Positions 1 to 64,000 of a stretch of 64,000 nt of DNA are shown here, one piece after another. The notes under the pieces are model-generated. The model worked only from the letters and a program-made list of their open reading frames with translations. It had not been told where the DNA came from and did not search any database. The stretch is from Candidatus Nitrosocosmicus agrestis (GTDB lineage: Archaea > Thermoproteota > Nitrososphaeria > Nitrososphaerales > Nitrososphaeraceae). The translations under genes were made by a program, and so were the position numbers. How positions within the stretch are numbered: the stretch's first letter is position 1; the number at the start of each line of letters is the position of its first letter. The DNA is taken from the NCBI RefSeq assembly GCF_008389435.1, contig NZ_VUYS01000015.1, positions 1 to 64,000 on the forward strand, read 5' to 3'.

Positions 1-1
1 A

Positions 2-73
2 ATTCATGGCATAACAGATTTAGAAAGTTATTTACCAGATATGAGAAGAAGGCTGAGAACTATCTTGGGCTGA
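2..73 (+). CDS. 3' end of a gene cut by the window edge
   Basis: An open frame enters from the left edge and stops at TGA 71-73. Only about 23 residues are visible, basic at the end (a run of three arginines in a YLPDMRRRLRTILG tail). I do not recognise the family. The frame has no stop before the edge, which is weak support because the piece is so short. Confidence 0.3.
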   Translation: MHGITDLESYLPDMRRRLRTILG

Positions 74-726
74 TACAGTTCTCTTGTTTTATGATTGTTT
101 ATAGAAAGATAATTTTGGGATAGACTCTTAATGTATTACTATGTATTTGAGTTATAACTAGAGGTACCAAATATTCGGAAGATAATTATGAGAACCATTT
201 TTGCAGATACGGTACCAAAAAAGGGTATTTACAAAGAACAATATCTTTAACACTAATTTAGGAGTGAGAAACGAGCAGTTTAGTATTAAATATACAATAT
301 TATTTGAATAAATTCTATATATTTTTATCAGTTCAAGAAATGGTACTTCATAAATACCTTATCTTAGGGTATAATATGCTAGGTAGTATTGCAAATCAAG
401 TATGAGTAGTGTATATCTAGAAGTGGTGGTGGTATTATGTGGTTCTCATCACGTTGCCTTGAACTTCAAATCCACCATTTCTAGGTTTGTTATTTGCTCG
501 TAACGATATCTCTAACTTGAATGACATTTTACTTGGATTGGATATGGATTAAGATAATGATTTAATCCTATTTAAAAAAAAGATTTAACAAAATTCATAA
601 CAACAGAATCTATTTTATAGATTATAAGGAGAAGCATATTTTATTCAAAGATATTTAGACTATCCAGTAACGTTATCTTTTTAGGTTTATAACCGTAAAT
701 GTATAAAAAGGATTTAGTGATTTATC
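74..726. other. Gene-poor spacer
   Basis: No convincing gene. A 30-codon minus-strand frame (527 to 435, starting MSFKLEIS and ending GNVMRTT) reads like protein but is too short to call; it may be the tail of a lost secreted protein. Confidence 0.5.
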
Positions 727-1197
727 TTAATCAGACATAGACAAGATCTCTACTGATTTTTCTAGATTCTCATTTATTTTGTCAATATGTTCTTGCAATT
801 CCTCCAGAGGAACCTGATCTAGAATCATTTTCCTTAATTCTTCCCTCATCATTATCTCGGTAGTTTCCATTAATGATTTGTCTTTTTCAGCTAACGGAGA
901 TTCGACATACTCAAAGTTATCAAGATATGCTGTTGTGGCAAGTTCTTCTGCACCGGTGTAATTGCCATTAGTATATTCGGTAATGGTTTGAGCCAATAAG
1001 CCTCTTATAACTTTAATAAATTCTACCGGAGTTTGTGGTTCGTCTGAAGTTGAATTATATGTACCTTGTGTTAAAGTGTTATTTGATTGGGCATACGAAT
1101 ATTGAACACTTTCAGTGATCCCGATTACAGCAAAGGAAAACAAGGAAAACAAGGAAAATATAAATATTTTGTTTAGTTGATTTGATTTCGATGTCAT
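727..1197 (-). CDS. Small secreted protein, unknown function
   Basis: 156 residues from ATG 1197, preferred over the ATG 33 bases further upstream because the protein then starts with a normal signal peptide: Lys/Ser-rich n-region, a hydrophobic Phe/Leu core at about residues 11-27, and a likely cleavage after SYAQ near residue 37. The mature part is Asn/Thr-rich at first and then strongly helical and acidic, with Glu/Leu patterns through the last 60 residues (EELRKM, LEELQEH) that could form a coiled coil. It is likely exported and stays outside the cell or in the pseudoperiplasm. I do not recognise a family. It is a single gene with long spacers on both sides. Confidence 0.65.
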   Translation of the reverse strand: MTSKSNQLNKIFIFSLFSLFSFAVIGITESVQYSYAQSNNTLTQGTYNSTSDEPQTPVEFIKVIRGLLAQTITEYTNGNYTGAEELATTAYLDNFEYVESPLAEKDKSLMETTEIMMREELRKMILDQVPLEELQEHIDKINENLEKSVEILSMSD

Positions 1198-1397
1198 TAT
1201 CAATATACTTGAGTTATTCACGGCTAACAAAGGTTTATCTAATTATTTAATTTTGTTGCTCGTTATAAGATTTGAGAATAAGAAGGATCAACAGACCATT
1301 ATTCATAAATGAAGTAAATTCACAAATTATTAAGTATTATAACATAATTGAAATATTTTGTTTTAAAAATGCTTCTCTAAATATAAAAGCTTTAGAT

Positions 1398-1709
1398 TTA
1401 GTGACCCGTAATTTCTTTGTAAAGTTTGTATTCAAGCGGCTTTGATATAAGATCTTGAACTTTGGCTCTCAAATCTACAGACTCTTGATTGTTATAGTGT
1501 TTGTCGTATGCCTCTTTACTTTCCCACACCTCATCAAACAACAATTCATTTGGATCTTCAATAGACATGTTAAATGTATAAGTAACGTTGCCATCGCGCT
1601 TTCTAGGGGGATTAACAAGAGGTACAAATAAATCGAGTAATTCTTGTTTTTTTCCTTCCTTTGCATGGATTAAAACTATTACCCTTACCTGATTGCTTTG
1701 ATTAGACAA
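1398..1709 (-). CDS. ABM-domain (antibiotic biosynthesis monooxygenase) protein
   Basis: 103 residues from TTG 1709. The whole protein is one ABM ferredoxin-like fold: an opening VRVIVLIHAKEGK strand and helix, a central GNVTYTFNMS strand, then LLFDEVWESKEAYDKHY and a closing LEYKLYKE strand. The VWESKEAYDKH segment is the usual signature of the YgiN/quinol monooxygenase group, cofactor-free dimeric enzymes or stress proteins; the substrate cannot be read from sequence. A paralogue lies at 30863-31177 (same DEVW...DKHY core). It stands alone, with no partner gene close by. Confidence 0.8.
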   Translation of the reverse strand: MSNQSNQVRVIVLIHAKEGKKQELLDLFVPLVNPPRKRDGNVTYTFNMSIEDPNELLFDEVWESKEAYDKHYNNQESVDLRAKVQDLISKPLEYKLYKEITGH

Positions 1710-1743
1710 TTTTACTAGATTTAAATTTTATCTCTTTTAAAGA

Positions 1744-1958
1744 TTACTTTGTCTCGTTATGCCAGAAGTTGTTAGATTTGGAGAATTCCTTCGTCTGATA
1801 AAAGTGCGATCTAGTCTTCACGACATTATACAAATTCTTGTAATTATTTGGTGTTTGTGAGTTCATATAATGTTGCATTTCTTTTCAAGATATGCTCTTT
1901 GATTCTATATTTTCAATTCGTTTTCCATTACTTCGTGTTGAAAATTCTTATCTTCCAT
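1744..1958 (-). pseudogene. Possible decayed small gene
   Basis: A minus-strand frame from ATG 1958 (MEDKNFQHEV...) meets a TAG after 17 codons, and a second frame then stays open to TAA 1744-1746 with protein-like content (EMQHYMNSQ, NLYNVVKTRSHFYQ). Together they suggest one hydrophilic protein of about 70 residues broken by a stop and a frameshift. I recognise no family, and chance open frames cannot be excluded. Confidence 0.3.
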
Positions 1959-2265
1959 TCCTATGCTAGATTATTGTCATTAACAAGATGCATATACTAC
2001 TAAAGCAATTTGATATATTGACATATTTATTGGGATATAATATTTTCTTGCCATTTAGTCATTTTTTATTCAACCTGATATTTTATTCAAGAATTCTCAT
2101 AATCAAAATCTTATTTTGATTCATTTATCAACCTTTAGGAAGATCATTTAGGCATAATAGCCTTTACGGGTAAAACCAGGCATTATTAAACAATGCAAAT
2201 AATAGATAAATTATTGCGTACTATCAATCAATTTAAAAAAAGTATTGGTGAACAATGTTTTGCAA

Positions 2266-3321
2266 TCAGAGATTGAAAAATGATTTATACAAATTCTTAC
2301 AATTATCAGGCTTAGATGTTATATTCATGAACGTTCCAACGCCTTCTTTAATTGCCATTTCATAGATCATCTTATAAACCTGCAAATCCTCCATTGCAAA
2401 TCCAACGGAATCAAATACTGTAATTTCATCCCTAGTTTCTCGTCCTTTTTTCTTGCCTGCCACTACTTCTGCCAAGTCAGAATAAATTCCATCCTCCAAT
2501 ACCTGTTGGGATTCTCCTTCATATACAGCTTGATCTTGAAAGTCGACAACTATTTTTGATTTTTGCAGTAATTTTTGTTCAATCTCAATTTTGCCTGGAG
2601 AATCTCCTCCAACTGCATTGATATGAGTGCCTTGTTTAACCCAATGATGTCGGACGACTGGAAGAGTATTATGTTCTTTGCAAGTGGCAGTTACAATAAT
2701 TTCTGATTTTTGACACAGCTTTTCTATATCGCTTTCAATGCTGATATTAAGATCTTTCATAAACTTTCTTGCAGATTTGCTCATGGACTTTGAAGCTGAA
2801 ATATCAGTATCAAACAGATAGACGGACTCTATGTCTCTAACAAAAGAGATAGCGTGAAGTTGAGGAATAGCCTGAGCACCGTTTCCAATTATACCTATTT
2901 GTTTTGAGTCCCTATTTGCCAAGTATTTTGTTGCGATGGCTGAAGCGACCCCGGTTCTTAATGCCGTCAGGATGGATGAACCAGTAATCATCAATGGATA
3001 CCCTGTTTTTCCATCAACTAGTATACCGTTCGCAATTATAGTAGGAAGATCATATTGCGTTGGATTGTCTTTGTGCGTATTTACAATTTTACAGCTGAAA
3101 TACTCTTGATCAGATGCTGACATTGCCTCTACCGAACCTTTAGTGAAATAGAATTCATGTCGGGGAGGATTCACAAATTGTTTTGCAGCAAAATTTACAA
3201 AACCATTCTCTAATGTCTGAAAAAGATTCTCAAGAAATCTGTCTAATGTAGTTTTATTCCTGATGAGATCTATGATCTCGGCTTCTCGTAGAACTAAAGT
3301 TCCCTTTTGGAAGATATTCAC
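2266..3321 (-). CDS. Ornithine cyclodeaminase / mu-crystallin family protein
   Basis: 351 residues from a GTG start (3321) preceded by AAAGGTG. It has the family layout: substrate-side lysine in FSCKIV (about residue 78), arginine in ALRTGVASA (about 122), Rossmann dinucleotide loop GIIGNGAQA (143-151), the catalytic-type GGDSPGK motif with Asp near 240, and DSVGFAMEDL (304-313). Family members deaminate ornithine to proline, dehydrogenate alanine, or reduce cyclic imines with NAD(P)H. The exact reaction cannot be assigned, but all key motifs are present, so it should be an active cytoplasmic enzyme. Length is normal for the family (about 320-350). No biosynthetic partner gene is adjacent. 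Confidence 0.85.
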   Translation of the reverse strand: MNIFQKGTLVLREAEIIDLIRNKTTLDRFLENLFQTLENGFVNFAAKQFVNPPRHEFYFTKGSVEAMSASDQEYFSCKIVNTHKDNPTQYDLPTIIANGILVDGKTGYPLMITGSSILTALRTGVASAIATKYLANRDSKQIGIIGNGAQAIPQLHAISFVRDIESVYLFDTDISASKSMSKSARKFMKDLNISIESDIEKLCQKSEIIVTATCKEHNTLPVVRHHWVKQGTHINAVGGDSPGKIEIEQKLLQKSKIVVDFQDQAVYEGESQQVLEDGIYSDLAEVVAGKKKGRETRDEITVFDSVGFAMEDLQVYKMIYEMAIKEGVGTFMNITSKPDNCKNLYKSFFNL

Positions 3322-3717
3322 CTTTCACTTTTGATAATCTCCGATCTAACTTGATTTTGTAGATATAAAAACTTGTCTGTTTTTTTTTTTGCTGCAAATA
3401 TATCTACTATATGCTGTCATTATTGCTTGTGTTCAATATTATTCAGTTCTACTGCATCTAGTTTTTATAGAAAATGAATCCATCCAAATATACATTAATT
3501 CAAACTAAACTATAATTTGAAAAAAAATTCGATAGTTTGCAATCAAGTATGTCAAATATTTGTCATGTATTAAAGTCAAATATTAATGCAAAGAAATTCG
3601 ATGTTTGAACCTATTTCTGTATGTTTGATTGTCATCGTATTAATTTGAAACCATAGCATTAACGATCAAAGGTTTTGAACATGTTTTTCAGAATCAGTCT
3701 ATCATTTCATGCGGCGT
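3322..3717. other. Spacer upstream of the cyclodeaminase-family gene
   Basis: AT-rich with a T10 run near 3379-3388. Nothing recognisable beyond likely promoter sequence for the gene to its left. Confidence 0.5.
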
Positions 3718-4151
3718 CTAATATCTGACAAAATGGTGGTATACATTAATCTCCCTTATTTTTCTTCCACCATACTCTTTACAGATTAGATATTCATGTG
3801 CAAATGAATAACTAATACGTCTTGTATTTTTAAAATCACTAGTTACATCATTAACCATAATTTTCGATAAATATTTCATTAAGAAATCTTTTACCCCTTT
3901 CTCTGTGTTTAAATTTTATGAAATGATATCTCCAATTGAAACAACTTATATGGCATTGTCAATAAAAAAGACTGATATTATTTTCGATAGTTCTTAGTGT
4001 GTTTAACTGGCAAGATCTTTGCGGGATGCTCATTTACTGTAAAACCTCTTGTTATTTGTGCCAAGGTTATCTCATTATTTTGAGCTAATGGTAAAGTCAA
4101 ATGCATGTTTTCAAACAGGGATGAATCCAAGTTAGGACGTTTCTTCAGTTA
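3718..4151 (-). pseudogene. Decayed minus-strand coding region
   Basis: Two protein-like minus-strand frames lie head to tail after the gene at 4165-4482. One runs from about 4151 to 3978 (LKKRPNLDSSLFENM...AQITRGFTV). The other runs from about 3910 to 3718 and includes a TEKGVKDFL segment, a phrase common at the end of archaeal winged-helix proteins, followed by YEYLICKEY-like text. Neither has a good start in the right place. They may be fragments of one or two lost small regulators. Confidence 0.3.
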
Positions 4152-4164
4152 AGCATCAGATAGA

Positions 4165-4482
4165 TTAATCAATTTCGATCACTAAATCACTAAAATTCGT
4201 ACCAGCCTTTTTCCTTTGACTATATATCACTTCAAGTAGATCTTTACCACAATCCTCTGTCAAGTATGCGCATCTTAATCCATTGTAGGATACAAATGCG
4301 TTATTAACCAAGTGGAAAATATACATTTTCAAAATCATTTTTGGGATAGGAACTATGTTCTGAATATTTAGATATATTTCTGAAAAGGAAGCTTCGTTTA
4401 TGCAACATAGTAATATTGGTTCCGCAATAGCAACCCTAAGACAAACCCGGCCGTTTATACTATTTGGAAATTCTTGAGCCAA
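4165..4482 (-). CDS. Possible winged-helix protein (HTH_45-like), divergent
   Basis: 105 residues from ATG 4482. The second half (MYIFHLVNNAFVSYNG, then AYLTEDCGKDLLEV) follows the wing and last helix of the small archaeal HTH_45-type winged-helix proteins, where LVENGLISY and YxLTEKGxxLL are usual. The first half is poorly conserved and unusually Cys-rich (LLCC). It sits directly upstream of decayed frames on the same strand, so it may itself be degenerate. If real it would be a DNA-binding regulator of unknown target. Confidence 0.4.
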   Translation of the reverse strand: MAQEFPNSINGRVCLRVAIAEPILLCCINEASFSEIYLNIQNIVPIPKMILKMYIFHLVNNAFVSYNGLRCAYLTEDCGKDLLEVIYSQRKKAGTNFSDLVIEID

Positions 4483-5040
4483 TTTTTAATCTACTTTCCT
4501 CTTTAGTTATAAGATGATATCCGATAGAATATGACTTCCTGTATGTATGTCTGTTACCTAAACTTTTTAATAAGCCATTTTCCGATATGTAAAAATCATT
4601 TAGCATGTCGGCTTATTTTAAACTCCTACCGAATTACTTTTAAGATTGTTAACGTTAAAGATCTTAGGACTTTTAAATACAAGAGAAAAAATCCGCAAAT
4701 CCAGGTTCATTTTTCCAGATTTCAAACTCTGCCTCTCTTCCAAATAATGCATAAAATAAAATATCGGAATCAGATTAAAAAGAAATTTGATACAAATAGC
4801 TAAATATAATTTCCCATGTATTTCCTAGTAATGCTCATAGATTAGATGTCTGTACTATGAAGTGGAGCAGATTCATTGTCGTCATCATTCCTCTTCTAAT
4901 CTTCTAATTACCATGGTTACAAATATTCTATTAAATTTACTTTACTAATTTGGAATTTATCATATTTTTGTAATCATCAAAATAATAATCATTTATTAGT
5001 GATCAATTTAAAAATGAATTATACTACAATCTTCTTGGTT
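4483..5040. other. Spacer between convergent-looking small genes and the winged-helix operon
   Basis: A 90-codon plus-strand frame exists here but is Lys/Phe/Ile-rich with no domain or signal, so I treat it as chance. Nothing else seen. Confidence 0.5.
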
Positions 5041-5060
5041 TGTATAAATGCTTTATATGG
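5041..5060 (+). promoter_or_regulatory. Likely TATA promoter of the winged-helix operon
   Basis: Two overlapping TATA-like words (TGTATAAATG and CTTTATATGG) lie 45-65 bases before the TTG start at 5106. This would give a transcript with a short leader. Confidence 0.45.
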
Positions 5061-5105
5061 TTCAACAATCACTTGAAGTGTTGAAGTTGAAAGTGTGAGG
5101 GCTAT

Positions 5106-5672
5106 TTGGTAGGAGAAACGTCAAGGGCGGGTGATGGAAATGAAGCAAAAATTATGGCTTATATACTAGATAATCCAGGTTCGTACTTACGACAAATAAA
5201 AACTGGACTCGGTATATCTATGGGTACTATACAGTATCACCTAAACAAATTAGAAAAGGATAATAAAATAAGTTACTCTAGAAATGGCCTTCATAAATGC
5301 TTTTTTGTTACTGGGATTTTCAAAGACAATGAGAAAGAGATTATCAAATATCTTAATCAAGAAACTCCTCGAAAAATAATAATGTTTATTATAGAGCAAG
5401 GCCAGCCATCACAAACAGATATTGCTAAAAATATCAAAATCTCCTCCCCTTCCATAAATTGGAATCTAAAAAGATTAATAGAATCAAAGGTGATTAAAGA
5501 AAAGAAAGATGGAAGATTTAAGAGATATACTTTGTCTGGAGAAATCGACTCCATATTGTTAACCAAACTGTTGAAAAATTATTATCCAAGTGTTTGGGAT
5601 AGATGGACCGATAGACTTGCAGAAATATTTTTATCTCTTTCATTCGATACTGAAAATAAGGACAGGAGTTAA
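5106..5672 (+). CDS. Tandem winged-helix transcriptional regulator
   Basis: 188 residues from TTG 5106. Two winged-helix domains are visible: residues 13-66 (LRQIKTGLGISMGTIQYHLNKLE as recognition part, wing ending in KCFFVTG) and residues 75-143 (QTDIAKNIKISSPSINWNLKRL, wing FKRYTLSG). This two-wHTH layout is frequent among archaeal MarR/ArsR-like regulators of membrane-associated functions. It acts in the cytoplasm on DNA and has no sensor domain besides the wings. The next gene starts five bases after its stop, so the pair is surely co-transcribed and the membrane protein may be its sensory or target partner. Confidence 0.8.
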   Translation: MVGETSRAGDGNEAKIMAYILDNPGSYLRQIKTGLGISMGTIQYHLNKLEKDNKISYSRNGLHKCFFVTGIFKDNEKEIIKYLNQETPRKIIMFIIEQGQPSQTDIAKNIKISSPSINWNLKRLIESKVIKEKKDGRFKRYTLSGEIDSILLTKLLKNYYPSVWDRWTDRLAEIFLSLSFDTENKDRS

Positions 5673-5676
5673 TTAA

Positions 5677-6039
5677 TTGTCAGATATTTTTGTTTTAAAT
5701 TTTTTTATGATGATTATGATATCATCACAATCTAATGTCCCATATTATCCACTACAGATTGAGTTTATCGGAATTGTCGAAAACTTTGAAACATTACTTA
5801 TAGGCATTTTTTCAATTATATTATTACTTCTGTCAATTTCATCCTATAAAAAAACAAGACTGCAGAATATTTTGTATGCTGCCGCAGCTTTCGCGCTATT
5901 TGCCTTTGATATGTTTTTGGAACTAATTATTGAGAGGTATTATTCAATTACTTACCCACTTCAAGATTTACTCCATACTTCAATTATTCTTGCTATTTTG
6001 GGGCTATTTTTTATGTCAATAGTTAAAAGAAATAGATAG
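5677..6039 (+). CDS. Small three-helix membrane protein paired with a regulator
   Basis: 120 residues from TTG 5677, with GGAG at 5665-5668 inside the end of the preceding gene as ribosome binding site. Three transmembrane helices are clear at about residues 35-56, 66-85 and 98-115, with a basic cytoplasmic loop (SSYKKTRLQN) and a basic tail (VKRNR). No catalytic motif is visible. Its tight coupling to the tandem winged-helix regulator suggests a signalling or stress-linked role, as with other one-membrane-protein, one-regulator pairs in archaea; that is inference. Confidence 0.7.
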   Translation: MSDIFVLNFFMMIMISSQSNVPYYPLQIEFIGIVENFETLLIGIFSIILLLLSISSYKKTRLQNILYAAAAFALFAFDMFLELIIERYYSITYPLQDLLHTSIILAILGLFFMSIVKRNR

Positions 6040-6402
6040 ATTTTTGCACTTTTTAAAAATATAATTTAACTGGCTAGTTGTTCTATTGTTACTTACAAAA
6101 GTCACATAATCTTTATCCGGTATATATATATGAGAAACAAAGGTATTATTTTTAAATGGATTAGCGACCTTATTTTTTTATATACAAAAAAGGCAAACGA
6201 TTCATCAAAATTGTTAGGTTCAAACACAGCGAATCGGATAAGACTTTTTTGTGTTATTGATCTAGTCTAGTCAAAAATATTATAGTCTATGCAAAGTTTG
6301 CAACGAGTCATCCATAAGGTAAATTTTAGAGTAAATGCCAATTTACTAAAGATTTGTATTTTATTCAAAAAAAAAATTGGATTGGATAAGAAAAGAAGAA
6401 AG
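6040..6402. other. Spacer between convergent genes
   Basis: AT-rich, with a TATA-rich stretch (TATATATATATG near 6121-6132). No gene seen. It holds the 3' ends of two convergent genes. Confidence 0.5.
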
Positions 6403-6660
6403 TTAGTCGTTTGATTGTGCAGCTGCGTTATTACCAGTGTTACCTTGGAATTGGAAGTTAAGGTTATTTCCTGAAAAGAAGGTACTACCACCAGAAACGA
6501 CTTGGCTATTTTGTTTTGATTTTTGAGATTGAGTAATAGCTTGTTTTGCTTTGTTACTCTTTTTTGCTAATGCATCTTCTGAAATTGCCAATGGAGCTAA
6601 AACCAAAGCAAGTGCTAAAACGACTGCTGCTGATACTAGTAATGTTTTACCTGTATTCAT
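6403..6660 (-). CDS. Small secreted protein with C-terminal GNNAAAQ motif
   Basis: 85 residues from ATG 6660, chosen over an upstream ATG because it begins a clean signal peptide (MNTGKTLLVSAAVV, cleavage near DALA-KK) and a TATA box (TAATATATATGG on the minus strand, 6686-6697) sits about 30 bases upstream. The mature part starts with a Lys/Gln/Ser-rich stretch and ends in a Asn/Gln-rich tail, SGNNLNFQFQ followed by GNTGNNAAAQ. The same tail occurs in the proteins at 60968-61411 and 37560-37833, so this is a small exported family. Its function is unknown; the shared tail may be a binding, assembly or anchoring element. Confidence 0.75.
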   Translation of the reverse strand: MNTGKTLLVSAAVVLALALVLAPLAISEDALAKKSNKAKQAITQSQKSKQNSQVVSGGSTFFSGNNLNFQFQGNTGNNAAAQSND

Positions 6661-6685
6661 ACTTGTAAACTTGATTACAATAATT

Positions 6686-6697
6686 CCATATATATTA
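6686..6697 (-). promoter_or_regulatory. TATA box of the GNNAAAQ protein gene
   Basis: TAATATATATGG on the minus strand, centred about 32 bases before ATG 6660. This supports the shorter start. Confidence 0.5.
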
Positions 6698-7854
6698 GCT
6701 ATTTTAGAATTTTTGGTAAACAAGTTTAAGTATTGTCTAATAGTAAAGAATTCTACACGATTTTACTATTCCCGATCTATTGTGATATAGATAACGCATT
6801 TTTAGTAAATTGATTTACTTTTTGGTAATAACCTATTCTGAGTATAAGGTATTTAAAAAAACACGCTTTACAGAGTAGTTATAAAGAATCAAGTCAAACT
6901 GGATGCGGATTAGCCCAAGGTCATGTTCTCATGTTTTACTCTCGATACAAAATTGATAATCGGTAGGCGGGTAGAATAAACTAAACAAAATATACCAAAT
7001 ATATCACAAAACTAATTCATGTTTCCTAATTAGATCCATTTATCTGATCGCTGCAGTGTATCACCCTATTTCAACTCAGAGGTTAAAAAAACAAGATCTC
7101 GAATTACAAAAAAATTATTGATATATCATAATTCATTTGACTATCAAAGTAAATTGATCATATGGCAAGATTCACTTTGCAAGCTTTATTATCAATGTGT
7201 CCAACTATAACAATGAATCCCAATCAAATACTGACAATTTTATAGGTCTTTGTTTAAAACAAAAAGTAAACCCGAGCCTTATCCACATGAAAATGACCGG
7301 GGCAAAAAATAGTGATAATAATAATACTATTAATAGCATTTAACGGCTATAATGTTTATAGACAGGTATAAAATATGATTTACTGTAAATCACTGCTAAC
7401 TTGAAATTGCATTTGACAGATTAAAATCGATATTAGATAAATATCAACTTTATGACAAATCAGACACAGATATTGAATGTGCAATATACTTCAAAGTAGA
7501 TAAAAAATTACATATTGAGTTCTATCTGAATATTTGGATTCAGATGTTGATGTTGATATTGATATCATTATTATCAAACTATTCTTAACCATACTGGTAT
7601 TGCCCCGTGGTGAAAGAAGGATGAGCCGATTTTCAAAAAGGAAATTGAATTATTGTAAGCACTGTTAAAAACAAAGTTCTTCCCCCTTACTCCTTATTTC
7701 CCCCAATCCAATCCAAATTAGAGAAGTATTACAGATTATTACCAAAAAATTTTGTGGGTATCCGTATATCCTAACAAATTTAGAATTCCAAAATTATCAA
7801 AATTCTTAAGTAAAGAAAAATTTCGACAATATTGTGACTCTGATTATATACTTA
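6698..7854. other. Long spacer, over 1 kb
   Basis: No confident gene. A plus-strand frame at about 7398-7588 is open and protein-like (LEIAFDRLKSILDKYQ) but has no start codon, and a GATGTT-type repeat at 7545-7562 disturbs it. It could be a remnant. Confidence 0.45.
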
Positions 7855-7866
7855 TTTATAAATAAA
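7855..7866 (+). promoter_or_regulatory. TATA box
   Basis: TTTATAAATAAA, centred about 31 bases before ATG 7892, as expected for a leaderless or short-leader archaeal transcript. Confidence 0.5.
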
Positions 7867-7891
7867 CCCTATATAGTAGGTACTAATAGAT

Positions 7892-8119
7892 ATGTCTAAT
7901 TATAGTTATTATAGTAAGAGACTTTTACATCAACTTAGAAAGGATAATAACAAATATGCAGATTTTTTGATTAATATGGTAGAAGCCGAAATAATATTTT
8001 ATAAAAAGTCTCAACCTTTTAATTCACGAATCTTAAAAAATGCATACTGGAGATTAGACAATTTGAAACTATTCAAGAGAAGGATTGATCTATACTACGA
8101 CATACTAGAAGAAGAATAA
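7892..8119 (+). CDS. Small basic protein, unknown function
   Basis: 75 residues from ATG 7892, with a TATA box at the right distance. It is rich in Tyr, Lys, Arg and Leu, predicted to be nearly all helix (YSKRLLHQLRKDNNKYADFL, then YWRLDNLKLFKRRIDLYYD). There is no signal peptide or membrane helix, so it is cytoplasmic. Alternating basic and hydrophobic residues would suit a nucleic-acid or protein-binding helical hairpin, but this is a guess. The amino-acid pattern and promoter make it more credible than a chance frame. Confidence 0.5.
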   Translation: MSNYSYYSKRLLHQLRKDNNKYADFLINMVEAEIIFYKKSQPFNSRILKNAYWRLDNLKLFKRRIDLYYDILEEE

Positions 8120-8842
8120 GAAAGAACACCCATCATAGTTATACTCACTGACTATAATATTCCTCTGAACTGATGGAGTTTAATAAGGATTTTCTTTGAA
8201 ATTAATAACATACCACTGCTTATAAATCATAGTAAGGAATCAATTCGTATTGGTATGATTTATTGATCTCTTGCAAGATTTCGAATAGTTTGGGCATAAA
8301 GTAGTGATTAAGAATCATTTTTTGGGCAGAAGAAAACAAGTAAATTAAAGAAAAATAACGTTATCGCACGATTAATTATCAACTGATGATCACTGATATT
8401 CTCAATAGTATACCAGTACAATCAAAAATTAAGATCGTCTCTTAGAATATTCAAGTTAATAAGCATCATTTTTAATGAATATTTACTGTGCATAATTAAA
8501 TTCTCGTTTCATTTTACAAACAACATTTACATTTAATAGGATTGGAAATAAAGAAAAAATAAGAATCAGATAATCATATTATTAATACGCATAAACATAT
8601 GTCTTATGGTGACGTAATGAGAGTAAATCAATTGTATTTAAACAACCATGACTGGCCGATTTATCATTTGATTCTCGTTATAAGGATATGTACCAAATGA
8701 TCATGGAGAACTCGACTTTTTAAAGCGAATCATGCTAGCAGAAAATCAGGATTTACAAATCGTAATTAATGATTTGCTTTGTTGATCCATTTCATAACAA
8801 TTCAATTAAATATATCTTGAGGACAAAGTTCTATCTAAATAT
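8120..8842. other. Spacer
   Basis: About 720 bases, AT-rich, between two convergent genes. I see no gene, repeat or RNA structure. Confidence 0.5.
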
Positions 8843-9073
8843 TTAGTACTCAGTTGGTGCCCCATTGAAGGACTTACAATTAGGACATTTTATAACTAAA
8901 TCATAGTAATTGTATACAATAGTATCGTGCATCAAGACAAATCCACAATTACCACATACATGAGACTCTAATTCTGCCCCCCTGTAAACAACATTTCTTT
9001 CATCAAGTGTAGAAATTAATCGAGTTTGAGGTTCGGACGATGGTATGACTTGTAATTTAATTATTTTAGTCAC
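8843..9073 (-). CDS. Small zinc-ribbon protein
   Basis: 76 residues from ATG 9073. Two CxxC knuckles, C40-GN-C43 and C63-PN-C66, enclose a short beta hairpin, giving a rubredoxin-like or zinc-ribbon fold of the type in transcription and RNA-handling proteins. The N-terminal 30 residues form a separate strand-rich part. It is cytoplasmic. Such small ribbons are abundant in these archaea and mostly uncharacterised; a nucleic-acid or protein-protein role is likely but not shown. Confidence 0.65.
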   Translation of the reverse strand: MTKIIKLQVIPSSEPQTRLISTLDERNVVYRGAELESHVCGNCGFVLMHDTIVYNYYDLVIKCPNCKSFNGAPTEY

Positions 9074-9417
9074 ATGTCATTCATTTGCATTATCGCATTT
9101 AAAACCTCCCACCTTTTGTTATGAAAAAAAATAATCTAACAATTCTACATCATTTAATAAAAGTAACTACAACAATCGGATGTCCATTTTAGCCAAAACA
9201 ACAGTGGTATTTATCAAATATTATCGTGTTCAAATTGAAGAAAAAATATTTGCATTTGTTCTACCAGTTATTTTATAATATATCTTTCTAATTTGCTCTA
9301 GTAATCTACCGTCCAGTAAAAACAAGAGAAGGTTTTTAGTTATCAATGACTCCAATACATGTTTAGAGGTAAACACAGTTTAATATACATCATTTATTTA
9401 TTTATGCTACATTTGGT
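9074..9417. other. Spacer with divergent promoters
   Basis: Between divergent genes; AT-rich, no gene seen. It should hold the promoters of the zinc-ribbon protein and of the frameshifted gene that follows. Confidence 0.5.
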
Positions 9418-9441
9418 TTGTTTTTGTCGTTATTGTTAATT

Positions 9442-10619
9442 ATGGATTCTAAATCAATCGTCGAAACATCATTTGCATCATCACCTTCATTTGAACTTCA
9501 GGAATTGATAAATGAGAATAGAGATTGGGTACAAACTTACGGCAACAGTAGCGAGAATTTAAAAACAAGTATACCGATATTCTCGCTGTAAATTATATTA
9601 GCAATGGGGAGACATTTAATTCTACTATTTGGTTACGATCAGGTTTCAACAATATTTCTGCATTCAATCTGATGGACAACAATTCACAAAGAAAATTGAC
9701 TTACGGAATGCTAGTCGATGCTGATTCAAACACTAAGACAGGTTTCAATGGTGCAGACTATGATCTCTATGTTGAATCCTTGGATGGAAATTTAAGTGGA
9801 TATCTTTACCAATTATCCACCACGGGAGGGTACAAACTAGTTGGTTCAGAGACAAATTTCACTCATACTCACGGCAGATCTTCGATGGGTCCTGGATATG
9901 TAAATTTGAACCTAGATTTGGATTCAATTAATTTCCCTAGTGAATATAGCATACTCTTTTATACTGCAGAATCATACAAATCAAATGAGGTAAGACAATT
10001 TACAAACTGGGTTACTATTCCTCCCCCTATTCTACAAATATCAACTTCACCATCTGACATAACAATAAGACAAGGAGAAAACATGCTAATTCCTGCAAGG
10101 ATAAAGTCCACATCAGGATTTTCTAACGATGTAATAAATATAACCGTAGGTTCTGCAAATTCATTCAACACTAATAGATTCGGAAACAACTTTGTTCCTA
10201 GTTTTAACTCAAGTGAGATTCATGTAGATATTAAAAGAAATCAACCACCGTTAATTAAGATAACAGTTCCAGAGCAAACACCCCTTGGGATTTACACATT
10301 TCCTCTTATAGCTACAATAAGGGAACCCTCGATGGCAACCACGACTAAACCAACCTTCATAGCCCCCCTAGGCGGGGCTTTGGATCCGAAATTTTCACTA
10401 TCAAAAAAATATCCTACCGCAGGTTACTTAACACAACCAGTCAATCTTACAGTAACAATAACTCCTCCAATGGATATCGAGGATCAGTTCAAAGAATTTT
10501 GGGCTACTTATGGTCAGTTCATAAGTATATTCGCAGGTGCATTTGTGGGGGCATTTGCCAGAGAAATGTTTGGATTAGTAAAGAGAAAAAAAGAGAAAGA
10601 AGGAAAAAATGATCTGTAG
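9442..10619 (+). CDS. Secreted, membrane-anchored protein, frameshifted
   Basis: Two frames form one protein of about 392 residues. The first runs from ATG 9442 (or in-frame TTG 9418, which adds a hydrophobic leader). The second is open through to TAA 10619. They join if one A is added to the A5 run at 9561-9565, giving ENLKNKYTDIL. Read this way it has an exported beta-rich ectodomain with DADSNTKTGFNGADYDLY (calcium-site-like Asp/Asn loop), an Ig-like segment with NITV and PLGIY motifs, and one C-terminal transmembrane helix near residue 370 followed by a basic Lys/Glu tail. The orientation would put the body outside. Function unknown. Confidence 0.65.
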
Positions 10620-10695
10620 TAGTGTATTTTTTTTATTTTAGAAGATTAAAATGCAAGAGAATAGAAATTTTGGTTTAGGAGATGTTTAATCAACT

Positions 10696-12018
10696 GTGTT
10701 AGAATTTGTAAGATCTAAGACCCATCCTAAAAACATCTTTTTCATAAATGCCCAAACACTTAAGGACAAAGTAGATTTAGGTGCACTATTGTCCAGATAT
10801 TCTAGGAGTGACAAAGATGCAGAGACATTATATCAAGAAGAATTTGTAACTAATGATGATAGAGGGAAAGAGTTTTATGCAAAGGTATTTGGTCAATATG
10901 GAGATGAATCGATCTCCGAGCTAGTTCCTCTTGGATTCGCAGTTTGTTTGGAAAATATTCCGATATTATGGAGTACGTATATCTTGCATTATAGGACACT
11001 ATCAGCCATAGAGAAATCCACAAGATATGTAAAAGCTTTTGATTACTACAAGCCTAAACACAATTCAAATGCAACTGAATCATTTAATCAAAGGTCCAAG
11101 CAACAAATTCAAGACTATAACCTAGAAATTAAAAATACAGAAGATAGATTAATCAAAGAGTTAAAAATCACAGATCTTACAAATAAAGCAGTAGTAAGAG
11201 CACTAAGAGCAAGAGCGTTAGACGAGTGTCGAACCTTGTTACCACTATCCACTTTTACTTCTATAGGAATCATGTCTAACTTAAGATCATGGCTAAATAT
11301 TTTGACAAAAGAAAAAGTTCGTAATGAGTCTTCTCTATATGTAAGAGATTTAATTGACCCACTAATAACTCTGTTCAAAGATAACTTTCCTTCCATTTTT
11401 AGTCAAGATAAAATAGATTATTTAGTAAAATCCGAAAACATCATTTATTCTTCAAAATTAGAACTTCAAATAATAGAAGATGATGAATTTGTCGCACCTC
11501 ATGTTAATAAAGTAGAGAATTTTGAGTTAATTTATACTCCAGATATTGGCCCGACGATGGATTATCTCCCATATATCGAACAAATAGATAGGATCAAGAA
11601 AATAAAACCAGTCCGGGAATATGAAATGCTCGACTTTACAATAACAATTCCAAATGTAGATTTGGCAACATTTAGAGATATCCAGAGACATAGATATTTT
11701 ACCATTATTATTAATAGATGGGATAACTATCAATCTGAAGAACAAGAACTTACTTTGTTATCATCGCCGATGAGCAATACAATTGATATAACCATTAAAG
11801 GGAATTTGAGACAATGGACCCATGCAATAGAATTGAGAACACAAGAACAAGGACATTTTAACTACAGGCAAATTTTTCAACAATGTGGAAAGATGATCGC
11901 AAGAGATTTGAATATAGATAAGAAACAGTTATTTCCATATGCGGATTGGCGCACAGATAAGGAAATCGGATTAGGAAGACTAAAATCAGAGATGAAAAAG
12001 ATGAACTCTGGTCTGTAG
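10696..12018 (+). CDS. Tandem ThyX-like protein (flavin-dependent thymidylate synthase family)
   Basis: 440 residues from GTG 10696. Residues 68-111 carry YGDESISELVP and the motif HYRTLSAIEKSTRY, a variant of the ThyX signature RHRTxSxNExSxRY, and 178-200 carry LLPLSTFTSIGIMSNLRSW, the ThyX LP..T....NLR.. segment. A second, more diverged copy follows: RDIQRHRYF at 327-335 and GNLRQWTHAIELRT with EQGHFNYRQ at 369-391. Bacterial ThyX is about 220 residues, so this is two fused copies. ThyX makes dTMP from dUMP with methylene-folate and FAD. Here the second signature has lost its Ser and Arg positions, so it may be a structural partner of the first. Confidence 0.75.
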   Translation: MLEFVRSKTHPKNIFFINAQTLKDKVDLGALLSRYSRSDKDAETLYQEEFVTNDDRGKEFYAKVFGQYGDESISELVPLGFAVCLENIPILWSTYILHYRTLSAIEKSTRYVKAFDYYKPKHNSNATESFNQRSKQQIQDYNLEIKNTEDRLIKELKITDLTNKAVVRALRARALDECRTLLPLSTFTSIGIMSNLRSWLNILTKEKVRNESSLYVRDLIDPLITLFKDNFPSIFSQDKIDYLVKSENIIYSSKLELQIIEDDEFVAPHVNKVENFELIYTPDIGPTMDYLPYIEQIDRIKKIKPVREYEMLDFTITIPNVDLATFRDIQRHRYFTIIINRWDNYQSEEQELTLLSSPMSNTIDITIKGNLRQWTHAIELRTQEQGHFNYRQIFQQCGKMIARDLNIDKKQLFPYADWRTDKEIGLGRLKSEMKKMNSGL

Positions 12019-12930
12019 AAATTTACTCATCTTTTTTATCCACTCAGCCTATAGTGAAGACTATAAATATCAACATCAACCAAATTTATATGGAATTTCG
12101 ATCAGGACACATATTTTATACAAATCAAGAAAATATAAGATAAAGACAATACCAAGTAGTATGTTTTGAAGAATTTGTTAATTCATGTATTAAATTATAT
12201 AACAATCTAAAAAACCTCATAAAATTTTTTTCAAGTAAAAAATTCTTGTTTTTTGTCTAGTATAAGGTATTTTGATGGTCTTTTAGGTTTTAGAATTGAA
12301 ATAACTGATTTAAATACTATTTTATTAATCAAAAATATTATCCTACCTACCGAATAGTTTACATTCATGCTTTTATTACATAGATACTTATTTTTAGCGA
12401 AATCAACCTCTTTTTCTTCTTCATTAGAGAATGCGACCTTACTTTTATTCAGTTTCGCAAAGCTGATGCGGAATAAAGCACAATTTTGTGCCCAAATAGC
12501 ATATGGTAATTTAGGTAAGCATTGATGGACATAGATTTCCAGTGACTTAGAAAATTAAGATCGTTTGATTAGGGCAATATCTGGAAGTTAGTGAATAAAT
12601 AGAAAAATTAAAAGAATTTCATTAAATCAGTATTTAGGATTGTTTTCAATGTGAGGTGTACCCAGTTGAGGTTTGGACGATAGAATTGGATACCCTTAAA
12701 ACTTTTTCATGCACTTATGTTTTTATCATTTCTGCAACAAATGTGTAGATAAAATAGAATATCCATTTTCAGGAGTATTAAAGCAATTTAGTTTCATACA
12801 TGGTTATTGGAGTCAGTATTTCATATTGGTGGATGCATTTACTTTTTCCGTCATAAGAAAGCATTATTTGTCAAGTATCTATATATTTAAGGATATAAAG
12901 TTAGATGCAGTATTAATATTAAGAAAGAAA
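12019..12930. other. Long spacer with a start-less open frame
   Basis: On the minus strand a frame stays open for 108 codons (12554 to TGA 12231-12233) without ATG, GTG or TTG in its first half. Its text is mixed (SLEIYVHQCLPKLPYAIW, NEEEKEVDF). The rest is AT-rich. TATA-like words at 12881-12896 belong to the next gene. Confidence 0.45.
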
Positions 12931-13296
12931 ATGAAGAATGTAAAAAAACTCACCATGAACTTGGGAGCAATATTTATTTTTGGAATGGTATTAACTGCAG
13001 CAACCAATTTTTATGTTTCTGCACAGACACAACTAAACACTACAACTAATCAAGGTCTCACAAACACTACAACTAATCAATCCAATCCATCCCCAAATAA
13101 CATTAATGTATCCAAATCACCTAAAGATGAGGCTTCAGTATCAATAAAGGGGGCCATAATTGAAACAGGAGAATTTCTAGGGAATGTAACTCAAAAGATC
13201 GCCAAATCGAAATCGGCCAGTTCGGTATTAAATGAAACTTCAGGGATTTTAGGAGACGCGTATGTTGAAACTAAAAAATTCTTCAGTCCAAACTAG
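12931..13296 (+). CDS. Small secreted protein, Asn/Thr-rich
   Basis: 121 residues from ATG 12931, preferred to a longer frame because it opens a typical signal peptide (MKNVKKLTMNLGAIFIF..., cleavage near YVSAQ). A TATA-rich stretch lies about 35-50 bases upstream. The mature part begins with two near-repeats (LNTTTNQG, TNTTTNQS), likely glycosylated N-x-T/S sites, then a helical tail with VSIKGAIIETGEFLG and SASSVLNETSG. Exported, unknown function. Confidence 0.65.
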   Translation: MKNVKKLTMNLGAIFIFGMVLTAATNFYVSAQTQLNTTTNQGLTNTTTNQSNPSPNNINVSKSPKDEASVSIKGAIIETGEFLGNVTQKIAKSKSASSVLNETSGILGDAYVETKKFFSPN

Positions 13297-13806
13297 ATAA
13301 ATTGAGATAGAGATCATAAACTTTTTTTATTGTTCACAATAATAAAACCACTCAACGATTTATAATTCCAATGAACGAGATCTTCGCGGATCAGTATATT
13401 CTATAGGTTTCCCTACACATAGAAACTATTGGCGCCATAAATCTTATCTCCCTACAAATAGTATAATGCAATATTGACTAGTAATAACATCAAATAAATC
13501 TTAAAGAATTCATAAAATGATTCTAGGTACAAGCCGATAAATAAATAATCCTAAATTAAGTAAAATATCAGTCAAGTTAAAAATCAATTATTGTGTCGTC
13601 AATATTGTCAAGAATGTCGATAACAGTTACGACAATAATTTTCCCTCCGGCTCGAAAAACTAACATACCAATTAAAGCCGACCAAAATTGACAAAAATAA
13701 ATTCTAATTTTAAACAGAAATACTAGGCTGTATAAAATTTTGACATCTAAAGGAGAAATGGCAATTTATACATCTATAGAATAATAAATTATATGACACT
13801 GATATT
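13297..13806. other. Spacer
   Basis: About 510 bases, AT-rich, no gene or structure that I can support. Confidence 0.5.
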
Positions 13807-14520
13807 TTGTCATTAGATTCGATGAAGGGAATTTTTTTTGACATGGACGGAGTATTACTTGATTCGATGGCCTATCATGCAGAAGCAATGTATCAAGCAC
13901 TAAAATTGGAAATCGATTACGAACTAGATAAGAAATGGATTTACCTGCTTGAAGGTATGCCAGCGGAGGAATTTCTATTAGAGATTTTCAAACATAATCC
14001 TCCAAAATCATCAATCAGCGATGAAGAAATAAATAAAATAGTCAGTCTCAAGAAAAAAATCTTTAAGGAAATTGAACATGTAAAGTTGATTGATGGAGCA
14101 AGAGAACTGTTAGAGGACCTAGCACAAATAAAGTGCATCAAAGCAGTTGTAAGTGGTTCCTCAAGAAAAGAAGTTATTCATATAATAGACAAAATGATCG
14201 GTATCGAGAATTTTGACATCATCATTACGGGAGACGATGTAACCAAAGGAAAACCAGACCCTGAGCCCTTCATAAAAGCAATTAAAGGAGCCAAATTGCA
14301 CAGCAAAGATGCTTTAATAGTAGAAAATTCTCCCTTTGGAATTGCTGCGGCAAATCGAGCCAACGTGCGATATATCATTACACTGAACAACACTCCGTTG
14401 ACAATAGATGATTTTTATCGTTTTCTTCCAATTCCAATCAAAGGGAGATTTGTGGATCACATTTTTGAAAACACTAAATCAACAAGGGATTGTATTCTGA
14501 AATGGATCTATGAAAAATAG
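13807..14520 (+). CDS. HAD-superfamily hydrolase, beta-phosphoglucomutase-like
   Basis: 237 residues from TTG 13807; the ATG at codon 6 is an alternative. All HAD motifs are present: motif I FFDMDGVLLDS (both Asp), motif II VVSGSS near residue 119, motif III lysine in KGKPDPEPF near 140, and motif IV ENSPFGIAAA with one acidic residue. The helical cap between residues 20 and 90 places it in the subfamily of beta-phosphoglucomutase and small phosphatases. It would be a cytoplasmic phosphatase or phosphosugar mutase; the substrate is not predictable. It stands alone. Confidence 0.85.
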   Translation: MSLDSMKGIFFDMDGVLLDSMAYHAEAMYQALKLEIDYELDKKWIYLLEGMPAEEFLLEIFKHNPPKSSISDEEINKIVSLKKKIFKEIEHVKLIDGARELLEDLAQIKCIKAVVSGSSRKEVIHIIDKMIGIENFDIIITGDDVTKGKPDPEPFIKAIKGAKLHSKDALIVENSPFGIAAANRANVRYIITLNNTPLTIDDFYRFLPIPIKGRFVDHIFENTKSTRDCILKWIYEK

Positions 14521-15153
14521 CAATAGATTTCAAATAATATAATGTGGATGATTTAAAGAATTCATAAACACCCCAAATTAATAGCTTACAAAAAATCTGA
14601 TTCGAAATGCACAGTTTTCTCTACACGAACACTAAATTTACACATAAATCAAGATTCTAAAATCTTTAACTCAGTCTAGGAAACATGAGACTCTATAGCA
14701 TGTATACCATGTATACCATGACAATCCTTACAAAATAAATTGTCCTTATTCATGGATCCATGAAAAATCATACAAGGGAATGCATGTGGTCAAATTCTCG
14801 TTTCCTTTAATTTCCCACCACAAAATCATCAGCAATATCAAAGTCTGTATGAATATGACTTTAAATCTGCGACGGAGTAATAAAATTTGGATCCATACTA
14901 CCTTTAGCATTATACATAATTTCAGATATTATTATGTTCATTCTTTTCTGTCAATAGTTAAAATCTTTGTGCCATAATAGTTCACTTTTTGTAACACATT
15001 TGTCAGCAAGTGATAACGAGTATATAGAAACCGGAAAGATTATATGTTTATATTAAAAGAATACAGGCTTATTTTATGAATTATTCTCGCGGCTCAATCC
15101 ATCAACATCTTGGAATTAAAAGTTTTGACAATAAATAAAGGTAATTGTTTTAA
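14521..15153. other. Spacer with a short tandem repeat
   Basis: No confident gene. A 9-base unit TGTATACCA is repeated twice at 14701-14718. A 65-codon plus frame near 14780 has no protein-like features and is ignored. Confidence 0.5.
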
Positions 15154-15414
15154 TTGCCAAAGGCAACAATTCTCGAACAGCCGGATCACAATGAAGTTTT
15201 TGATCCAGTTACATTTAAAATGGTCGATTTATTATATCAATTAAAGTTAGAAGCGAATTTTTTGCTCATACAATATTTTAATAACATATTACCCCATGGA
15301 TCATGTGGATACAGTTATCAAGAGGTTTATAGACCCCGGTATATACTTTTTTTAACCCCAAAAAATTATATTATTATATTTAATCGCAATAGCATCTCTC
15401 TGTCTGAGCAGTAA
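15154..15414 (+). CDS. Uncertain small open frame before the sugar-dehydrogenase pseudogene
   Basis: 86 codons from TTG 15154. The first 36 residues read like a real hydrophilic protein (ATILEQPDHNEVFDPVTFKMV), but the later part becomes low-complexity and overlaps the leader region of the pseudogene downstream in another frame. I do not recognise it. It may be a truncated gene whose 3' end was lost. Confidence 0.25.
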   Translation: MPKATILEQPDHNEVFDPVTFKMVDLLYQLKLEANFLLIQYFNNILPHGSCGYSYQEVYRPRYILFLTPKNYIIIFNRNSISLSEQ

Positions 15415-16669
15415 CGATACTCCTGTTTTTTCACAAGAACTACCGACGATCACCGATCCCTCATTAATAATAGAAGTCGTGGCTGAGGGACTACAATCAC
15501 CTACTAGTATGGCATTTTTATCAAACAATTCAATACTATTTACTCAAAAAGAAGGTACTATTTCAAAGCTGAACCTTGACAATCCTACAAGTCGAGAAAC
15601 GTTATTAGAGTTAAAGGATGTAAGTAGCAAGAACGAAAGAGGACTTTTAGGGATAGCCATTTACGACAATATTGGAACGATTTCAAATTCAACAAGCAAC
15701 CAAGAGAATAACTTTAGTGTATTTATTTTTGTTACTAAATCTAGTAAATTAATGAATCAAGAAACACCTGACTCATCAAACAGCAATGGATTAAGAAATA
15801 GAATTTATAAATAATATGGGATGGATAATTTCTCACGAATCCACTCATGATTTTGGATTTGCCCGCAGGTCCAGGGATAAATCATCAAGGTGGAAAACTC
15901 AAAATAGGCCCAGATTACCAACTTTATGCTGTAATTGGCGAACTTCAAAGAGAAGGACAGTTGCAGAATATTAAATATGACCTATTACCTGATAATAGTG
16001 GAGCCATTTTCAGAGTAAATCCTGTTGACGGTTCACCTTCGAATAACAACCCGTTCTTGGCTGAAAAGAATGATAGTAAAGGTGCGTCAATAGCAAAATA
16101 TCACGCATATGGAATAAGGAACAGTTTTGGTATTGACTTTGATCCAATTACAGTCAAATTATGGGATGCGGAAAACGGCCAAGACCTTTACGATGAAATA
16201 AACATGGTAGACCAGGATTTAATAGCGGCTGGAAATTGGTTATGGGACCTATTTCAAGATCGGCGGGAGTAACAGAGAACGACTTAGTCTACACTCAAGG
16301 TTCATGATATTCTGATCCGGTTTTAAGTTGGGAACAGTCCAGAAGGGTTACTGATCTGGAATTCGTTAATTCTGACAATGTCGGTAAAAGATATGAAAAC
16401 AATATATTCGTAGGAGATATAACTAGTGGTAATTATTTTTCTTGGAAGTTAATCCGAACACAAGTGACTTACAGTTTGATAATAACCCCAAACTAGCCAA
16501 TGATTTAGTCGCAACCAATCAAGATGAGATTTCCTATATAACGATAGGTAGCGGATTCAAAGGGATCACAGATATAGAAACAAGACCCGATGATGATCTC
16601 TATATTTTAACATATAGTAGGAGTGACGAAGGTCAAGGTGTCTTATATAGAATAACAAATAATTACTAA
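15370..16669 (+). pseudogene. Decayed secreted PQQ-type sugar (glucose/sorbosone) dehydrogenase
   Basis: The segments together match the GSDH six-bladed propeller: leader SLCLSSNDTPVFSQ, VAEGLQSPTSMAF, GLLGIAI, GLRNRIYK, NHQGGKLKIGPD, GAIFRVNP, YAYGIRNSFGIDFDP, MGPISRS, FVGDITSGNYFF and ITDIETRPDDDLYILTY. The family oxidises aldoses outside the cell with PQQ and calcium. This copy cannot be made: no start codon precedes the leader (an in-frame TAA lies just before it), stops occur at TAA 15812-15814, TAA 15826-15828 and TGA 16305-16307, and frame is lost near 15815, near 16215 and in the T5 run 16436-16440. The catalytic His and PQQ-site region is nevertheless recognisable, so decay looks recent. 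Confidence 0.85.
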
Positions 16670-17004
16670 AAATTGTAGTTGCATAAAGATATAAGTACCT
16701 AGGTTGAGCGTTAGATAGAAATACAAATGCAGTTTTCATATTTTAAATCCAGGCACCCTAACAACAAAACCAGCCCTTTTATCAGAATGCCCAAATCAAG
16801 GTAATATGTTTCCTCTAAAAGGATCTAATATTGATGCCTCCATTATTTAGATCATATGTTTTGCTATATCACTCAGGGCAGAGAGATAAATAAGATAATT
16901 TGTTATTGTGAAGAATAACATAAAATTACAATATTATTTTAAAGTTAGGTATCTAAATAAAAAGATGTTAACCATTGCTTCAGAATTGAAATTGAATTTT
17001 GTAT
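16670..17004. other. Spacer between convergent genes
   Basis: About 335 bases, AT-rich. No gene seen. Confidence 0.5.
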
Positions 17005-18186
17005 CTAGAAGCTCTTATCCTGATCAACAAAGGATGATTTTTTTTCATCCATTGCTGCAATCAGATCTGTTTTGCTCACTATACCTTCAATTATATCAAA
17101 ATCATTACATACAAAGATTTTATCTTGTTTTTCGTTTATCATAATAGAAAGGGCCTTTTCAGCAGTATCATTCATATTCATCAATCTTATTTTGTCCTTT
17201 GGAATCATAATGTCACCTACTAATGTGGTATCCCTCATTGCTTCTGGAACATCAGTACAGCTTTTAAGAGTCACCAATCCCACAATCTGATAGTCTAGTT
17301 TAGTTACTGGAAAAGAACTTTTCATATAAATATTGAAATAATTCCTAATCATAGTACTAACAGAAGTATTTTCCGGAATAGAAATAATATTTGTTTTCAT
17401 CAAGTCTGCTAATCTTATACGAGATAGCATCTTCATAATGTCATATTGATGTATGTAGGATTGCGCACCATTCTGCAAGAACCATCCTATTAATATAATC
17501 CAGAATCCACTCACAAAAGATCCAGAGAGAATTGTCAATAATCCTAATCCAAAAAATAAGTAAGAAATTATTATGCCTATCTTTACAGCAATTCGAGTAG
17601 ATTTGTCATAATTCTTGTTCCTACGGTATAACAATGATCTGAGGATTCTACCACCGTCCATGGGAAATGCAGGAATCAAATTAAAGACACCTAAAATCAA
17701 ATTCAGTATGGCAGAGTAGTAAATTACACCATTTAGCATAGTTAAAACATCTGTACCAACATCTTCAACCAAATCAGAAGAAGTTGGCATCATGAATATT
17801 GTTAGCCACCAAAATGAAGCAAATATTAGCGAGAGGGCCAAACTTACTGCCGGCCCCGCAATAGCCATTTTGAATTCTTTTCGGAACTCTTTAGGTTCTT
17901 CCTCAATGTCCGAAATACCTCCAAAAATAAAAAGCATGATTTGTTTTACTCTAATCCCGTAGGACCTTGCCACCATAGAGTGAGACAGCTCATGAATCAA
18001 GACAGAGAAAAACAAGATAATAGTCCCAGATACACTCATTAGCCAGTAATGTGCCGGACTTAATCCAGGTGCATATTGGGGCATAAAACCCTGAGCAAGA
18101 GTCCAGCTAATTAGAAAAAACACCAAAATGAGTGAAAAGTGCAACTTGATTGGAATTTGTCTTATAGTCGCGACCTGCAAAGACAT
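17005..18186 (-). CDS. Site-2 protease family M50 metalloprotease with CBS pair
   Basis: 393 residues from ATG 18186. Zinc ligands are HELSH at residues 65-69 and the aspartate in NLIPAFPMDGGR (169-180), both embedded in a multi-helix membrane core (helices at about 13-33, 47-66, 108-131, 150-172 and 205-240). Two CBS motifs follow, about 258-320 (LADLMKTNIISIPENTSV) and 325-385 (VGDIMIPKDKIRLMN), ending in ISKTDLIAAM. This is the archaeal S2P-CBS type, which cleaves membrane proteins within the bilayer, with the CBS pair sensing adenosine nucleotides. No obvious substrate (anti-sigma-like factor) is adjacent. All key residues are intact. Confidence 0.9.
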   Translation of the reverse strand: MSLQVATIRQIPIKLHFSLILVFFLISWTLAQGFMPQYAPGLSPAHYWLMSVSGTIILFFSVLIHELSHSMVARSYGIRVKQIMLFIFGGISDIEEEPKEFRKEFKMAIAGPAVSLALSLIFASFWWLTIFMMPTSSDLVEDVGTDVLTMLNGVIYYSAILNLILGVFNLIPAFPMDGGRILRSLLYRRNKNYDKSTRIAVKIGIIISYLFFGLGLLTILSGSFVSGFWIILIGWFLQNGAQSYIHQYDIMKMLSRIRLADLMKTNIISIPENTSVSTMIRNYFNIYMKSSFPVTKLDYQIVGLVTLKSCTDVPEAMRDTTLVGDIMIPKDKIRLMNMNDTAEKALSIMINEKQDKIFVCNDFDIIEGIVSKTDLIAAMDEKKSSFVDQDKSF

Positions 18187-18549
18187 ATTGTTAATATTTG
18201 TAATAAAACTAATATACTGATGCTATAAACTATCTATTTCTCAAATCTTGTCAATGTGTTTGAGATAGTATTTGTTGGTTCAATTGACGATGGATAAAGA
18301 GTATAAAGATACTGTTTATCCATCGAAACTACACATTACTTTTTTTTCGATTATCCACAATATCATTAAGGAAACAAATTATGACTCTTTCTTTGATATT
18401 GTCAATAATAATATCAATTCAATAAATTAACGTCTTTCATACTAAATTTTTGATCGGCTTGTAGTAAAGAAATTAGATTGGACACGGAAAAAGGTTTACG
18501 AGGACTTTTTTGCTATCCGAATACAATTTACGTAGCCGGGTTTGAAAGA
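18187..18549. other. Spacer with a perfect inverted repeat
   Basis: No gene seen. It contains the inverted repeat listed at 18288-18325 and likely promoter sequence for the protease gene. Confidence 0.5.
18288..18325. repeat. Perfect 11-bp inverted repeat with 16-base loop
   Basis: CGATGGATAAA (18288-18298) and TTTATCCATCG (18315-18325) are exact reverse complements. It sits about 100 bases upstream of the protease start and downstream of nothing obvious, so operator or small hairpin are both possible. Confidence 0.6.
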
Positions 18550-19020
18550 TCAGAATGACAATTTTCCATAATCCCAGGTCGAAAAAAACTTTGGAGTAAT
18601 CTGAATAAGTACAACTTCACCCTGCTTTGATTCTTCAAATATCATTTTTGCAATTGGATGATCCAGTGTACCAAGGTATTTCATGCAAATTTTTTCTCCC
18701 ATGGGAAGAACCATATCCATATCATCTACTATGGTAGCGGTTCCTTTTCCTTTAACTCCTCGAACTGGAGGATTTTCATCATCTATAGAAAAATAAATGG
18801 TAGATCTTTTTTTTATGTTTTGTGTCTTCCTTGCCGATTTGGAAGTATTTATCCAAAGTTTTTCAGCACTTTTATCATAATAAAACCAAACTGGTTGGAT
18901 ATTTGGGTCACCCTTACTATCTATAGTAGCTAACTGCAAGTTCAACTTATTTTCAAGAAATTTGTTTACTTCTTCACTGGTCATGTTAGGAATTTCAGAA
19001 CTGGCATTTATGACTTTCAT
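18550..19020 (-). CDS. PPOX-fold (pyridoxamine-phosphate-oxidase-like) flavin/F420-type protein
   Basis: 156 residues from ATG 19020. It has the split-barrel signature: LQLATIDSKGDPNIQPVWF (strands 1-2), LWINTSKSARKTQNIKKR (cofactor-phosphate loop), YFSIDDENPPVRGVKGKGTA, and a closing ITPKFFSTWDYGKL. Members bind FMN, F420 or heme and reduce small organic substrates; the SARKxxNI motif is the phosphate-binding region of the F420/FMN subgroup. Thaumarchaeota make F420, so a deazaflavin cofactor is plausible. A close paralogue, frameshifted, lies at 54115-54586. Confidence 0.8.
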   Translation of the reverse strand: MKVINASSEIPNMTSEEVNKFLENKLNLQLATIDSKGDPNIQPVWFYYDKSAEKLWINTSKSARKTQNIKKRSTIYFSIDDENPPVRGVKGKGTATIVDDMDMVLPMGEKICMKYLGTLDHPIAKMIFEESKQGEVVLIQITPKFFSTWDYGKLSF

Positions 19021-19400
19021 AGGATAAAGTAGGGTAGTAAATACATAAAAGTTCTCTTTTAATTAATCCAGTTATAGTAGGTATAAAGTAAGGTCATAGA
19101 AAATAAGATTTGAGAGATAAATTAACAATCAATTTGTGTTCGACAAATGGAATTAAAGACTATTGGATTCGAATGTAATCCCTAAATGATGATATTACTT
19201 TACATACAGTGTGTAATAGTGGTAATGATAGCATGAGAAATAAAATAACTCCACAGTGTTGAAAGACTTGTTACTAGACAGTCAAAATAAGAAACAACAG
19301 GTATTAGAAAATCATGACATCATATTGTTAGATGATTTGTTTTGTATCACAAATCCTCATTTATAAAAAGGTTATTAACGGTGAAACCAAAGTATTTGTG
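19021..19400. other. Divergent promoter region
   Basis: About 380 bases between divergent genes. Apart from the TATA box listed next, nothing recognisable. Confidence 0.5.
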
Positions 19401-19412
19401 ATATATTTATAT
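19401..19412 (+). promoter_or_regulatory. TATA box
   Basis: ATATATTTATAT, centred about 29 bases before ATG 19435, consistent with a leaderless transcript. Confidence 0.55.
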
Positions 19413-19434
19413 CCATTACGCTCAGACCTATGAT

Positions 19435-19968
19435 ATGAAGAGTAAATTCAAAAAATCACTGTTGGGTCAAGTTCTGACAGTTTTTGGAGTTATAATTATG
19501 TATGTATTAGTGCCTACTGCACATGCTCAGTCCAACTATACAATCCAGGTTTCAAAAGCAACTGAAGGAGATTTCACAATTAGTGACGGAGCTAGTTATA
19601 TTGGTACATACTTTGATACCACTTATTCTATGACAGGCACTGCAGATGACTTTATAAACGCTAAGTCGGCACTAATAAGCACAATTCTTGACGACTTTAG
19701 TAAATCAAATACTATAGGGTACATTAAAACAAATAGTACAGATGATCTAACAATAAATAATAATTCAACAGCAATTGCCAATCCGTTTGCAAGTAAAGAG
19801 CAAATCAATGATAAGATAGAATCCGTATTAACGTATGCACTAGACAAGATAGAACACCCAGTTGGAATTACTCCTCCTTCAATAGGTGATTCAAGAGAAA
19901 TCAGATGCAACTTTAGTAACATATTAAACAACTTTTGGTGTGATATTCCGACTTTTGTAATTAAATGA
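19435..19968 (+). CDS. Secreted protein, unknown function
   Basis: 177 residues from ATG 19435. Signal peptide MKSKFKKSLLGQVLTVFGVI with cleavage near AHAQ (residue 32). The mature part opens with strands (NYTIQVSKA, DGASYIGTYF), has an Asn/Thr-rich middle with likely glycosylation sites, and a C-terminal cysteine pair (REIRC and FWC) that could form a disulphide. No family recognised. Two cysteines only, both near the end, fit an exported domain. Confidence 0.7.
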   Translation: MKSKFKKSLLGQVLTVFGVIIMYVLVPTAHAQSNYTIQVSKATEGDFTISDGASYIGTYFDTTYSMTGTADDFINAKSALISTILDDFSKSNTIGYIKTNSTDDLTINNNSTAIANPFASKEQINDKIESVLTYALDKIEHPVGITPPSIGDSREIRCNFSNILNNFWCDIPTFVIK

Positions 19969-20360
19969 GGAATGTAAACCATTGGAAGCAGGAGATTCTA
20001 TCACTATTTTTTTAACATTTTGACATATAGAAGTCTTAAATAACAGATTAATAACATGTCACCAAGCGAATAGAAAAGATAAAGACTAAAAGTATCTTTT
20101 AATCCATTATCTTCGAGTATCAGATTTACTGATTTTGAACTTCTAGAAAAAGAGGATAACGAACAGTCGATATATCTGTTAGGCATCAATAGATGATTTA
20201 ACTTATTGAGGTATAGTCTTGATACAACTCAAGTATTCCAATATTCTGTTCGACATCTAGATCTAAGGATTATTGTAAAAGGGTGTTTTTTAGTTTCCCT
20301 GTTGAAAATAAAATTCCTGCCAAACTGTACAAAGTTTATGGCTGAAAAAAGCCTACATTC
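19969..20360. other. Spacer between convergent genes
   Basis: About 390 bases. A 61-codon minus frame exists but has no features; nothing else seen. Confidence 0.5.
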
Positions 20361-21278
20361 TTACCTAATTCTAAGTGTTTGAATTGCATTGTCTATATTT
20401 GACTGAAAGCTAGATAGCGAAGCCGACTCTAACTGGTTGGTTGCAGAATATTCACTAGATAATACTAACTGAAGAACATAAATCGTGGTAGGTGATTCAT
20501 ATTTGTAAGACTTTATAATTTCATCATGACCAAAATCAATACTACCTGGAGTAAGATCGTTATCAGATGTTGAACAATTCAACGTAGAAACCTGAAAGTT
20601 TTTGTCAGCTATTGTAGAAGTGGAATTTGGTTCTAATTCAGTACAAGTGGTTGAAAGAGTCGAAGGTTCCCCTCCCAGTAGGAATGTCCTTTGTCTTTCG
20701 TTCAGATCTCCTCTGTCTTGTATTATTAGATTCATAATTGGAAGTATTTCATTTTGAGATAGAGTATTTAACCGTGTAAAAAAATCCTCGGTTTTTGCTG
20801 GAAGTATAGTCAGAATTAAACCATTGTAACCGTTCATACTCTCTGTGGCATACCACCCATTTGGAATCATAAGTTCTGTTACACCATATTTGGAATTTGA
20901 ATACTTTCCACTCAAGTCTTTCCCGAATTTAGATTCAGTTCCAAAAGAATCCATCATGTTATTGTTGTTGTCGTTATCATCATTAGGATTAAAATTATTG
21001 GAAGTATCTTTATCAGCGTTTGAAGAATCGGAAAATGATGTGTTATCATCAACAGCGGCTAGCAAGATTTTCGGTTGATCATAATTTTTCAGATTAAAGT
21101 CAATATTGGAATTGATAAAATAAGATGAAGCCAATACCAAATTATCATTCAAATTGTACGCCATGAGTGCTATCAAAGAAAATCCAATGAAAATGAAAAC
21201 TTGATTAGCATAACAAAGATTGAATAAAGACTTGGTTGAAGCAGGGCCCTTTTTTCTCACTAAAGATAATAAAGGCAA
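20361..21278 (-). CDS. Membrane-anchored or secreted protein with PsbP-like domain
   Basis: 305 residues from ATG 21278. A basic start is followed by a hydrophobic segment at about 28-50, either signal peptide or anchor. Residues 85-115 are a low-complexity Asp/Asn/Ser linker (FNPNDDNDNNNN). The C-terminal domain, from about 125, opens with YSNSKYGVTELMIPNGWYATE, the usual start of PsbP-like domains in these archaea, and closes with a helix SSFQSNIDNAIQTLRI. Two cysteines (TTCTEL and TLNCST) may pair. Extracytoplasmic; these proteins are common and uncharacterised in Thaumarchaeota. Confidence 0.65.
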   Translation of the reverse strand: MPLLSLVRKKGPASTKSLFNLCYANQVFIFIGFSLIALMAYNLNDNLVLASSYFINSNIDFNLKNYDQPKILLAAVDDNTSFSDSSNADKDTSNNFNPNDDNDNNNNMMDSFGTESKFGKDLSGKYSNSKYGVTELMIPNGWYATESMNGYNGLILTILPAKTEDFFTRLNTLSQNEILPIMNLIIQDRGDLNERQRTFLLGGEPSTLSTTCTELEPNSTSTIADKNFQVSTLNCSTSDNDLTPGSIDFGHDEIIKSYKYESPTTIYVLQLVLSSEYSATNQLESASLSSFQSNIDNAIQTLRIR

Positions 21279-21835
21279 TGGTTATTAAAGATTGTCTTTA
21301 AGACAATTGAGAAAACTCCATTACTTGCAAGAGAATCATTTAAACCTAGTTTTTATGATAACAAAAGATAGATTCACAAGATACATCCGTGTCATTACTT
21401 CTGAAATCACAATCTTTACTTTCTACTAGAATAAACAAAAATAAGTACAATTTTTAATCTTACCCGATCATATGAATTAAATTGATTAAATAAAATTGAG
21501 TATAACAAAAGATTCTGAATAAATGACTGCTTCTAACTTGACTTCAATTTTTACTCAAAGGTAGAAAGAATAAAGCAATTGCCCGAATCATGTTTCTCTT
21601 GCTTTTCACTTTAAGTTTTCATATTCAGCAAGACACTATCATTGGAAAGAGAGAAATCTCTTTTTGATTAATAGACATCTACCATAATAACTTCGAAGAG
21701 TGTGGGAATACAATCGACAATTGTTTATTTTTAGTACATGATTTACGATTTTTGGCGCTGATAGTGACTAGTAAATACTATTATCCCTAATGAATGTGTG
21801 GATAAAGGCAAAATACCTGATCTTGTACTCCTTCA
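21279..21835. other. Spacer
   Basis: About 560 bases, AT-rich. No gene or structure that I can support. Confidence 0.5.
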
Positions 21836-22291
21836 TCATTCCCAAGGAAAGACAATCCATTTTTCATGATTCAGGATTCTTCCTGTGAATACTCTTGGCC
21901 TATTTTCAATAATGTTATCAAACCTCTTCATTAAAAAGGCATAGTCGCAATGAAAATGGCGCAGTGCATTGTATACCTTAGTGAAAATATCCCCTGTATC
22001 ATAAATATCATCAACAACTAGATATTCTTTAGTGACATCAAGAGTAGGCATCTCATTTGGAAGTAACTTCTTGTATCTAACCGGGATAAACTGTATATGA
22101 TCAATACCAAGTTCTTGCGCGATCAATCTTGCAGGAATAATCCCCCCATTCGTAATCCCCAATATTATATCATATTTTTTTTTGGATCTTTGCACTTTGT
22201 CTACGACAATTTTTGTAAGAAGGCTAATATCCTCCCAATTACAATATTCCTTGATAGAGGTGTTTTCGCTAGTCCTCGGATTGTATTTCAA
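21836..22291 (-). CDS. Phosphoribosyltransferase-family protein
   Basis: 151 residues from TTG 22291. The PRPP loop is LVVDDIYDTGD (residues 91-101), with the two acidic residues and the TG needed for pyrophosphate binding; the upstream loop ITNGGIIPARL (46-56) is the second conserved element of type I PRTases. The size and the VFPWE ending match the COG2236-like group related to xanthine-guanine phosphoribosyltransferase. It would transfer phosphoribose to a purine or related base in the cytoplasm; exact base unknown. It stands alone. Confidence 0.85.
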   Translation of the reverse strand: MKYNPRTSENTSIKEYCNWEDISLLTKIVVDKVQRSKKKYDIILGITNGGIIPARLIAQELGIDHIQFIPVRYKKLLPNEMPTLDVTKEYLVVDDIYDTGDIFTKVYNALRHFHCDYAFLMKRFDNIIENRPRVFTGRILNHEKWIVFPWE

Positions 22292-23697
22292 ATTAGTATT
22301 ATGAGGATAATAGCAAGGACAACAATATTAACAATCACATATCAATATATCCGAATTTAAAGTGGTTGCCTTATGAATAACCAGACAGGAAAGTTATTTG
22401 AAAAACGAGATCATTTGGTTCTCATAATTGTAATCAATAACTTATTGCAAAAGGCAGAATATAATGAAAAAATTAATGCAAATCTGCAATTAATAAAAAC
22501 TATTGCTAATTTATAATTATGGTATTAATATCAATTTGGAAAATAATATCTCTTTTTAGTTTTAGAACAAACTACATATGTTTAAGAGGTTGTACTATAA
22601 GTGACCGGTATGATATAGAGAGGCTATTTTTAGGTATCTTTATTGATTTAGCAACTATTAAAATAATAAATACGTGAGAAATGCTAACAAAATACCTATA
22701 AGCATTAAATTTTGATAAAACAACAACAATACTGATTCAGGTGTAAATCTGCATATACTTTCAAAGATAACAAGAAATATTAAGATAATATTAAAATTTA
22801 ATTAAAATTATAGTCAGACATAAATGAAATAACTGAATAAATCTTACTTTAAGATGTAAAAGAAAATATGCTTTAGATTGTTGACAACTAGTCTATTGGT
22901 GTTCAGATCCCGTCAGTAATCATCAGTTGTAATCCAACTATCCTGTTTTGATTCTTTCTAGGGATTAGATTTTCCCTATAAAGGCAGAAATCTGGTAAAG
23001 CAGACTATAGTAAATCCTTTTATATACACCATCACAACATCAACTCCATTAAAACCAAATACATATAATCCTAAAATATCACTAGATCGACTGATGGGAT
23101 ACAAAGCAGATTAATACTAAGATATTGACAAAATCTTTTTTAAACTTTCAAGACAAGATTAAGATCAAAATCCACTTGTTAATTTCGAATCAATTTGTTT
23201 GAAAGAGTCAAAAAAGATGCGGTTGTTCTGATCTTTACCCGGCTTAATTTCATTTTTAAGTCAAAAAACTCCAATCTCAGGTTTCAAGTATTTTTTCTGT
23301 TTAGTCGTTTGATAGATCTCCATTTAAAATGGTACAATAAATAATTTTGAATAAATCGCTCTAACCGTACCATGGTATAAGGTCAAATGTATTTTGAGCA
23401 TATTGAGAATAGAAACTACAAGAACTGATTTTGATAATGTTTTTTTGATCGGATTAACTGAGTAAACTATTTTATAGGCTTTGATTTAACCTGCTTAAAT
23501 TGCTCCTGTATAATATAATGGATAAGTTATTTAAGCAATAAGAATATGGTTAAGATTTATGAGATCGTATTCGCATTACCATCCACAAAACAATACATCG
23601 CACTAACGTTAGTCTTCTATCTTATCTTAAGATCATGAACTTGACTTAGTAACAGATATAGATCAACTTGATTGTGAGTTTAACTCATTGACTGCAA
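22292..23697. other. Very long spacer, 1.4 kb
   Basis: AT-rich without any credible gene in six frames. A small hairpin-like AGGGATTAGATTTTCCCT lies at about 22959-22976. No tRNA-like arms fold convincingly. Confidence 0.5.
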
Positions 23698-23847
23698 TAT
23701 AAAGGAGTTCAAAGTGGGTGTGTATGTTGTCGTAAGCATTTTCAATGTTTGAATTGCACGGCATCGATTTTTTGCAATGATTGCAAGTGGCTGATCAATA
23801 TCTTCCTCACAGCGATTTTATCTTCATTTTCAATATTGTCCCTATAA
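23698..23847 (+). pseudogene. Remnant of a Cys-rich zinc-binding membrane protein
   Basis: An open frame without start codon encodes SGCVCCRKHFQCLNCTASIF followed by CNDC and then a hydrophobic segment (LINIFLTAIL) ending at TAA 23845-23847. Seven cysteines in CxCC, CxxC and CxxC spacing plus a His look like a zinc ribbon in front of a membrane helix. Upstream of it the frame is closed by TGA. It is probably the surviving end of a lost gene. Confidence 0.4.
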
Positions 23848-24141
23848 TCAAGCCACCACCGATATCTAAGGACCCTATGGGTATCATCCATTTACCATCA
23901 TAGCATATTTGACGCTTTGACCAAGAATATCCACAGTATCTAAATTTAGGAAATCAATCGAATTGATGGCTATAGTACTCTCATTAGTGATTATAGCACA
24001 AAAGATACAAAAATAGTAAAAATAAATCCTAATATTTTCGTTAGTTACACATATGCTATTTTAACAACAAATTTGATAAATGATTCAATCAGATAAAACA
24101 ATCTCTTCAAAACATCATGTTCTTATATAATAATAAACTAC
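23848..24141. other. Spacer
   Basis: Just under 300 bases between the Cys-rich remnant and the propeller gene. No gene seen. Confidence 0.4.
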
Positions 24142-26070
24142 TCATTTTTTTGTCTCCGATATCTTGTTCATAAGTATATTGTAGTGCAGTTCCGTTAACT
24201 TACCCTTAGAATAAGCATCCCGAATATCTCGTATTAATTTTATTTTATGGGAAAGATTCATTTCTTTACTATCATCCATGGCATCGATTTTTTTGGCAAA
24301 GATTTCCTGATAGAGTATGGATAACTCTTCTTTCAGATATGCATAATGAATTTGATTTATCTTGCCTTTTGAAAATGAATCAGAGAGATCATCTTTTAGT
24401 TGATTAAGTAATTCAATATCAGAATCATCCCGTTTACCTGCTTTGTAGAGAGACTTTATTTTATTATGATGAAGACTAGATTTTCTTATATCGGATTTTG
24501 ATTTCACCCATCCTATTATGTTTGGAATAGACCATCCGATAACAGTCGAAACAAGGATACCGTACAAAGGAATCCAGTATTGTGCAGGAATTGGGTCGGG
24601 CAGTTCTTTGAAAGTTGCGGTGAATGTACCATATTGAGTCAAGCAAAAAGATGTTTTTGCAGCATCATTAAAAATTTGCAAAGTTTTTTGTATTGGACTC
24701 AATATAAAATCAAAAAAACCATGAGAACCTTCAATACATGGTTTCATTGGTCTCGTAATATTTAAGCCAATATTCTCACTCCAACCTACAAATTCAAAGC
24801 CATTATTTGCCTGTGCTAAACACGTTATTCCAGGTTCTTCATACAAATATTGATTTAAAGGATATTCAATTTTATCATCACCGCACAGGACCCTACCAGA
24901 ATTAAACGGAAAGACATTAAAGTTAATTCCAACAGCAACTTTGTGTTTGGGACCGTGAATTGCAAAAAGACTATCTGACTCCTCAGAGGTTAAATAAACA
25001 ATGTTAGAATTCTCGTTGACCTCAATGTTTGATAGCGACTCAGATAAGCCAATAGTAGTCAAGTTATTTGTTTTTTCGTCCAGTGAGTAGAGACCATACT
25101 CAGACAATATGTATACCTTGTTGATATTCTCATTAATTTCTAATTCTAATGGTGACAACGGTAAAGGAATTACCATGTCTATTCTGGCATTTGCAGTCCC
25201 ATTCATAATTGAAATGTCATGGTCAGAGATTATGTATACCAAGTTATTACTTTCATCAACCTCCAGTGCACGTGGCTTGTTTTTTAACTCGATGCCCAAC
25301 AACTGACTATTATTATTTTGTTTGTAAAAATCATCCTCGGTAATTATGTAAACAGAATGATCATTTTCATTGACCTCTATATCGAGTGGTTCCTTTTTAT
25401 CTGGAATAGACAAATTTTGTAATAGTTGTAAATCATTATTAAAAACGAGTAATTCAGGAGGATCTTGATTAATTATATAGACTCTTTTTGCAATTTCATC
25501 TACCGCAATTTTAGAATAGTTTGCATCCACATCATATCGCTTGATCGGATCGATGGATAATGGATAGGAACCATTATCATCAATCAGCATCACACCATTT
25601 TTATTCACTAGATATAACAAGCTTTCTTTTTCATTGACCTCTATATCGAGTGGTTCTTGGTCTAATGATAAAGTTTGTAGTAACTTGTCGGTTCTTCCAT
25701 CAATTATAGAGACAGTCTTTGATGGAGATTTTCCAGAAATGTAAACATGATGAATTTTATCATTCACTTCTACGTCGTGAGGTATTGTGTTGATAAAAAC
25801 TTCTTTTAAGGTTCCCGAATTACTATCCAATATAGAAATGGAATTAGAACGTTCGTTGGATACATATACTTTGTTTAAAAATTTATCAACCTTTACTTCA
25901 TTTGGCTCAAGTCCTACTTCTAATCGAGGATTGGTTACATGGTATTTTTCATTTATACTCTCAAGAGTTTGTCCAAGCACATTACCATTATTACTAAAAA
26001 GTAACAGACTGTACAACATAATTATAAACAATAGAAAAATGGTAAACAAGATAATGACACCCCTCATCAT
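24142..26070 (-). CDS. Membrane-anchored YVTN-type beta-propeller with cytoplasmic helical repeats
   Basis: 642 residues from ATG 26070. An N-terminal hydrophobic segment (about 6-27) exports the protein. Residues 45-375 hold about eight repeats with the pattern (I/L)EVNE....VYI(I/L)xE, a YVTN/NHL-like propeller. Residues 375-500 form another exported domain with cysteines (VLCGDD, GITCLAQ, KPCIEG, SFCLTQ), two likely disulphides. A transmembrane helix follows at about 507-530. The cytoplasmic tail has two matched units, DSFSKGKINQIHYAYL and DAYSKGKLTELHYNIL, similar to short SHOCT-like oligomerisation motifs. It is likely a cell-surface binding or sensing protein. Confidence 0.75.
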   Translation of the reverse strand: MMRGVIILFTIFLLFIIMLYSLLLFSNNGNVLGQTLESINEKYHVTNPRLEVGLEPNEVKVDKFLNKVYVSNERSNSISILDSNSGTLKEVFINTIPHDVEVNDKIHHVYISGKSPSKTVSIIDGRTDKLLQTLSLDQEPLDIEVNEKESLLYLVNKNGVMLIDDNGSYPLSIDPIKRYDVDANYSKIAVDEIAKRVYIINQDPPELLVFNNDLQLLQNLSIPDKKEPLDIEVNENDHSVYIITEDDFYKQNNNSQLLGIELKNKPRALEVDESNNLVYIISDHDISIMNGTANARIDMVIPLPLSPLELEINENINKVYILSEYGLYSLDEKTNNLTTIGLSESLSNIEVNENSNIVYLTSEESDSLFAIHGPKHKVAVGINFNVFPFNSGRVLCGDDKIEYPLNQYLYEEPGITCLAQANNGFEFVGWSENIGLNITRPMKPCIEGSHGFFDFILSPIQKTLQIFNDAAKTSFCLTQYGTFTATFKELPDPIPAQYWIPLYGILVSTVIGWSIPNIIGWVKSKSDIRKSSLHHNKIKSLYKAGKRDDSDIELLNQLKDDLSDSFSKGKINQIHYAYLKEELSILYQEIFAKKIDAMDDSKEMNLSHKIKLIRDIRDAYSKGKLTELHYNILMNKISETKK

Positions 26071-26513
26071 CCCATCCTAAATCAGGTCACCAAGTGACAG
26101 AATATTTCATAAAACATCCAAATTCCCTTCAAGCATACGGATTATTTATATCTTTTGCTATATTGAATGTAAATGCCTCTATTATGCCAATAAAGGAATA
26201 GAATATTGATAGTCTAATGGGCGAAATTAAGGTGAAACATCATATTTGGAGTTAAGAAGAGACAACATAGAAGTTATATTATCCCTCTTCAAGATGGAGA
26301 TAGGTTATTTATTATACAATGGTCAGAAAGAATTAGAGAAATAACCATATGCCCCTATAACATAGTAATAACGTTTTTTCTATACACATATAACAATTAT
26401 CCCAGGGTTATAGAAGTTGAGGGTTATAGTTAATAGGAATGAATAAATGATAAAGGGATGGACTGGTCAAATATATTAGCCTAATTCTCCAAATCAGTCA
26501 CAAAAAAGTGAGA
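26071..26513. other. Spacer
   Basis: About 440 bases upstream of the propeller gene. No gene seen. Confidence 0.5.
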
Positions 26514-27092
26514 TTATTTTTTAGGCAATAGATCCTTAATATGCCACATTGCAAAAACCCCCTTTCCCGCGGTTGGATCTATATATGATTCATATACTCC
26601 CACAATACTTTTAAGAGAGGCTAGGTTGCCTGTAGCGTTAGCATTAAAAAATGCAGCCCCTAGACTTGTTCGAATACCTTCTTCAGTGGTATTAGTTATT
26701 GCCTCAAAAGTATAACTTGCATTACCATTTTGAGAAGTAAAAAGTGCTCTACCTGTAAGGAAATTGGTACCATCATCCCTCGGTATTTCACTACCACTTC
26801 CAGAGGCAGCTATCTGCAAGTTATTCAAGGTTCCATTGCCCCTAAAAGAATACTCAGAACTGGTGATAGTACTTATATTTTCAGATCCTAGATCTTGACT
26901 TTTTGGAAAGTCAAATTTTTCAGTATAAAAAGGGTTACCAAGAGTCATATTAGCATTTTTCACATCAATAATATCCAAAATACTATTCTGGTTTTGTTGT
27001 TGAGAATAACCTATATTTCCTAATGAAAGTACATAAACTATTGTTACCATCATTACAATAAATGGTAAACCTGCTTCTTGTTTTTTCATCAT
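26514..27092 (-). CDS. Secreted protein, unknown function
   Basis: 192 residues from ATG 27092 (ATG 27089 is next to it). The longer frame is rejected because a minus-strand TATA box at 27111-27120 places the transcript start at these codons and because MMKKQEAGLPFIVMM starts a proper signal peptide ending near GYSQ. The mature part is a beta-rich domain: EYSFRGNGTLNNLQI, GRALFTSQNGNASYTFEAI, and a closing KGVFAMWHIKDL. These strand patterns suggest a barrel or jelly roll. I do not recognise the family. Confidence 0.7.
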   Translation of the reverse strand: MMKKQEAGLPFIVMMVTIVYVLSLGNIGYSQQQNQNSILDIIDVKNANMTLGNPFYTEKFDFPKSQDLGSENISTITSSEYSFRGNGTLNNLQIAASGSGSEIPRDDGTNFLTGRALFTSQNGNASYTFEAITNTTEEGIRTSLGAAFFNANATGNLASLKSIVGVYESYIDPTAGKGVFAMWHIKDLLPKK

Positions 27093-27110
27093 CAAAATGT
27101 AATATTTAAG

Positions 27111-27120
27111 ATATATAAAA
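27111..27120 (-). promoter_or_regulatory. TATA box
   Basis: TTTTATATAT on the minus strand, about 26 bases from ATG 27092/27089; decides the start of that gene. Confidence 0.5.
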
Positions 27121-27298
27121 ATGGATGTGTAATTCGGATATACCAATCGATTAATTTTTTCCATATTTACTTTACCACCTTTCTTCCAGGTTTGCCTCGG
27201 TATTATTATTTTGAATTAAAGTAATTTATGTATGGATACAAGAATTGATTGTTTATGTCATGTCGAACAGGTTCTACATTAGTTCCAAAATGACCATA

Positions 27299-27775
27299 CT
27301 ATTCTTTCATATGGGCAACTGATAAAGGCCTTAAGACTAAATCTAATCTCGTTCTTCTAAGTGATGCTTCTGCTCCACTAACTACTTGTAAAAAGTATAT
27401 CAGAGGAAATGCAGGTCTTGTTTCCTCTAAGTATACTGACTAGGGCGGCAGATATTTCTTTTGCAGGACTTAGATAATCTGCCTTTGAATCCGGGGACGA
27501 ATAGGAAGGCAAACTTGAGATAAAATATTGAAAGTTTGTTTCATGCGATCCCTTCCAGTGTATTCTATTCTCCTAATCTTGGTATTGTGAAATCAAAAAT
27601 TTATTTCCAAATACTGTCACTGTATCTTGTATTCACAACACCAATTAGAATTAAACTCATGGATTCCATCGCCAATTCCAAACCATTTCCCAATTATACT
27701 TGCATTAGTTAGATCACAGTCATTAAATAATAGATTTGAAGTTATCAGGATTAGCACAACACTAGGGAAAATCAT
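27299..27775 (-). pseudogene. Decayed secreted protein gene
   Basis: From ATG 27775 a hydrophobic leader (MIFPSVVLILITSNLLF) leads into NASIIGKWFGIGDGIHEF and NWCCEY. Then the coding sense continues in other frames: DSIWK, IFDFTIPRLGE, HWKGSHETNFQYFISSLP, KEISAALVSILRGN, and ETRPAFPLIYFLQVVSGAEA up to VAHMKE and TAG at 27299. At least three frame changes and internal stops are needed, so this is a dead gene. The family is not recognised; a secreted or lipoprotein-like origin is likely. Confidence 0.55.
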
Positions 27776-28207
27776 TTGAACTATTAAATAAAAGAGATAA
27801 ATTTTAGAGATTTTGAAAAAAACAAATAAAAATATTATCTCTTTTTTTTATGATCAATGTCCAATGCCTAATCATCATAGTATAGCCTATTTACTGATTG
27901 AATGATCCAAGAAGACATACCCATATCTATCAAAAAAAATTTCTTGGGTTGAGATCATCGTTGCATTGGTCCGAAAATAATCGAGTATAGATCGTAATAT
28001 TGGCCCTATGACAATTAGAATAATTCAAATTTTTCGAGCATAGGATTCCAAATGAGCAGTAATGGTTTGTTGATGGCATATTAGATAATTTATAATCAAT
28101 CCTACAAACGTTATCAGAATTATTTACTCATATTCATTTTAGGTCATAAAGCTTATCTTTAACTTATCCCTTTTCACATAACAAACATTAGTAGATTAGT
28201 TAGTAAG
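27776..28207. other. Spacer
   Basis: About 430 bases, AT-rich. No gene seen. Confidence 0.5.
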
Positions 28208-28582
28208 TCATCCATCCAACGTGGCCGAAAATGCAACAAATACTGGCACATTCCAGTTACCGTTTTGAGATGGTGGCGGACTTAAGAGGAATGATACTTC
28301 AGATACTACAACGTTATTGTTTTGAAATGCAGTCAAAAGGTTATTACACACTTCATTATCTGAACTTAGAAATACTACTGTACTTGGAGGAGTATCTGCA
28401 AGTTGTATGCTTGCACTGCATCCTTGTGCATTTTGAAATTGATAGTTCTCAATACTAATTACATGACCACCAAGTATTCCACTAAGCTGAGCAAAAGAAA
28501 TATCGGAATAGTTTGACGTTAAGAACACGAATGTCAATAAACAGAATCCTATGCCAAATTTCAGAAAAAACTTGGAATTCAT
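28208..28582 (-). CDS. Small secreted protein, unknown function
   Basis: 124 residues from ATG 28582, preferred over a start 78 bases upstream because it opens a clean signal peptide (MNSKFFLKFGIGFCLLTFVF, cleavage near SFAQ). The mature part has two cysteines (QGCSAS and EVCNNL), likely a disulphide, in a beta-rich domain with a Pro/Ser loop (LLSPPPSQNG) and a closing VFVAFSATLDG strand. Exported; unknown role. Confidence 0.7.
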   Translation of the reverse strand: MNSKFFLKFGIGFCLLTFVFLTSNYSDISFAQLSGILGGHVISIENYQFQNAQGCSASIQLADTPPSTVVFLSSDNEVCNNLLTAFQNNNVVVSEVSFLLSPPPSQNGNWNVPVFVAFSATLDG

Positions 28583-29420
28583 AAATACTATGACTTCTAA
28601 TCCTGTAATATTTAAAGATATTATTACGCCGATCCTGATAATAATCCTATTCTTTGTCACTAGATGAATTTTTGAATAATAAAGAATTTGATATTTGATC
28701 TTATAGAATAAATCATGAATTTGCTCGAAAAGGGTCGATGAGATACTTCAATCAAAGGTATAGAGTTTTCCGTTACTAGTTTTATTACAATCGTAGAAAA
28801 AAGTCGGGATTTCTTCATTTGTAAAGTTTCAATAAACCTTAAATTGTGTTTCAAAGCCCATTTCCTTTGGTATACCTCCCCTCACCATTTAAAATCAGCA
28901 CCACGATTGCCTTCCTTATACCGCACTTATATCACCATGATGTATGTAGCAATCGCCACATGTTCTAATCATTTGATGAGATTATGTAGCAGTATAACTT
29001 GTGAACAGTCTATCTTATCCGACTTCAAGAATCATACTCCGATATCATCAACAATACATATCTTTGAACTTCGTGCGATACTTTTTGAAACAATTGATAT
29101 ATCAAGGACTAATTGCTCATACGACGAAATCATTTGTTATCAATTTGCTTTTCAGGATCTTAATCCATAGATCATTGACAGAATGCTACTTTTTTGTTTA
29201 GTTTAGATCTCTCCAAAATGCTTTGATTTATTGTGATTAATTGACAATATCGTTGTGGTATTTAAACAAGCTATTGTTATTTAGGCTTTAGAATCATCTT
29301 ATGGATCGAATTTATTTTCCAACGATAATCATATATTGTTTTAAAGCACGTCAATAATATTTTCCTGAATGTGTTCTAAATCTCAATTGGAGAATTTATT
29401 AGCCTGAATGATTTTTTTCG
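28583..29420. other. Spacer of about 0.8 kb
   Basis: Two overlapping plus-strand frames of 66-108 codons around 28844-29201 are open, but neither has protein-like composition, promoter or signal. I see no supported gene. Confidence 0.45.
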
Positions 29421-29567
29421 TCAGTAGAATCGAAAATCAATATGATCTTCAATTCCATATACATTTTGAAGTTGATAATTAGAATAACCAGGTTTTGAGT
29501 AATACGTTGTTTCATATGGTTTTATATCTATTATTAATTGGGAATTAATAATAGAGTCATAATGCAT
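29421..29567 (-). CDS. Possible small gene, perhaps frameshifted at its start
   Basis: 48 codons from ATG 29567 with credible text (MHYDSIINSQLIIDIKPYE, then YYSKPGYSNYQLQNV and EDHIDFRFY). A TATA box at about 29611-29622 on the same strand would start the transcript near 29591. Adding one A to the A4 run just upstream would instead join it to ATG 29608 (MDGSLNLK). Unknown function. Confidence 0.35.
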   Translation of the reverse strand: MHYDSIINSQLIIDIKPYETTYYSKPGYSNYQLQNVYGIEDHIDFRFY

Positions 29568-29608
29568 AGATATTACTGCAGTATTTTAAGATTTAGACTT
29601 CCATCCAT

Positions 29609-30000
29609 TAATTTATTTATAAAATCTCACGGTGATGATAAAAGTGAAAGAAGGAAAAAAGGATATGAACCTACTTTTCCGAGCTTTACAATAAATAAGC
29701 AGTTAACCTAAATGAAATATTTTACATAATTCTTGTATCTGGCAATAAAACTTGCAATAAACACTGCATAATTGAGATCACCTTTTCATCCGGAAAAGAG
29801 TCACAAACCTTTACACAAACATGAAAACTAATACATCCGAATCAAAGTGATCAAAGGTATTTTTCCTTTAGATACAGAAAAAAAATACAGAAGGAAAAAA
29901 GGACACTGCGTTACAAATTAAAAATGGTAATCATATTTTCGGTATGTCGGACTTTCCAATATAATGAATCAGAAATCACAGTTACATCATTCACAAGTAT
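29609..30000. other. Spacer
   Basis: About 390 bases before the serine-hydrolase remnant. It could once have held its catalytic N-terminal half, but I see no SxxK segment. Confidence 0.4.
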
Positions 30001-30556
30001 ACGATTTTTTCAAATACGACTCTAGATTCTAAACAAGGTAAAAAACAAGCTACTCCGATATACGGATTGGTCCTGAGTCATATTTTATCCATCAGATAAG
30101 ACATCTTATTTGATCACCTAGTAACGGACAGGATTCTTAATGTTCTTGGTATAAGTAGCACGGATATGCGTATAAATGCAATAGAAGCCCTGGTTCCCCA
30201 GAGCATCAATTCCAAATATGCTAATGGTCCAAATAGCCGGAAAGGAGGTTAACTTAGAATTCATGTCGGAATCTATTCAGTCAAATGATGCAATGTATTC
30301 TTCGGCTAATGATTTGTTAAAATATCTATCAGTAAATATCAGATCATTAAATCTGAAAATTAGCGACTATATACAGGTTACTCATTCGATAAGATATCCA
30401 CTCAGCCAATAATCTGATAATGAGGTTCTGCAAGATTATATAGGACTAAGTTGGACTGTATTAACTAATTTCGGTGGGAAAGTGACTGGGCATACTGGAT
30501 CAATAAAAGGGTATAAAAGCATACAGGATTCAACCCGAGTAAACAGACTGGTATAA
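30001..30556 (+). pseudogene. Remnant of a beta-lactamase-family serine hydrolase
   Basis: Same-strand fragments follow the class C beta-lactamase/PBP4-like order: IFSNTT, YGLVLSHILSI, VTDRILNVLGISSTDM, MYSSANDLLKYLSVNI, then YIGLSWTVLTNFGGKVTG and GHTGSIKGYKS. Internal stops occur at TAA 30097-30099 and 30410-30412, and frame changes near 30215. The N-terminal part with the catalytic SxxK is gone. The living relatives are exported peptidases or esterases. This copy is dead. Confidence 0.6.
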
Positions 30557-30862
30557 GGATATTGCGCAGTTTCACTTATGTCGATTTTTCAATACAAGAA
30601 ATGATAAACATGATAATTCCATTTTTACTTGATTAGGGGAACTGTACTTACTCGCCTTTACTCTAGGTAGATATAGATAATCAAAATTTTTATGAAAACC
30701 AGGTCTCTCTTAGAGTTACAAAATCTTGCGATAAAGGTATGATTAATGTGAATGAATATGAAACAGTATTTTGGAATAAATATTTATCAGTAATTTTAAT
30801 CATAGTATATCTAGATACAATTTATGAGTCAAATGACCATTCATAAAAATTATATGTTATTT
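30557..30862. other. Spacer
   Basis: About 300 bases between the remnant and the convergent ABM gene. Nothing seen. Confidence 0.45.
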
Positions 30863-31177
30863 TTAATCATTTATATTGACATATGTTTTGATTAGTAGGG
30901 GCTTTGTCAATAGACTGCTTACAGTATCCCGGTCTTTGTGTGATTTCGGACTCTGATAATGTTTGTCAAAGGCTGTCTGATTAGACCACACTTCATCAAT
31001 TAAGAATTCGTTAGGATTTTCAATTGAATAATGTAAATCATAGGAAATGTTACCTTCTTCCTTTCTCGCAGGAATAACAAGTGAAACAAGTACATCCTTA
31101 AGCTGCAGTCTTGTTTCTTCTTTTGCCTCGAGAATTGCCAATACTCTTACTGGATAATTATCGGATTTATTCTGCAT
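30863..31177 (-). CDS. ABM-domain protein, second copy
   Basis: 104 residues from ATG 31177. It repeats the fold of the protein at 1398-1709: VRVLAILEAKEETRLQLKDVL, GNISYDLHYS, and LIDEVWSNQTAFDKHYQSP, ending in a short LIKTYVNI strand. The two differ in most positions outside the core (compare NPPRKRDGN with IPARKEEGN), so they are old paralogues. It is a YgiN-like cytoplasmic monooxygenase or quinone-stress protein; substrate unknown. It stands alone. Confidence 0.8.
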   Translation of the reverse strand: MQNKSDNYPVRVLAILEAKEETRLQLKDVLVSLVIPARKEEGNISYDLHYSIENPNEFLIDEVWSNQTAFDKHYQSPKSHKDRDTVSSLLTKPLLIKTYVNIND

Positions 31178-31583
31178 TTCATATTATATCCAATTTTGAC
31201 AATAATAAGATTTACTGTAATTGATTATCTAGGAATCTCTAAAGATCAAATTTTATGATCTTTTCAGGTATCATAAATAACCTCCATTTGCACGATAATA
31301 CCATGCAAAATAAAAGTAAAAAAAAACAAATCGAATTAACTTGAAAATAAGAATCAAATACCAAAAAATACTTCAATCGATAAATGAAGGAATTTCAAAA
31401 CAAGGTAGATGTATATATGTTAAAGATGAATATAATTGACTGTAATAATAAGGCCCGTTAAAATACAAATGAACTATAACACATCATAATAAATTAATTA
31501 ATGCTGAGTAGATCATGTCAAAAACTGAAAGATATTTTTGCAATTAGACAGAATTGCAAAAAACCAGATATACTATCAATTTT
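31178..31583. other. Spacer
   Basis: About 400 bases, with an A-rich run at 31316-31327. No gene seen. Confidence 0.5.
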
Positions 31584-31847
31584 CTATTTGAGCTTCGAAA
31601 TCTTATCAGCATATTTTTTGTACAATTGGTCAATAGATCTAATTCTCTGAGTATGTTTGCATTTCTTGGGATTACTAACGGAATACAAATAGCCTTTGCA
31701 TGTGCAAAACCAATGGTTATTATCTTTCAATCTATTAATTTTATAACGTTCTCCTGTAGTAACAGATTTTACATAATATACATCCTCCTTGTCGTCATAC
31801 TCAACGGATTTGGCAAAATTAGTGCGTTTTTCATTATTAGAATTCAT
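31584..31847 (-). CDS. SWIM zinc-finger protein
   Basis: 87 residues from ATG 31847. The SWIM motif CxC...CxH is complete: C48-T-C50, then C63-K-H65 within SNPKKCKHTQRI. A strand pair before it (VYYVKSVTTGERYKI) is usual for SWIM domains. SWIM fingers bind DNA or mediate protein contacts; in archaea they occur alone or with helicases and Rad51-like proteins. Basic tail (QLYKKYADKISKLK). No helicase neighbour here. The open frame on the other strand is an antisense shadow. Confidence 0.8.
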   Translation of the reverse strand: MNSNNEKRTNFAKSVEYDDKEDVYYVKSVTTGERYKINRLKDNNHWFCTCKGYLYSVSNPKKCKHTQRIRSIDQLYKKYADKISKLK

Positions 31848-32204
31848 TTTTCTAAAAAATCCTACTACTTTTATAAATACACAATACCCATATTAATTTA
31901 TTACAAACTCCATCTACAATTTTATATTATTGCACCATTAAAATAAAATATAAGAAAATAAAAAGACAAATATCAATCTAAAAAAGTTGATGCAGTTCTT
32001 GAATTATTGTAAATGGCGTATTATCTAATGATGAGTTGGTAAGTAGAATGGGCAATGATACCAATTCTTACATTAGATATTATTCCAAGATAAAATAACG
32101 AAACTATAATCTTATTTGTCTGCAGGTCATGATATCAAATTTGTTACACAAAGATGCGATTTATTAAATTATTATAGTACACTTGTAATCTGAATTAGTT
32201 CAAA
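31848..32204. other. Divergent promoter spacer
   Basis: About 360 bases between divergent genes; contains the TATA box listed next and nothing else recognised. Confidence 0.5.
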
Positions 32205-32216
32205 TTTATTATATAT
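32205..32216 (+). promoter_or_regulatory. TATA-like box
   Basis: TTTATTATATAT about 35 bases before ATG 32248. Confidence 0.4.
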
Positions 32217-32247
32217 CAAAGATTACGAACAAAAACACTGATCGTAA

Positions 32248-32643
32248 ATGGCAATCACCAAAGAAATTCTTCTTTATATTGGAGCATCAATAAGTACAGG
32301 TATAGCTGGGATCTTACACCTTATGTTTGTTCCCAGTTCGATCAATACGGGTATACAATATGTAACGCTTTTTTTGGTATCAGGTTTGGCGCAGATCTTC
32401 TGGATTTTGCCGATGGTAAGAAAATGGGGCAAGGTTTGGAATATTATTGGATTTGCAGGTACCACTGTTTTAGTAGGACTAACTGGTTATGTCGTTGTTG
32501 AATCAGCGAAGAATCCACAGGCAACACCACCCGGTGTAATGGAATTGGCAGTTGTAATAGAGATATTTCAAATATCATATGTAATAATTACTGCAATAAT
32601 TTTATTGAAGTATAACAAGAGTTTGAATACAAGAATGAAATAA
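32248..32643 (+). CDS. Four-helix membrane protein, unknown function
   Basis: 131 residues from ATG 32248. Four transmembrane helices at about 7-27, 37-55, 64-84 and 100-121, with short loops and a basic C-terminus (YNKSLNTRMK). One extracytoplasmic His (HLMFVP) and a Trp-rich second loop. No catalytic motif. It resembles the small DoxX-like or uncharacterised four-helix proteins often seen in Thaumarchaeota, but I cannot assign a family. Confidence 0.7.
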   Translation: MAITKEILLYIGASISTGIAGILHLMFVPSSINTGIQYVTLFLVSGLAQIFWILPMVRKWGKVWNIIGFAGTTVLVGLTGYVVVESAKNPQATPPGVMELAVVIEIFQISYVIITAIILLKYNKSLNTRMK

Positions 32644-33487
32644 CAAACGTTACAGGCCCATTAATTTACATCTGAAGTCTATTCGAACTAATAGTTTTCT
32701 CAAAGGCACATACAAGGACAGAAGAAAGCTGAAATACTATGGATAAACAGAGATTTTTTATTTTTTTGGAGATAATTTAAGCAATCTTCATGTTGGAACT
32801 ATTATATATTTATGATCAAAGCCCTAAAAAAAGACACACTTTGATGATTATGAATAATTTTATAGATAGTGTAAAATACCGCTGTGGTGGAAGATATCAT
32901 CCAATGGTTTTTTGATTCTATTTTTATCCTAATTAAATTCTTTATAGTATATTTTAACAGATATGTGTTGATAGTTAATTATAGTAAAGATTAATTGGGT
33001 TGCCTTTCAGTGTAATTTGACCTTGATGCGTACGGTCAAGTTGCTAAAGTGATACGATTTTGGATCTGTTAGAATCGAGTTAACTACATACAAGCAACGT
33101 AATTTAAACCAGATTACCGATAGATATTAACCAGGGCAAAGACAGCACTAAATTGGTATTTTGAGAGAAAGATTTTTAATGAATTTTTTATCGGCTTGTA
33201 CTACACCATACCAATCCTACCAATCCACATAGTCTTCCCATTTAACAGAAGTCGTCGGAGAAATCAAAATCTGGTACTAATATACTACACAAGATCGTAG
33301 TAACAACCTATAGGAATTAAGGAAATTAGAGTTGATTCTGACATCTTGTATCACGAAATTAAAGATATTAAATTATTTCATCAGTTGAAAATTTTTTAAC
33401 AGAAAAATGAATATATCTATACTATATCTATTTTTAACTTATTCTATTCTTTATGCTTGAGACTATCTCTGCGGTATGTGAGATTAT
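32644..33487. other. Long spacer, 0.8 kb
   Basis: No gene seen. A short inverted repeat TTGACC ... GGTCAA lies around 33018-33044. Too weak to assign. Confidence 0.45.
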
Positions 33488-33652
33488 CTAATCAACGCCT
33501 TGATTTCCGCCGCAGGCACAAAAATTAAATTCATCTATTCGAGAATTACAAAAAGGACAGACGCCAATCCCGTCATAATCAACTTCTGCAGCATTTTTAC
33601 CATAGAGCACAAAGTGATCATTTAGTTCGTCAGTTATTTCTTTAATGCTCAT
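33488..33652 (-). CDS. Small zinc-binding protein
   Basis: 54 residues from ATG 33652, shorter than the longest frame because a TATA-like AAATATTAAAG sits just upstream on the minus strand. Helical first half (MSIKEITDELNDHFVLYG) and a zinc knuckle C32-PF-C35, C45-A-C47 (VCPFCNSRI, NFCACGG). Single compact zinc site, cytoplasmic. Role unknown; such peptides often bind nucleic acid. Confidence 0.55.
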   Translation of the reverse strand: MSIKEITDELNDHFVLYGKNAAEVDYDGIGVCPFCNSRIDEFNFCACGGNQGVD

Positions 33653-34162
33653 GGAATATCTATTGTATAACAATCTTTAATATTTTACTTTTTTGAACAA
33701 TAAGAACATGCTTCTGACATATTAGTTGTAATTTTTATCAGTATGATACACGTTTTATGTAAAATAAATATAAAATCATTTTGTCAATTAGAAAATAAAT
33801 CATAAATAATTATTTAAAATGGAGAATGACCCTAGTGGCATAAATTTTATGATCTAAAATCCTAAATTCAAATTTAATCAAATATTAAATCAAATGGATC
33901 TTTTTAAAAACTATTACCTTACTAATGTTGCCAACAATGACAAGAATACTCACTAGTTTAAATTCAATTAGGATAATTCAGTCTGAGCGACAGGAGAATT
34001 ACAACGAAGATTACATATGATCAACTTTTCCCTCTACCCCCTAAATAGATTTTATTCAGACTAGTAGTAAAGGATATATTTTTTCAATATCGTAATAGAA
34101 TTCAAAATAAATCTATTAGGATAGATAGAAGACTAATTGTGATGTGGTTTACACATTTTGCA
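33653..34162. other. Spacer
   Basis: About 510 bases, AT-rich, with promoter-like words for the zinc protein. No gene seen. Confidence 0.5.
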
Positions 34163-34954
34163 TTAATTGTGCCCTTCAAGCACATCTTTAGCAAGATTAT
34201 ACTCAAATTCGCCTAGTAAATTTGAGTGACAACTTTGACTATGTCCAAGGCTAGAAGAATACTTTAATGATTCTACGCTGGATAGTGAAACCATACCATC
34301 ATTAGGTTTTGAAAGTTTATTGTACCCTTCTAGTTGCATAGGAGAAAAAAGGGATAAATCACAATTTCCTCTGGCGGGATTCCAATCACCCGCTATAGTA
34401 TAGTATTTGACATTAGGATTTTCTTTCACTTTAGTATCAGCAGCACCAGGTTTCAAATCATATACTGCAGGTGCACAGATGTCATTATTTTCTGCCAAGA
34501 GAGAACCAGCGTTAGGCGTTCCTATCATAATTAAATTTTCTACATCTTGTGTATTGTTGGCCAGATACACTCTAGCGTCTAATCCACCTTTACTGTGACC
34601 AACAATATTCACCTTGTTCTGATTAGTTTGATCTTTCACATTTGAAATTAGACTTGACAGTTCCTCCGCATGTTCAGCAGCAGAACCGCACTTATCATCA
34701 GATTGGTTAAAAGAAATTGAAAAGACAGGAATATGATCTTTTTTTAGCAGATCTTCCCATTTTTTCCACACATTAGCATCAGACAAATAACCATGAATTA
34801 AAACTACAGGCAAAGTTTCATTGACATTACCATTAACGATAGTAGTGGCTCGAACATAAAACTGATGAATAGTAGAACAAGCATATAGCCCTACTAGCGA
34901 AACTAAGAAGCAAAGCATTAGAGCAATATTATTCGAGGCATATTTATTTTGCAA
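34163..34954 (-). CDS. Secreted alpha/beta-hydrolase (lipase-like)
   Basis: 263 residues from TTG 34954. Leader at residues 8-33 (a Cys at 26 could allow lipid attachment). LPVVLIHGYLSDA is the oxyanion strand-turn, GHSKGG holds the nucleophile Ser121, Asp219 lies in KPNDGMVS, and the catalytic His is H238 or H243 in LGHSQSCHSNLL. The order and spacing match triacylglycerol lipase/PGAP1-like hydrolases. Four cysteines could form disulphides. It probably hydrolyses esters outside the membrane. Stands alone upstream of the TetR gene region. Confidence 0.85.
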   Translation of the reverse strand: MQNKYASNNIALMLCFLVSLVGLYACSTIHQFYVRATTIVNGNVNETLPVVLIHGYLSDANVWKKWEDLLKKDHIPVFSISFNQSDDKCGSAAEHAEELSSLISNVKDQTNQNKVNIVGHSKGGLDARVYLANNTQDVENLIMIGTPNAGSLLAENNDICAPAVYDLKPGAADTKVKENPNVKYYTIAGDWNPARGNCDLSLFSPMQLEGYNKLSKPNDGMVSLSSVESLKYSSSLGHSQSCHSNLLGEFEYNLAKDVLEGHN

Positions 34955-35319
34955 AGTAACATTAATGGTATGTAATACCTTAAATAACCACTACAAAAGC
35001 AGATTACACAGGAAGTTTAGTTTATAGTAAAATAACAGTGCAAATTCCCGAAATTAGGACAATCATTTTGATATCTAATAACAAAAATTACTACAACGTC
35101 CATTTGAAACACACATGGAATGAATTAAATTAGTCGTTAAAATATTCCACATTTGATAAAGATCTATTAAGGTGCAACTTTTGGTAAAATTACGACTAGT
35201 TTATTAGACAAAGTTAATCGCAAATAGATTGACAGATTACCAGTAACGCTTAGTCACCATTTTAATTGATGAAACATGATATGTCCCTAATATCACTAAA
35301 ATATATAATCAATAGATAC
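34955..35319. other. Spacer
   Basis: About 365 bases. No gene seen. Confidence 0.5.
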
Positions 35320-35925
35320 TTACAAAGGTTTTAGAAATAAAGATATAATATTTCTTACCTGTATCCAATACTTTCTACTGTCTAAATCCTTGGAGGAGTG
35401 CATTAATTTTTCAAAAGCAATTCCATTAAATAGCGCCAAAAGGACCTTGGCCATTTCCTCAGTATTTTCATCATCAATTTTTAATAATTCGTTTTGGACA
35501 GCTTCATCAAGTACTTTCTTTATTGAATGAGCTACTTTATCACTGCAAATAATTAATTCATTTTTTATTTTGTCGCTTCTCCTTGAAGCACACCACATCT
35601 CAAACAAAAATCCATAAAATTCAGGGTATTCCCTAAAGCTGTGTATACAGTCATTGATAATATTATCAGCAATTTCTTCTTCAGTATTTCCACGAATGTC
35701 TTTTATAGTAGATTGAATAATTTTTTCCGAGCTATAAGCCAATACTTTGCTTACCAAATCCTCTTTATTTGAAAAATAATAGTGTATTATACCCCGACTG
35801 ACCCCAGCTGCGGCTGCTATGGATGCAATAGTGGTATTTTCATATCCATTCTTGGCGAGAACCTGCATTGCGTTATTTAAAATTTCATTTATCTTTTGTT
35901 CTTTGGTTTCACTCACTATACCCAT
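35320..35925 (-). CDS. TetR/AcrR-family repressor
   Basis: 201 residues from ATG 35925 (GTG 35916 is also possible, and is better placed relative to the TATA box). The N-terminal HTH is textbook: ILNNAMQVLAKNGYENTTIA, then AAAGVSRGIIHYYFSNKEDL. The remaining 140 residues are the helical ligand-binding and dimer domain, including a YGFLFEMWCASRR helix. TetR proteins release DNA on binding a small hydrophobic ligand. It is divergent from the FAD oxidoreductase, and two matching operator sequences lie in the 78-base gap, so it very likely represses that gene and itself. Confidence 0.9.
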   Translation of the reverse strand: MGIVSETKEQKINEILNNAMQVLAKNGYENTTIASIAAAAGVSRGIIHYYFSNKEDLVSKVLAYSSEKIIQSTIKDIRGNTEEEIADNIINDCIHSFREYPEFYGFLFEMWCASRRSDKIKNELIICSDKVAHSIKKVLDEAVQNELLKIDDENTEEMAKVLLALFNGIAFEKLMHSSKDLDSRKYWIQVRNIISLFLKPL

Positions 35926-35936
35926 ATAATTTACAT

Positions 35937-35946
35937 GTTTTATATG
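35937..35946 (-). promoter_or_regulatory. TATA box of the tetR gene
   Basis: CATATAAAAC with upstream AAAG on the minus strand. Its distance favours transcription starting at about 35916, the alternative GTG start. Confidence 0.5.
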
Positions 35947-35951
35947 CTTTA

Positions 35952-35967
35952 GGTTGGATAACCAACC
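35952..35967. promoter_or_regulatory. TetR operator O1
   Basis: GGTTGGATAACCAACC: arms GGTTGG and CCAACC are exact reverse complements around ATAA. It lies directly upstream of the tetR TATA box, where a bound dimer would block TFB/TBP. Confidence 0.7.
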
Positions 35968-35971
35968 AAAC

Positions 35972-35983
35972 ATTAAATAATTA
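35972..35983 (+). promoter_or_regulatory. TATA box of the FAD-oxidoreductase gene
   Basis: ATTAAATAATTA, centred about 27 bases before ATG 36004, so the transcript should be leaderless. It lies between the two operators. Confidence 0.55.
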
Positions 35984-35998
35984 CTTGGTTCCTAATAA

Positions 35999-36013
35999 GT
36001 TGGATGACTAACC
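35999..36013. promoter_or_regulatory. TetR operator O2, overlapping the start codon
   Basis: GTTGGATGACTAACC repeats GTTGGATAACCAACC of O1 with two changes, and is 46 bases from it. It covers the predicted transcription and translation start of the oxidoreductase. Confidence 0.6.
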
Positions 36014-37395
36014 AAATGTCCAATATACCAACCAAAATATATAGAGAAAATACAAAGGAGATAGCTATAATAGGTGGTGGCCTGGCTGGTCTAACCGCTG
36101 CGGTCTACTTGGCTCGAGATGGGAAAAATGTTACAGTTATAGAGAAATCCAGTAAAGCTGGTGGAAGAGCTAGAACAACGATAAAAGATAAATTCTATTT
36201 TAATCAAGGGCCTCATGCACTGTATGCCAACGGAATAGGTCCAAAGGTTTTGGACGAATTAAATATAAAATATACTGGTAAGAAGGTTGATTCTACCAAA
36301 TACTACATAACAAAAAAGGGAAAACTTTACAAATTGCCTACAAAACTAAACGAGATTCTAACAACAAAGTTATTAAATGGATGGGGTAGTAAGGTTGAGG
36401 TCTTACACTTTTTTATCAAATTAAACAAAATGAAACTTGACCAGTTATACTCGTTAAGTTTTCAAGAATGGTTGGATTTAAATTTTAAAAATCCTGATTC
36501 TAAAGATTTTGTAAAAATGTTAGGCAGAATTGCCACATATACTTACAATGCAGAAAATTTGAGTGCAAGGTTGGCATTGTATCAAGTAAAAACAGCCGTG
36601 ACCGGAAGTGTGGTGTATTTAGACGAAGGATGGCAGACGCTAATAGATCAACTTGTAGAAATCGGAAAAAGAAATGGAGTAAAGTATGTGCATGGCAAAG
36701 GTGTGGTAACACTCCAGCAGGATTATGCCCATGACAAAAAAAACCCTCAACAGATATGGAAGATTAGTTTATCGGACAATACTACTTTATCATACCATAA
36801 TGTAATTATTGCCACTAATCCTTTTCATGTTTATAGTCTACTAAAGGACAACAAAAAAGTTAATAGCGAATTTCTTAAACAACTTGAAAATATTAACAGG
36901 CCGGCGAGAGTGGCAACACTAGATTTGGCATTGAGCAGTCTTCCCAATCCTGATGTCTATGGTGTTTATGGGATGGATACGCCTTTGTATATATCGTTGC
37001 ATTCTGCGTTTGCCAAATTATCGACTGATGGAAATGGAGTGTTATTTCATGCTATGAAATATCTTGATTCATCTATTGGGCCAAATCCGTTAGAGGATAA
37101 ATTGCAGTTGGAAAGTTTGCTGGATACAATTCAGCCAGGTTGGAGAAAAATGATCATAAGGCAACGTTTTTTACCCAGCATGATAGCTTCCAATACTGTT
37201 ATTAATTACAATAATAATGAAACGATGGAAAACAGACCTGATACAGAAGTACCAGGGGTAAACAATCTATACATTATAGGAGATTGGGTTGGACCAGATG
37301 GAATGTTAGCGGATGCAAGCTTTGCAAGTGCCAAAGCTGTTGCATTGAGTATTTTGAACAACAGAAAGGCAATTGAAATGCATACTATACAGTAA
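36004..37395 (+). CDS. FAD-dependent amine-oxidase/phytoene-desaturase-like oxidoreductase
   Basis: 463 residues from ATG 36004; ATG 36016 is an alternative. Dinucleotide-binding motif IAIIGGGLAGLTAAVYLARDG at about 20-40 is followed by VIEKSSKAGGRART, the pair typical of phytoene desaturase, protoporphyrinogen oxidase and amine oxidases. A C-terminal FAD motif, NNLYIIGDWVGPDGMLADAS, completes the fold. The middle substrate domain (residues 90-300) is diverged, so the substrate (a carotenoid-type lipid, porphyrin or amine) is open. It is controlled by the divergent TetR repressor through two operators. Confidence 0.85.
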   Translation: MTNQMSNIPTKIYRENTKEIAIIGGGLAGLTAAVYLARDGKNVTVIEKSSKAGGRARTTIKDKFYFNQGPHALYANGIGPKVLDELNIKYTGKKVDSTKYYITKKGKLYKLPTKLNEILTTKLLNGWGSKVEVLHFFIKLNKMKLDQLYSLSFQEWLDLNFKNPDSKDFVKMLGRIATYTYNAENLSARLALYQVKTAVTGSVVYLDEGWQTLIDQLVEIGKRNGVKYVHGKGVVTLQQDYAHDKKNPQQIWKISLSDNTTLSYHNVIIATNPFHVYSLLKDNKKVNSEFLKQLENINRPARVATLDLALSSLPNPDVYGVYGMDTPLYISLHSAFAKLSTDGNGVLFHAMKYLDSSIGPNPLEDKLQLESLLDTIQPGWRKMIIRQRFLPSMIASNTVINYNNNETMENRPDTEVPGVNNLYIIGDWVGPDGMLADASFASAKAVALSILNNRKAIEMHTIQ

Positions 37396-37559
37396 CAGTA
37401 ATAACAATAGTCATACAGGCAATTGGAGCATTAGTTTCCCCCAACTTTGTTATAGAATTATCAAAATGCTAAAAAATACCAAATTAATGTATATTAAAAT
37501 CACAGTTTGTAGTGTCTAAACTATGATAAGTATCATGTTGATTATGAATTATAATAAAA

Positions 37560-37833
37560 ATGAGTAACCTACTAAGAATCAAAAAGTCGGCATATTTGGA
37601 ATCATGTTCATTGTTGCAGCATTAGTTGGATCAATAATAGCCATTTCTGGTGTTAATAATGCAGTATTTGCAACAAAAAAGAAATCAAAAACTCTCTTCA
37701 AGACATTACTCAAGAAAGCCTTACAGACGAGAGTGCAGAATGTTTTTCAAATAACAATACACTAGCATCATGTAACAACCTTGCACCGTCATTTAACCTG
37801 AATGATGGCAACAATGCAGCAGGTCAGCAATAA
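37560..37833 (+). CDS. Small secreted protein of the GNNAA-Q tail family, frameshifted twice
   Basis: The frames join into one protein of about 91 residues if one A is added to the A5 run 37581-37585 and one to the A6 run 37675-37680: start MSNLLRIKKVGIFGIMFIVA, signal peptide ending near VFA, then NSLQDITQESLTDESAECF, two cysteines, and the tail CNNLAPSFNLNDGNNAAGQQ. The tail is shared with 6403-6660 and 60968-61411. Both fixes are single-base additions to A runs, so the gene may be intact in the cell. Unknown function. Confidence 0.6.
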
Positions 37834-38163
37834 ATTCATCATTTTTTTCCGTTTAATTTAATGTTATTTTATATCAAAGTTTTCTAGTTTTTCTGTTCTA
37901 ATTCTAAATATCACACCCTTTCATATTTTATAAATTAGTAAACATCATTGTTATAAAAGATATTACGCAGGTTGAGCGCCAGAGTAATTGGATCAAGAAT
38001 GAATAGGGCACATATATGATTTATCGAACCTCACAACAGCAAAGGTATGTTTTGAACTTACCAAAACTGTACAAATTCTAGGAAGAAATGATTACTCGTT
38101 AAAGATAATAGTATTCTATAAGAAAACAAAACAACTCATTATCGTAGCCAATTTTTAATTACC
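37834..38163. other. Spacer
   Basis: 330 bases, AT-rich; no gene seen. Confidence 0.5.
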
Positions 38164-38896
38164 GTGCTTCTCTTCATAATTAACAAAAGCCTTTTTTACT
38201 TGACAAGATTAAGCACTGAGGATAAATCATATATAATCACCGTAATAATCATTGCAATCCCACTCCTGCTATCCGCATTTAATTCAACCCCTATTCTTTC
38301 ATCTACTGTAAGTGCACAATCTAGCAATACGAACTTCACCGCTTCTACTATTACCACAGAAGATATAGTAAATACATCAAAGTCTGGAGAGAAACTTGTG
38401 CTAAGAGGAATAGTTTCTTCAGAGGACTTTGATCGCGCCACATTAAAACCTGGAGATAATCCTCATGGAGCAGCAATCTTACCAAATAATCCCGATGGGT
38501 CTGTATATACAGGGATTTTGACATTTAGCGCATCAAAACCAGTAGAGGTTGGAATTAGCCACAGACTTTATTGATAATGACACCTTTTTTAATATAGACA
38601 CAAAGGAACTTGGTAATCTTTATGCAGGATATCACAAAGACAAAGATGAAAGAGGAACGCCTGGCGAAATTAGTGTTGCTTCAGTAATTGTGCCAACCTA
38701 TGGAACTCATGTACCATATTTCTCAGCTTCTATTCCATTTGTGGGTGATTCAGTGTGGCTTAGGATTCCTGATGGAGAACCATTCATTGCAGTATATGAA
38801 GTATCTGCAGATATCATTCAACCAGTTGGCGTAGTTGATTTAGACAGCATTACAAACACATCAAGTTACAATAGTACGATTGACCGTCTCAAATAG
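38164..38896 (+). CDS. Secreted protein split by a frameshift
   Basis: First half from GTG 38164: export segment around residues 20-50 ending near TVSAQ, Thr/Ser-rich linker, then KLVLRGIVSSEDFDRATLKPGD and DGSVYTGILTFSAS. The second half continues in another frame from about 38565: IDNDTFFNIDTKELGNLYAGY, GTPGEISVASVIVPTYGTHVP, WLRIPDGEPFIAVYEVSA. Removing one T from TTT at 38567-38569 joins them at HRLIDND, giving about 243 residues. Beta-rich exported protein. Family not recognised. The overlap of the two frames argues for one gene, not two. Confidence 0.6.
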
Positions 38897-39304
38897 AACT
38901 TAGAAATGAGCCAACGAAGAAACAACCAACTACATTTAAGTAATCTTCGAAAGACCTGATTCTAAATTTAATTTTCAACAACCCCTTCTTTTCCTTTTTG
39001 TTTGACTTACTATATCCCATCTTACAGAATAAATCAGAAACAGATTCATTTTCTACCGATCCAATCCAAGGAGGATATGGTTTCATTTGACAAAGTATGA
39101 AAAGCAAGTGGATTTGGTTTTTTATCCGCTCAAATTTCACTAGCAGAAACAAAATTGTTTAGGTTCCACTAATCATAATACTATTAACATATATAGTATC
39201 ATTTAGTATTGGTTCCGAAGACACGATTTAAGGATCAATTCAATTACAGCAAAAAAACAAAGTTACTAAAATAAATGACAAATTACTTTCAGTGTCTTAT
39301 CAAG
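38897..39304. other. Spacer
   Basis: About 400 bases with an antisense frame that I consider chance. Nothing else seen. Confidence 0.45.
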
Positions 39305-39835
39305 TCAAAGCGGAGCAAAACAATTTGAGTCATATGCCATGGATCCAACAAGGCATAATCTACAATTCTCTGTTAGATTGTTAAATACAGACTTTCTATT
39401 CCTAATTGCAACAGGATTGATAAACAAATAATATTCATTAATTAGATTTTCTTTAATCAAAAAAGGATCGAATAATGTACCTTAATAAATTACGATATCA
39501 TTACTACAATTATATTCGTGGCTCTATAACTTGGTATTTTCTTCCTTTGAATCCCTTGTGGTTATTTCATTACTTGATCATTAATTTTTCAAATGCCTTG
39601 GTAATAACAACTTTTGGTGTTTCTATCTTTTCATAGCAAAAACATAATCGGATCATCAGACTTTATCACGACACTAATTCCAATGAATGATGAATTCATT
39701 AGCAATTTTTCTTCCCAGAAGAATGATATCCACTGATTAGCGTAAACTGTTTAGGGATTCCGAGTTTTTTATCCCATTTTCAGAATAATTACTCTATTTC
39801 ATTGCTTTGTCCTGCTATCGACCTTGCACAAGATT
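39305..39835 (-). pseudogene. Decayed dihydrofolate-reductase-family (RibD C-terminal-like) gene
   Basis: Minus-strand fragments line up in order with the intact protein at 52764-53360: SIAGQSNEIE (compare CIAGPNNEMDW), SFFWEEKL near the DTVLLGRKM region, and an excellent C-terminal match NEYYLFINPVAIRNRKSVFN with NNLTE and LVGSMAYDSN. Many stops and frame changes lie between. Length of the locus equals the intact gene, so it decayed in place after duplication or transfer. No product is possible. Confidence 0.7.
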
Positions 39836-40001
39836 TGTACCTATGGTTTCAATTTTCATAGCATATTTGCTTTCATTCATATATCACTTTTTTCTAATTC
39901 ACGTAAGATTGCTTTTTTCCTGTCAGTGACTTTACCTGATTTATACCCAGTATATCTATACTATCAAATTAAGGATTTTAGAAAACCTCTTAATTTGCGA
40001 T

Positions 40002-40010
40002 GTTTATATC
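40002..40010 (+). promoter_or_regulatory. TATA box
   Basis: GTTTATATC about 27 bases before ATG 40033, supporting that start and a leaderless transcript. Confidence 0.5.
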
Positions 40011-40032
40011 CTTTGTTTGCAAATCATTTTTT

Positions 40033-40359
40033 ATGATTAAACATGTCACAATCGCCTCGATCTTTATTCTGACAGTGTTAGCACTAGCACCCGCCGTGTC
40101 TAATAATTTTGCAATAGGACAAACAAATACAACAGGATCAGAAGGCTCTGGTGGAAATAATGCAAAGATGCATGTTGATGAAGCACTAAAGGCATTGCAA
40201 TCAAATGATAACGCTGGTGCAACTATGCACTTAAATGAAGCTTCCAATTCAGCAATTGGATCTGCAAAGATGCATGTTGATGAAGCACTAAAGGCATTGC
40301 AATCAAATGATAACGCTGGTGCAACTATGCACACCCAAGAAGCTCAGAAAAATCTTTAG
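40033..40359 (+). CDS. Secreted SmbP-like protein with exact internal repeats
   Basis: 108 residues from ATG 40033, chosen over an upstream ATG because of the TATA box and signal peptide (MIKHVTIASIFILTV, cleavage near AIGQ). The mature part has two copies of AKMHVDEALKALQSNDNAGA followed by TMHxxEA, 34 residues apart. Regular His/Met/Glu spacing on amphipathic helices resembles the small metal-binding protein SmbP of nitrifying bacteria, which binds copper and other metals in the periplasm. That similarity is by pattern only. Exported metal or copper buffering is a reasonable guess. Confidence 0.65.
   Translation: MIKHVTIASIFILTVLALAPAVSNNFAIGQTNTTGSEGSGGNNAKMHVDEALKALQSNDNAGATMHLNEASNSAIGSAKMHVDEALKALQSNDNAGATMHTQEAQKNL
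40162..40332 (+). repeat. Exact 69-base direct repeat inside the SmbP-like gene
   Basis: Bases 40162-40230 and 40264-40332 are identical over 69 positions, at a period of 102 bases. Identity at third codon positions means a recent duplication or recombination event. Confidence 0.9.
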
Positions 40360-41232
40360 ATAGTTGAAAACAAGATATCCCAAACTCTATTTTTGTTAGG
40401 ATTTAATTTTGAATCAATTCTTTTACAGATTGAGAAATATATACGACATCTAAAATCAAATATATAAAATTAATTCATTTTCGCTTCGATAGGTGGTCAT
40501 TGTGTATTGGTGGATGTCGCTTACTTCATGATTCAAATTTTCTGTAGTAATTTCTACTTTTGATTATCTTTTAGCGATCAGAATACCATTCAACTCAATA
40601 CTCTATTTACTTTTCATCTATGCAAACTCAATGTAGAGTATTCACATGTAGAAAAATAGTTACTTAAAATAAATGAAGAATAGACATGGAGACAAAAAAA
40701 AGAGGTTATTTGGACTAGATTTTATTCTCCGAATAGTCATAGAAATTAAAGTCAAAATGAAAGAATTAACCTCACAATTTTACAAACATAAAGAGTAAGA
40801 TATCATTCTGACTCAATGTCTGACTAAAAGATTATGTTGATTAACCCATATTACGATATGTACTCATTCTAAATCCTAAGAGATGATGGTAGAAATGCAT
40901 TCAGCAAATTGAGACACCAGAATAACTAATTTAACTCCAAGAGATGACAATTTCTAAAGCAAGAAGCGTAAGGTTTATCAATGGCATGGCATCAGTTTTA
41001 CACTTTGAAAAATGATGTTGTACAACATATAGCAGTGACGGATTTTTTGGCCGGACAAAGCATATTTGCGCAAAATATTTTATGAATTGTAGAGATGATA
41101 TAGTAACAGATTGGGATGGGATAGATGGAGTTTCCTGCAGCACAAGAGTTCCAACACAAACAAGTATTTGAAGCAAAGGACCATAAAAAACCATAAAGAT
41201 ATTATCAATTAAGTATAGTTACACCAATAGAA
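40360..41232. other. Spacer, 0.87 kb
   Basis: No supported gene. A minus-strand stretch near 40460-40560 reads EITTENLNHEVSDIHQY but is broken by several stops. An 87-codon minus frame near 40931-41194 lacks support. Confidence 0.45.
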
Positions 41233-42777
41233 TTGATGAACCCTGACTCCAATTCTAACGCTACTCGGAAGGATTATAAATATCCACCTGGGCCAATAGA
41301 AATAATTCCATACAGTTTAGCTTTAAAATTTATATCGAATCCTCTACCCATATTAAAAAAGATTACCGCAAAGTATGGAGATATATCTCATTTTAAATTT
41401 GGGCCAAAGCTACATGTATATCTTGTAAATGACCCACACCTTATTGATAATATTTTAGTAAGACATAATCAATATTTCATCAAAAGTCCAGGATTGCAGT
41501 TAGCAAAACGAGTAATTGGTAACGGTTTAATAACAAATGAAGGTGAAAGTCATTCAAAACAAAGAAGACTAGTCCAACAGGCATTCAGCAGAGACAAAAT
41601 AGAGGTGTATGGAAAAATCCTAGCTGAGCATTGCATAGAATATACAAACACAAACTGGAAAGATGGAATAACGGTAAATATTCATAAAGAGATGACCAAA
41701 TTGACACTATCTATAATCAGCAAACTATTGTTTGGAAATAATGCAATAACAGTGAACGAAATAGACCAAATTAGTGATAATATTACTCTAATTATTGAAT
41801 TCATCAATAGACTTAGAATTCCATTTTTAAGATTTATTGAAAAACTTCCATTACCATCAACCTTAGAATACAAGCATGCGTTAAAACATTTAGACAATAT
41901 CATATATGCCAAAATAAATGCAGAACGACAAAATATGTTACTCAGTGACAATAAGAAATTTAATACATATGATATTGATAACACTGCATTAAGAGAAAAT
42001 AATAACTTTCAAGAATTTCAAAGTAAGCCAAACATCCTTTCTATTCTTATTAATTCTACTGATAGAGAATCAAAGGTTAGGGATGAAATGCTATTACTAG
42101 ATGGAGGAAAAAAGAAAGAAAAATCATCAATAATGACTGATAAACAGCTAAGAGACGAGGTAATGACTATTTTTTTAGCAGGTCATGAGACCACAGCTAA
42201 TGCACTGACATGGTCATTGTATTTATTATCTTGTCATCCTAATGTTGAAGCCAAAATTCTAGAAGAAATTACACGAATAACTGATTATAAGGAGAGCAAC
42301 AACAGTCATAGAGAAATTATTACGGTTGAAGATTTGCCAAAATTAAAGTATACAGAGAAAGTCTTAATGGAATCGATGAGGCTTTATCCTCCTTCTTGGG
42401 CAATAGGTCGTCAAGCCGCAAAAGACTACATATTAAATGACAATTATACTATTCCTACTGGTGCCGTTATCATCATGAGTCAATATCTAATTCATCATGA
42501 TAGTAGATATTTTAGCGATCCTGAAAAATTTGTTCCTGAAAGATGGTCATCGAAATTCAAAACATCCATTCCCCGCTTCAGCTACTTTCCATTTGGGGGC
42601 GGTCCTAGATCATGCATAGGTGAATCACTAGCTTGGAGTGAAGGCATAATTGTATTAGCAAATGTAATGAAAAGATGGAAGATTACGCTTTATGATAAGT
42701 TAACAGATGTCAAATTACAACCGCTAGTAACATTAAGGCCAAAAAATGAAATCAAAATGATAGTATCAGAAAGATGA
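41233..42777 (+). CDS. Cytochrome P450
   Basis: 514 residues from ATG 41233 (a second ATG follows at once). All hallmarks are present: I-helix oxygen motif AGHETT (316-321), K-helix ExxR at E380-R383 (ESMRLYPP), PERW meander (435-438), and heme loop FPFGGGPRSCIG with Cys461. No N-terminal membrane anchor, so it is soluble. A 50-residue Lys/Ser-rich insert at about 240-300 is unusual. It should hydroxylate a lipid- or xenobiotic-like substrate with electrons from an unlinked ferredoxin. The ligand is unknown; no redox partner gene is adjacent. Confidence 0.95.
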   Translation: MMNPDSNSNATRKDYKYPPGPIEIIPYSLALKFISNPLPILKKITAKYGDISHFKFGPKLHVYLVNDPHLIDNILVRHNQYFIKSPGLQLAKRVIGNGLITNEGESHSKQRRLVQQAFSRDKIEVYGKILAEHCIEYTNTNWKDGITVNIHKEMTKLTLSIISKLLFGNNAITVNEIDQISDNITLIIEFINRLRIPFLRFIEKLPLPSTLEYKHALKHLDNIIYAKINAERQNMLLSDNKKFNTYDIDNTALRENNNFQEFQSKPNILSILINSTDRESKVRDEMLLLDGGKKKEKSSIMTDKQLRDEVMTIFLAGHETTANALTWSLYLLSCHPNVEAKILEEITRITDYKESNNSHREIITVEDLPKLKYTEKVLMESMRLYPPSWAIGRQAAKDYILNDNYTIPTGAVIIMSQYLIHHDSRYFSDPEKFVPERWSSKFKTSIPRFSYFPFGGGPRSCIGESLAWSEGIIVLANVMKRWKITLYDKLTDVKLQPLVTLRPKNEIKMIVSER

Positions 42778-43115
42778 AATCACACCTATTTGTTTATGGA
42801 AGTAGTTTAATTGATAAATGACCAGTTCGCAGTTAACACCCAAACATGTTCCAATATTATTGTTAACTGTGTTCTTTAACATTTAATCTCATAATAAATC
42901 TTTAAGCGAGTAGTGAATAGTTGTGCTTTATTTATGACATATATTTTGGGTAAAATATTAACCGTCTTTGAGTTCTTGGATTCAGTTCCCAGTGATAATA
43001 GAGTTCTTATGCATTTTTTATTTCAAAGGTGTCGACAAAGTTAATGTATCAGCAAGTGAATCACTTACTTTTGATCACAATATTTAATAACAATAGCAAT
43101 GAAAGGAGCAAATGA
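42778..43115. other. Spacer with promoter of the bicupin gene
   Basis: About 340 bases. AATATTTAATA at about 43078-43088 and AAAGGAG at 43103-43109 precede ATG 43116: one of the few clear Shine-Dalgarno sites in the window. Confidence 0.5.
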
Positions 43116-44168
43116 ATGAACAAACAAACTCGGCAATGGATATTTGATTTAGATAATTCAAGCTCTCAAGTTTATAATTTGCTTGGCAGTATAACACGAA
43201 TGGATAAAGATAACTTTCCAATATTATCCAGGATGGGCGGCTCATTACTCAGACTAAAGAAAGGAGGTATTCAGGTTCCCCACTGGCACGTTAATTCAGC
43301 AGAGTTAAATTATTGTTTGTCCGGCAAAGCTAAAATGACTATTTATGGAAACGCTCAAGAATTTACATTTACCCTGTATCCAGGTCAGTTGACTTTTGTG
43401 CCTAAAGGTTATTGGCACGATATAGAAAATATTGGTAATGAAGAGATTAAAGTCATTATGGTTTACGAAAACGAACAGCCACAAGATATAGGTGTGGCAG
43501 AATCAGTTCATTCTCTACCAAAAGAAATACTAAACAGCATCTTTGGACTCAAATCGCCAGGACTATTCGATCAATTAGGAATTGAGGAATCTTATGATGA
43601 GATAATACAAACCCAGCAAGTTGATCAATCCGAGAATAATCTTGCAAATTCAGAGAATGGTAAAAATATATCAAATCCTTTTACAATAAATCTTGGGTCT
43701 ACCGAACCACAAGTCCAAACTCCAGGCGGTATTGCCAGACTTGGAAGTAATCCATATTTTCCAATTCTCTCAGGATTATCAGTATTTGTGCTGGATTTAG
43801 AACCAAGGGGAATAATAGAGCCACATACGCATCCAAACGCTGGTGAATTAAACTATGTAATTGAAGGGAAAGTGCGTTTTACAATTCTTGGACCCAAAGG
43901 AGAAATGGAGACAAACGAAATGGTAAAAGGTCAAGTGTTTTTTGTCCCAGCAGGATATTTTCACTATTTAGAAAACTCGGATAGTTCAAAAAAAGGCACA
44001 GTTGCCTCTTTTTTTAGTAATGACAATCCTCAATTTTTAGGACTTGTGGGGGGCCTTAGTTCATATTCAAATACGGTACTTGGATCAATGTTTAAAAAAG
44101 ATTCAGATTTCTTCGATGGTCTTCCTCGTTTGGTAAAGAATGTATTGATTTCAGCCAATACCAGTTAA
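43116..44168 (+). CDS. Bicupin, oxalate-decarboxylase-like
   Basis: 350 residues from ATG 43116, which has AAAGGAG eight bases upstream. Two cupin domains, each with a full metal site: first H56, H58, E63 (VPHWHVNSAELNY) and H101 (PKGYWHDIEN); second H237, H239, E244 (EPHTHPNAGELNY) and H283 (PAGYFHYLEN). That is the layout of oxalate decarboxylase and related Mn bicupins. The usual OxdC lid glutamate cannot be located with certainty, so decarboxylase versus oxidase or isomerase activity is open. A flexible Gln/Asn linker separates the domains. It follows the P450 on the same strand after a 340-base gap. Confidence 0.85.
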   Translation: MNKQTRQWIFDLDNSSSQVYNLLGSITRMDKDNFPILSRMGGSLLRLKKGGIQVPHWHVNSAELNYCLSGKAKMTIYGNAQEFTFTLYPGQLTFVPKGYWHDIENIGNEEIKVIMVYENEQPQDIGVAESVHSLPKEILNSIFGLKSPGLFDQLGIEESYDEIIQTQQVDQSENNLANSENGKNISNPFTINLGSTEPQVQTPGGIARLGSNPYFPILSGLSVFVLDLEPRGIIEPHTHPNAGELNYVIEGKVRFTILGPKGEMETNEMVKGQVFFVPAGYFHYLENSDSSKKGTVASFFSNDNPQFLGLVGGLSSYSNTVLGSMFKKDSDFFDGLPRLVKNVLISANTS

Positions 44169-44578
44169 TATCTCAACCAATAGAACTAGACAGGGTTTAT
44201 TCCTTTACCACATTTTTATCTTCTGTATGGAATCCTGCTAATTTAGTAAAGTATTGTTGAATTTTTTTCTATAATTCCTCGGACTGATTAATTTCGCCGT
44301 TATCTGCCCACATACAACTTCGCTTAAACTAATTAAATGAACTCAAAAATAACAGCAGTTCTTGTTCGTATAAATATATTATATAATGGAATAGAGTCAA
44401 TAACCAGTTTGATATAAGCATTTGTGGCAGGATTCAAATCCCTAGACATGACTTCATTATCTAACAAGTATTATTTTGTTTAGGTTCTTTGTAATTATAT
44501 TCGAGATAACAGGGTTGTAACAAAAATTAGCAAATATATTTTGTTGACTAGAATCATAAAAAATAACTAAAAAAAGTA
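44169..44578. other. Spacer
   Basis: About 410 bases. The word GGATTCAAATCC near 44430 resembles a tRNA T-arm but no tRNA folds around it. Confidence 0.5.
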
Positions 44579-44737
44579 TTAGCTGAGAGCATCCTTAACC
44601 TTTTCTTTTGCTTTATTCAATGTTTCTGAACTAGGTTTTCCCTCTGCATGGTCTTTGGCAGTCTGAGCCTTTGCTTCAGCATCCTGTTGTGAATTTTTCA
44701 ATTTCTTTGCTGCATCGTCAATAAAATTGTCTGTCAT
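44579..44737 (-). CDS. Very small hydrophilic helical protein
   Basis: 52 residues from ATG 44737. Nearly all charged and small residues, no signal peptide, no cysteine: MTDNFIDDAAKKLKNSQQDA, then AKAQTAKDHAEGKPSS and AKEKVKDALS. Alternating Ala/Lys/Asp heptads predict a helix, like CsbD- or LEA-type stress peptides. It resembles the product at 47950-48156 in style but not in sequence. Probably a stress or hydration-protective protein. Confidence 0.65.
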   Translation of the reverse strand: MTDNFIDDAAKKLKNSQQDAEAKAQTAKDHAEGKPSSETLNKAKEKVKDALS

Positions 44738-45263
44738 TATTCCAATATGTTCAACATACTTTATAACTAATCAACTATTTTTGCAATGACATCTTTTTTT
44801 AGGTAGAATAGTTTACCATAGTTTTTAAGCATCATGGCGTATGTGACTAGATACCAGTTATTTGAGTGTGGTTTCTTTTCAAGGACCAAAAAATTAATCA
44901 AACAATAACAAGTGATATGTCGTTAGGAACGCTATTGGTAGAAGAATTATTATGTAAGATCGAATACAATTAAGTTCCCAGATAATATGCTAACAGAGTG
45001 ATCATCAAAGTCATTCAAGTTATCTTTGTAACAATGTTTCTAGTTTCTCAAACATAAAAGTATTGAACTTCTGTGATATTTTCAAATGTAGGAATTTTAG
45101 TGATCGGCAGAGTGCATAATCCTTAACATTGTCAATATCTAGTTGAATTTTGGTTTATGACTACATCAACAACCGTAGATGAAAATGCACCCAAAAAATT
45201 ATGATCATCTCAAGTTCAAGACACCATATATAATAATTACATTGTTTTAATATTATCAGAAAT
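44738..45263. other. Spacer
   Basis: About 530 bases between divergent genes; a TATA-like ACCATATATAAT lies at about 45222-45233 ahead of the PsbP-like gene. Confidence 0.5.
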
Positions 45264-45905
45264 ATGAAACACTCGGTTAACAATTATCAAAAACCATACA
45301 ACACGTTTCTCTTATGTATGTTCTGCATGCTTTTTCTCATAGTTTCATCTGATAGTAAAATATTATCTTTATTTTCCTATGGGCAGCAACTACAACTTCA
45401 ATCAAATATAGAAAGCGTACAAAATACAACCTACACTGACCCTAATGGCAATTATACTTTACAATATCCGCAAGGCTGGAAGATAGAATACAGAGAACCT
45501 GTTATCAAATTTGTAGATCCTGTTACTCAATTCACTTTACCTGACCACAAGTCCATTATTACTATTTCTATGGGAAATATTGAAATTGATGAAAAAAGTT
45601 TCAAAGAGGGATTTTTGATCTATTATCCACTAATTTTACAAGAAAGATTTAACCATGGCCTACAAATAGTAGATAAAATACTTGGAAACTACACAATTGA
45701 TGGACATACAGCTGGTTCAATTGTATTTATAAATCAGGTAGATAATTCTTTTGGTGTTATTAAAGGATTATTCATAACATCCGTTTTTGAAAACAACAAA
45801 ACGATTTCTATAACCTATACGTCTTCAGAAAAGTTCTTTGATCACAACATGAAAGATATAGACTCAATGATCAAATCTATAAAAATTAATACAGATAGAG
45901 CATAG
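45264..45905 (+). CDS. Secreted PsbP-like protein
   Basis: 213 residues from ATG 45264. Signal segment at about 14-36 (FLLCMFCMLFLIVSS), then the PsbP-like domain starting YTDPNGNYTLQYPQGWKIEY and ending with KDIDSMIKSIKI. Strand/helix order (ISMGNIEID, LQIVDKILGNYTIDGHTAGS, ISITYTSSEKFF) fits the family throughout. Exported; related proteins in Thaumarchaeota are numerous, perhaps lipid- or cofactor-binding, but not characterised. A second, more distant one is at 20361-21278. Confidence 0.8.
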   Translation: MKHSVNNYQKPYNTFLLCMFCMLFLIVSSDSKILSLFSYGQQLQLQSNIESVQNTTYTDPNGNYTLQYPQGWKIEYREPVIKFVDPVTQFTLPDHKSIITISMGNIEIDEKSFKEGFLIYYPLILQERFNHGLQIVDKILGNYTIDGHTAGSIVFINQVDNSFGVIKGLFITSVFENNKTISITYTSSEKFFDHNMKDIDSMIKSIKINTDRA

Positions 45906-46042
45906 TAGAAAGTTATCTTTGGAGAATGTCAAAGATTCTAAAAATGATAAAAAAACCACTTATATAATGGCATTATTGTTATTAATTCCAGTAAATTCAA
46001 AATACATTCTTGACTCCTTGTCATTTCGGTTGTGATAAATGG

Positions 46043-46582
46043 ATGTTCAAAAAGACTAAAAAGGTGTGGACAAAGAAGCGAATTATGCTGATTATTTTAG
46101 TATCGATAAGCTACGCCACGTGGTTTGACTTTCTTGATTCCATAGCTTATTGTCCGGCAAGTAATATACCAATAAATTGCTTATCCATTGGCGAGGTATT
46201 TGGAGGCAATCATCTTTATCAGCCTTGGAATATTATTGGACATTTCATACCAGCTTTATTCATGTTCTTTCTCAAACCATTAAAAATAGAGTATTTCATT
46301 GCAGTGTTCTTACTTTCGACAGTGGTCATGGATTCACCCATATGGGGGATTGAGAGACTTTTACACGGAAATTTATTATGGGCAGAAGATCATATACCTA
46401 CAACTAGTATTGTTGAGTGGATAAAATATTATTACAATCCGATCGGTATGTATGGTGTCTGGGACCATGATTGGATATTTGAGAATTTCCCTTCCGCAGC
46501 AGTGATATTTTGGAGCCTTGTTATACGGATAGCAGTGGTAATTTCACTAATTTATGTTGAAAAAAAAATCAATAAAGAATAA
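46043..46582 (+). CDS. Multi-helix membrane protein, unknown function
   Basis: 179 residues from ATG 46043; the frame is open from TTG 46010 but the added residues are not needed. Four or five membrane helices, with a basic start (MFKKTKKVWTKKR) on the cytoplasmic side. Two conserved-looking patches face one side: WFDFLDSIAYCP and WGIERLLHGNLLWAEDHIP, with Trp, Asp, His and Glu that could bind a metal or small ligand. A Cys pair (YCP and INC) may be disulphide-linked outside. I do not recognise the family; similar proteins occur in soil Thaumarchaeota. Confidence 0.65.
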   Translation: MFKKTKKVWTKKRIMLIILVSISYATWFDFLDSIAYCPASNIPINCLSIGEVFGGNHLYQPWNIIGHFIPALFMFFLKPLKIEYFIAVFLLSTVVMDSPIWGIERLLHGNLLWAEDHIPTTSIVEWIKYYYNPIGMYGVWDHDWIFENFPSAAVIFWSLVIRIAVVISLIYVEKKINKE

Positions 46583-46916
46583 CAACATCTTCAAAGCGAT
46601 TATCATGTTCTTGCTAATGCTTAGACTATTATGAAAAGTTACATTGAAGAAGCGAGTTGAATGTGTGGTAAGAACTTACGCAGTAGCAATGATCCTGTAA
46701 TAATTGAACTTGACTAGCGTTGTATTATACATCATCAGTAGCTTGGTACATTGGAGTTGGTTCTAATATCGGTGAGATTTCTTAATTGCAGAAGAAATAC
46801 AATAAAAGATACCCTTTTAAGGTAACATCATATGACTAAAAATATTCTTTTCAAAATTCCCCCATAGTAAATTTGTTCGAGCATACTAAATTATCTTCAA
46901 ACGCTTTGAATAGAGA
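46583..46916. other. Spacer
   Basis: About 330 bases between convergent genes; no gene seen. Confidence 0.5.
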
Positions 46917-47171
46917 TCATCCATATCGTAACTCATTTTGTAAGTTATCCATAAGTTCATAATAATTATCAAATAACAGACAATGCTCTTTAAGATTATC
47001 TGTTACAGAAGTCAGTGTTACATATAACCCAGCATCCGCATATTCATAAGCTATATTCGGGCTACTATATTGATGAAACCAATGTTTCTTAAAGGTAATC
47101 AATCCGATAGAATTTTTGAACATTTCATTGTACATTTGATTTCGATTTAAATAACCTTGATATACCAACAT
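46917..47171 (-). pseudogene. C-terminal fragment of a glycosyltransferase
   Basis: 84 codons from ATG 47171. The text follows the C-terminal UDP-sugar domain of group 1 transferases: VYQGYLNRNQMYNEMFKNSI, GLITFKKHW, then SPNIAYEYADAGLYVTLTS, where NKxYEYxxAGLxVxxT is usual. The N-terminal domain and the rest of the C-terminal domain are missing on both sides, and in another frame the end may continue as LFKAFEDNL. So this is a remnant, though the fragment itself has a start and stop. Confidence 0.6.
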
Positions 47172-47386
47172 TAAACTGAAGATTATTTTTCAATTCATTT
47201 AGCAGTCAACATTTTATAGACAATTTATAATATCCAGTAACAGTTTTGACTTGCAGGGTTTCGATTTAAGGTTGTATGGAATCCAACAATCTTGTCAACA
47301 CATCTAATAGATTTTCCATCAAATTTTTGAAAAGGTAGTTGATAGTAAAGCACAAAGATATAAACATGTAATAGAGATGTAGAATT

Positions 47387-47617
47387 ATGAAAACATTTAT
47401 CATCAAGACCTATGGCATAATGTTTTTACTTACAGGAGTGTTAGTTGGTTCGCTCTTCTATCCAGAAGATACGAAGGCTACCGTATTAGATGGTATAGAC
47501 GAACCTACAGGAAATGCATATAAGGATGTTTACATTGCTGAAGAAGAAAACACCACTATCCTGTCGGGAACAAATCAAACAGTGAATACGAATGGTAGTT
47601 CAGTCATTCAATCGTAA
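47387..47617 (+). CDS. Small secreted protein
   Basis: 76 residues from ATG 47387. A TATA-like AAGATATAAAC lies about 30 bases upstream. Signal peptide MKTFIIKTYGIMFLLTGVLV with a possible cleavage near TKA; mature part of about 45 residues, acidic with Asn/Thr glycosylation sites (NTTIL, NQTVN). Unknown function. The promoter and signal make it credible despite its size. Confidence 0.55.
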   Translation: MKTFIIKTYGIMFLLTGVLVGSLFYPEDTKATVLDGIDEPTGNAYKDVYIAEEENTTILSGTNQTVNTNGSSVIQS

Positions 47618-47949
47618 TGACATATATCAAATTTCTATCACTATCTGTTATATTTTTATTTTGAGAACCAGATATTAAAATCAATATCTTGTGTATTTTT
47701 GAAATCCAGAATATCAGTTTTTTTAGAGTGGAATGTATGAGGTATTAGAGAAATGCATTTCCGATAGTTATAGGGATCAAGCTTTATCGCATTAGGATTG
47801 GTTCAAGGCGGTATGTATTCTAATAATTAAAATTTCTTGCCACTTTTGGTTAAGTATCCGCACAAAAATTTTTTAATTTAATGGGGATTACTACTAAGGA
47901 GATATAATCCAACAGGATTCAAAAAAAGAATATCCAAAAATCACCAACA

Positions 47950-48156
47950 TTAGTAATCTTTCACTTCTTCTTTGAACTTTTCCTTGTCATATTCTGTACC
48001 CATATCCTTATCTGGATCCTTTATCTTGTTCGCCATAGCCTTAGCACCAGCTTTAATTTTGTCTCCGGCTTCGTCTAAGGTGTTTTCTGTGTCATCAGCG
48101 GCATCGTGAACATCGTCTTGAAGGTCATCTTTTCTATTAAGTGGTTCTTCTGACAT
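47950..48156 (-). CDS. Small hydrophilic stress-type protein
   Basis: 68 residues from ATG 48156. About half of its residues are charged: DDVHDAADDTENTLDEAGDK, then KAGAKAMANKIKDPDK. No hydrophobic core, no cysteine; predicted largely helical, LEA- or CsbD-like. Probably a cytoplasmic stress-protective protein. Similar small charged proteins lie at 44579-44737 and 53743-53892. Confidence 0.65.
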   Translation of the reverse strand: MSEEPLNRKDDLQDDVHDAADDTENTLDEAGDKIKAGAKAMANKIKDPDKDMGTEYDKEKFKEEVKDY

Positions 48157-48632
48157 TGTATTTGTTAGTATAACATTCTTTATATCCTATATTGATCGAT
48201 TTTTTAGAATTTAAAGTCTTGATTTACTATTGATTATTAAATATAGAATTACCAAGCTCGTTAAGATTGGTTCAAAATAGAGTACTTTACTAATTCCCTC
48301 ACACTTTTTATTATTACTCTAATTGAATTATGGCTGTTTACTATGAAGTATTACTGTTTATTTGTTAATATCCAATTTATTATTTTAAGAGCCTTATTAT
48401 TTACTATTGTATAATAACACAAGCGATCATTTCATTTGGGTATTCAGATATCCTTGCTGATTTCAGTATTGTAATAAGATCATACAAGAAATTGTTCCAA
48501 TATACTGTTAAAAGAAATAACTAATTATCATGGATAGAACCATGCCAATCTTATGAAATTAAGGTTGGAATTAAAATAATGAGACTTTCTGAATCAAATG
48601 ATAAATAAGAATAAGAATTTTGGGTGATTCAA
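48157..48632. other. Spacer
   Basis: About 475 bases, AT-rich; nothing recognised. Confidence 0.5.
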
Positions 48633-49020
48633 TCATACCCTCACTGTTAGATATTTTGGACCTTTCTTGGGACTATTTGAAATCTCAAAACAATCATATC
48701 TTTCGCCATTATACTCATCTACTACACATAGATGAAAATCCTCTTTTGCATCAATTAAATGAACGGCATATCAATGTTAGTTGTATACTGCACATCCGGA
48801 CTAGCAGGATCATCATCGTACATTGCATCAATCAAATCAATATTGTCTCACGCGTATTGCATATATTCTTAGATATATACGCTTACATCATTAGACCCAT
48901 TTCTTGAACTGTCTACAAAAGTCCCCTCCACTATAAAGTTGCCCTTTTGATCATACGTGGTCAGAACTAATGCAAAAACCAGCAAGATTGATGCTGCCAA
49001 TACAATCGCCTTTTAATCAT
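48633..49020 (-). pseudogene. Decayed small secreted protein gene
   Basis: From ATG 49020, adding one A to the run at 49011-49014 yields MIKKAIVLAASILLVFALVL, a perfect signal peptide, then NFIVEGTFVDSSRNGSNDVS. The frame then meets TAA and TGA, continues as NIDLIDAMYDDDPASPDV, and after another one-base loss ends HLIDAKEDFHLCVVDEYNGE and ISNSPKKGPKYLTVRV at TGA 48633-48635. Two stops and two frame losses indicate a dead gene of about 128 residues. Family unknown. Confidence 0.6.
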
Positions 49021-50073
49021 GTGAATATAATAGTACCTTCTTTCATATTTAACAATTGTTAATCATTCCCAAAAACATGTTAAAATATATCTTCTGCAAT
49101 TCTTATTTAATTCAAAGGATTATTTCTTCATAAAAAGAATTTTGATTAGTGTTGATTAATAGTTTATGCCTATTAGGATCAAGGTCTTAGTGTAGTAGAG
49201 TTGATGACAACAAACAGACAAGCTGAAACCACAACATCTCATCTCAACAACGAGCCAATAACCTAAAGAGTTGGTTATAAGAATAACTATCAATTAGAAT
49301 TTAATTTAATCTGATAGATATTTAGAATACAAGTGGTAGAAGTTCTGAACCGTGTAACTGATAGAGAACACTTATATAATTGGAAATAAGTTATAAAGCA
49401 GTTTCTCAACTAAAAAAGAGCATCACCAATTGATTGACAAATAAATTAAAAAGAAACATGATAAAGTCAAATGAAAGTAAAAGCAGTTGAAAGAATTTAT
49501 TTAGCTGATTTGGATAACACTTTCCTAATACAGTCTTTTATGTTACTAAAAGGTATTAAGAACTTAAATAATATTAAGAATAAATTCAAAACAGCAGAGT
49601 AATCCAAAAATAATTTAAGATGGATATCTCAAAGGAAAATCACAGACTTGTATAATGATCAGAGAAGACAAAGTAAACAGTTGGAGTAAGTTAAATGACC
49701 TAAACTACAGGCATGATAACCTAATGCATGGATACGGTAAGGTGTTACCTGACAGAGAAAATGATAAAGATTGATAGGATATGTGAATTAGATAGGATCA
49801 AATAAACAATAATTGCAGTTTCTAGAGATTTGCTACCTAAATAGAATATAAAGAAAGACCTTGAACACATTTTTTAGATAAAGATTTACTTTTATGAAGA
49901 TGGATTACGGATGATATAAAATATATTAAATATATAAACAGAGAGAATTGTTGACCGCAGAGGAATGAACCTATTTAGAGTTTCTTATTATGTTTTATTT
50001 CAAACCATCGATCAAAAACATAGATCATAGTTTCCAAAGAGGGTACAAGTAAATTCATAATAGTTATATCATG
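49021..50073. other. Very long spacer, 1.05 kb
   Basis: A-rich on the plus strand, with only short frames; the longest (MKVKAVERIYLADLDN..., about 45 codons from ATG near 49471) is not convincing. No RNA gene seen. Confidence 0.45.
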
Positions 50074-50889
50074 TCAAAATGGTTTAAAATCAACCAGTCC
50101 TGGAATGTCTAAGAGATCAACTTCATTTGCCATTTTTGTGGCTTGCTCTGTTTCTTCATCCTCATTCATACACTTATGATAAAATACACAGTATGGACAC
50201 TTGCTGGTTCTTATTTTCATATTAAGTCTAGGAAGTACAGACACGTCCGCTTCTTTAAGAGCCTTTACAAATAGGTTTTTCCTACGCATCATTTCATTTT
50301 TGAAAAGCTCTCTTGCTATATCATCTTTAGGTAACAATACAGACCAGCTTTCGATGTGCGGACCTTTACCGTTGAAGGGACGGAAAAAATAATCACCTTT
50401 TTCATCCGATTTTATCCAACGCATCTCCCTGCTACTATATCTGATTGATATGATCCCTTTTTCGATACCAGTTATAGTAAGATAATAAAGCAACTGTCTA
50501 AGATATGATTTGAATCGTTGATCCGTAATATCTAAACTCCTGGTACTTTGAGTATCCTTTAACTCAACAATTACATCTTTATCCAAAATATCCGGATGGG
50601 CAATTAAACCATCGAATTCTAAATCAGCCTGTGCTACCCCCATATTGGCCAAGTCTGTAATTACGAATTCGCTAGATTCTCCCCTGATGAAATGATGTAC
50701 TGACTCTTCAGAAAGTGGATCGAAATCAGGAAATTTGCGTCCATAGTATTGTTTTCGAATACATGTAGAAGGCAAGATGTCAGAAACATGTACTTCCTCC
50801 TCAGACCTTTTTCTATTTTCATATCTGGATCTTAGAGAATTCTTTAAAAGATCCGTAAATTTAAAGTCTGAGCGAATAACTATGGTCAT
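50074..50889 (-). CDS. Cas4-like RecB-family nuclease with iron-sulphur cluster
   Basis: 271 residues from ATG 50889. PD-(D/E)xK nuclease core: GESSEF (motif I Glu near 74), Asp100 in GLIAHPDI, E109-L-K111 in VIVELKDT, and Q132..Y136 in RQLLYYL. Cysteines at 43 (STCIRKQYYG), 231, 234 and 240 (CPYCVFYHKC) are the four ligands of the Cas4/AddB-type 4Fe-4S cluster. So it is a Cas4-like exonuclease, with normal size and all catalytic residues. No CRISPR array or cas1/cas2 is nearby, so a DNA repair or plasmid/virus-related role outside CRISPR is likely. Confidence 0.85.
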   Translation of the reverse strand: MTIVIRSDFKFTDLLKNSLRSRYENRKRSEEEVHVSDILPSTCIRKQYYGRKFPDFDPLSEESVHHFIRGESSEFVITDLANMGVAQADLEFDGLIAHPDILDKDVIVELKDTQSTRSLDITDQRFKSYLRQLLYYLTITGIEKGIISIRYSSREMRWIKSDEKGDYFFRPFNGKGPHIESWSVLLPKDDIARELFKNEMMRRKNLFVKALKEADVSVLPRLNMKIRTSKCPYCVFYHKCMNEDEETEQATKMANEVDLLDIPGLVDFKPF

Positions 50890-51234
50890 AACAGCGTTGT
50901 ATTTAACCCATTATTACAATTTAACATTTCTTTTAAGTCGCCAAATCATCTCAATAATGCTAATTTGTTAAAAAGTTTAAAAGGTTACCCAATGAAATAA
51001 AACTGTACATGGCGCTGTTAACTGGTAGAATATAACTAAATTTGGAAGAGTTGGGATAATGTTCTCCCAGTATCAGGGTTCAAATACATAGTGCAATAAT
51101 TTAGTTATTATTAACTGGCTGGATAAGAATGCATTTGTCTGTAAATGCATATAGAATAAACATTATACCAAAGTCTGATAATCCCTAAGTACACTTAAAT
51201 AATTTTTTGTACATTTATAAAATGTATAGGATCT
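50890..51234. other. Divergent promoter spacer
   Basis: About 345 bases; TTTATAAAATG at about 51215-51225 is the probable TATA box for the next gene. Confidence 0.5.
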
Positions 51235-51507
51235 ATGCCTAATTGTTTTAAATTAAGAATTGTGGTATATGTAATTATTTATGGTATCAGTATTTCAAGT
51301 TTATCACCATTACAAAACATGACGGTTGGGTACTATAACGAAAAGCTGACGTACAAGGTCCAACCTTACAATGAGAATCTCGAGACCCAAATGAAGCAGA
51401 TATCAACATTAAACGACACAAAATACAAGTATATTTTAGTATCTTCCATTAGTGTCATACAGTCAAAAAATACTGAACCCAAACACCACCATTTCAGATT
51501 CAAATAA
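51235..51507 (+). CDS. Leader-bearing open frame fused in sense to the Vgb-like gene
   Basis: 90 codons from ATG 51235. A hydrophobic leader (LRIVVYVIIYGISISSL) precedes a hydrophilic, Tyr/Asn/Gln-rich stretch. The frame ends inside the next gene. Because the Vgb-like protein lacks its own export signal in its frame (a stop closes that frame just upstream of 51452), this piece is probably its N-terminus, separated by a frameshift in 51430-51500. A separate small gene is the other option. Confidence 0.4.
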   Translation: MPNCFKLRIVVYVIIYGISISSLSPLQNMTVGYYNEKLTYKVQPYNENLETQMKQISTLNDTKYKYILVSSISVIQSKNTEPKHHHFRFK

Positions 51508-52456
51508 CCAAAACATTACTTTACGAGAGTATCCCGTTCCTGAAAGCTCAAGACCTCATAACGTTGCACCTGCCACATCAATGCCTTACGTCAATAGCAA
51601 TGTCTCAATGAATCTGTTGAAAGATATTGTGTGGTACACGGCACAGTCTTCTGGCGAACTTGGAAAATTAAATATTTCTACCGGAGAGACTTCACATATT
51701 TTCCTCGGCAAAGGATCAGCTCCTCATAGGGTTATAGCAGGTCCTGATGGTGCGCCATGGATTACTGATGGAGGGTTAAATGCTATAGTTAGAGTGGATC
51801 CTTTTACAGAAAATGTTACCATATATCCACTTCCACAAAGTGCCGAGTATGCAAATCTCAATACTGCTGCATTTGACAAGAATGGAACTTTGTGTTTTAC
51901 AGGTCAGAGTGGAATTTATGGAAGGTTATTTCCATCGACAGGTGTCATCGATATATTTGATGCACCAAAAGGCACAGGTCCTTATGGGATCACAAATACA
52001 CCAGACGGATCAATATACTATGCATCACTAGCAGGTAATTATGTAGGACGTGTAGATACAAATACAGGAAAAGTAACCATTTTGGAACCCCTTACACCAG
52101 AGCAAGGGTCTAGAAGAGTCTGGTCCGATTCTGAGGGAAATATTTGGGTATCAGAATGGAATGCAGGGCAGTTGGGAAAGTATGATCCTCAAACTGCTCA
52201 ATGGAAGGAATGGAAATTACCAGTGGATAACCCAAAACCATATGCAGCATATGTAGATATAAAGGACAAGGTATGGATTAGCGATTTTGGCTCCAATTCG
52301 ATATATATATTTGATCCTCTAAACGAAACTTTCATTAAATTTGAAATTCCTAGCCCAGAAGCCAACGTAAGACAGATTCTTGGAATAGAAGGCGAAATTT
52401 GGGGAGCAGAATCAGGAACCGACCACATATTGTTAATAAAAACTAAAGACCAATGA
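51452..52456 (+). CDS. Virginiamycin-B-lyase-like beta-propeller (Vgb family)
   Basis: 334 residues from GTG 51452. Blades repeat about every 42 residues with the Vgb signature: PHRVIAGPDGAPWITDGGLN, FDKNGTLCFTGQ, GPYGITNTPDGSIYYAS, RRVWSDSEGNIWVSEWNAGQ, YAAYVDIKDKVWISDFGSN. Vgb opens streptogramin B lactones, but most homologues are extracellular propellers of unknown ligand. The usual catalytic His and lytic residues cannot be confirmed by eye. The text before the first blade (SYSQKILNPNTTISDSNN) looks like a mature N-terminus, so a signal is probably supplied by the frame upstream. Confidence 0.75.
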   Translation: MSYSQKILNPNTTISDSNNQNITLREYPVPESSRPHNVAPATSMPYVNSNVSMNLLKDIVWYTAQSSGELGKLNISTGETSHIFLGKGSAPHRVIAGPDGAPWITDGGLNAIVRVDPFTENVTIYPLPQSAEYANLNTAAFDKNGTLCFTGQSGIYGRLFPSTGVIDIFDAPKGTGPYGITNTPDGSIYYASLAGNYVGRVDTNTGKVTILEPLTPEQGSRRVWSDSEGNIWVSEWNAGQLGKYDPQTAQWKEWKLPVDNPKPYAAYVDIKDKVWISDFGSNSIYIFDPLNETFIKFEIPSPEANVRQILGIEGEIWGAESGTDHILLIKTKDQ

Positions 52457-52763
52457 ATAGCCCCTAGCCTCTGACATGCTTATTTTATTGTTAAACATAT
52501 GGAAGATTCCAATGAACCTACAGAATCTGCCAGTTTTTAGCTATAGAAACACATCTACTGTTAATATGATTGACCAGCATTGCTCCAGTATAAAGATAAA
52601 AGTTTACACTCTCTCAATCATAGTATCATCATCAATACAAGTTTCATTGAGATTGGGAGTAGGATATGAACAAGGTCAAATGGAATCCATAATGATTATT
52701 GTCTGTATCAAAAAAAAGACCACAAAAAATAAAAAAATGATTGTTTTCTTATCCAAATTACCC

Positions 52764-53360
52764 TTAATTTTTCTTTTTATTATAATGGAGCAAAACTGTT
52801 CCAGAGTCAAATGCTATTGATTCAACAAGCGATAGTTTACGAACCTCTTTTAAATCATTAAATATGGTCTTTCCATTCCCGATTACGACAGGATTGACAA
52901 ATAAATAATATTCATCAATCAAGTTTTCCCTAATCAAGGAAGAATCAAATGAAGCACCACCGTAAACTATGATATCACCACGACCTTTTTGGTTCTTTAA
53001 CTTTGTAATTTCTTCCCTAAGTTCACCAGTTGCTATTTCAGTATTGGGCCACTCTGATTTATCGAGTGTTTTAGTAAACACTATCTTTGGCGTATCAATC
53101 ATTTTTTTGGCAAACAAGTACTCTTTGTCTTTAGGTCTTTTTAAAACATCAGACCAATAAGAAATGAATTCATGGGTCATTTTTCTCCCTAGGAGGACAG
53201 TATCAACTGGTTCATGTAATCTATCTTCATATGCTCGAAGTTTTTCATTCCAAGTAAAATCTATCCAGTCCATTTCATTATTGGGTCCCGCAATGCAGCC
53301 ATCAACAGACATTTCTACATGTAGTTTTAATTTTCGTGTAGGCTCAGTATTATCACTCAT
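52764..53360 (-). CDS. Dihydrofolate-reductase-family protein (RibD C-terminal-like)
   Basis: 198 residues from ATG 53360. Family landmarks: LKLHVEMSVDGCIAGPNNEM at the start, DTVLLGRKMTHEFISYW, IVFTKTLDKSEW, GDIIVYGGASFDSSL with the GG loop for NADPH phosphate, and EYYLFVNPVVIGNGKTIF at the end. It belongs to the YyaP/YwjB group, cytoplasmic NADPH-dependent reductases of unknown substrate, distinct from folate DHFR. An intact sister of the dead copy at 39305-39835. Confidence 0.85.
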   Translation of the reverse strand: MSDNTEPTRKLKLHVEMSVDGCIAGPNNEMDWIDFTWNEKLRAYEDRLHEPVDTVLLGRKMTHEFISYWSDVLKRPKDKEYLFAKKMIDTPKIVFTKTLDKSEWPNTEIATGELREEITKLKNQKGRGDIIVYGGASFDSSLIRENLIDEYYLFVNPVVIGNGKTIFNDLKEVRKLSLVESIAFDSGTVLLHYNKKKN

Positions 53361-53742
53361 CTACGCTCCCTCCCCAATTCAATTTGAAGATCCTGTTTTC
53401 TTTTTTTGATAAACATACGTCACCTAACAAAAATTCCAGTAAATAAGGAGTAATCATAAATAATAAGGCATCAATGGTTCTATTAAGTATGGACGGGATC
53501 AAAAGTATATCGTATTTTTTCCGCAAAAAAACCCTTCATGCTGCTATGGTTCTCTGATTCAACTTTAAATATCATATTTAGTGTTTTGAAATAACATGTT
53601 GTTTGAGTTCAGCAATGTTTTAGACAGATATTAAAAGTGGGTTAAGACAGACAGGAATCTAAAAAAAACAAAGACTAGTAAAATCAAGTAAGGTTAAAGA
53701 CATGTCAATATAGTTAACCTTTTTTACACAATAATTACTGAC
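53361..53742. other. Spacer
   Basis: About 380 bases between divergent genes; nothing recognised beyond promoter-like AT-rich words. Confidence 0.45.
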
Positions 53743-53892
53743 ATGTCATCGATTAATGATAGTGGAGAAAATGAGTTTGTGTATGAGGAATCTAATATGG
53801 TAGGAATGTCCGAAAACACCCCAGAGGAAAAGAAAGAAAGAACATTAAAATCAATCAAAAGAGAAATAGAAAAACCTGACAAAGACACATAA
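53743..53892 (+). CDS. Very small charged protein
   Basis: 49 residues from ATG 53743. Acidic first half (NDSGENEFVYEESN) and a Lys/Glu-rich helix (EEKKERTLKSIKREIEK). No signal peptide or cysteine. Similar in style to the other small hydrophilic proteins of the window. Function unknown. Confidence 0.45.
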   Translation: MSSINDSGENEFVYEESNMVGMSENTPEEKKERTLKSIKREIEKPDKDT

Positions 53893-54114
53893 GCTTGTAA
53901 AATAATATGGATATATTACCACAGAAGAGACTATTTAATTTGGGCGTTAGGGAGCCGTGTTGATACCTCATTTTATTCAAAATATCAAAGATAATTGTAG
54001 TAAGCAACTTAATATTTATTAAACAAACAAGTCACAAATAAGAACAGAATTGCATTTTGTTAGTCCTTTCGCTATCAAGTTAGGAACAAATCTTTTAATG
54101 TTTCTACATAACAG

Positions 54115-54586
54115 TCAAGACATAGACATTTTACCAAAATCCCAAGTAGAGAAAAATCTTGGGGCTATTTCAATTATTACCCCATCTTCGCTTCTAGAGC
54201 GTTCACTAATAGTTTTTGCCATTGGATTATCAAGTGTACCTAAGTACTTCATAATTATCTTATTAGATATTGACATGACTGTCTGAAATTCGTTGGAAAT
54301 TGTATCTACACCCTTGCCTTTTACGCCTTTATATGGACTGTTTCCATCTTCTATGCAAAATAAATGGTGGGTCTTTCTCTAACATTTTGACTCTTAGTAG
54401 TCCTTTTACCCGTCATAATGAACAATTTTCCTCATTTTTATCATAGTAGAACCATACAGGTTGAATATTAGGATCTCCTTTACTATCAAAGGTAGCAAGC
54501 TGTAAATTCAATTTACTTTCAAGGAATCGCTCAGCCTCTTCCAATGTCATACTGGGAATTTCAGCACTTGCTTTAAGAATCTTCAT
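54115..54586 (-). CDS. PPOX-fold protein, second copy, frameshifted twice
   Basis: From ATG 54586 the protein matches the intact copy at 18550-19020 almost word for word in its core: LNLQLATFDSKGDPNIQPVW against LNLQLATIDSKGDPNIQPVW. Frame is lost in the T4 run 54426-54429 and the A4 run 54357-54360. Adding one base to each gives one open frame of about 158 residues: KLFIMTGKRTTKSQNV, FCIEDGNSPYKGVKGKGVD, and FFSTWDFGKMS at the TGA. With the fixes it is a complete PPOX-fold protein with its phosphate-binding loop (KRTTKSQNV). It could be functional if these are sequencing errors. Confidence 0.75.
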
Positions 54587-55154
54587 ATTATTTGAAACCC
54601 CTTAGGTAGAATAAAAGTATTGTAGGTAGGAGTTATTACACGGATCTGGAAGTTTATTACCCTATAAACTAAATTATAGGTTACAACTTGTTGTCTCTGT
54701 CCAAAAATATCTATGCAAGAATAAGAAAGAAAATCGATCTAAAACTAGTCTAGTTAGGTGTGGTATTGTACATTGATATCGATCCTTCATATAAGATTAT
54801 TCTTTCTTTTGTTAGGATTTCTTTTTACTTGAGGATTGATCCATCATGTGTTTTTTTAATAATGGATGATTGAAGGCAAATCTTTTAAAGATCTGATAAC
54901 TTGTTGTTTCAGTTTTGAAAATGTATACTTATTCAATGATTATCAGATATAAAAAAACATATCAGATTTTAGATAAATTCGTAATATCAGTATTTAATAA
55001 GATCATCGTAATACGAGTTTCTTTTACCACTAGATTATAAATAACTATTAAATGGTATACGAATCTATTATCAATTATTTAACAGGTTAAAATGAGTTTG
55101 GCATTACCCTAAATCAAACTATGCCTTATTTGGGTTCAATAATAAAATTATAAT
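54587..55154. other. Spacer
   Basis: About 570 bases, AT-rich. No gene or structure supported. Confidence 0.5.
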
Positions 55155-55691
55155 TCATTTCTTAGATTGGGAATTAAACACAATAACTAAGGAATGTTCT
55201 TTTAGCAATGCCTCTTTTGATTTTATATTTAAATCTGCAAAAAGAGTACTTATTAAAGTGCCTATATATAATGAACCTTTTCGACCAAGATTATGCTGGA
55301 TCCTAAATTCGATTTTACCATCGTCTCGAATAACTTTATTTGTAAAATTAGATGCAGAAAACCACAACTTTAAAACATCTATAATACTTTCTACATCATT
55401 TTTTCCATGAATAAAAGATATAGCGTCCCTCATACCCGTATAGCAGGATGTCTTTGCGGCTTTAACAAGGTCATCATCTGACACATGTTCAAAGATATTT
55501 CGTACAAAGGGCTTTTGCAAAAAAACAAATCCTATGTCACTTACAAATTGGTCCCAAGATACATACTTTCTAAGAATATTGTTTATTATTGCAGATACGG
55601 TTTTATCCTCGGTAGAAGCTTGAAATTCAATTTTTTCGTAAATTTCAGTCGGTATACGTATTGCAGTATTTGTAGTCGGTGTTTTTGTCAT
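55155..55691 (-). CDS. Ribbon-helix-helix protein with unknown C-terminal domain
   Basis: 178 residues from ATG 55691. Residues 8-45 fit a ribbon-helix-helix DNA-binding unit: strand TAIRIPTEIYEKIEFQA, then STEDKTVSAIINNILRKYV. The rest is a globular alpha/beta domain with FVFLQKPFVRNIFEHV, a central helix with SCYTGMRDAISF, and a closing strand EHSLVIVFNSQ. It resembles a family of thaumarchaeal proteins where an RHH head precedes a conserved sensor-like domain. Probably a DNA-binding regulator; ligand unknown. Confidence 0.65.
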   Translation of the reverse strand: MTKTPTTNTAIRIPTEIYEKIEFQASTEDKTVSAIINNILRKYVSWDQFVSDIGFVFLQKPFVRNIFEHVSDDDLVKAAKTSCYTGMRDAISFIHGKNDVESIIDVLKLWFSASNFTNKVIRDDGKIEFRIQHNLGRKGSLYIGTLISTLFADLNIKSKEALLKEHSLVIVFNSQSKK

Positions 55692-55913
55692 GCAGTTTCT
55701 TACCTTATTTACAGTGTCTAATATTATTATGCATTGTTATGAATCAGAGAAAATTTTTAATTGGGTATAAAACCTATCGAAGATCTTAAATTTGGTAGTT
55801 TTTTATTTTTTAAAAAAATGAAATATCTAGTCACCTTTGAATCAAATATTCATATAAAGACCATAAAATGGAATGCAATATCCATATACTATTCAAACAT
55901 TACGAAGGCGTCA

Positions 55914-56846
55914 TTATTGACTTGATAATGGATTCAATCTTTTTTTAAATAACTCTATATGATCTCTTACAAAAGTTTCAAACGATATCGGCTTTCGACC
56001 TAAAACTGTTTCGACTGCTTTTGAGATACGTCTCATATGGTCCTCCCTTATAATCCGGTATAAGTTTAGAAAACAGACTATCGATTCAGGTTTCAATCCG
56101 GCCAAGATAAGTTCTCTCTTTGCAGTTTGCTCGGATATGGGAACATAATCTATTGGCAATCCGAGTATTGATTTAAGAATTTCAGATATATCGCCACAAT
56201 TTAGATGCTGTCTACCAGTTATATCATAAATCATATCATAATGTTTGTTGGATTGTTCGTTAAGGATTCTTGCCGCTACTTCCGCCACATCTCTAATGTC
56301 TACAAAGCTAGCTCTAGCGTCTCCTAAAGGAAGATAGAAAGCAGTTCCCTTTATGGAATGCCGAAAAGGGATTGTTATAAAATTCTGCATATAGTAATTA
56401 GGCCTCAGAAAAGTATAATGAAGGCCAGATTCTGCAATTATTTTTTCAGCCTGTCTATGCATCATCCCTTCAGGGGTTGGAGGTCTTAAATTTGTTCCCG
56501 GAATTGATAACTTAACAATATGTTTTACTGATTGGGTTCTTTGTGCTTCTGTCATAATTTTTTTAGTTACATCCAAAGTATTGGAATTTGGTGTTAGTAA
56601 GAAGATTTTTTCTATGCCTTCCAGTTTATGGCAGACAATTGATTCGAGATTGTCATAATCCAAGTCAATAAAATTGACTAAACTTTGATTTCTGAAACCC
56701 CGGATTTGTCTACTGCCTAACACATTGGAACGATTAGCACGTCTCAATGATACAAAGAATTCTTTGCCATAGATAGAAAGAATATTTATCAGATGCTGTC
56801 CCATGCAACCTTCTGCACCTGTAATTAGTATCGAAGTCATATCCAT
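55914..56846 (-). CDS. NmrA-like atypical short-chain dehydrogenase
   Basis: 310 residues from ATG 56846 (ATG 56840 also possible). N-terminal Rossmann motif SILITGAEGCMGQHL (8-18) in the TGxxGxxG form of NmrA-like proteins. Further family marks: IEKIFLLTPNS, VKHIVKLSIPG, the LRPNYYMQNF helix and SFVDIRDVAEVAA. The Tyr-xxx-Lys catalytic pair of classical SDRs is absent, as is usual here. Members are NAD(P)-dependent azo- or quinone-reductases or redox-sensing regulators. Cytoplasmic; partner unknown. Confidence 0.85.
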   Translation of the reverse strand: MDMTSILITGAEGCMGQHLINILSIYGKEFFVSLRRANRSNVLGSRQIRGFRNQSLVNFIDLDYDNLESIVCHKLEGIEKIFLLTPNSNTLDVTKKIMTEAQRTQSVKHIVKLSIPGTNLRPPTPEGMMHRQAEKIIAESGLHYTFLRPNYYMQNFITIPFRHSIKGTAFYLPLGDARASFVDIRDVAEVAARILNEQSNKHYDMIYDITGRQHLNCGDISEILKSILGLPIDYVPISEQTAKRELILAGLKPESIVCFLNLYRIIREDHMRRISKAVETVLGRKPISFETFVRDHIELFKKRLNPLSSQ

Positions 56847-57159
56847 GATTTATTAATTAATTAGCAGAACAAATGGAATTTGAGAATATGAACAGAGCGA
56901 AGGACAAATGTCATAAGATAAATTCAGATTGCCATTCACACAAGACATGTGATCTATATTTATTAGTATTACCTGCTCTTTCATTTACACATTTTTTAAT
57001 TTGCCTTTCAGTTGTAAAAGTATCATTTAGGAAAGAGAAGAACTGACACAATCGTGTTAGCATTTGTAATACAATGCGTTGATCTCTATTTATTTTTTTG
57101 TTTTACAGTGTATAACAACATAAGACAACATTATATTAAGGGCATGGTCATTAAACTTA
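56847..57159. other. Divergent promoter spacer
   Basis: About 310 bases. CATTATATTAAG at about 57129-57140 is a plausible TATA box for the copper-protein gene (start 57160). Confidence 0.5.
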
Positions 57160-59004
57160 TTGAATCTAAATGCATTTGCCAAGTTAACAGGAGAGAGTTC
57201 ATTAAGGCCTAGGCTATTGCCGACCTACAATAATTCCAACTTACGTACACGATTTAAAGACAATACTAATCACGATTTGAAAACACAGCAAAAGAAATCC
57301 ATTTCTTTGTTTTCTTTCATAATCTTTTCAGTGTGCGCATTCATCACGATAATTAGCCTAACAATTGACTTCAATGGGTTGGAGCCTTCAGAGGCTTTTG
57401 CCCAAGGAATAAACCAGACAAGATTAAATGAAAATGCCACCCTAGCTGATAATTTCGATCCAAAGTCTATGTCGCTAACTTCCTCCATTGATAAAAATAT
57501 TGTTATGGAAGACTATAACAAAACATCAAACAAACACGACAATACAACAAGAATTATAACATTGGTCACTGAAGATGTAGAAATTGACATAGCCCCAGGA
57601 AAAAGAGTAAAAGCTTGGACTTTTAACGGGACAGCTCCTGGACCTACTATAAGACTAACAGAAGGTGAAAATGTAACAATCAAGTACATAAATAAATCAC
57701 CCATCCCTCATACTATTCATTTTCATGGTAATCATGACGACGTAAATGATGGAGTTACCCCCCAAATTATGCCAGGTCAAACATATCTTTATAATATTAC
57801 CGGAGAACCAGCAGGTGCTTTAATGTATCACTGTCATGCTCCACCGACTTCCCTGCACATAAGAATGGGTATGTATGGTGCGCTTATTGTAGACCCAATA
57901 AGCAAACCAGTTAAGCCAGCAAAAGAATTTGTAATGGTCATGGGAGAATACAACCTTAAAAATCAACTTGATTTTGAAGCTGACTATTACATCATAAATG
58001 GATATGCAGACCAGTACATTCACAATCCACTTCAAATTAATCAAGGAGACTTGATGAGAATTTATTTAATTAATTTAGGAACCACAATACCTGCATCTTT
58101 TCATCTTCATAGCACTACCTTTTTGACGTACCCCTCAGGCTTGTGGGACAACCTACCCATTCTTTCGCAAACAGTATCGGTTGCACCCGGCGATGCATCT
58201 ATAATTGAAGCCAAGTGGAAATACCCTGGTAACTATTTCTTCCATACACATGGAATCCAAGAAGAAAAAGGAAACATGGGTCAAATACAAGTGATGGGTC
58301 CCGAATATTTATCAGAAGGGAATGATTTGAAGGTAAGATATGATAGTAATAACACAATGGACTTGGACCTACAAAAACACCCAAGCAGTATCTCAGAACC
58401 ATTAACCAAAAGTGTCTCAATGTTTGAGTGGCAATATGAATTGCAAAAGAAACTTCAAAATTCAAAACTAGTTTCTCAGATTGCAAACGATAAAGAAATG
58501 AGCAGAGGAGAAGGAGGAGAAGGAAAAAATAAAGGCAAAGAAACGAATGAAACAAAAATCATTCAAAATCATGGTGAGACGCTTTCTTTAAATCTCGATA
58601 AAACCTTAGCAACAAACACAACAGCATCAAACGATATTAGGTCTAATTCCAGTCTTACATATGCTGACAATGTCAAATCTAGCCATCTTGAGAAGGATAT
58701 GACAACTAAATCTAACCAGATATCAATCGTTTCTGGATCTTCAAACCCGGATAATAAAATATTCTATGATCCACCCTCAGCGGAAGTTCAGGTAGGAACT
58801 GATATCACTTGGACTAATAACGATGATAATATGCCACACACAGTGACCTCTGGTGATTCAGGTACTGGTCCGACAGGAATGTTCGATTCCGGAATTGTTA
58901 ATGGTGATGGAAGTGAATTTAAGCACACTTTTGACCAACAAGGAGAATTCAAATATTACTGCACTATTCATCCATGGATGACTGCTGAAATAATTGTAAA
59001 ATGA
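57160..59004 (+). CDS. Multicopper oxidase (NirK/CuNIR-like) fused to a plastocyanin domain
   Basis: 614 residues from TTG 57160. A long N-terminal part holds a signal segment at about 47-70 (SISLFSFIIFSVCAFITI). Two cupredoxin domains follow: HTIHFHGNHDD (H184, H187, H189), then MYHCHAPPTSLHIRMGMYG, where C225, H233 and M236 or M238 would bind type 1 copper; domain two has SFHLHSTTF (H315, H317) and NYFFHTHGI (H362, H364). This is the two-domain layout of archaeal NirK-like oxidases. After a Lys/Asn/Glu/Thr-rich linker (about 400-510) a third cupredoxin carries H560 and CTIHPWM (C601, H604, M607), the plastocyanin site. It would oxidise a small molecule or reduce nitrite outside the membrane, with its own electron donor attached. 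Confidence 0.85.
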   Translation: MNLNAFAKLTGESSLRPRLLPTYNNSNLRTRFKDNTNHDLKTQQKKSISLFSFIIFSVCAFITIISLTIDFNGLEPSEAFAQGINQTRLNENATLADNFDPKSMSLTSSIDKNIVMEDYNKTSNKHDNTTRIITLVTEDVEIDIAPGKRVKAWTFNGTAPGPTIRLTEGENVTIKYINKSPIPHTIHFHGNHDDVNDGVTPQIMPGQTYLYNITGEPAGALMYHCHAPPTSLHIRMGMYGALIVDPISKPVKPAKEFVMVMGEYNLKNQLDFEADYYIINGYADQYIHNPLQINQGDLMRIYLINLGTTIPASFHLHSTTFLTYPSGLWDNLPILSQTVSVAPGDASIIEAKWKYPGNYFFHTHGIQEEKGNMGQIQVMGPEYLSEGNDLKVRYDSNNTMDLDLQKHPSSISEPLTKSVSMFEWQYELQKKLQNSKLVSQIANDKEMSRGEGGEGKNKGKETNETKIIQNHGETLSLNLDKTLATNTTASNDIRSNSSLTYADNVKSSHLEKDMTTKSNQISIVSGSSNPDNKIFYDPPSAEVQVGTDITWTNNDDNMPHTVTSGDSGTGPTGMFDSGIVNGDGSEFKHTFDQQGEFKYYCTIHPWMTAEIIVK

Positions 59005-59110
59005 GTGGTTTTTTGAATGAGGGCTGAAATTCCGTATAAGAATACGTGTAATGAGATAAATCAAAAGCAGGGTTCCAAATAAAAAAACAGGCCTAAAACC
59101 ATATTTCAAT

Positions 59111-59659
59111 TTGAATAAGTCGTATGGAATTGTTCTTTTGAGCGCGTTATTTATTTTAACGGCTTTGATTTCTACCACTGATTCGCTGTTTGCACAACAT
59201 CATGGTGCACCACCACCAATGGCTACTCTAGGAGATCGAAATATTTCTATGGATCTTTTAATAGAGCCCATGAATATAATTCCAGGTAAAGATGCTCAGC
59301 TAACTATGCATTTGACTGACGAAAATACCGGACAAAAAATTCAACATGTCACATACAGGTTAACAATAGCAAAAGATGATCAAGTGAAGCTTTCTGAATT
59401 CTTTCACTCTCACACAGGAGACCTGAATATTGTGGCTCGGAATAGCAATTCATCTCATTTGACCGTTGGCGGTACCTTTGATGTGTTAACTAATGCCATT
59501 GTTCCTGATCCAGCAGCCAAGATAGTTATTAACGGGCCGCTTTTTACAGAAGTAGGTAAATACAATATAGATGCTGAGGTCACAACAATCGATAATGACA
59601 AGACAGATCTACCGACACCACTAGTTTATCATTTTACCACTAATAGCTCGACCATGTAA
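59111..59659 (+). CDS. Secreted His/Met-rich protein next to the copper oxidase
   Basis: 182 residues from TTG 59111. Signal peptide MNKSYGIVLLSALFILTALI, cleavage near LFAQ. The mature N-terminus HHGAPPPMATLGDRNISM has a His pair and Met that could bind copper, and the domain that follows looks Ig- or CopC-like: DAQLTMHLTDENTGQ, HVTYRLTIAKDD, SEFFHSHTGDLNI, GKYNIDAEVTTID. It sits 106 bases after the multicopper oxidase on the same strand, so a role in copper delivery or electron transfer to it is likely, though inferred. Confidence 0.7.
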   Translation: MNKSYGIVLLSALFILTALISTTDSLFAQHHGAPPPMATLGDRNISMDLLIEPMNIIPGKDAQLTMHLTDENTGQKIQHVTYRLTIAKDDQVKLSEFFHSHTGDLNIVARNSNSSHLTVGGTFDVLTNAIVPDPAAKIVINGPLFTEVGKYNIDAEVTTIDNDKTDLPTPLVYHFTTNSSTM

Positions 59660-59660
59660 A

Positions 59661-60050
59661 GATAAAACGATATTATTTCATGTTATTGATATTATTGAAG
59701 ACCCAGACACCATGGTATTTGGAAACAAAAAAGATCATATTGAAAAGGCAAAAATGATGAACCTAAGAATAACATCAGTCAACAAATTACCAAAATGGGC
59801 TGAAAATAAAATCAAAAATTTAAGTGAACAAAAGATAGGATCTGAAAGTATTTGTGTAACTGAAAAGGTTGTAAAGAAAATCTCAGAGTATGCAAAGGCC
59901 AGGAAAGTCAACATGATTGTTATGGATAGCAGCAACAGATTAACAGAAATATTAAAGATAAAAGATCTGGGAAGCATTACCAGAAATGTTTCAGAATTGG
60001 CAGGATGCCTAGTACTAATAGCGCACCATAAGGTTCATTTTATTATTTAA
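59661..60050 (+). pseudogene. N-terminally truncated universal stress protein
   Basis: The coding sense begins directly after the stop of the preceding gene (59657-59659) at KTILFHVIDIIEDPDTMV, which is the second strand of a USP. It continues as VVKKISEYAKARKVNMIVM and GSITRNVSELAGCLVLIAHH, the usual C-terminal end. Strand 1 and helix 1 are missing; the ATG at 59712 gives 112 residues lacking strand 2 as well. The G-2x-G-9x-G(S/T) ATP motif is only partly kept. Likely a remnant left by a deletion, unlikely to fold. Confidence 0.6.
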
Positions 60051-60532
60051 GGAAAAGTATAATTTAAGAATAAAATAGAAATATTTTGTATTGAGAAAAT
60101 AATTTAGTTGGAACAAAATAATAAATCATCCTTTGTATCTTTAGGTTTCAAATTAATTGCTCAATAAAATTATTCTTGATAAGAATTATGTCTGCAATAT
60201 TTCCCTTTATGATCGGCTTACAATTCTATTAATAAGTAGATAGATCTTAACTGTGAGACTACATTTCATTAAAATGTCAGAACCTGAGCTTAATTGATAT
60301 TTTGAAATGAATTGGCTATATTGCAAATAGACTATACCATCACATAATGCTGTTTTTGATTTATATTCAGAATAAAGTTATTGTTTAAAATCAAATGATA
60401 TTACTTTTCATAAAAAATATGAATGAAGATTTACTAGCAAACTAAATTAAGCCGGAGAAGTGGTTCATTTTGTAATAGCTAATATTCTCGATAAAAGAAC
60501 TTTTGATATATTAGAATGCGATAATAAAAAAA
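60051..60532. other. Spacer
   Basis: About 480 bases, very AT-rich. No gene seen. Confidence 0.5.
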
Positions 60533-60580
60533 TAGGAAAGGGTGTTGGATGTAGTGATATCTATCAACACCCCGTTCCTA
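60533..60580. ncRNA. Strong stem-loop, possible terminator or small RNA
   Basis: TAGGAAAGGGTGTTG (60533-60547) pairs with CAACACCCCGTTCCTA (60565-60580), leaving one mismatch or bulge in a stem of about 15 pairs and a 17-base loop. It is GC-rich relative to its surroundings and sits in a 0.9-kb gap without a gene. It is not followed by a T run on either strand, so a structured RNA, operator or mobile-element end are alternatives. Confidence 0.35.
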
Positions 60581-60967
60581 ATAGCTATGACAAACTTTTT
60601 ACCTAATGCATTATTCTTTAACCGAATATGCATTTTCATTTCTACAAAACATCATATTTAAAAGATATTCATAAATATTCATTTGTAGTTAAATGTATAG
60701 AGTAAGATATCAAGGACTATAAAAACATATTCGCTTTTATCAAAAATATATCTATTAAAATACAATGCAAAAATATAGATGCAATATGGTAATATTTTAG
60801 GCGATTTGAATCTTTAAAATATATTGCATGTTTAAAACAATTTAGTCTTTATATAAAATTCTTCCATTATTCAAGGTTTTTCCAAACTATAGGTCGCATT
60901 GTTTCATTTCTATATATTGATTTGTAACTGATAATAATAATCCGTCAATAAAAAGAGGAATGGACTA
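60581..60967. other. Spacer
   Basis: About 390 bases, extremely AT-rich. No gene seen. Confidence 0.5.
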
Positions 60968-61411
60968 TTACTCTTGTGCTGCTGCATTATTACCGGTGTT
61001 TTCTTGTCCCTGCAGATTCAAGTTATTACCAGAGGCCGCGGTATTATTTCCGGATGCTGCCTCGCTGCTCTGTCCAGAAGATTGTGATTGACCTATTCCT
61101 TGTGAAATGCTATTATCGCCATTACTATTGTCATCGTTGTCATTACCATTATCATCATTATCATTGTCATCTATTGATTTTGATCCAAAGTTACCGTCAT
61201 AATCTTCTCCGTAATGCTTCTTCAGGTTTTTGTCACAATCATCTTCGTGATCTTTATAGTAATCCTCATCATTTTTGCATTTATCCTTATCGACTCCATA
61301 GTGTGCCAATGCGGTTTGAAGATTATGTGTCGATGCACCCAGAGTTAGTATCGTTGCAAATAGTGCCACAATCAAGATTGCTGCTGTATTTGAATTATTT
61401 GACTTTATCAT
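60968..61411 (-). CDS. Acidic secreted protein with C-terminal GNNAAAQ motif
   Basis: 147 residues from ATG 61411, preferred because it starts the signal peptide (MIKSNNSNTAAILIVALFAT, cleavage near ALAH). Then a Cys/Asp-rich stretch (DKDKCKNDEDYYKDHEDDCD) with two cysteines, an Asp/Asn repeat region (NDNDDNGNDNDDN), Ser/Gln-rich spacer and the tail SGNNLNLQGQENTGNNAAAQ. The tail is the same as in the proteins at 6403-6660 and 37560-37833. The acidic middle could bind calcium or other cations. Exported or surface-associated; function unknown. Confidence 0.75.
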   Translation of the reverse strand: MIKSNNSNTAAILIVALFATILTLGASTHNLQTALAHYGVDKDKCKNDEDYYKDHEDDCDKNLKKHYGEDYDGNFGSKSIDDNDNDDNGNDNDDNSNGDNSISQGIGQSQSSGQSSEAASGNNTAASGNNLNLQGQENTGNNAAAQE

Positions 61412-61873
61412 TTTGAATGTAACATTAGCACTCTGATACATCAGTTAAAACAGGTTTCGAAAAATGTACAACAAGGTTTATTATTAATACCTGATCTATC
61501 GCGACTGAAAGCTTCCCTATACTTTTTGAAGTAACGTAAATATCATTCATTATATAACAAAAAAGAAAGAGTTGAAGGTGTTGACAAATCCATGTTTGAA
61601 CCTGTCCCACATCGATTCCATTTTAAATTACGCTTTTAAAGTACAATATTTTCTCACGGATTTTTAATTCACTAGTAGTAATAATTTATATTTAAACATG
61701 ATTGAATACTATTGAAGTAATAGAAAAACATTTGTTAAAAGAAATAGATTATATTTATATTTATATAAAACAAGCAATAGGAAGCCTACGGAATTTAAAC
61801 TGGATGCACATACATACAATAACTGCATAGATATTTGTTTATACGATCAAATGTTTGAATTAAAAATTCAGAC
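61412..61873. other. Spacer
   Basis: About 460 bases between divergent/tandem minus-strand genes. No gene seen. Confidence 0.5.
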
Positions 61874-62358
61874 TTATGCCAACCATTTATTTTCTTCGGA
61901 AGAAGCATTCCAATATCCATATTTTTTACTAATTGTGGATAAATGAAGAAGGTCTTGTGACGTAGGAGAAAGTAAATTATGATTATCAGGCGATCTCCCG
62001 AATTCTTGAAAGAAATGCCCCATCTTTTTGGTGGTTAGAATATTAACTATCGTAACTGAGACTGACAAATTACGCCAGGCATGATGAGCATTGGAGGGAA
62101 CATGAATATGATCACCAGACTTTGCTTTGATCCATTCATTAATTCCATCAACCCTTCTTAAACATTCTAATTCTCCGGAAATAACAAAAAATCTTCTGTG
62201 TCAGGATGAGAGTGAATAGGGACTTGGACGTTATCAGGTATTGTGCCTCTGAGAATACAAAAATCGCTTTCAGCATCCTGTGGAGAAGTTAGAAATTCTA
62301 TTGTGGATCCGAAAAGTTCTACTACTTTACCCGTGCTAGGGTTTATTTCAATATTCAT
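61874..62358 (-). CDS. Single-domain cupin protein, frameshifted
   Basis: From ATG 62358: IEINPSTGKVVELFGS, then the metal motif VPIHSHPDTED, two His and a Glu. Frame is lost at the A6 run 62186-62191; adding one T on the coding strand gives EDFFVISGELECL, then GDHVHVPSNAHHAW with the fourth ligand His, up to TAA at 61874. The corrected protein has about 161 residues and one complete cupin barrel plus a helical tail (SPTSQDLLHLSTISKKYG). Metal-dependent dioxygenase or sugar-binding function is possible. The break is one base in a homopolymer. Confidence 0.65.
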
Positions 62359-62603
62359 TCCATTCTAATCATGAAAATATAATATTTATATCAAGTATAT
62401 CTCAAGTTCGATCAAGTTAAGGTTAAAATTAAGCGATATAAGTACATATTGTTATCATCGATAATATTGATCATAGTATTTCTTTAAATGGTTCAATTCA
62501 AAGAAGTTTAAAAGTAAAGGTTGTTTAACGTCTTTTGATTGAAAAAATGTGATACCATCAACTTTAAAACATACGAGTTTAATTTATTTAGACAGACGAA
62601 TTA

Positions 62604-62984
62604 ATGAATATGCCAAGATTTGCCACCCCCGAGGAGTTACTAAATTCCCAAGTAAGGGAATTCAATAAAGGAAATATCGACTTCTTAATGACATTATATG
62701 AGAAAGAGGCTTCTTTTGTAAATCAACCAGGTCAAGAAATCAAGGATGTAAATACGATCCGCGAAGCATAAGACTTCATCAGCAAGGGAATCAAATTAGA
62801 AGCAAAAACAAAAAGAGTGTATTATGCTGATAATCTTGCACTTTTAATCACCGAGTGGTCTCTGAATGGAAAAGAGTTAGATGGCACTCCTGTAAATCAT
62901 ACGGGCAATGGCTCAATTGTTTTTCGCCGTCAGTCTGATAACACATGGCTAATGGTCATAGAAAATCCTTGGGGAATTAATTAA
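62604..62984 (+). pseudogene. SnoaL/NTF2-like protein with one nonsense codon
   Basis: From ATG 62604 the frame is open to TAA 62982-62984 except for one TAA at 62769-62771. It reads MNMPRFATPEELLNSQVREF, DFLMTLYEKEASFVNQPGQE, VYYADNLALLITEWSLNG, NGSIVFRRQSDNTWLMVIEN, the DUF4440/SnoaL pattern (helical start, then a cone of strands). Normal length (126). Family members are small polyketide cyclase-like or stress-related enzymes. One base change would restore it, so the stop may be a sequencing error or an early pseudogene. Confidence 0.75.
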
Positions 62985-63199
62985 TTTCCGAATCCAAAAA
63001 AACATCACGTATGTGATTCACTTGTTTATGAGGTAAATAATCACACTTTTAAATTAAATGCAGTTATTTAAGTACATGTCCTGTATGAAAAGCCACTACT
63101 TTGTTGAAACTGACTGTTAATCCGATCATTCAGATACTATCATTAATTTTATTTTTATTCATCCATAAGAAAAGAAGGTTATTAGTTATTTTATATCAT

Positions 63200-63460
63200 T
63201 TAGACAATGTCGTCGACTGAAGTCGAAGGATCATTGTAGAATTTGTTTTGAGCTTCTTGTTCTGATACACTAAATCGAACTACTTCACCATCGTAACTTT
63301 CTACTTTATCTTGGGGAATAATGAATTTTTCCTTCTCAATTATGCCCCTTTCAACGATAACATTTCCATTTGACACATTTTGAACCTCTCCAAAATTAGC
63401 ATCATTTATCCCTCTTGCTTCTTTTTTTATAGTTTCATCCCAATTGATACTTGAAACCAT
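63200..63460 (-). CDS. Small PRC-barrel-like protein
   Basis: 86 residues from ATG 63460. It follows the PRC-barrel layout: NWDETIKKEARGIND, then DANFGEVQNVSNGNVIVERG (the D-x-x-x-G-x-V turn), an IIEKEKFIIPQDKV strand and EVVRFSVSEQEAQNKF. PRC barrels adapt RNA-processing or photosynthetic complexes; stand-alone ones occur in many archaea, often tied to stress. Cytoplasmic. Confidence 0.65.
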   Translation of the reverse strand: MVSSINWDETIKKEARGINDANFGEVQNVSNGNVIVERGIIEKEKFIIPQDKVESYDGEVVRFSVSEQEAQNKFYNDPSTSVDDIV

Positions 63461-63638
63461 GGATTATTCTATTAAACATATTATATAAAGGGTAATGGAT
63501 TCGTAACTCTAAATAGTAATGGTAATGTAATCTATGACTCATTGAATTTCAATCACGTAAATTCAACGTATACTGATTCACAGTTAGGTGATAAGATCTC
63601 TAGCTATCCATGACTCAACCAACATTTAAGATAGAAAG

Positions 63639-63647
63639 TTTTATATC
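63639..63647 (+). promoter_or_regulatory. TATA box
   Basis: TTTATATCA about 26 bases before ATG 63669; fits a leaderless transcript. Confidence 0.5.
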
Positions 63648-63668
63648 ACTAGTTTTCAGCTGCACCAT

Positions 63669-63884
63669 ATGATCTATAATCGCATAGAAGATCCTAGTCC
63701 ACCAGAAAAACATTTCAAAGACCACGAGGTCTTGAACAATCCTTCATATATGGATACCACACTAGAATCATCTATTAATGCGAATCAAAGGGTACTAGAA
63801 GAAATTTCCGATATCAAGACTCGGTTATCTGATTTGGAGAAAAAAACAGAAGAAGTGCTCGATATTCTTAAGGGTGATAATTAG
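63669..63884 (+). CDS. Short coiled-coil protein
   Basis: 71 residues from ATG 63669. The first 33 residues are polar with two prolines (DPSPPEKHFKDHE). Residues 38-68 form a regular heptad, ANQRVLEEISDIKTRLSDLE, ending in a Lys/Glu-rich turn. No signal. It likely acts through oligomerisation with another protein; partner unknown. Confidence 0.6.
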   Translation: MIYNRIEDPSPPEKHFKDHEVLNNPSYMDTTLESSINANQRVLEEISDIKTRLSDLEKKTEEVLDILKGDN

Positions 63885-64000
63885 TAATATACATCTTCTA
63901 ATATGATTATATGATTGTTTTAAAGTAATTGATTGTATTGATAGAAACATCATCAATTTTGTCAACAATCTGGCATCATTTGATCTATGACCATATGAAA

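Follow-up and report, generated by a model that had tools for sequence, protein, structure and literature searches.

The window, that is, the whole stretch of 64,000 nucleotides of Candidatus Nitrosocosmicus agrestis analysed here, carries three genes that each contain a single copy of an Asn/Gln-rich unit. Gene A (6403..6660, minus strand) is an intact ORF with its ATG at 6660, coding for an 85-aa secreted-type protein whose N-terminus is the hydrophobic segment MNTGKTLLVSAAVVLALALVLAPLAISEDALA and whose tail reads NNLNFQFQGNTGNNAAAQ-SND. The unit itself spans 47 residues (6415..6555, minus strand; profile E 2.3e-21) and is of the type having Val19/Gly29 and no cysteine. The region 6387-6769, which takes in gene A with some 110 bp upstream of it, recurs on contig C11 of the same genome as a 383-bp duplicate with 99.5% identity. 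Gene B (60968..61411, minus strand) is likewise an intact ORF of secreted type, 147 aa long, with a signal-peptide-like N-terminus, a tail reading NNLNLQGQENTGNNAAAQ-E and a 47-residue, cysteine-less unit at 60974..61114 (minus strand; profile E 2.4e-17). Its Asp/Cys-rich N-terminal segment (HYGVDKDKCKNDEDYY...NFGS; 61181..61303, minus strand) is also found in the members at loci L019 and L171. Relatives of gene B occur in 14 of the 15 genomes of the genus, and many of them have two or more units.

Gene C (37560..37833, plus strand) is broken, the signal-like part and the unit being in different frames. That is, one frame starts from the ATG at 37560 and stops early, a second one, ending at 37765, holds the hydrophobic segment (ATG at 37604), and a third has the tail NDGNNAAGQQ. 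The unit is of the Cys type and covers unit positions 3-47 (37693..37827, plus strand; profile E 3.5e-12). Two relatives from the same genus (L162 and L163; 77-79% DNA identity) retain the gene as one uninterrupted ORF; relative to them, a single base is missing from the window copy near 37690. Because the relatives are intact and this base is missing, the window copy would be either a pseudogene or the product of a sequence error. An earlier note had described three secreted proteins sharing a tail; this stands for genes A and B, which are intact ORFs, and not for gene C, which is spread over three frames. Elsewhere in the window, a 258-bp segment (52854-53111) is 76% identical to L058:3176-3433 and has no relation to the tail.

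The GNNAA tail turned out to belong to a 47-residue, Asn/Gln-rich repeat, of which it forms the C-terminal half and whose consensus is NxAxQGIGQSQSSxQNSQCVSGxxTxxSCNNLNxQNQxNxGNNAAAQ. The GNNAA DNA pattern gave 28 matches in the host genome, against 0 for a reversed control, with copies approximately 165-180 bp apart, and a profile of the whole unit matched the genome at 106 places with E <= 1; at 98 of these, E was below 1e-7. The similarity between the tails is far beyond chance. In total, the host genome has about 100 units in about 45 genes, with one to nine units per protein separated by Gly/Asp/Ser linkers that are 5-22 residues long (median 9). Asn and Gln make up 33% of the residues in the units versus a median of 10% in the window ORFs, and Pro, Met, Trp and Tyr are almost absent from the unit. 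The members were gathered through a profile search and fetched regions. Of the 43 host-genome ORFs with a unit scoring 30 bits or more, 39 start with a signal-like segment, as called by a simple hydropathy rule, and in 40 the last unit lies within 3 aa of the protein end. Across all loci (164 ORFs), the last unit is followed by exactly one residue in 105 cases and by at most three in 135. The earlier proposals of a conserved C-terminal element on secreted proteins, and of a tail at a fixed distance from the end, are therefore borne out by these counts. The tail had also been thought to be a short tag behind a variable spacer, and this did not hold: it is half of a larger module, which is found inside the proteins as well and can be repeated in tandem up to nine times.

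This internal occurrence marks it as a structural repeat, not as a signal for sorting. If the unit were a C-terminal tag for sorting, assembly or partner binding, read by a single export or anchoring machine, this would account for its being terminal in nearly all members with one to three trailing residues. The idea is nevertheless improbable, given the up to nine internal tandem copies, a conservation that spans all 47 residues, and the fact that no anchoring segment or processing site was seen after the unit. Among the three roles that had been envisaged for the tail, assembly fits best, while that of a sorting signal is contradicted by the internal tandem units.

Position statistics were derived from 296 distinct full units. 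Positions 1, 5, 7, 9, 11, 15, 31, 35, 37, 39, 41 and 47 are each occupied by one residue in 94-100% of the units, whereas even positions are variable; over the two strand regions, the mean entropy is 0.54 bits at odd positions versus 2.04 at even positions. The cysteines at positions 19 and 29 are strictly paired: both are present in 169 units, the second is shifted by one in 3, neither is found in 124, which carry Val19/Gly29 instead, and no unit out of 296 has a single Cys. The strongest covarying pair is also 19-29 (effective depth ~71), and the pairs 13-35 and 11-37 covary too, all summing to 48, as expected of an antiparallel strand pair or of an arch closed by a turn at 20-28. If residue i pairs with 48-i, the invariant Ile7 would face Gly41.

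Most family members are dispersed singletons in the host genome. Six dispersed two-unit paralogues (L141, L143, L144, L145, L146 and L149) are 90-95% identical over ~510-550 bp, with little identity beyond the gene, and another locus (L147; C33:111000-129500 of the same genome) has seven members, full and divergent, clustered in 18 kb. Among six near-identical two-unit paralogues dN/dS is 0.08-0.47, and the repeat proteins are therefore under purifying selection. One could argue that the family merely reflects neutral, selfish proliferation of genes that share no function, as copies are spread in the genome and include the 383-bp, 99.5% identical duplicate and the broken window copy. We regard this as very unlikely in view of the dN/dS values and of the strict conservation of residues and of the Cys pair in all genomes.

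Scans of the repeat against Pfam, NCBIfam and PHROGs returned sub-threshold, composition-driven matches alone. Those to sublancin, conotoxin and UspA1 repeats were accordingly rejected as noise; for a sublancin-type glycopeptide bacteriocin, the scores were below cut-off with both PF19151 (18.1 of 26.9 bits) and TIGR04196 (18.2 of 40 bits). A PDB sequence search (A1, A2 and a single protein; E <= 10) gave two weak, unrelated matches and no homologue, and FapC was not matched. Similarly, the curlin repeat model PF07012 had no match in the genome at E <= 10 while the E. coli control was positive, and it was also absent from the Pfam scan results; that is, neither the PDB searches nor the curlin model revealed sequence homology to any amyloid. 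Moreover, none of the viral contigs searched encodes the repeat, and no description of the repeat proteins turned up in the open-access literature searched for Nitrosocosmicus with amyloid, proteomics or repeats. Going by these comparisons, the family is undescribed in Pfam and NCBIfam, which agrees with the earlier statement that no described family has this tail: Pfam, NCBIfam, PHROGs and PDB sequences hold no homologue. The proteins might alternatively be bacteriocin-like, secreted antagonistic peptides, in which small one-unit proteins with a Cys pair would act against competitors. Many members are indeed small, variable paralogues, and weak sub-threshold matches to sublancin exist. Still, these matches lie far below the cut-offs and reflect Q/C composition. 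Units lacking Cys are common too, some members have several units or a collagen fusion, and no immunity or processing genes were seen, so that we give this explanation hardly any credence.

The repeat was found in all 15 Nitrosocosmicus genomes, with 13 to over 100 units each, and among 46 other relatives units were found in a single genome only (G036). A phylum-wide profile search of 398 genomes gave matches in four members of the genus alone, i.e. in one of 163 genera. The earlier note had named many members across soil lineages as what would support its reading; there are many members, but they belong to one genus. The unit of G036 sits on a 5.6-kb contig. A neighbour protein tested on this contig is closest to genus g1 and was not found in another genome of G036's own genus, and for this reason mis-binning of the contig is probably the explanation, rather than transfer. 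In the GTDB contig collection, nearly all named records with the repeat are Candidatus Nitrosocosmicus, and the remaining ones are labelled Nitrosopumilus sp. or Nitrososphaeraceae, which we assume to be label problems. Two metagenome-assembled genomes labelled Nitrosopumilus sp. (JACDCB01 and JACDHC01) have many units, and it is suggested that they are Nitrosocosmicus.

AlphaFold2 modelling of three tandem units (76 relatives) yielded a pLDDT of 83 and a pTM of 0.66 and placed two strands of 17-20 residues in each unit, six in all; two of the five models were good, and the other three had a pLDDT of 61, 55 and 46. The single window unit was modelled with low confidence, and such poor folding of one unit would fit a need for stacking, as weak evidence. 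When the three-unit model was compared with the PDB using Foldseek, the top match was FapC (E 3e-5, probability 0.96, TM 0.22) and the second was the CsgA fibril (E 0.011, TM 0.10), followed by solenoid proteins (ice-binding, tapirin) for which E exceeded 0.1; a search of a viral structure library gave nothing below 1e-3. The low TM-scores indicate that the FapC and CsgA matches reflect local repeated geometry and not a superposable fold. A stacked fold of two strands per unit is predicted by the modelling, as is amyloid stacking. Traits of functional amyloids are present in the family: signal-like N-termini, tandem imperfect repeats and alternating, Asn/Gln-rich predicted beta strands.

CsgA and FapC have conserved Asn/Gln networks, and FapC has imperfect repeats with long flexible linkers (PMC12822426). 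The Pseudomonas FapC (PDB 9u4u), a secreted matrix protein, is similar to the repeat family in its imperfect repeats, flexible linkers and conserved Asn/Gln. It differs in having almost always three repeats, which fold into Greek keys, and in coming with a fap operon that includes an outer-membrane pore. In Nitrosocosmicus, ~45 genes are dispersed, the number of repeats ranges from one to nine, and each unit comprises two strands, with cysteines in pairs; the proteins share no sequence homology with FapC. The curlin CsgA (PF07012; PDB 8enq) likewise consists of two-strand repeats rich in Asn, Gln, Gly, Ser and Ala, with alternating inward Asn/Gln; compared with it, the Nitrosocosmicus unit is about twice as long and has an extra Cys pair and variable linkers. 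Among archaea, the sheath protein SH of Methanospirillum hungatei is an extracellular amyloid-like beta-arch protein that covers the cell and has proposed disulfide links (PMC10593813). Its rigid hoops are built from one 40-kDa protein that has a helical cap, in contrast to the numerous small repeat proteins of Nitrosocosmicus, which lack such a domain and for which the PDB sequence searches gave nothing beyond the two unrelated matches noted above.

Units are also fused to other domains in the same genome. One protein (L056:2952-3800; C28) carries a partial unit ahead of a collagen triple-helix repeat (PF01391, E 1.5e-16), and in another (L154:2793-3827; C15) a partial unit is fused to a NosD/right-handed beta-helix domain. 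Collagen-like and beta-helix domains are typical of extracellular structural proteins, and the fusions therefore fit a matrix module. The L056 protein is a secreted archaeal collagen-like protein. The same fusions would suit non-amyloid surface adhesins, i.e. disulfide-stapled beta domains or a beta-solenoid that bind polysaccharide, minerals or cells and do not polymerise; the variable, outward-facing even positions could be binding surfaces, and the weaker Foldseek matches include beta-solenoids. Against this, it is polymerising amyloids that gave the top matches in structure, one unit by itself is not predicted to fold, and no membrane anchor was seen. We consider adhesins a serious alternative, albeit an unlikely one.

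The explanation that we favour, with slightly better than even confidence, is that the proteins are a lineage-specific multigene family of secreted, disulfide-stapled, amyloid-like proteins that form a coat or aggregation matrix. In this mechanism, the proteins would be exported by Sec, and each unit would form two long beta strands (~1-19 and ~29-47) and, between them, a Gly/Ser-rich turn, with the Asn and Gln side chains as ladders on the alternating conserved face and Ile7 opposite Gly41. Outside the cell, a Cys19-Cys29 disulfide would staple the turn in ~58% of the units. Units may stack within a protein via the flexible Gly/Asp/Ser linkers and also between proteins, the last unit at the very C-terminus leaving a free edge, and such stacking would produce amyloid-like fibres, as in CsgA and FapC. 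One-unit, multi-unit, collagen-like fusion and beta-helix fusion proteins could then co-assemble into a coat or matrix around the Nitrosocosmicus cells, which have no S-layer, enveloping them and holding them together. The family itself, its secretion and its conservation are firmly supported; polymerisation, a location in the cell coat and a role in aggregation are what we infer.

Nitrosocosmicus is a widespread soil ammonia oxidizer without the S-layer of other members. Its genomes have been reported to contain no S-layer genes, slp and slaB being absent, and its cells to have 30-nm hair-like surface structures of open composition, interpreted by the authors as a glycocalyx (PMC11559005, PMC6776761). 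The thaumarchaeal S-layer protein slp and its anchor slaB are unrelated in kind to the repeat family and would be a possible functional counterpart as a covering. Biofilm formation is aggregation-first, with deposition as preformed aggregates and no known attachment proteins (PMC12448741), and N. arcticus aggregates resist sonication (PMC6657660); what the outer layer consists of and how aggregates attach have been named as open questions (PMC11559005, PMC12448741). The distribution of the repeat family coincides exactly with this S-layer-less genus, and its tie to the coat is a correlation. A bolder version of the proposal is that the proteins are the main proteinaceous outer covering, their disulfide-stapled amyloid-like fibres being the hair-like structures that replace the S-layer and drive aggregation and biofilm formation. 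We hold this to be possible but rather doubtful, and the glycocalyx reading of the hairs in the literature counts against a protein coat. If true, it would represent an archaeal envelope type made of dozens of paralogous functional amyloids; and if the proteins do polymerise, archaea would have arrived independently at the principle of functional amyloids that CsgA and FapC exemplify. The genus-wide family, with ~100 units per genome in the host, provides named candidates for surface and matrix fractions. The same genome also encodes a divergent, shorter repeat protein (L052:9043-9717; C10) with the same Cys...SCNN core (VQVSKQGSSCEAGEDNNNSCNNISISRQGDGDSDNGKGNK), which is perhaps a sub-family of the repeat proteins.
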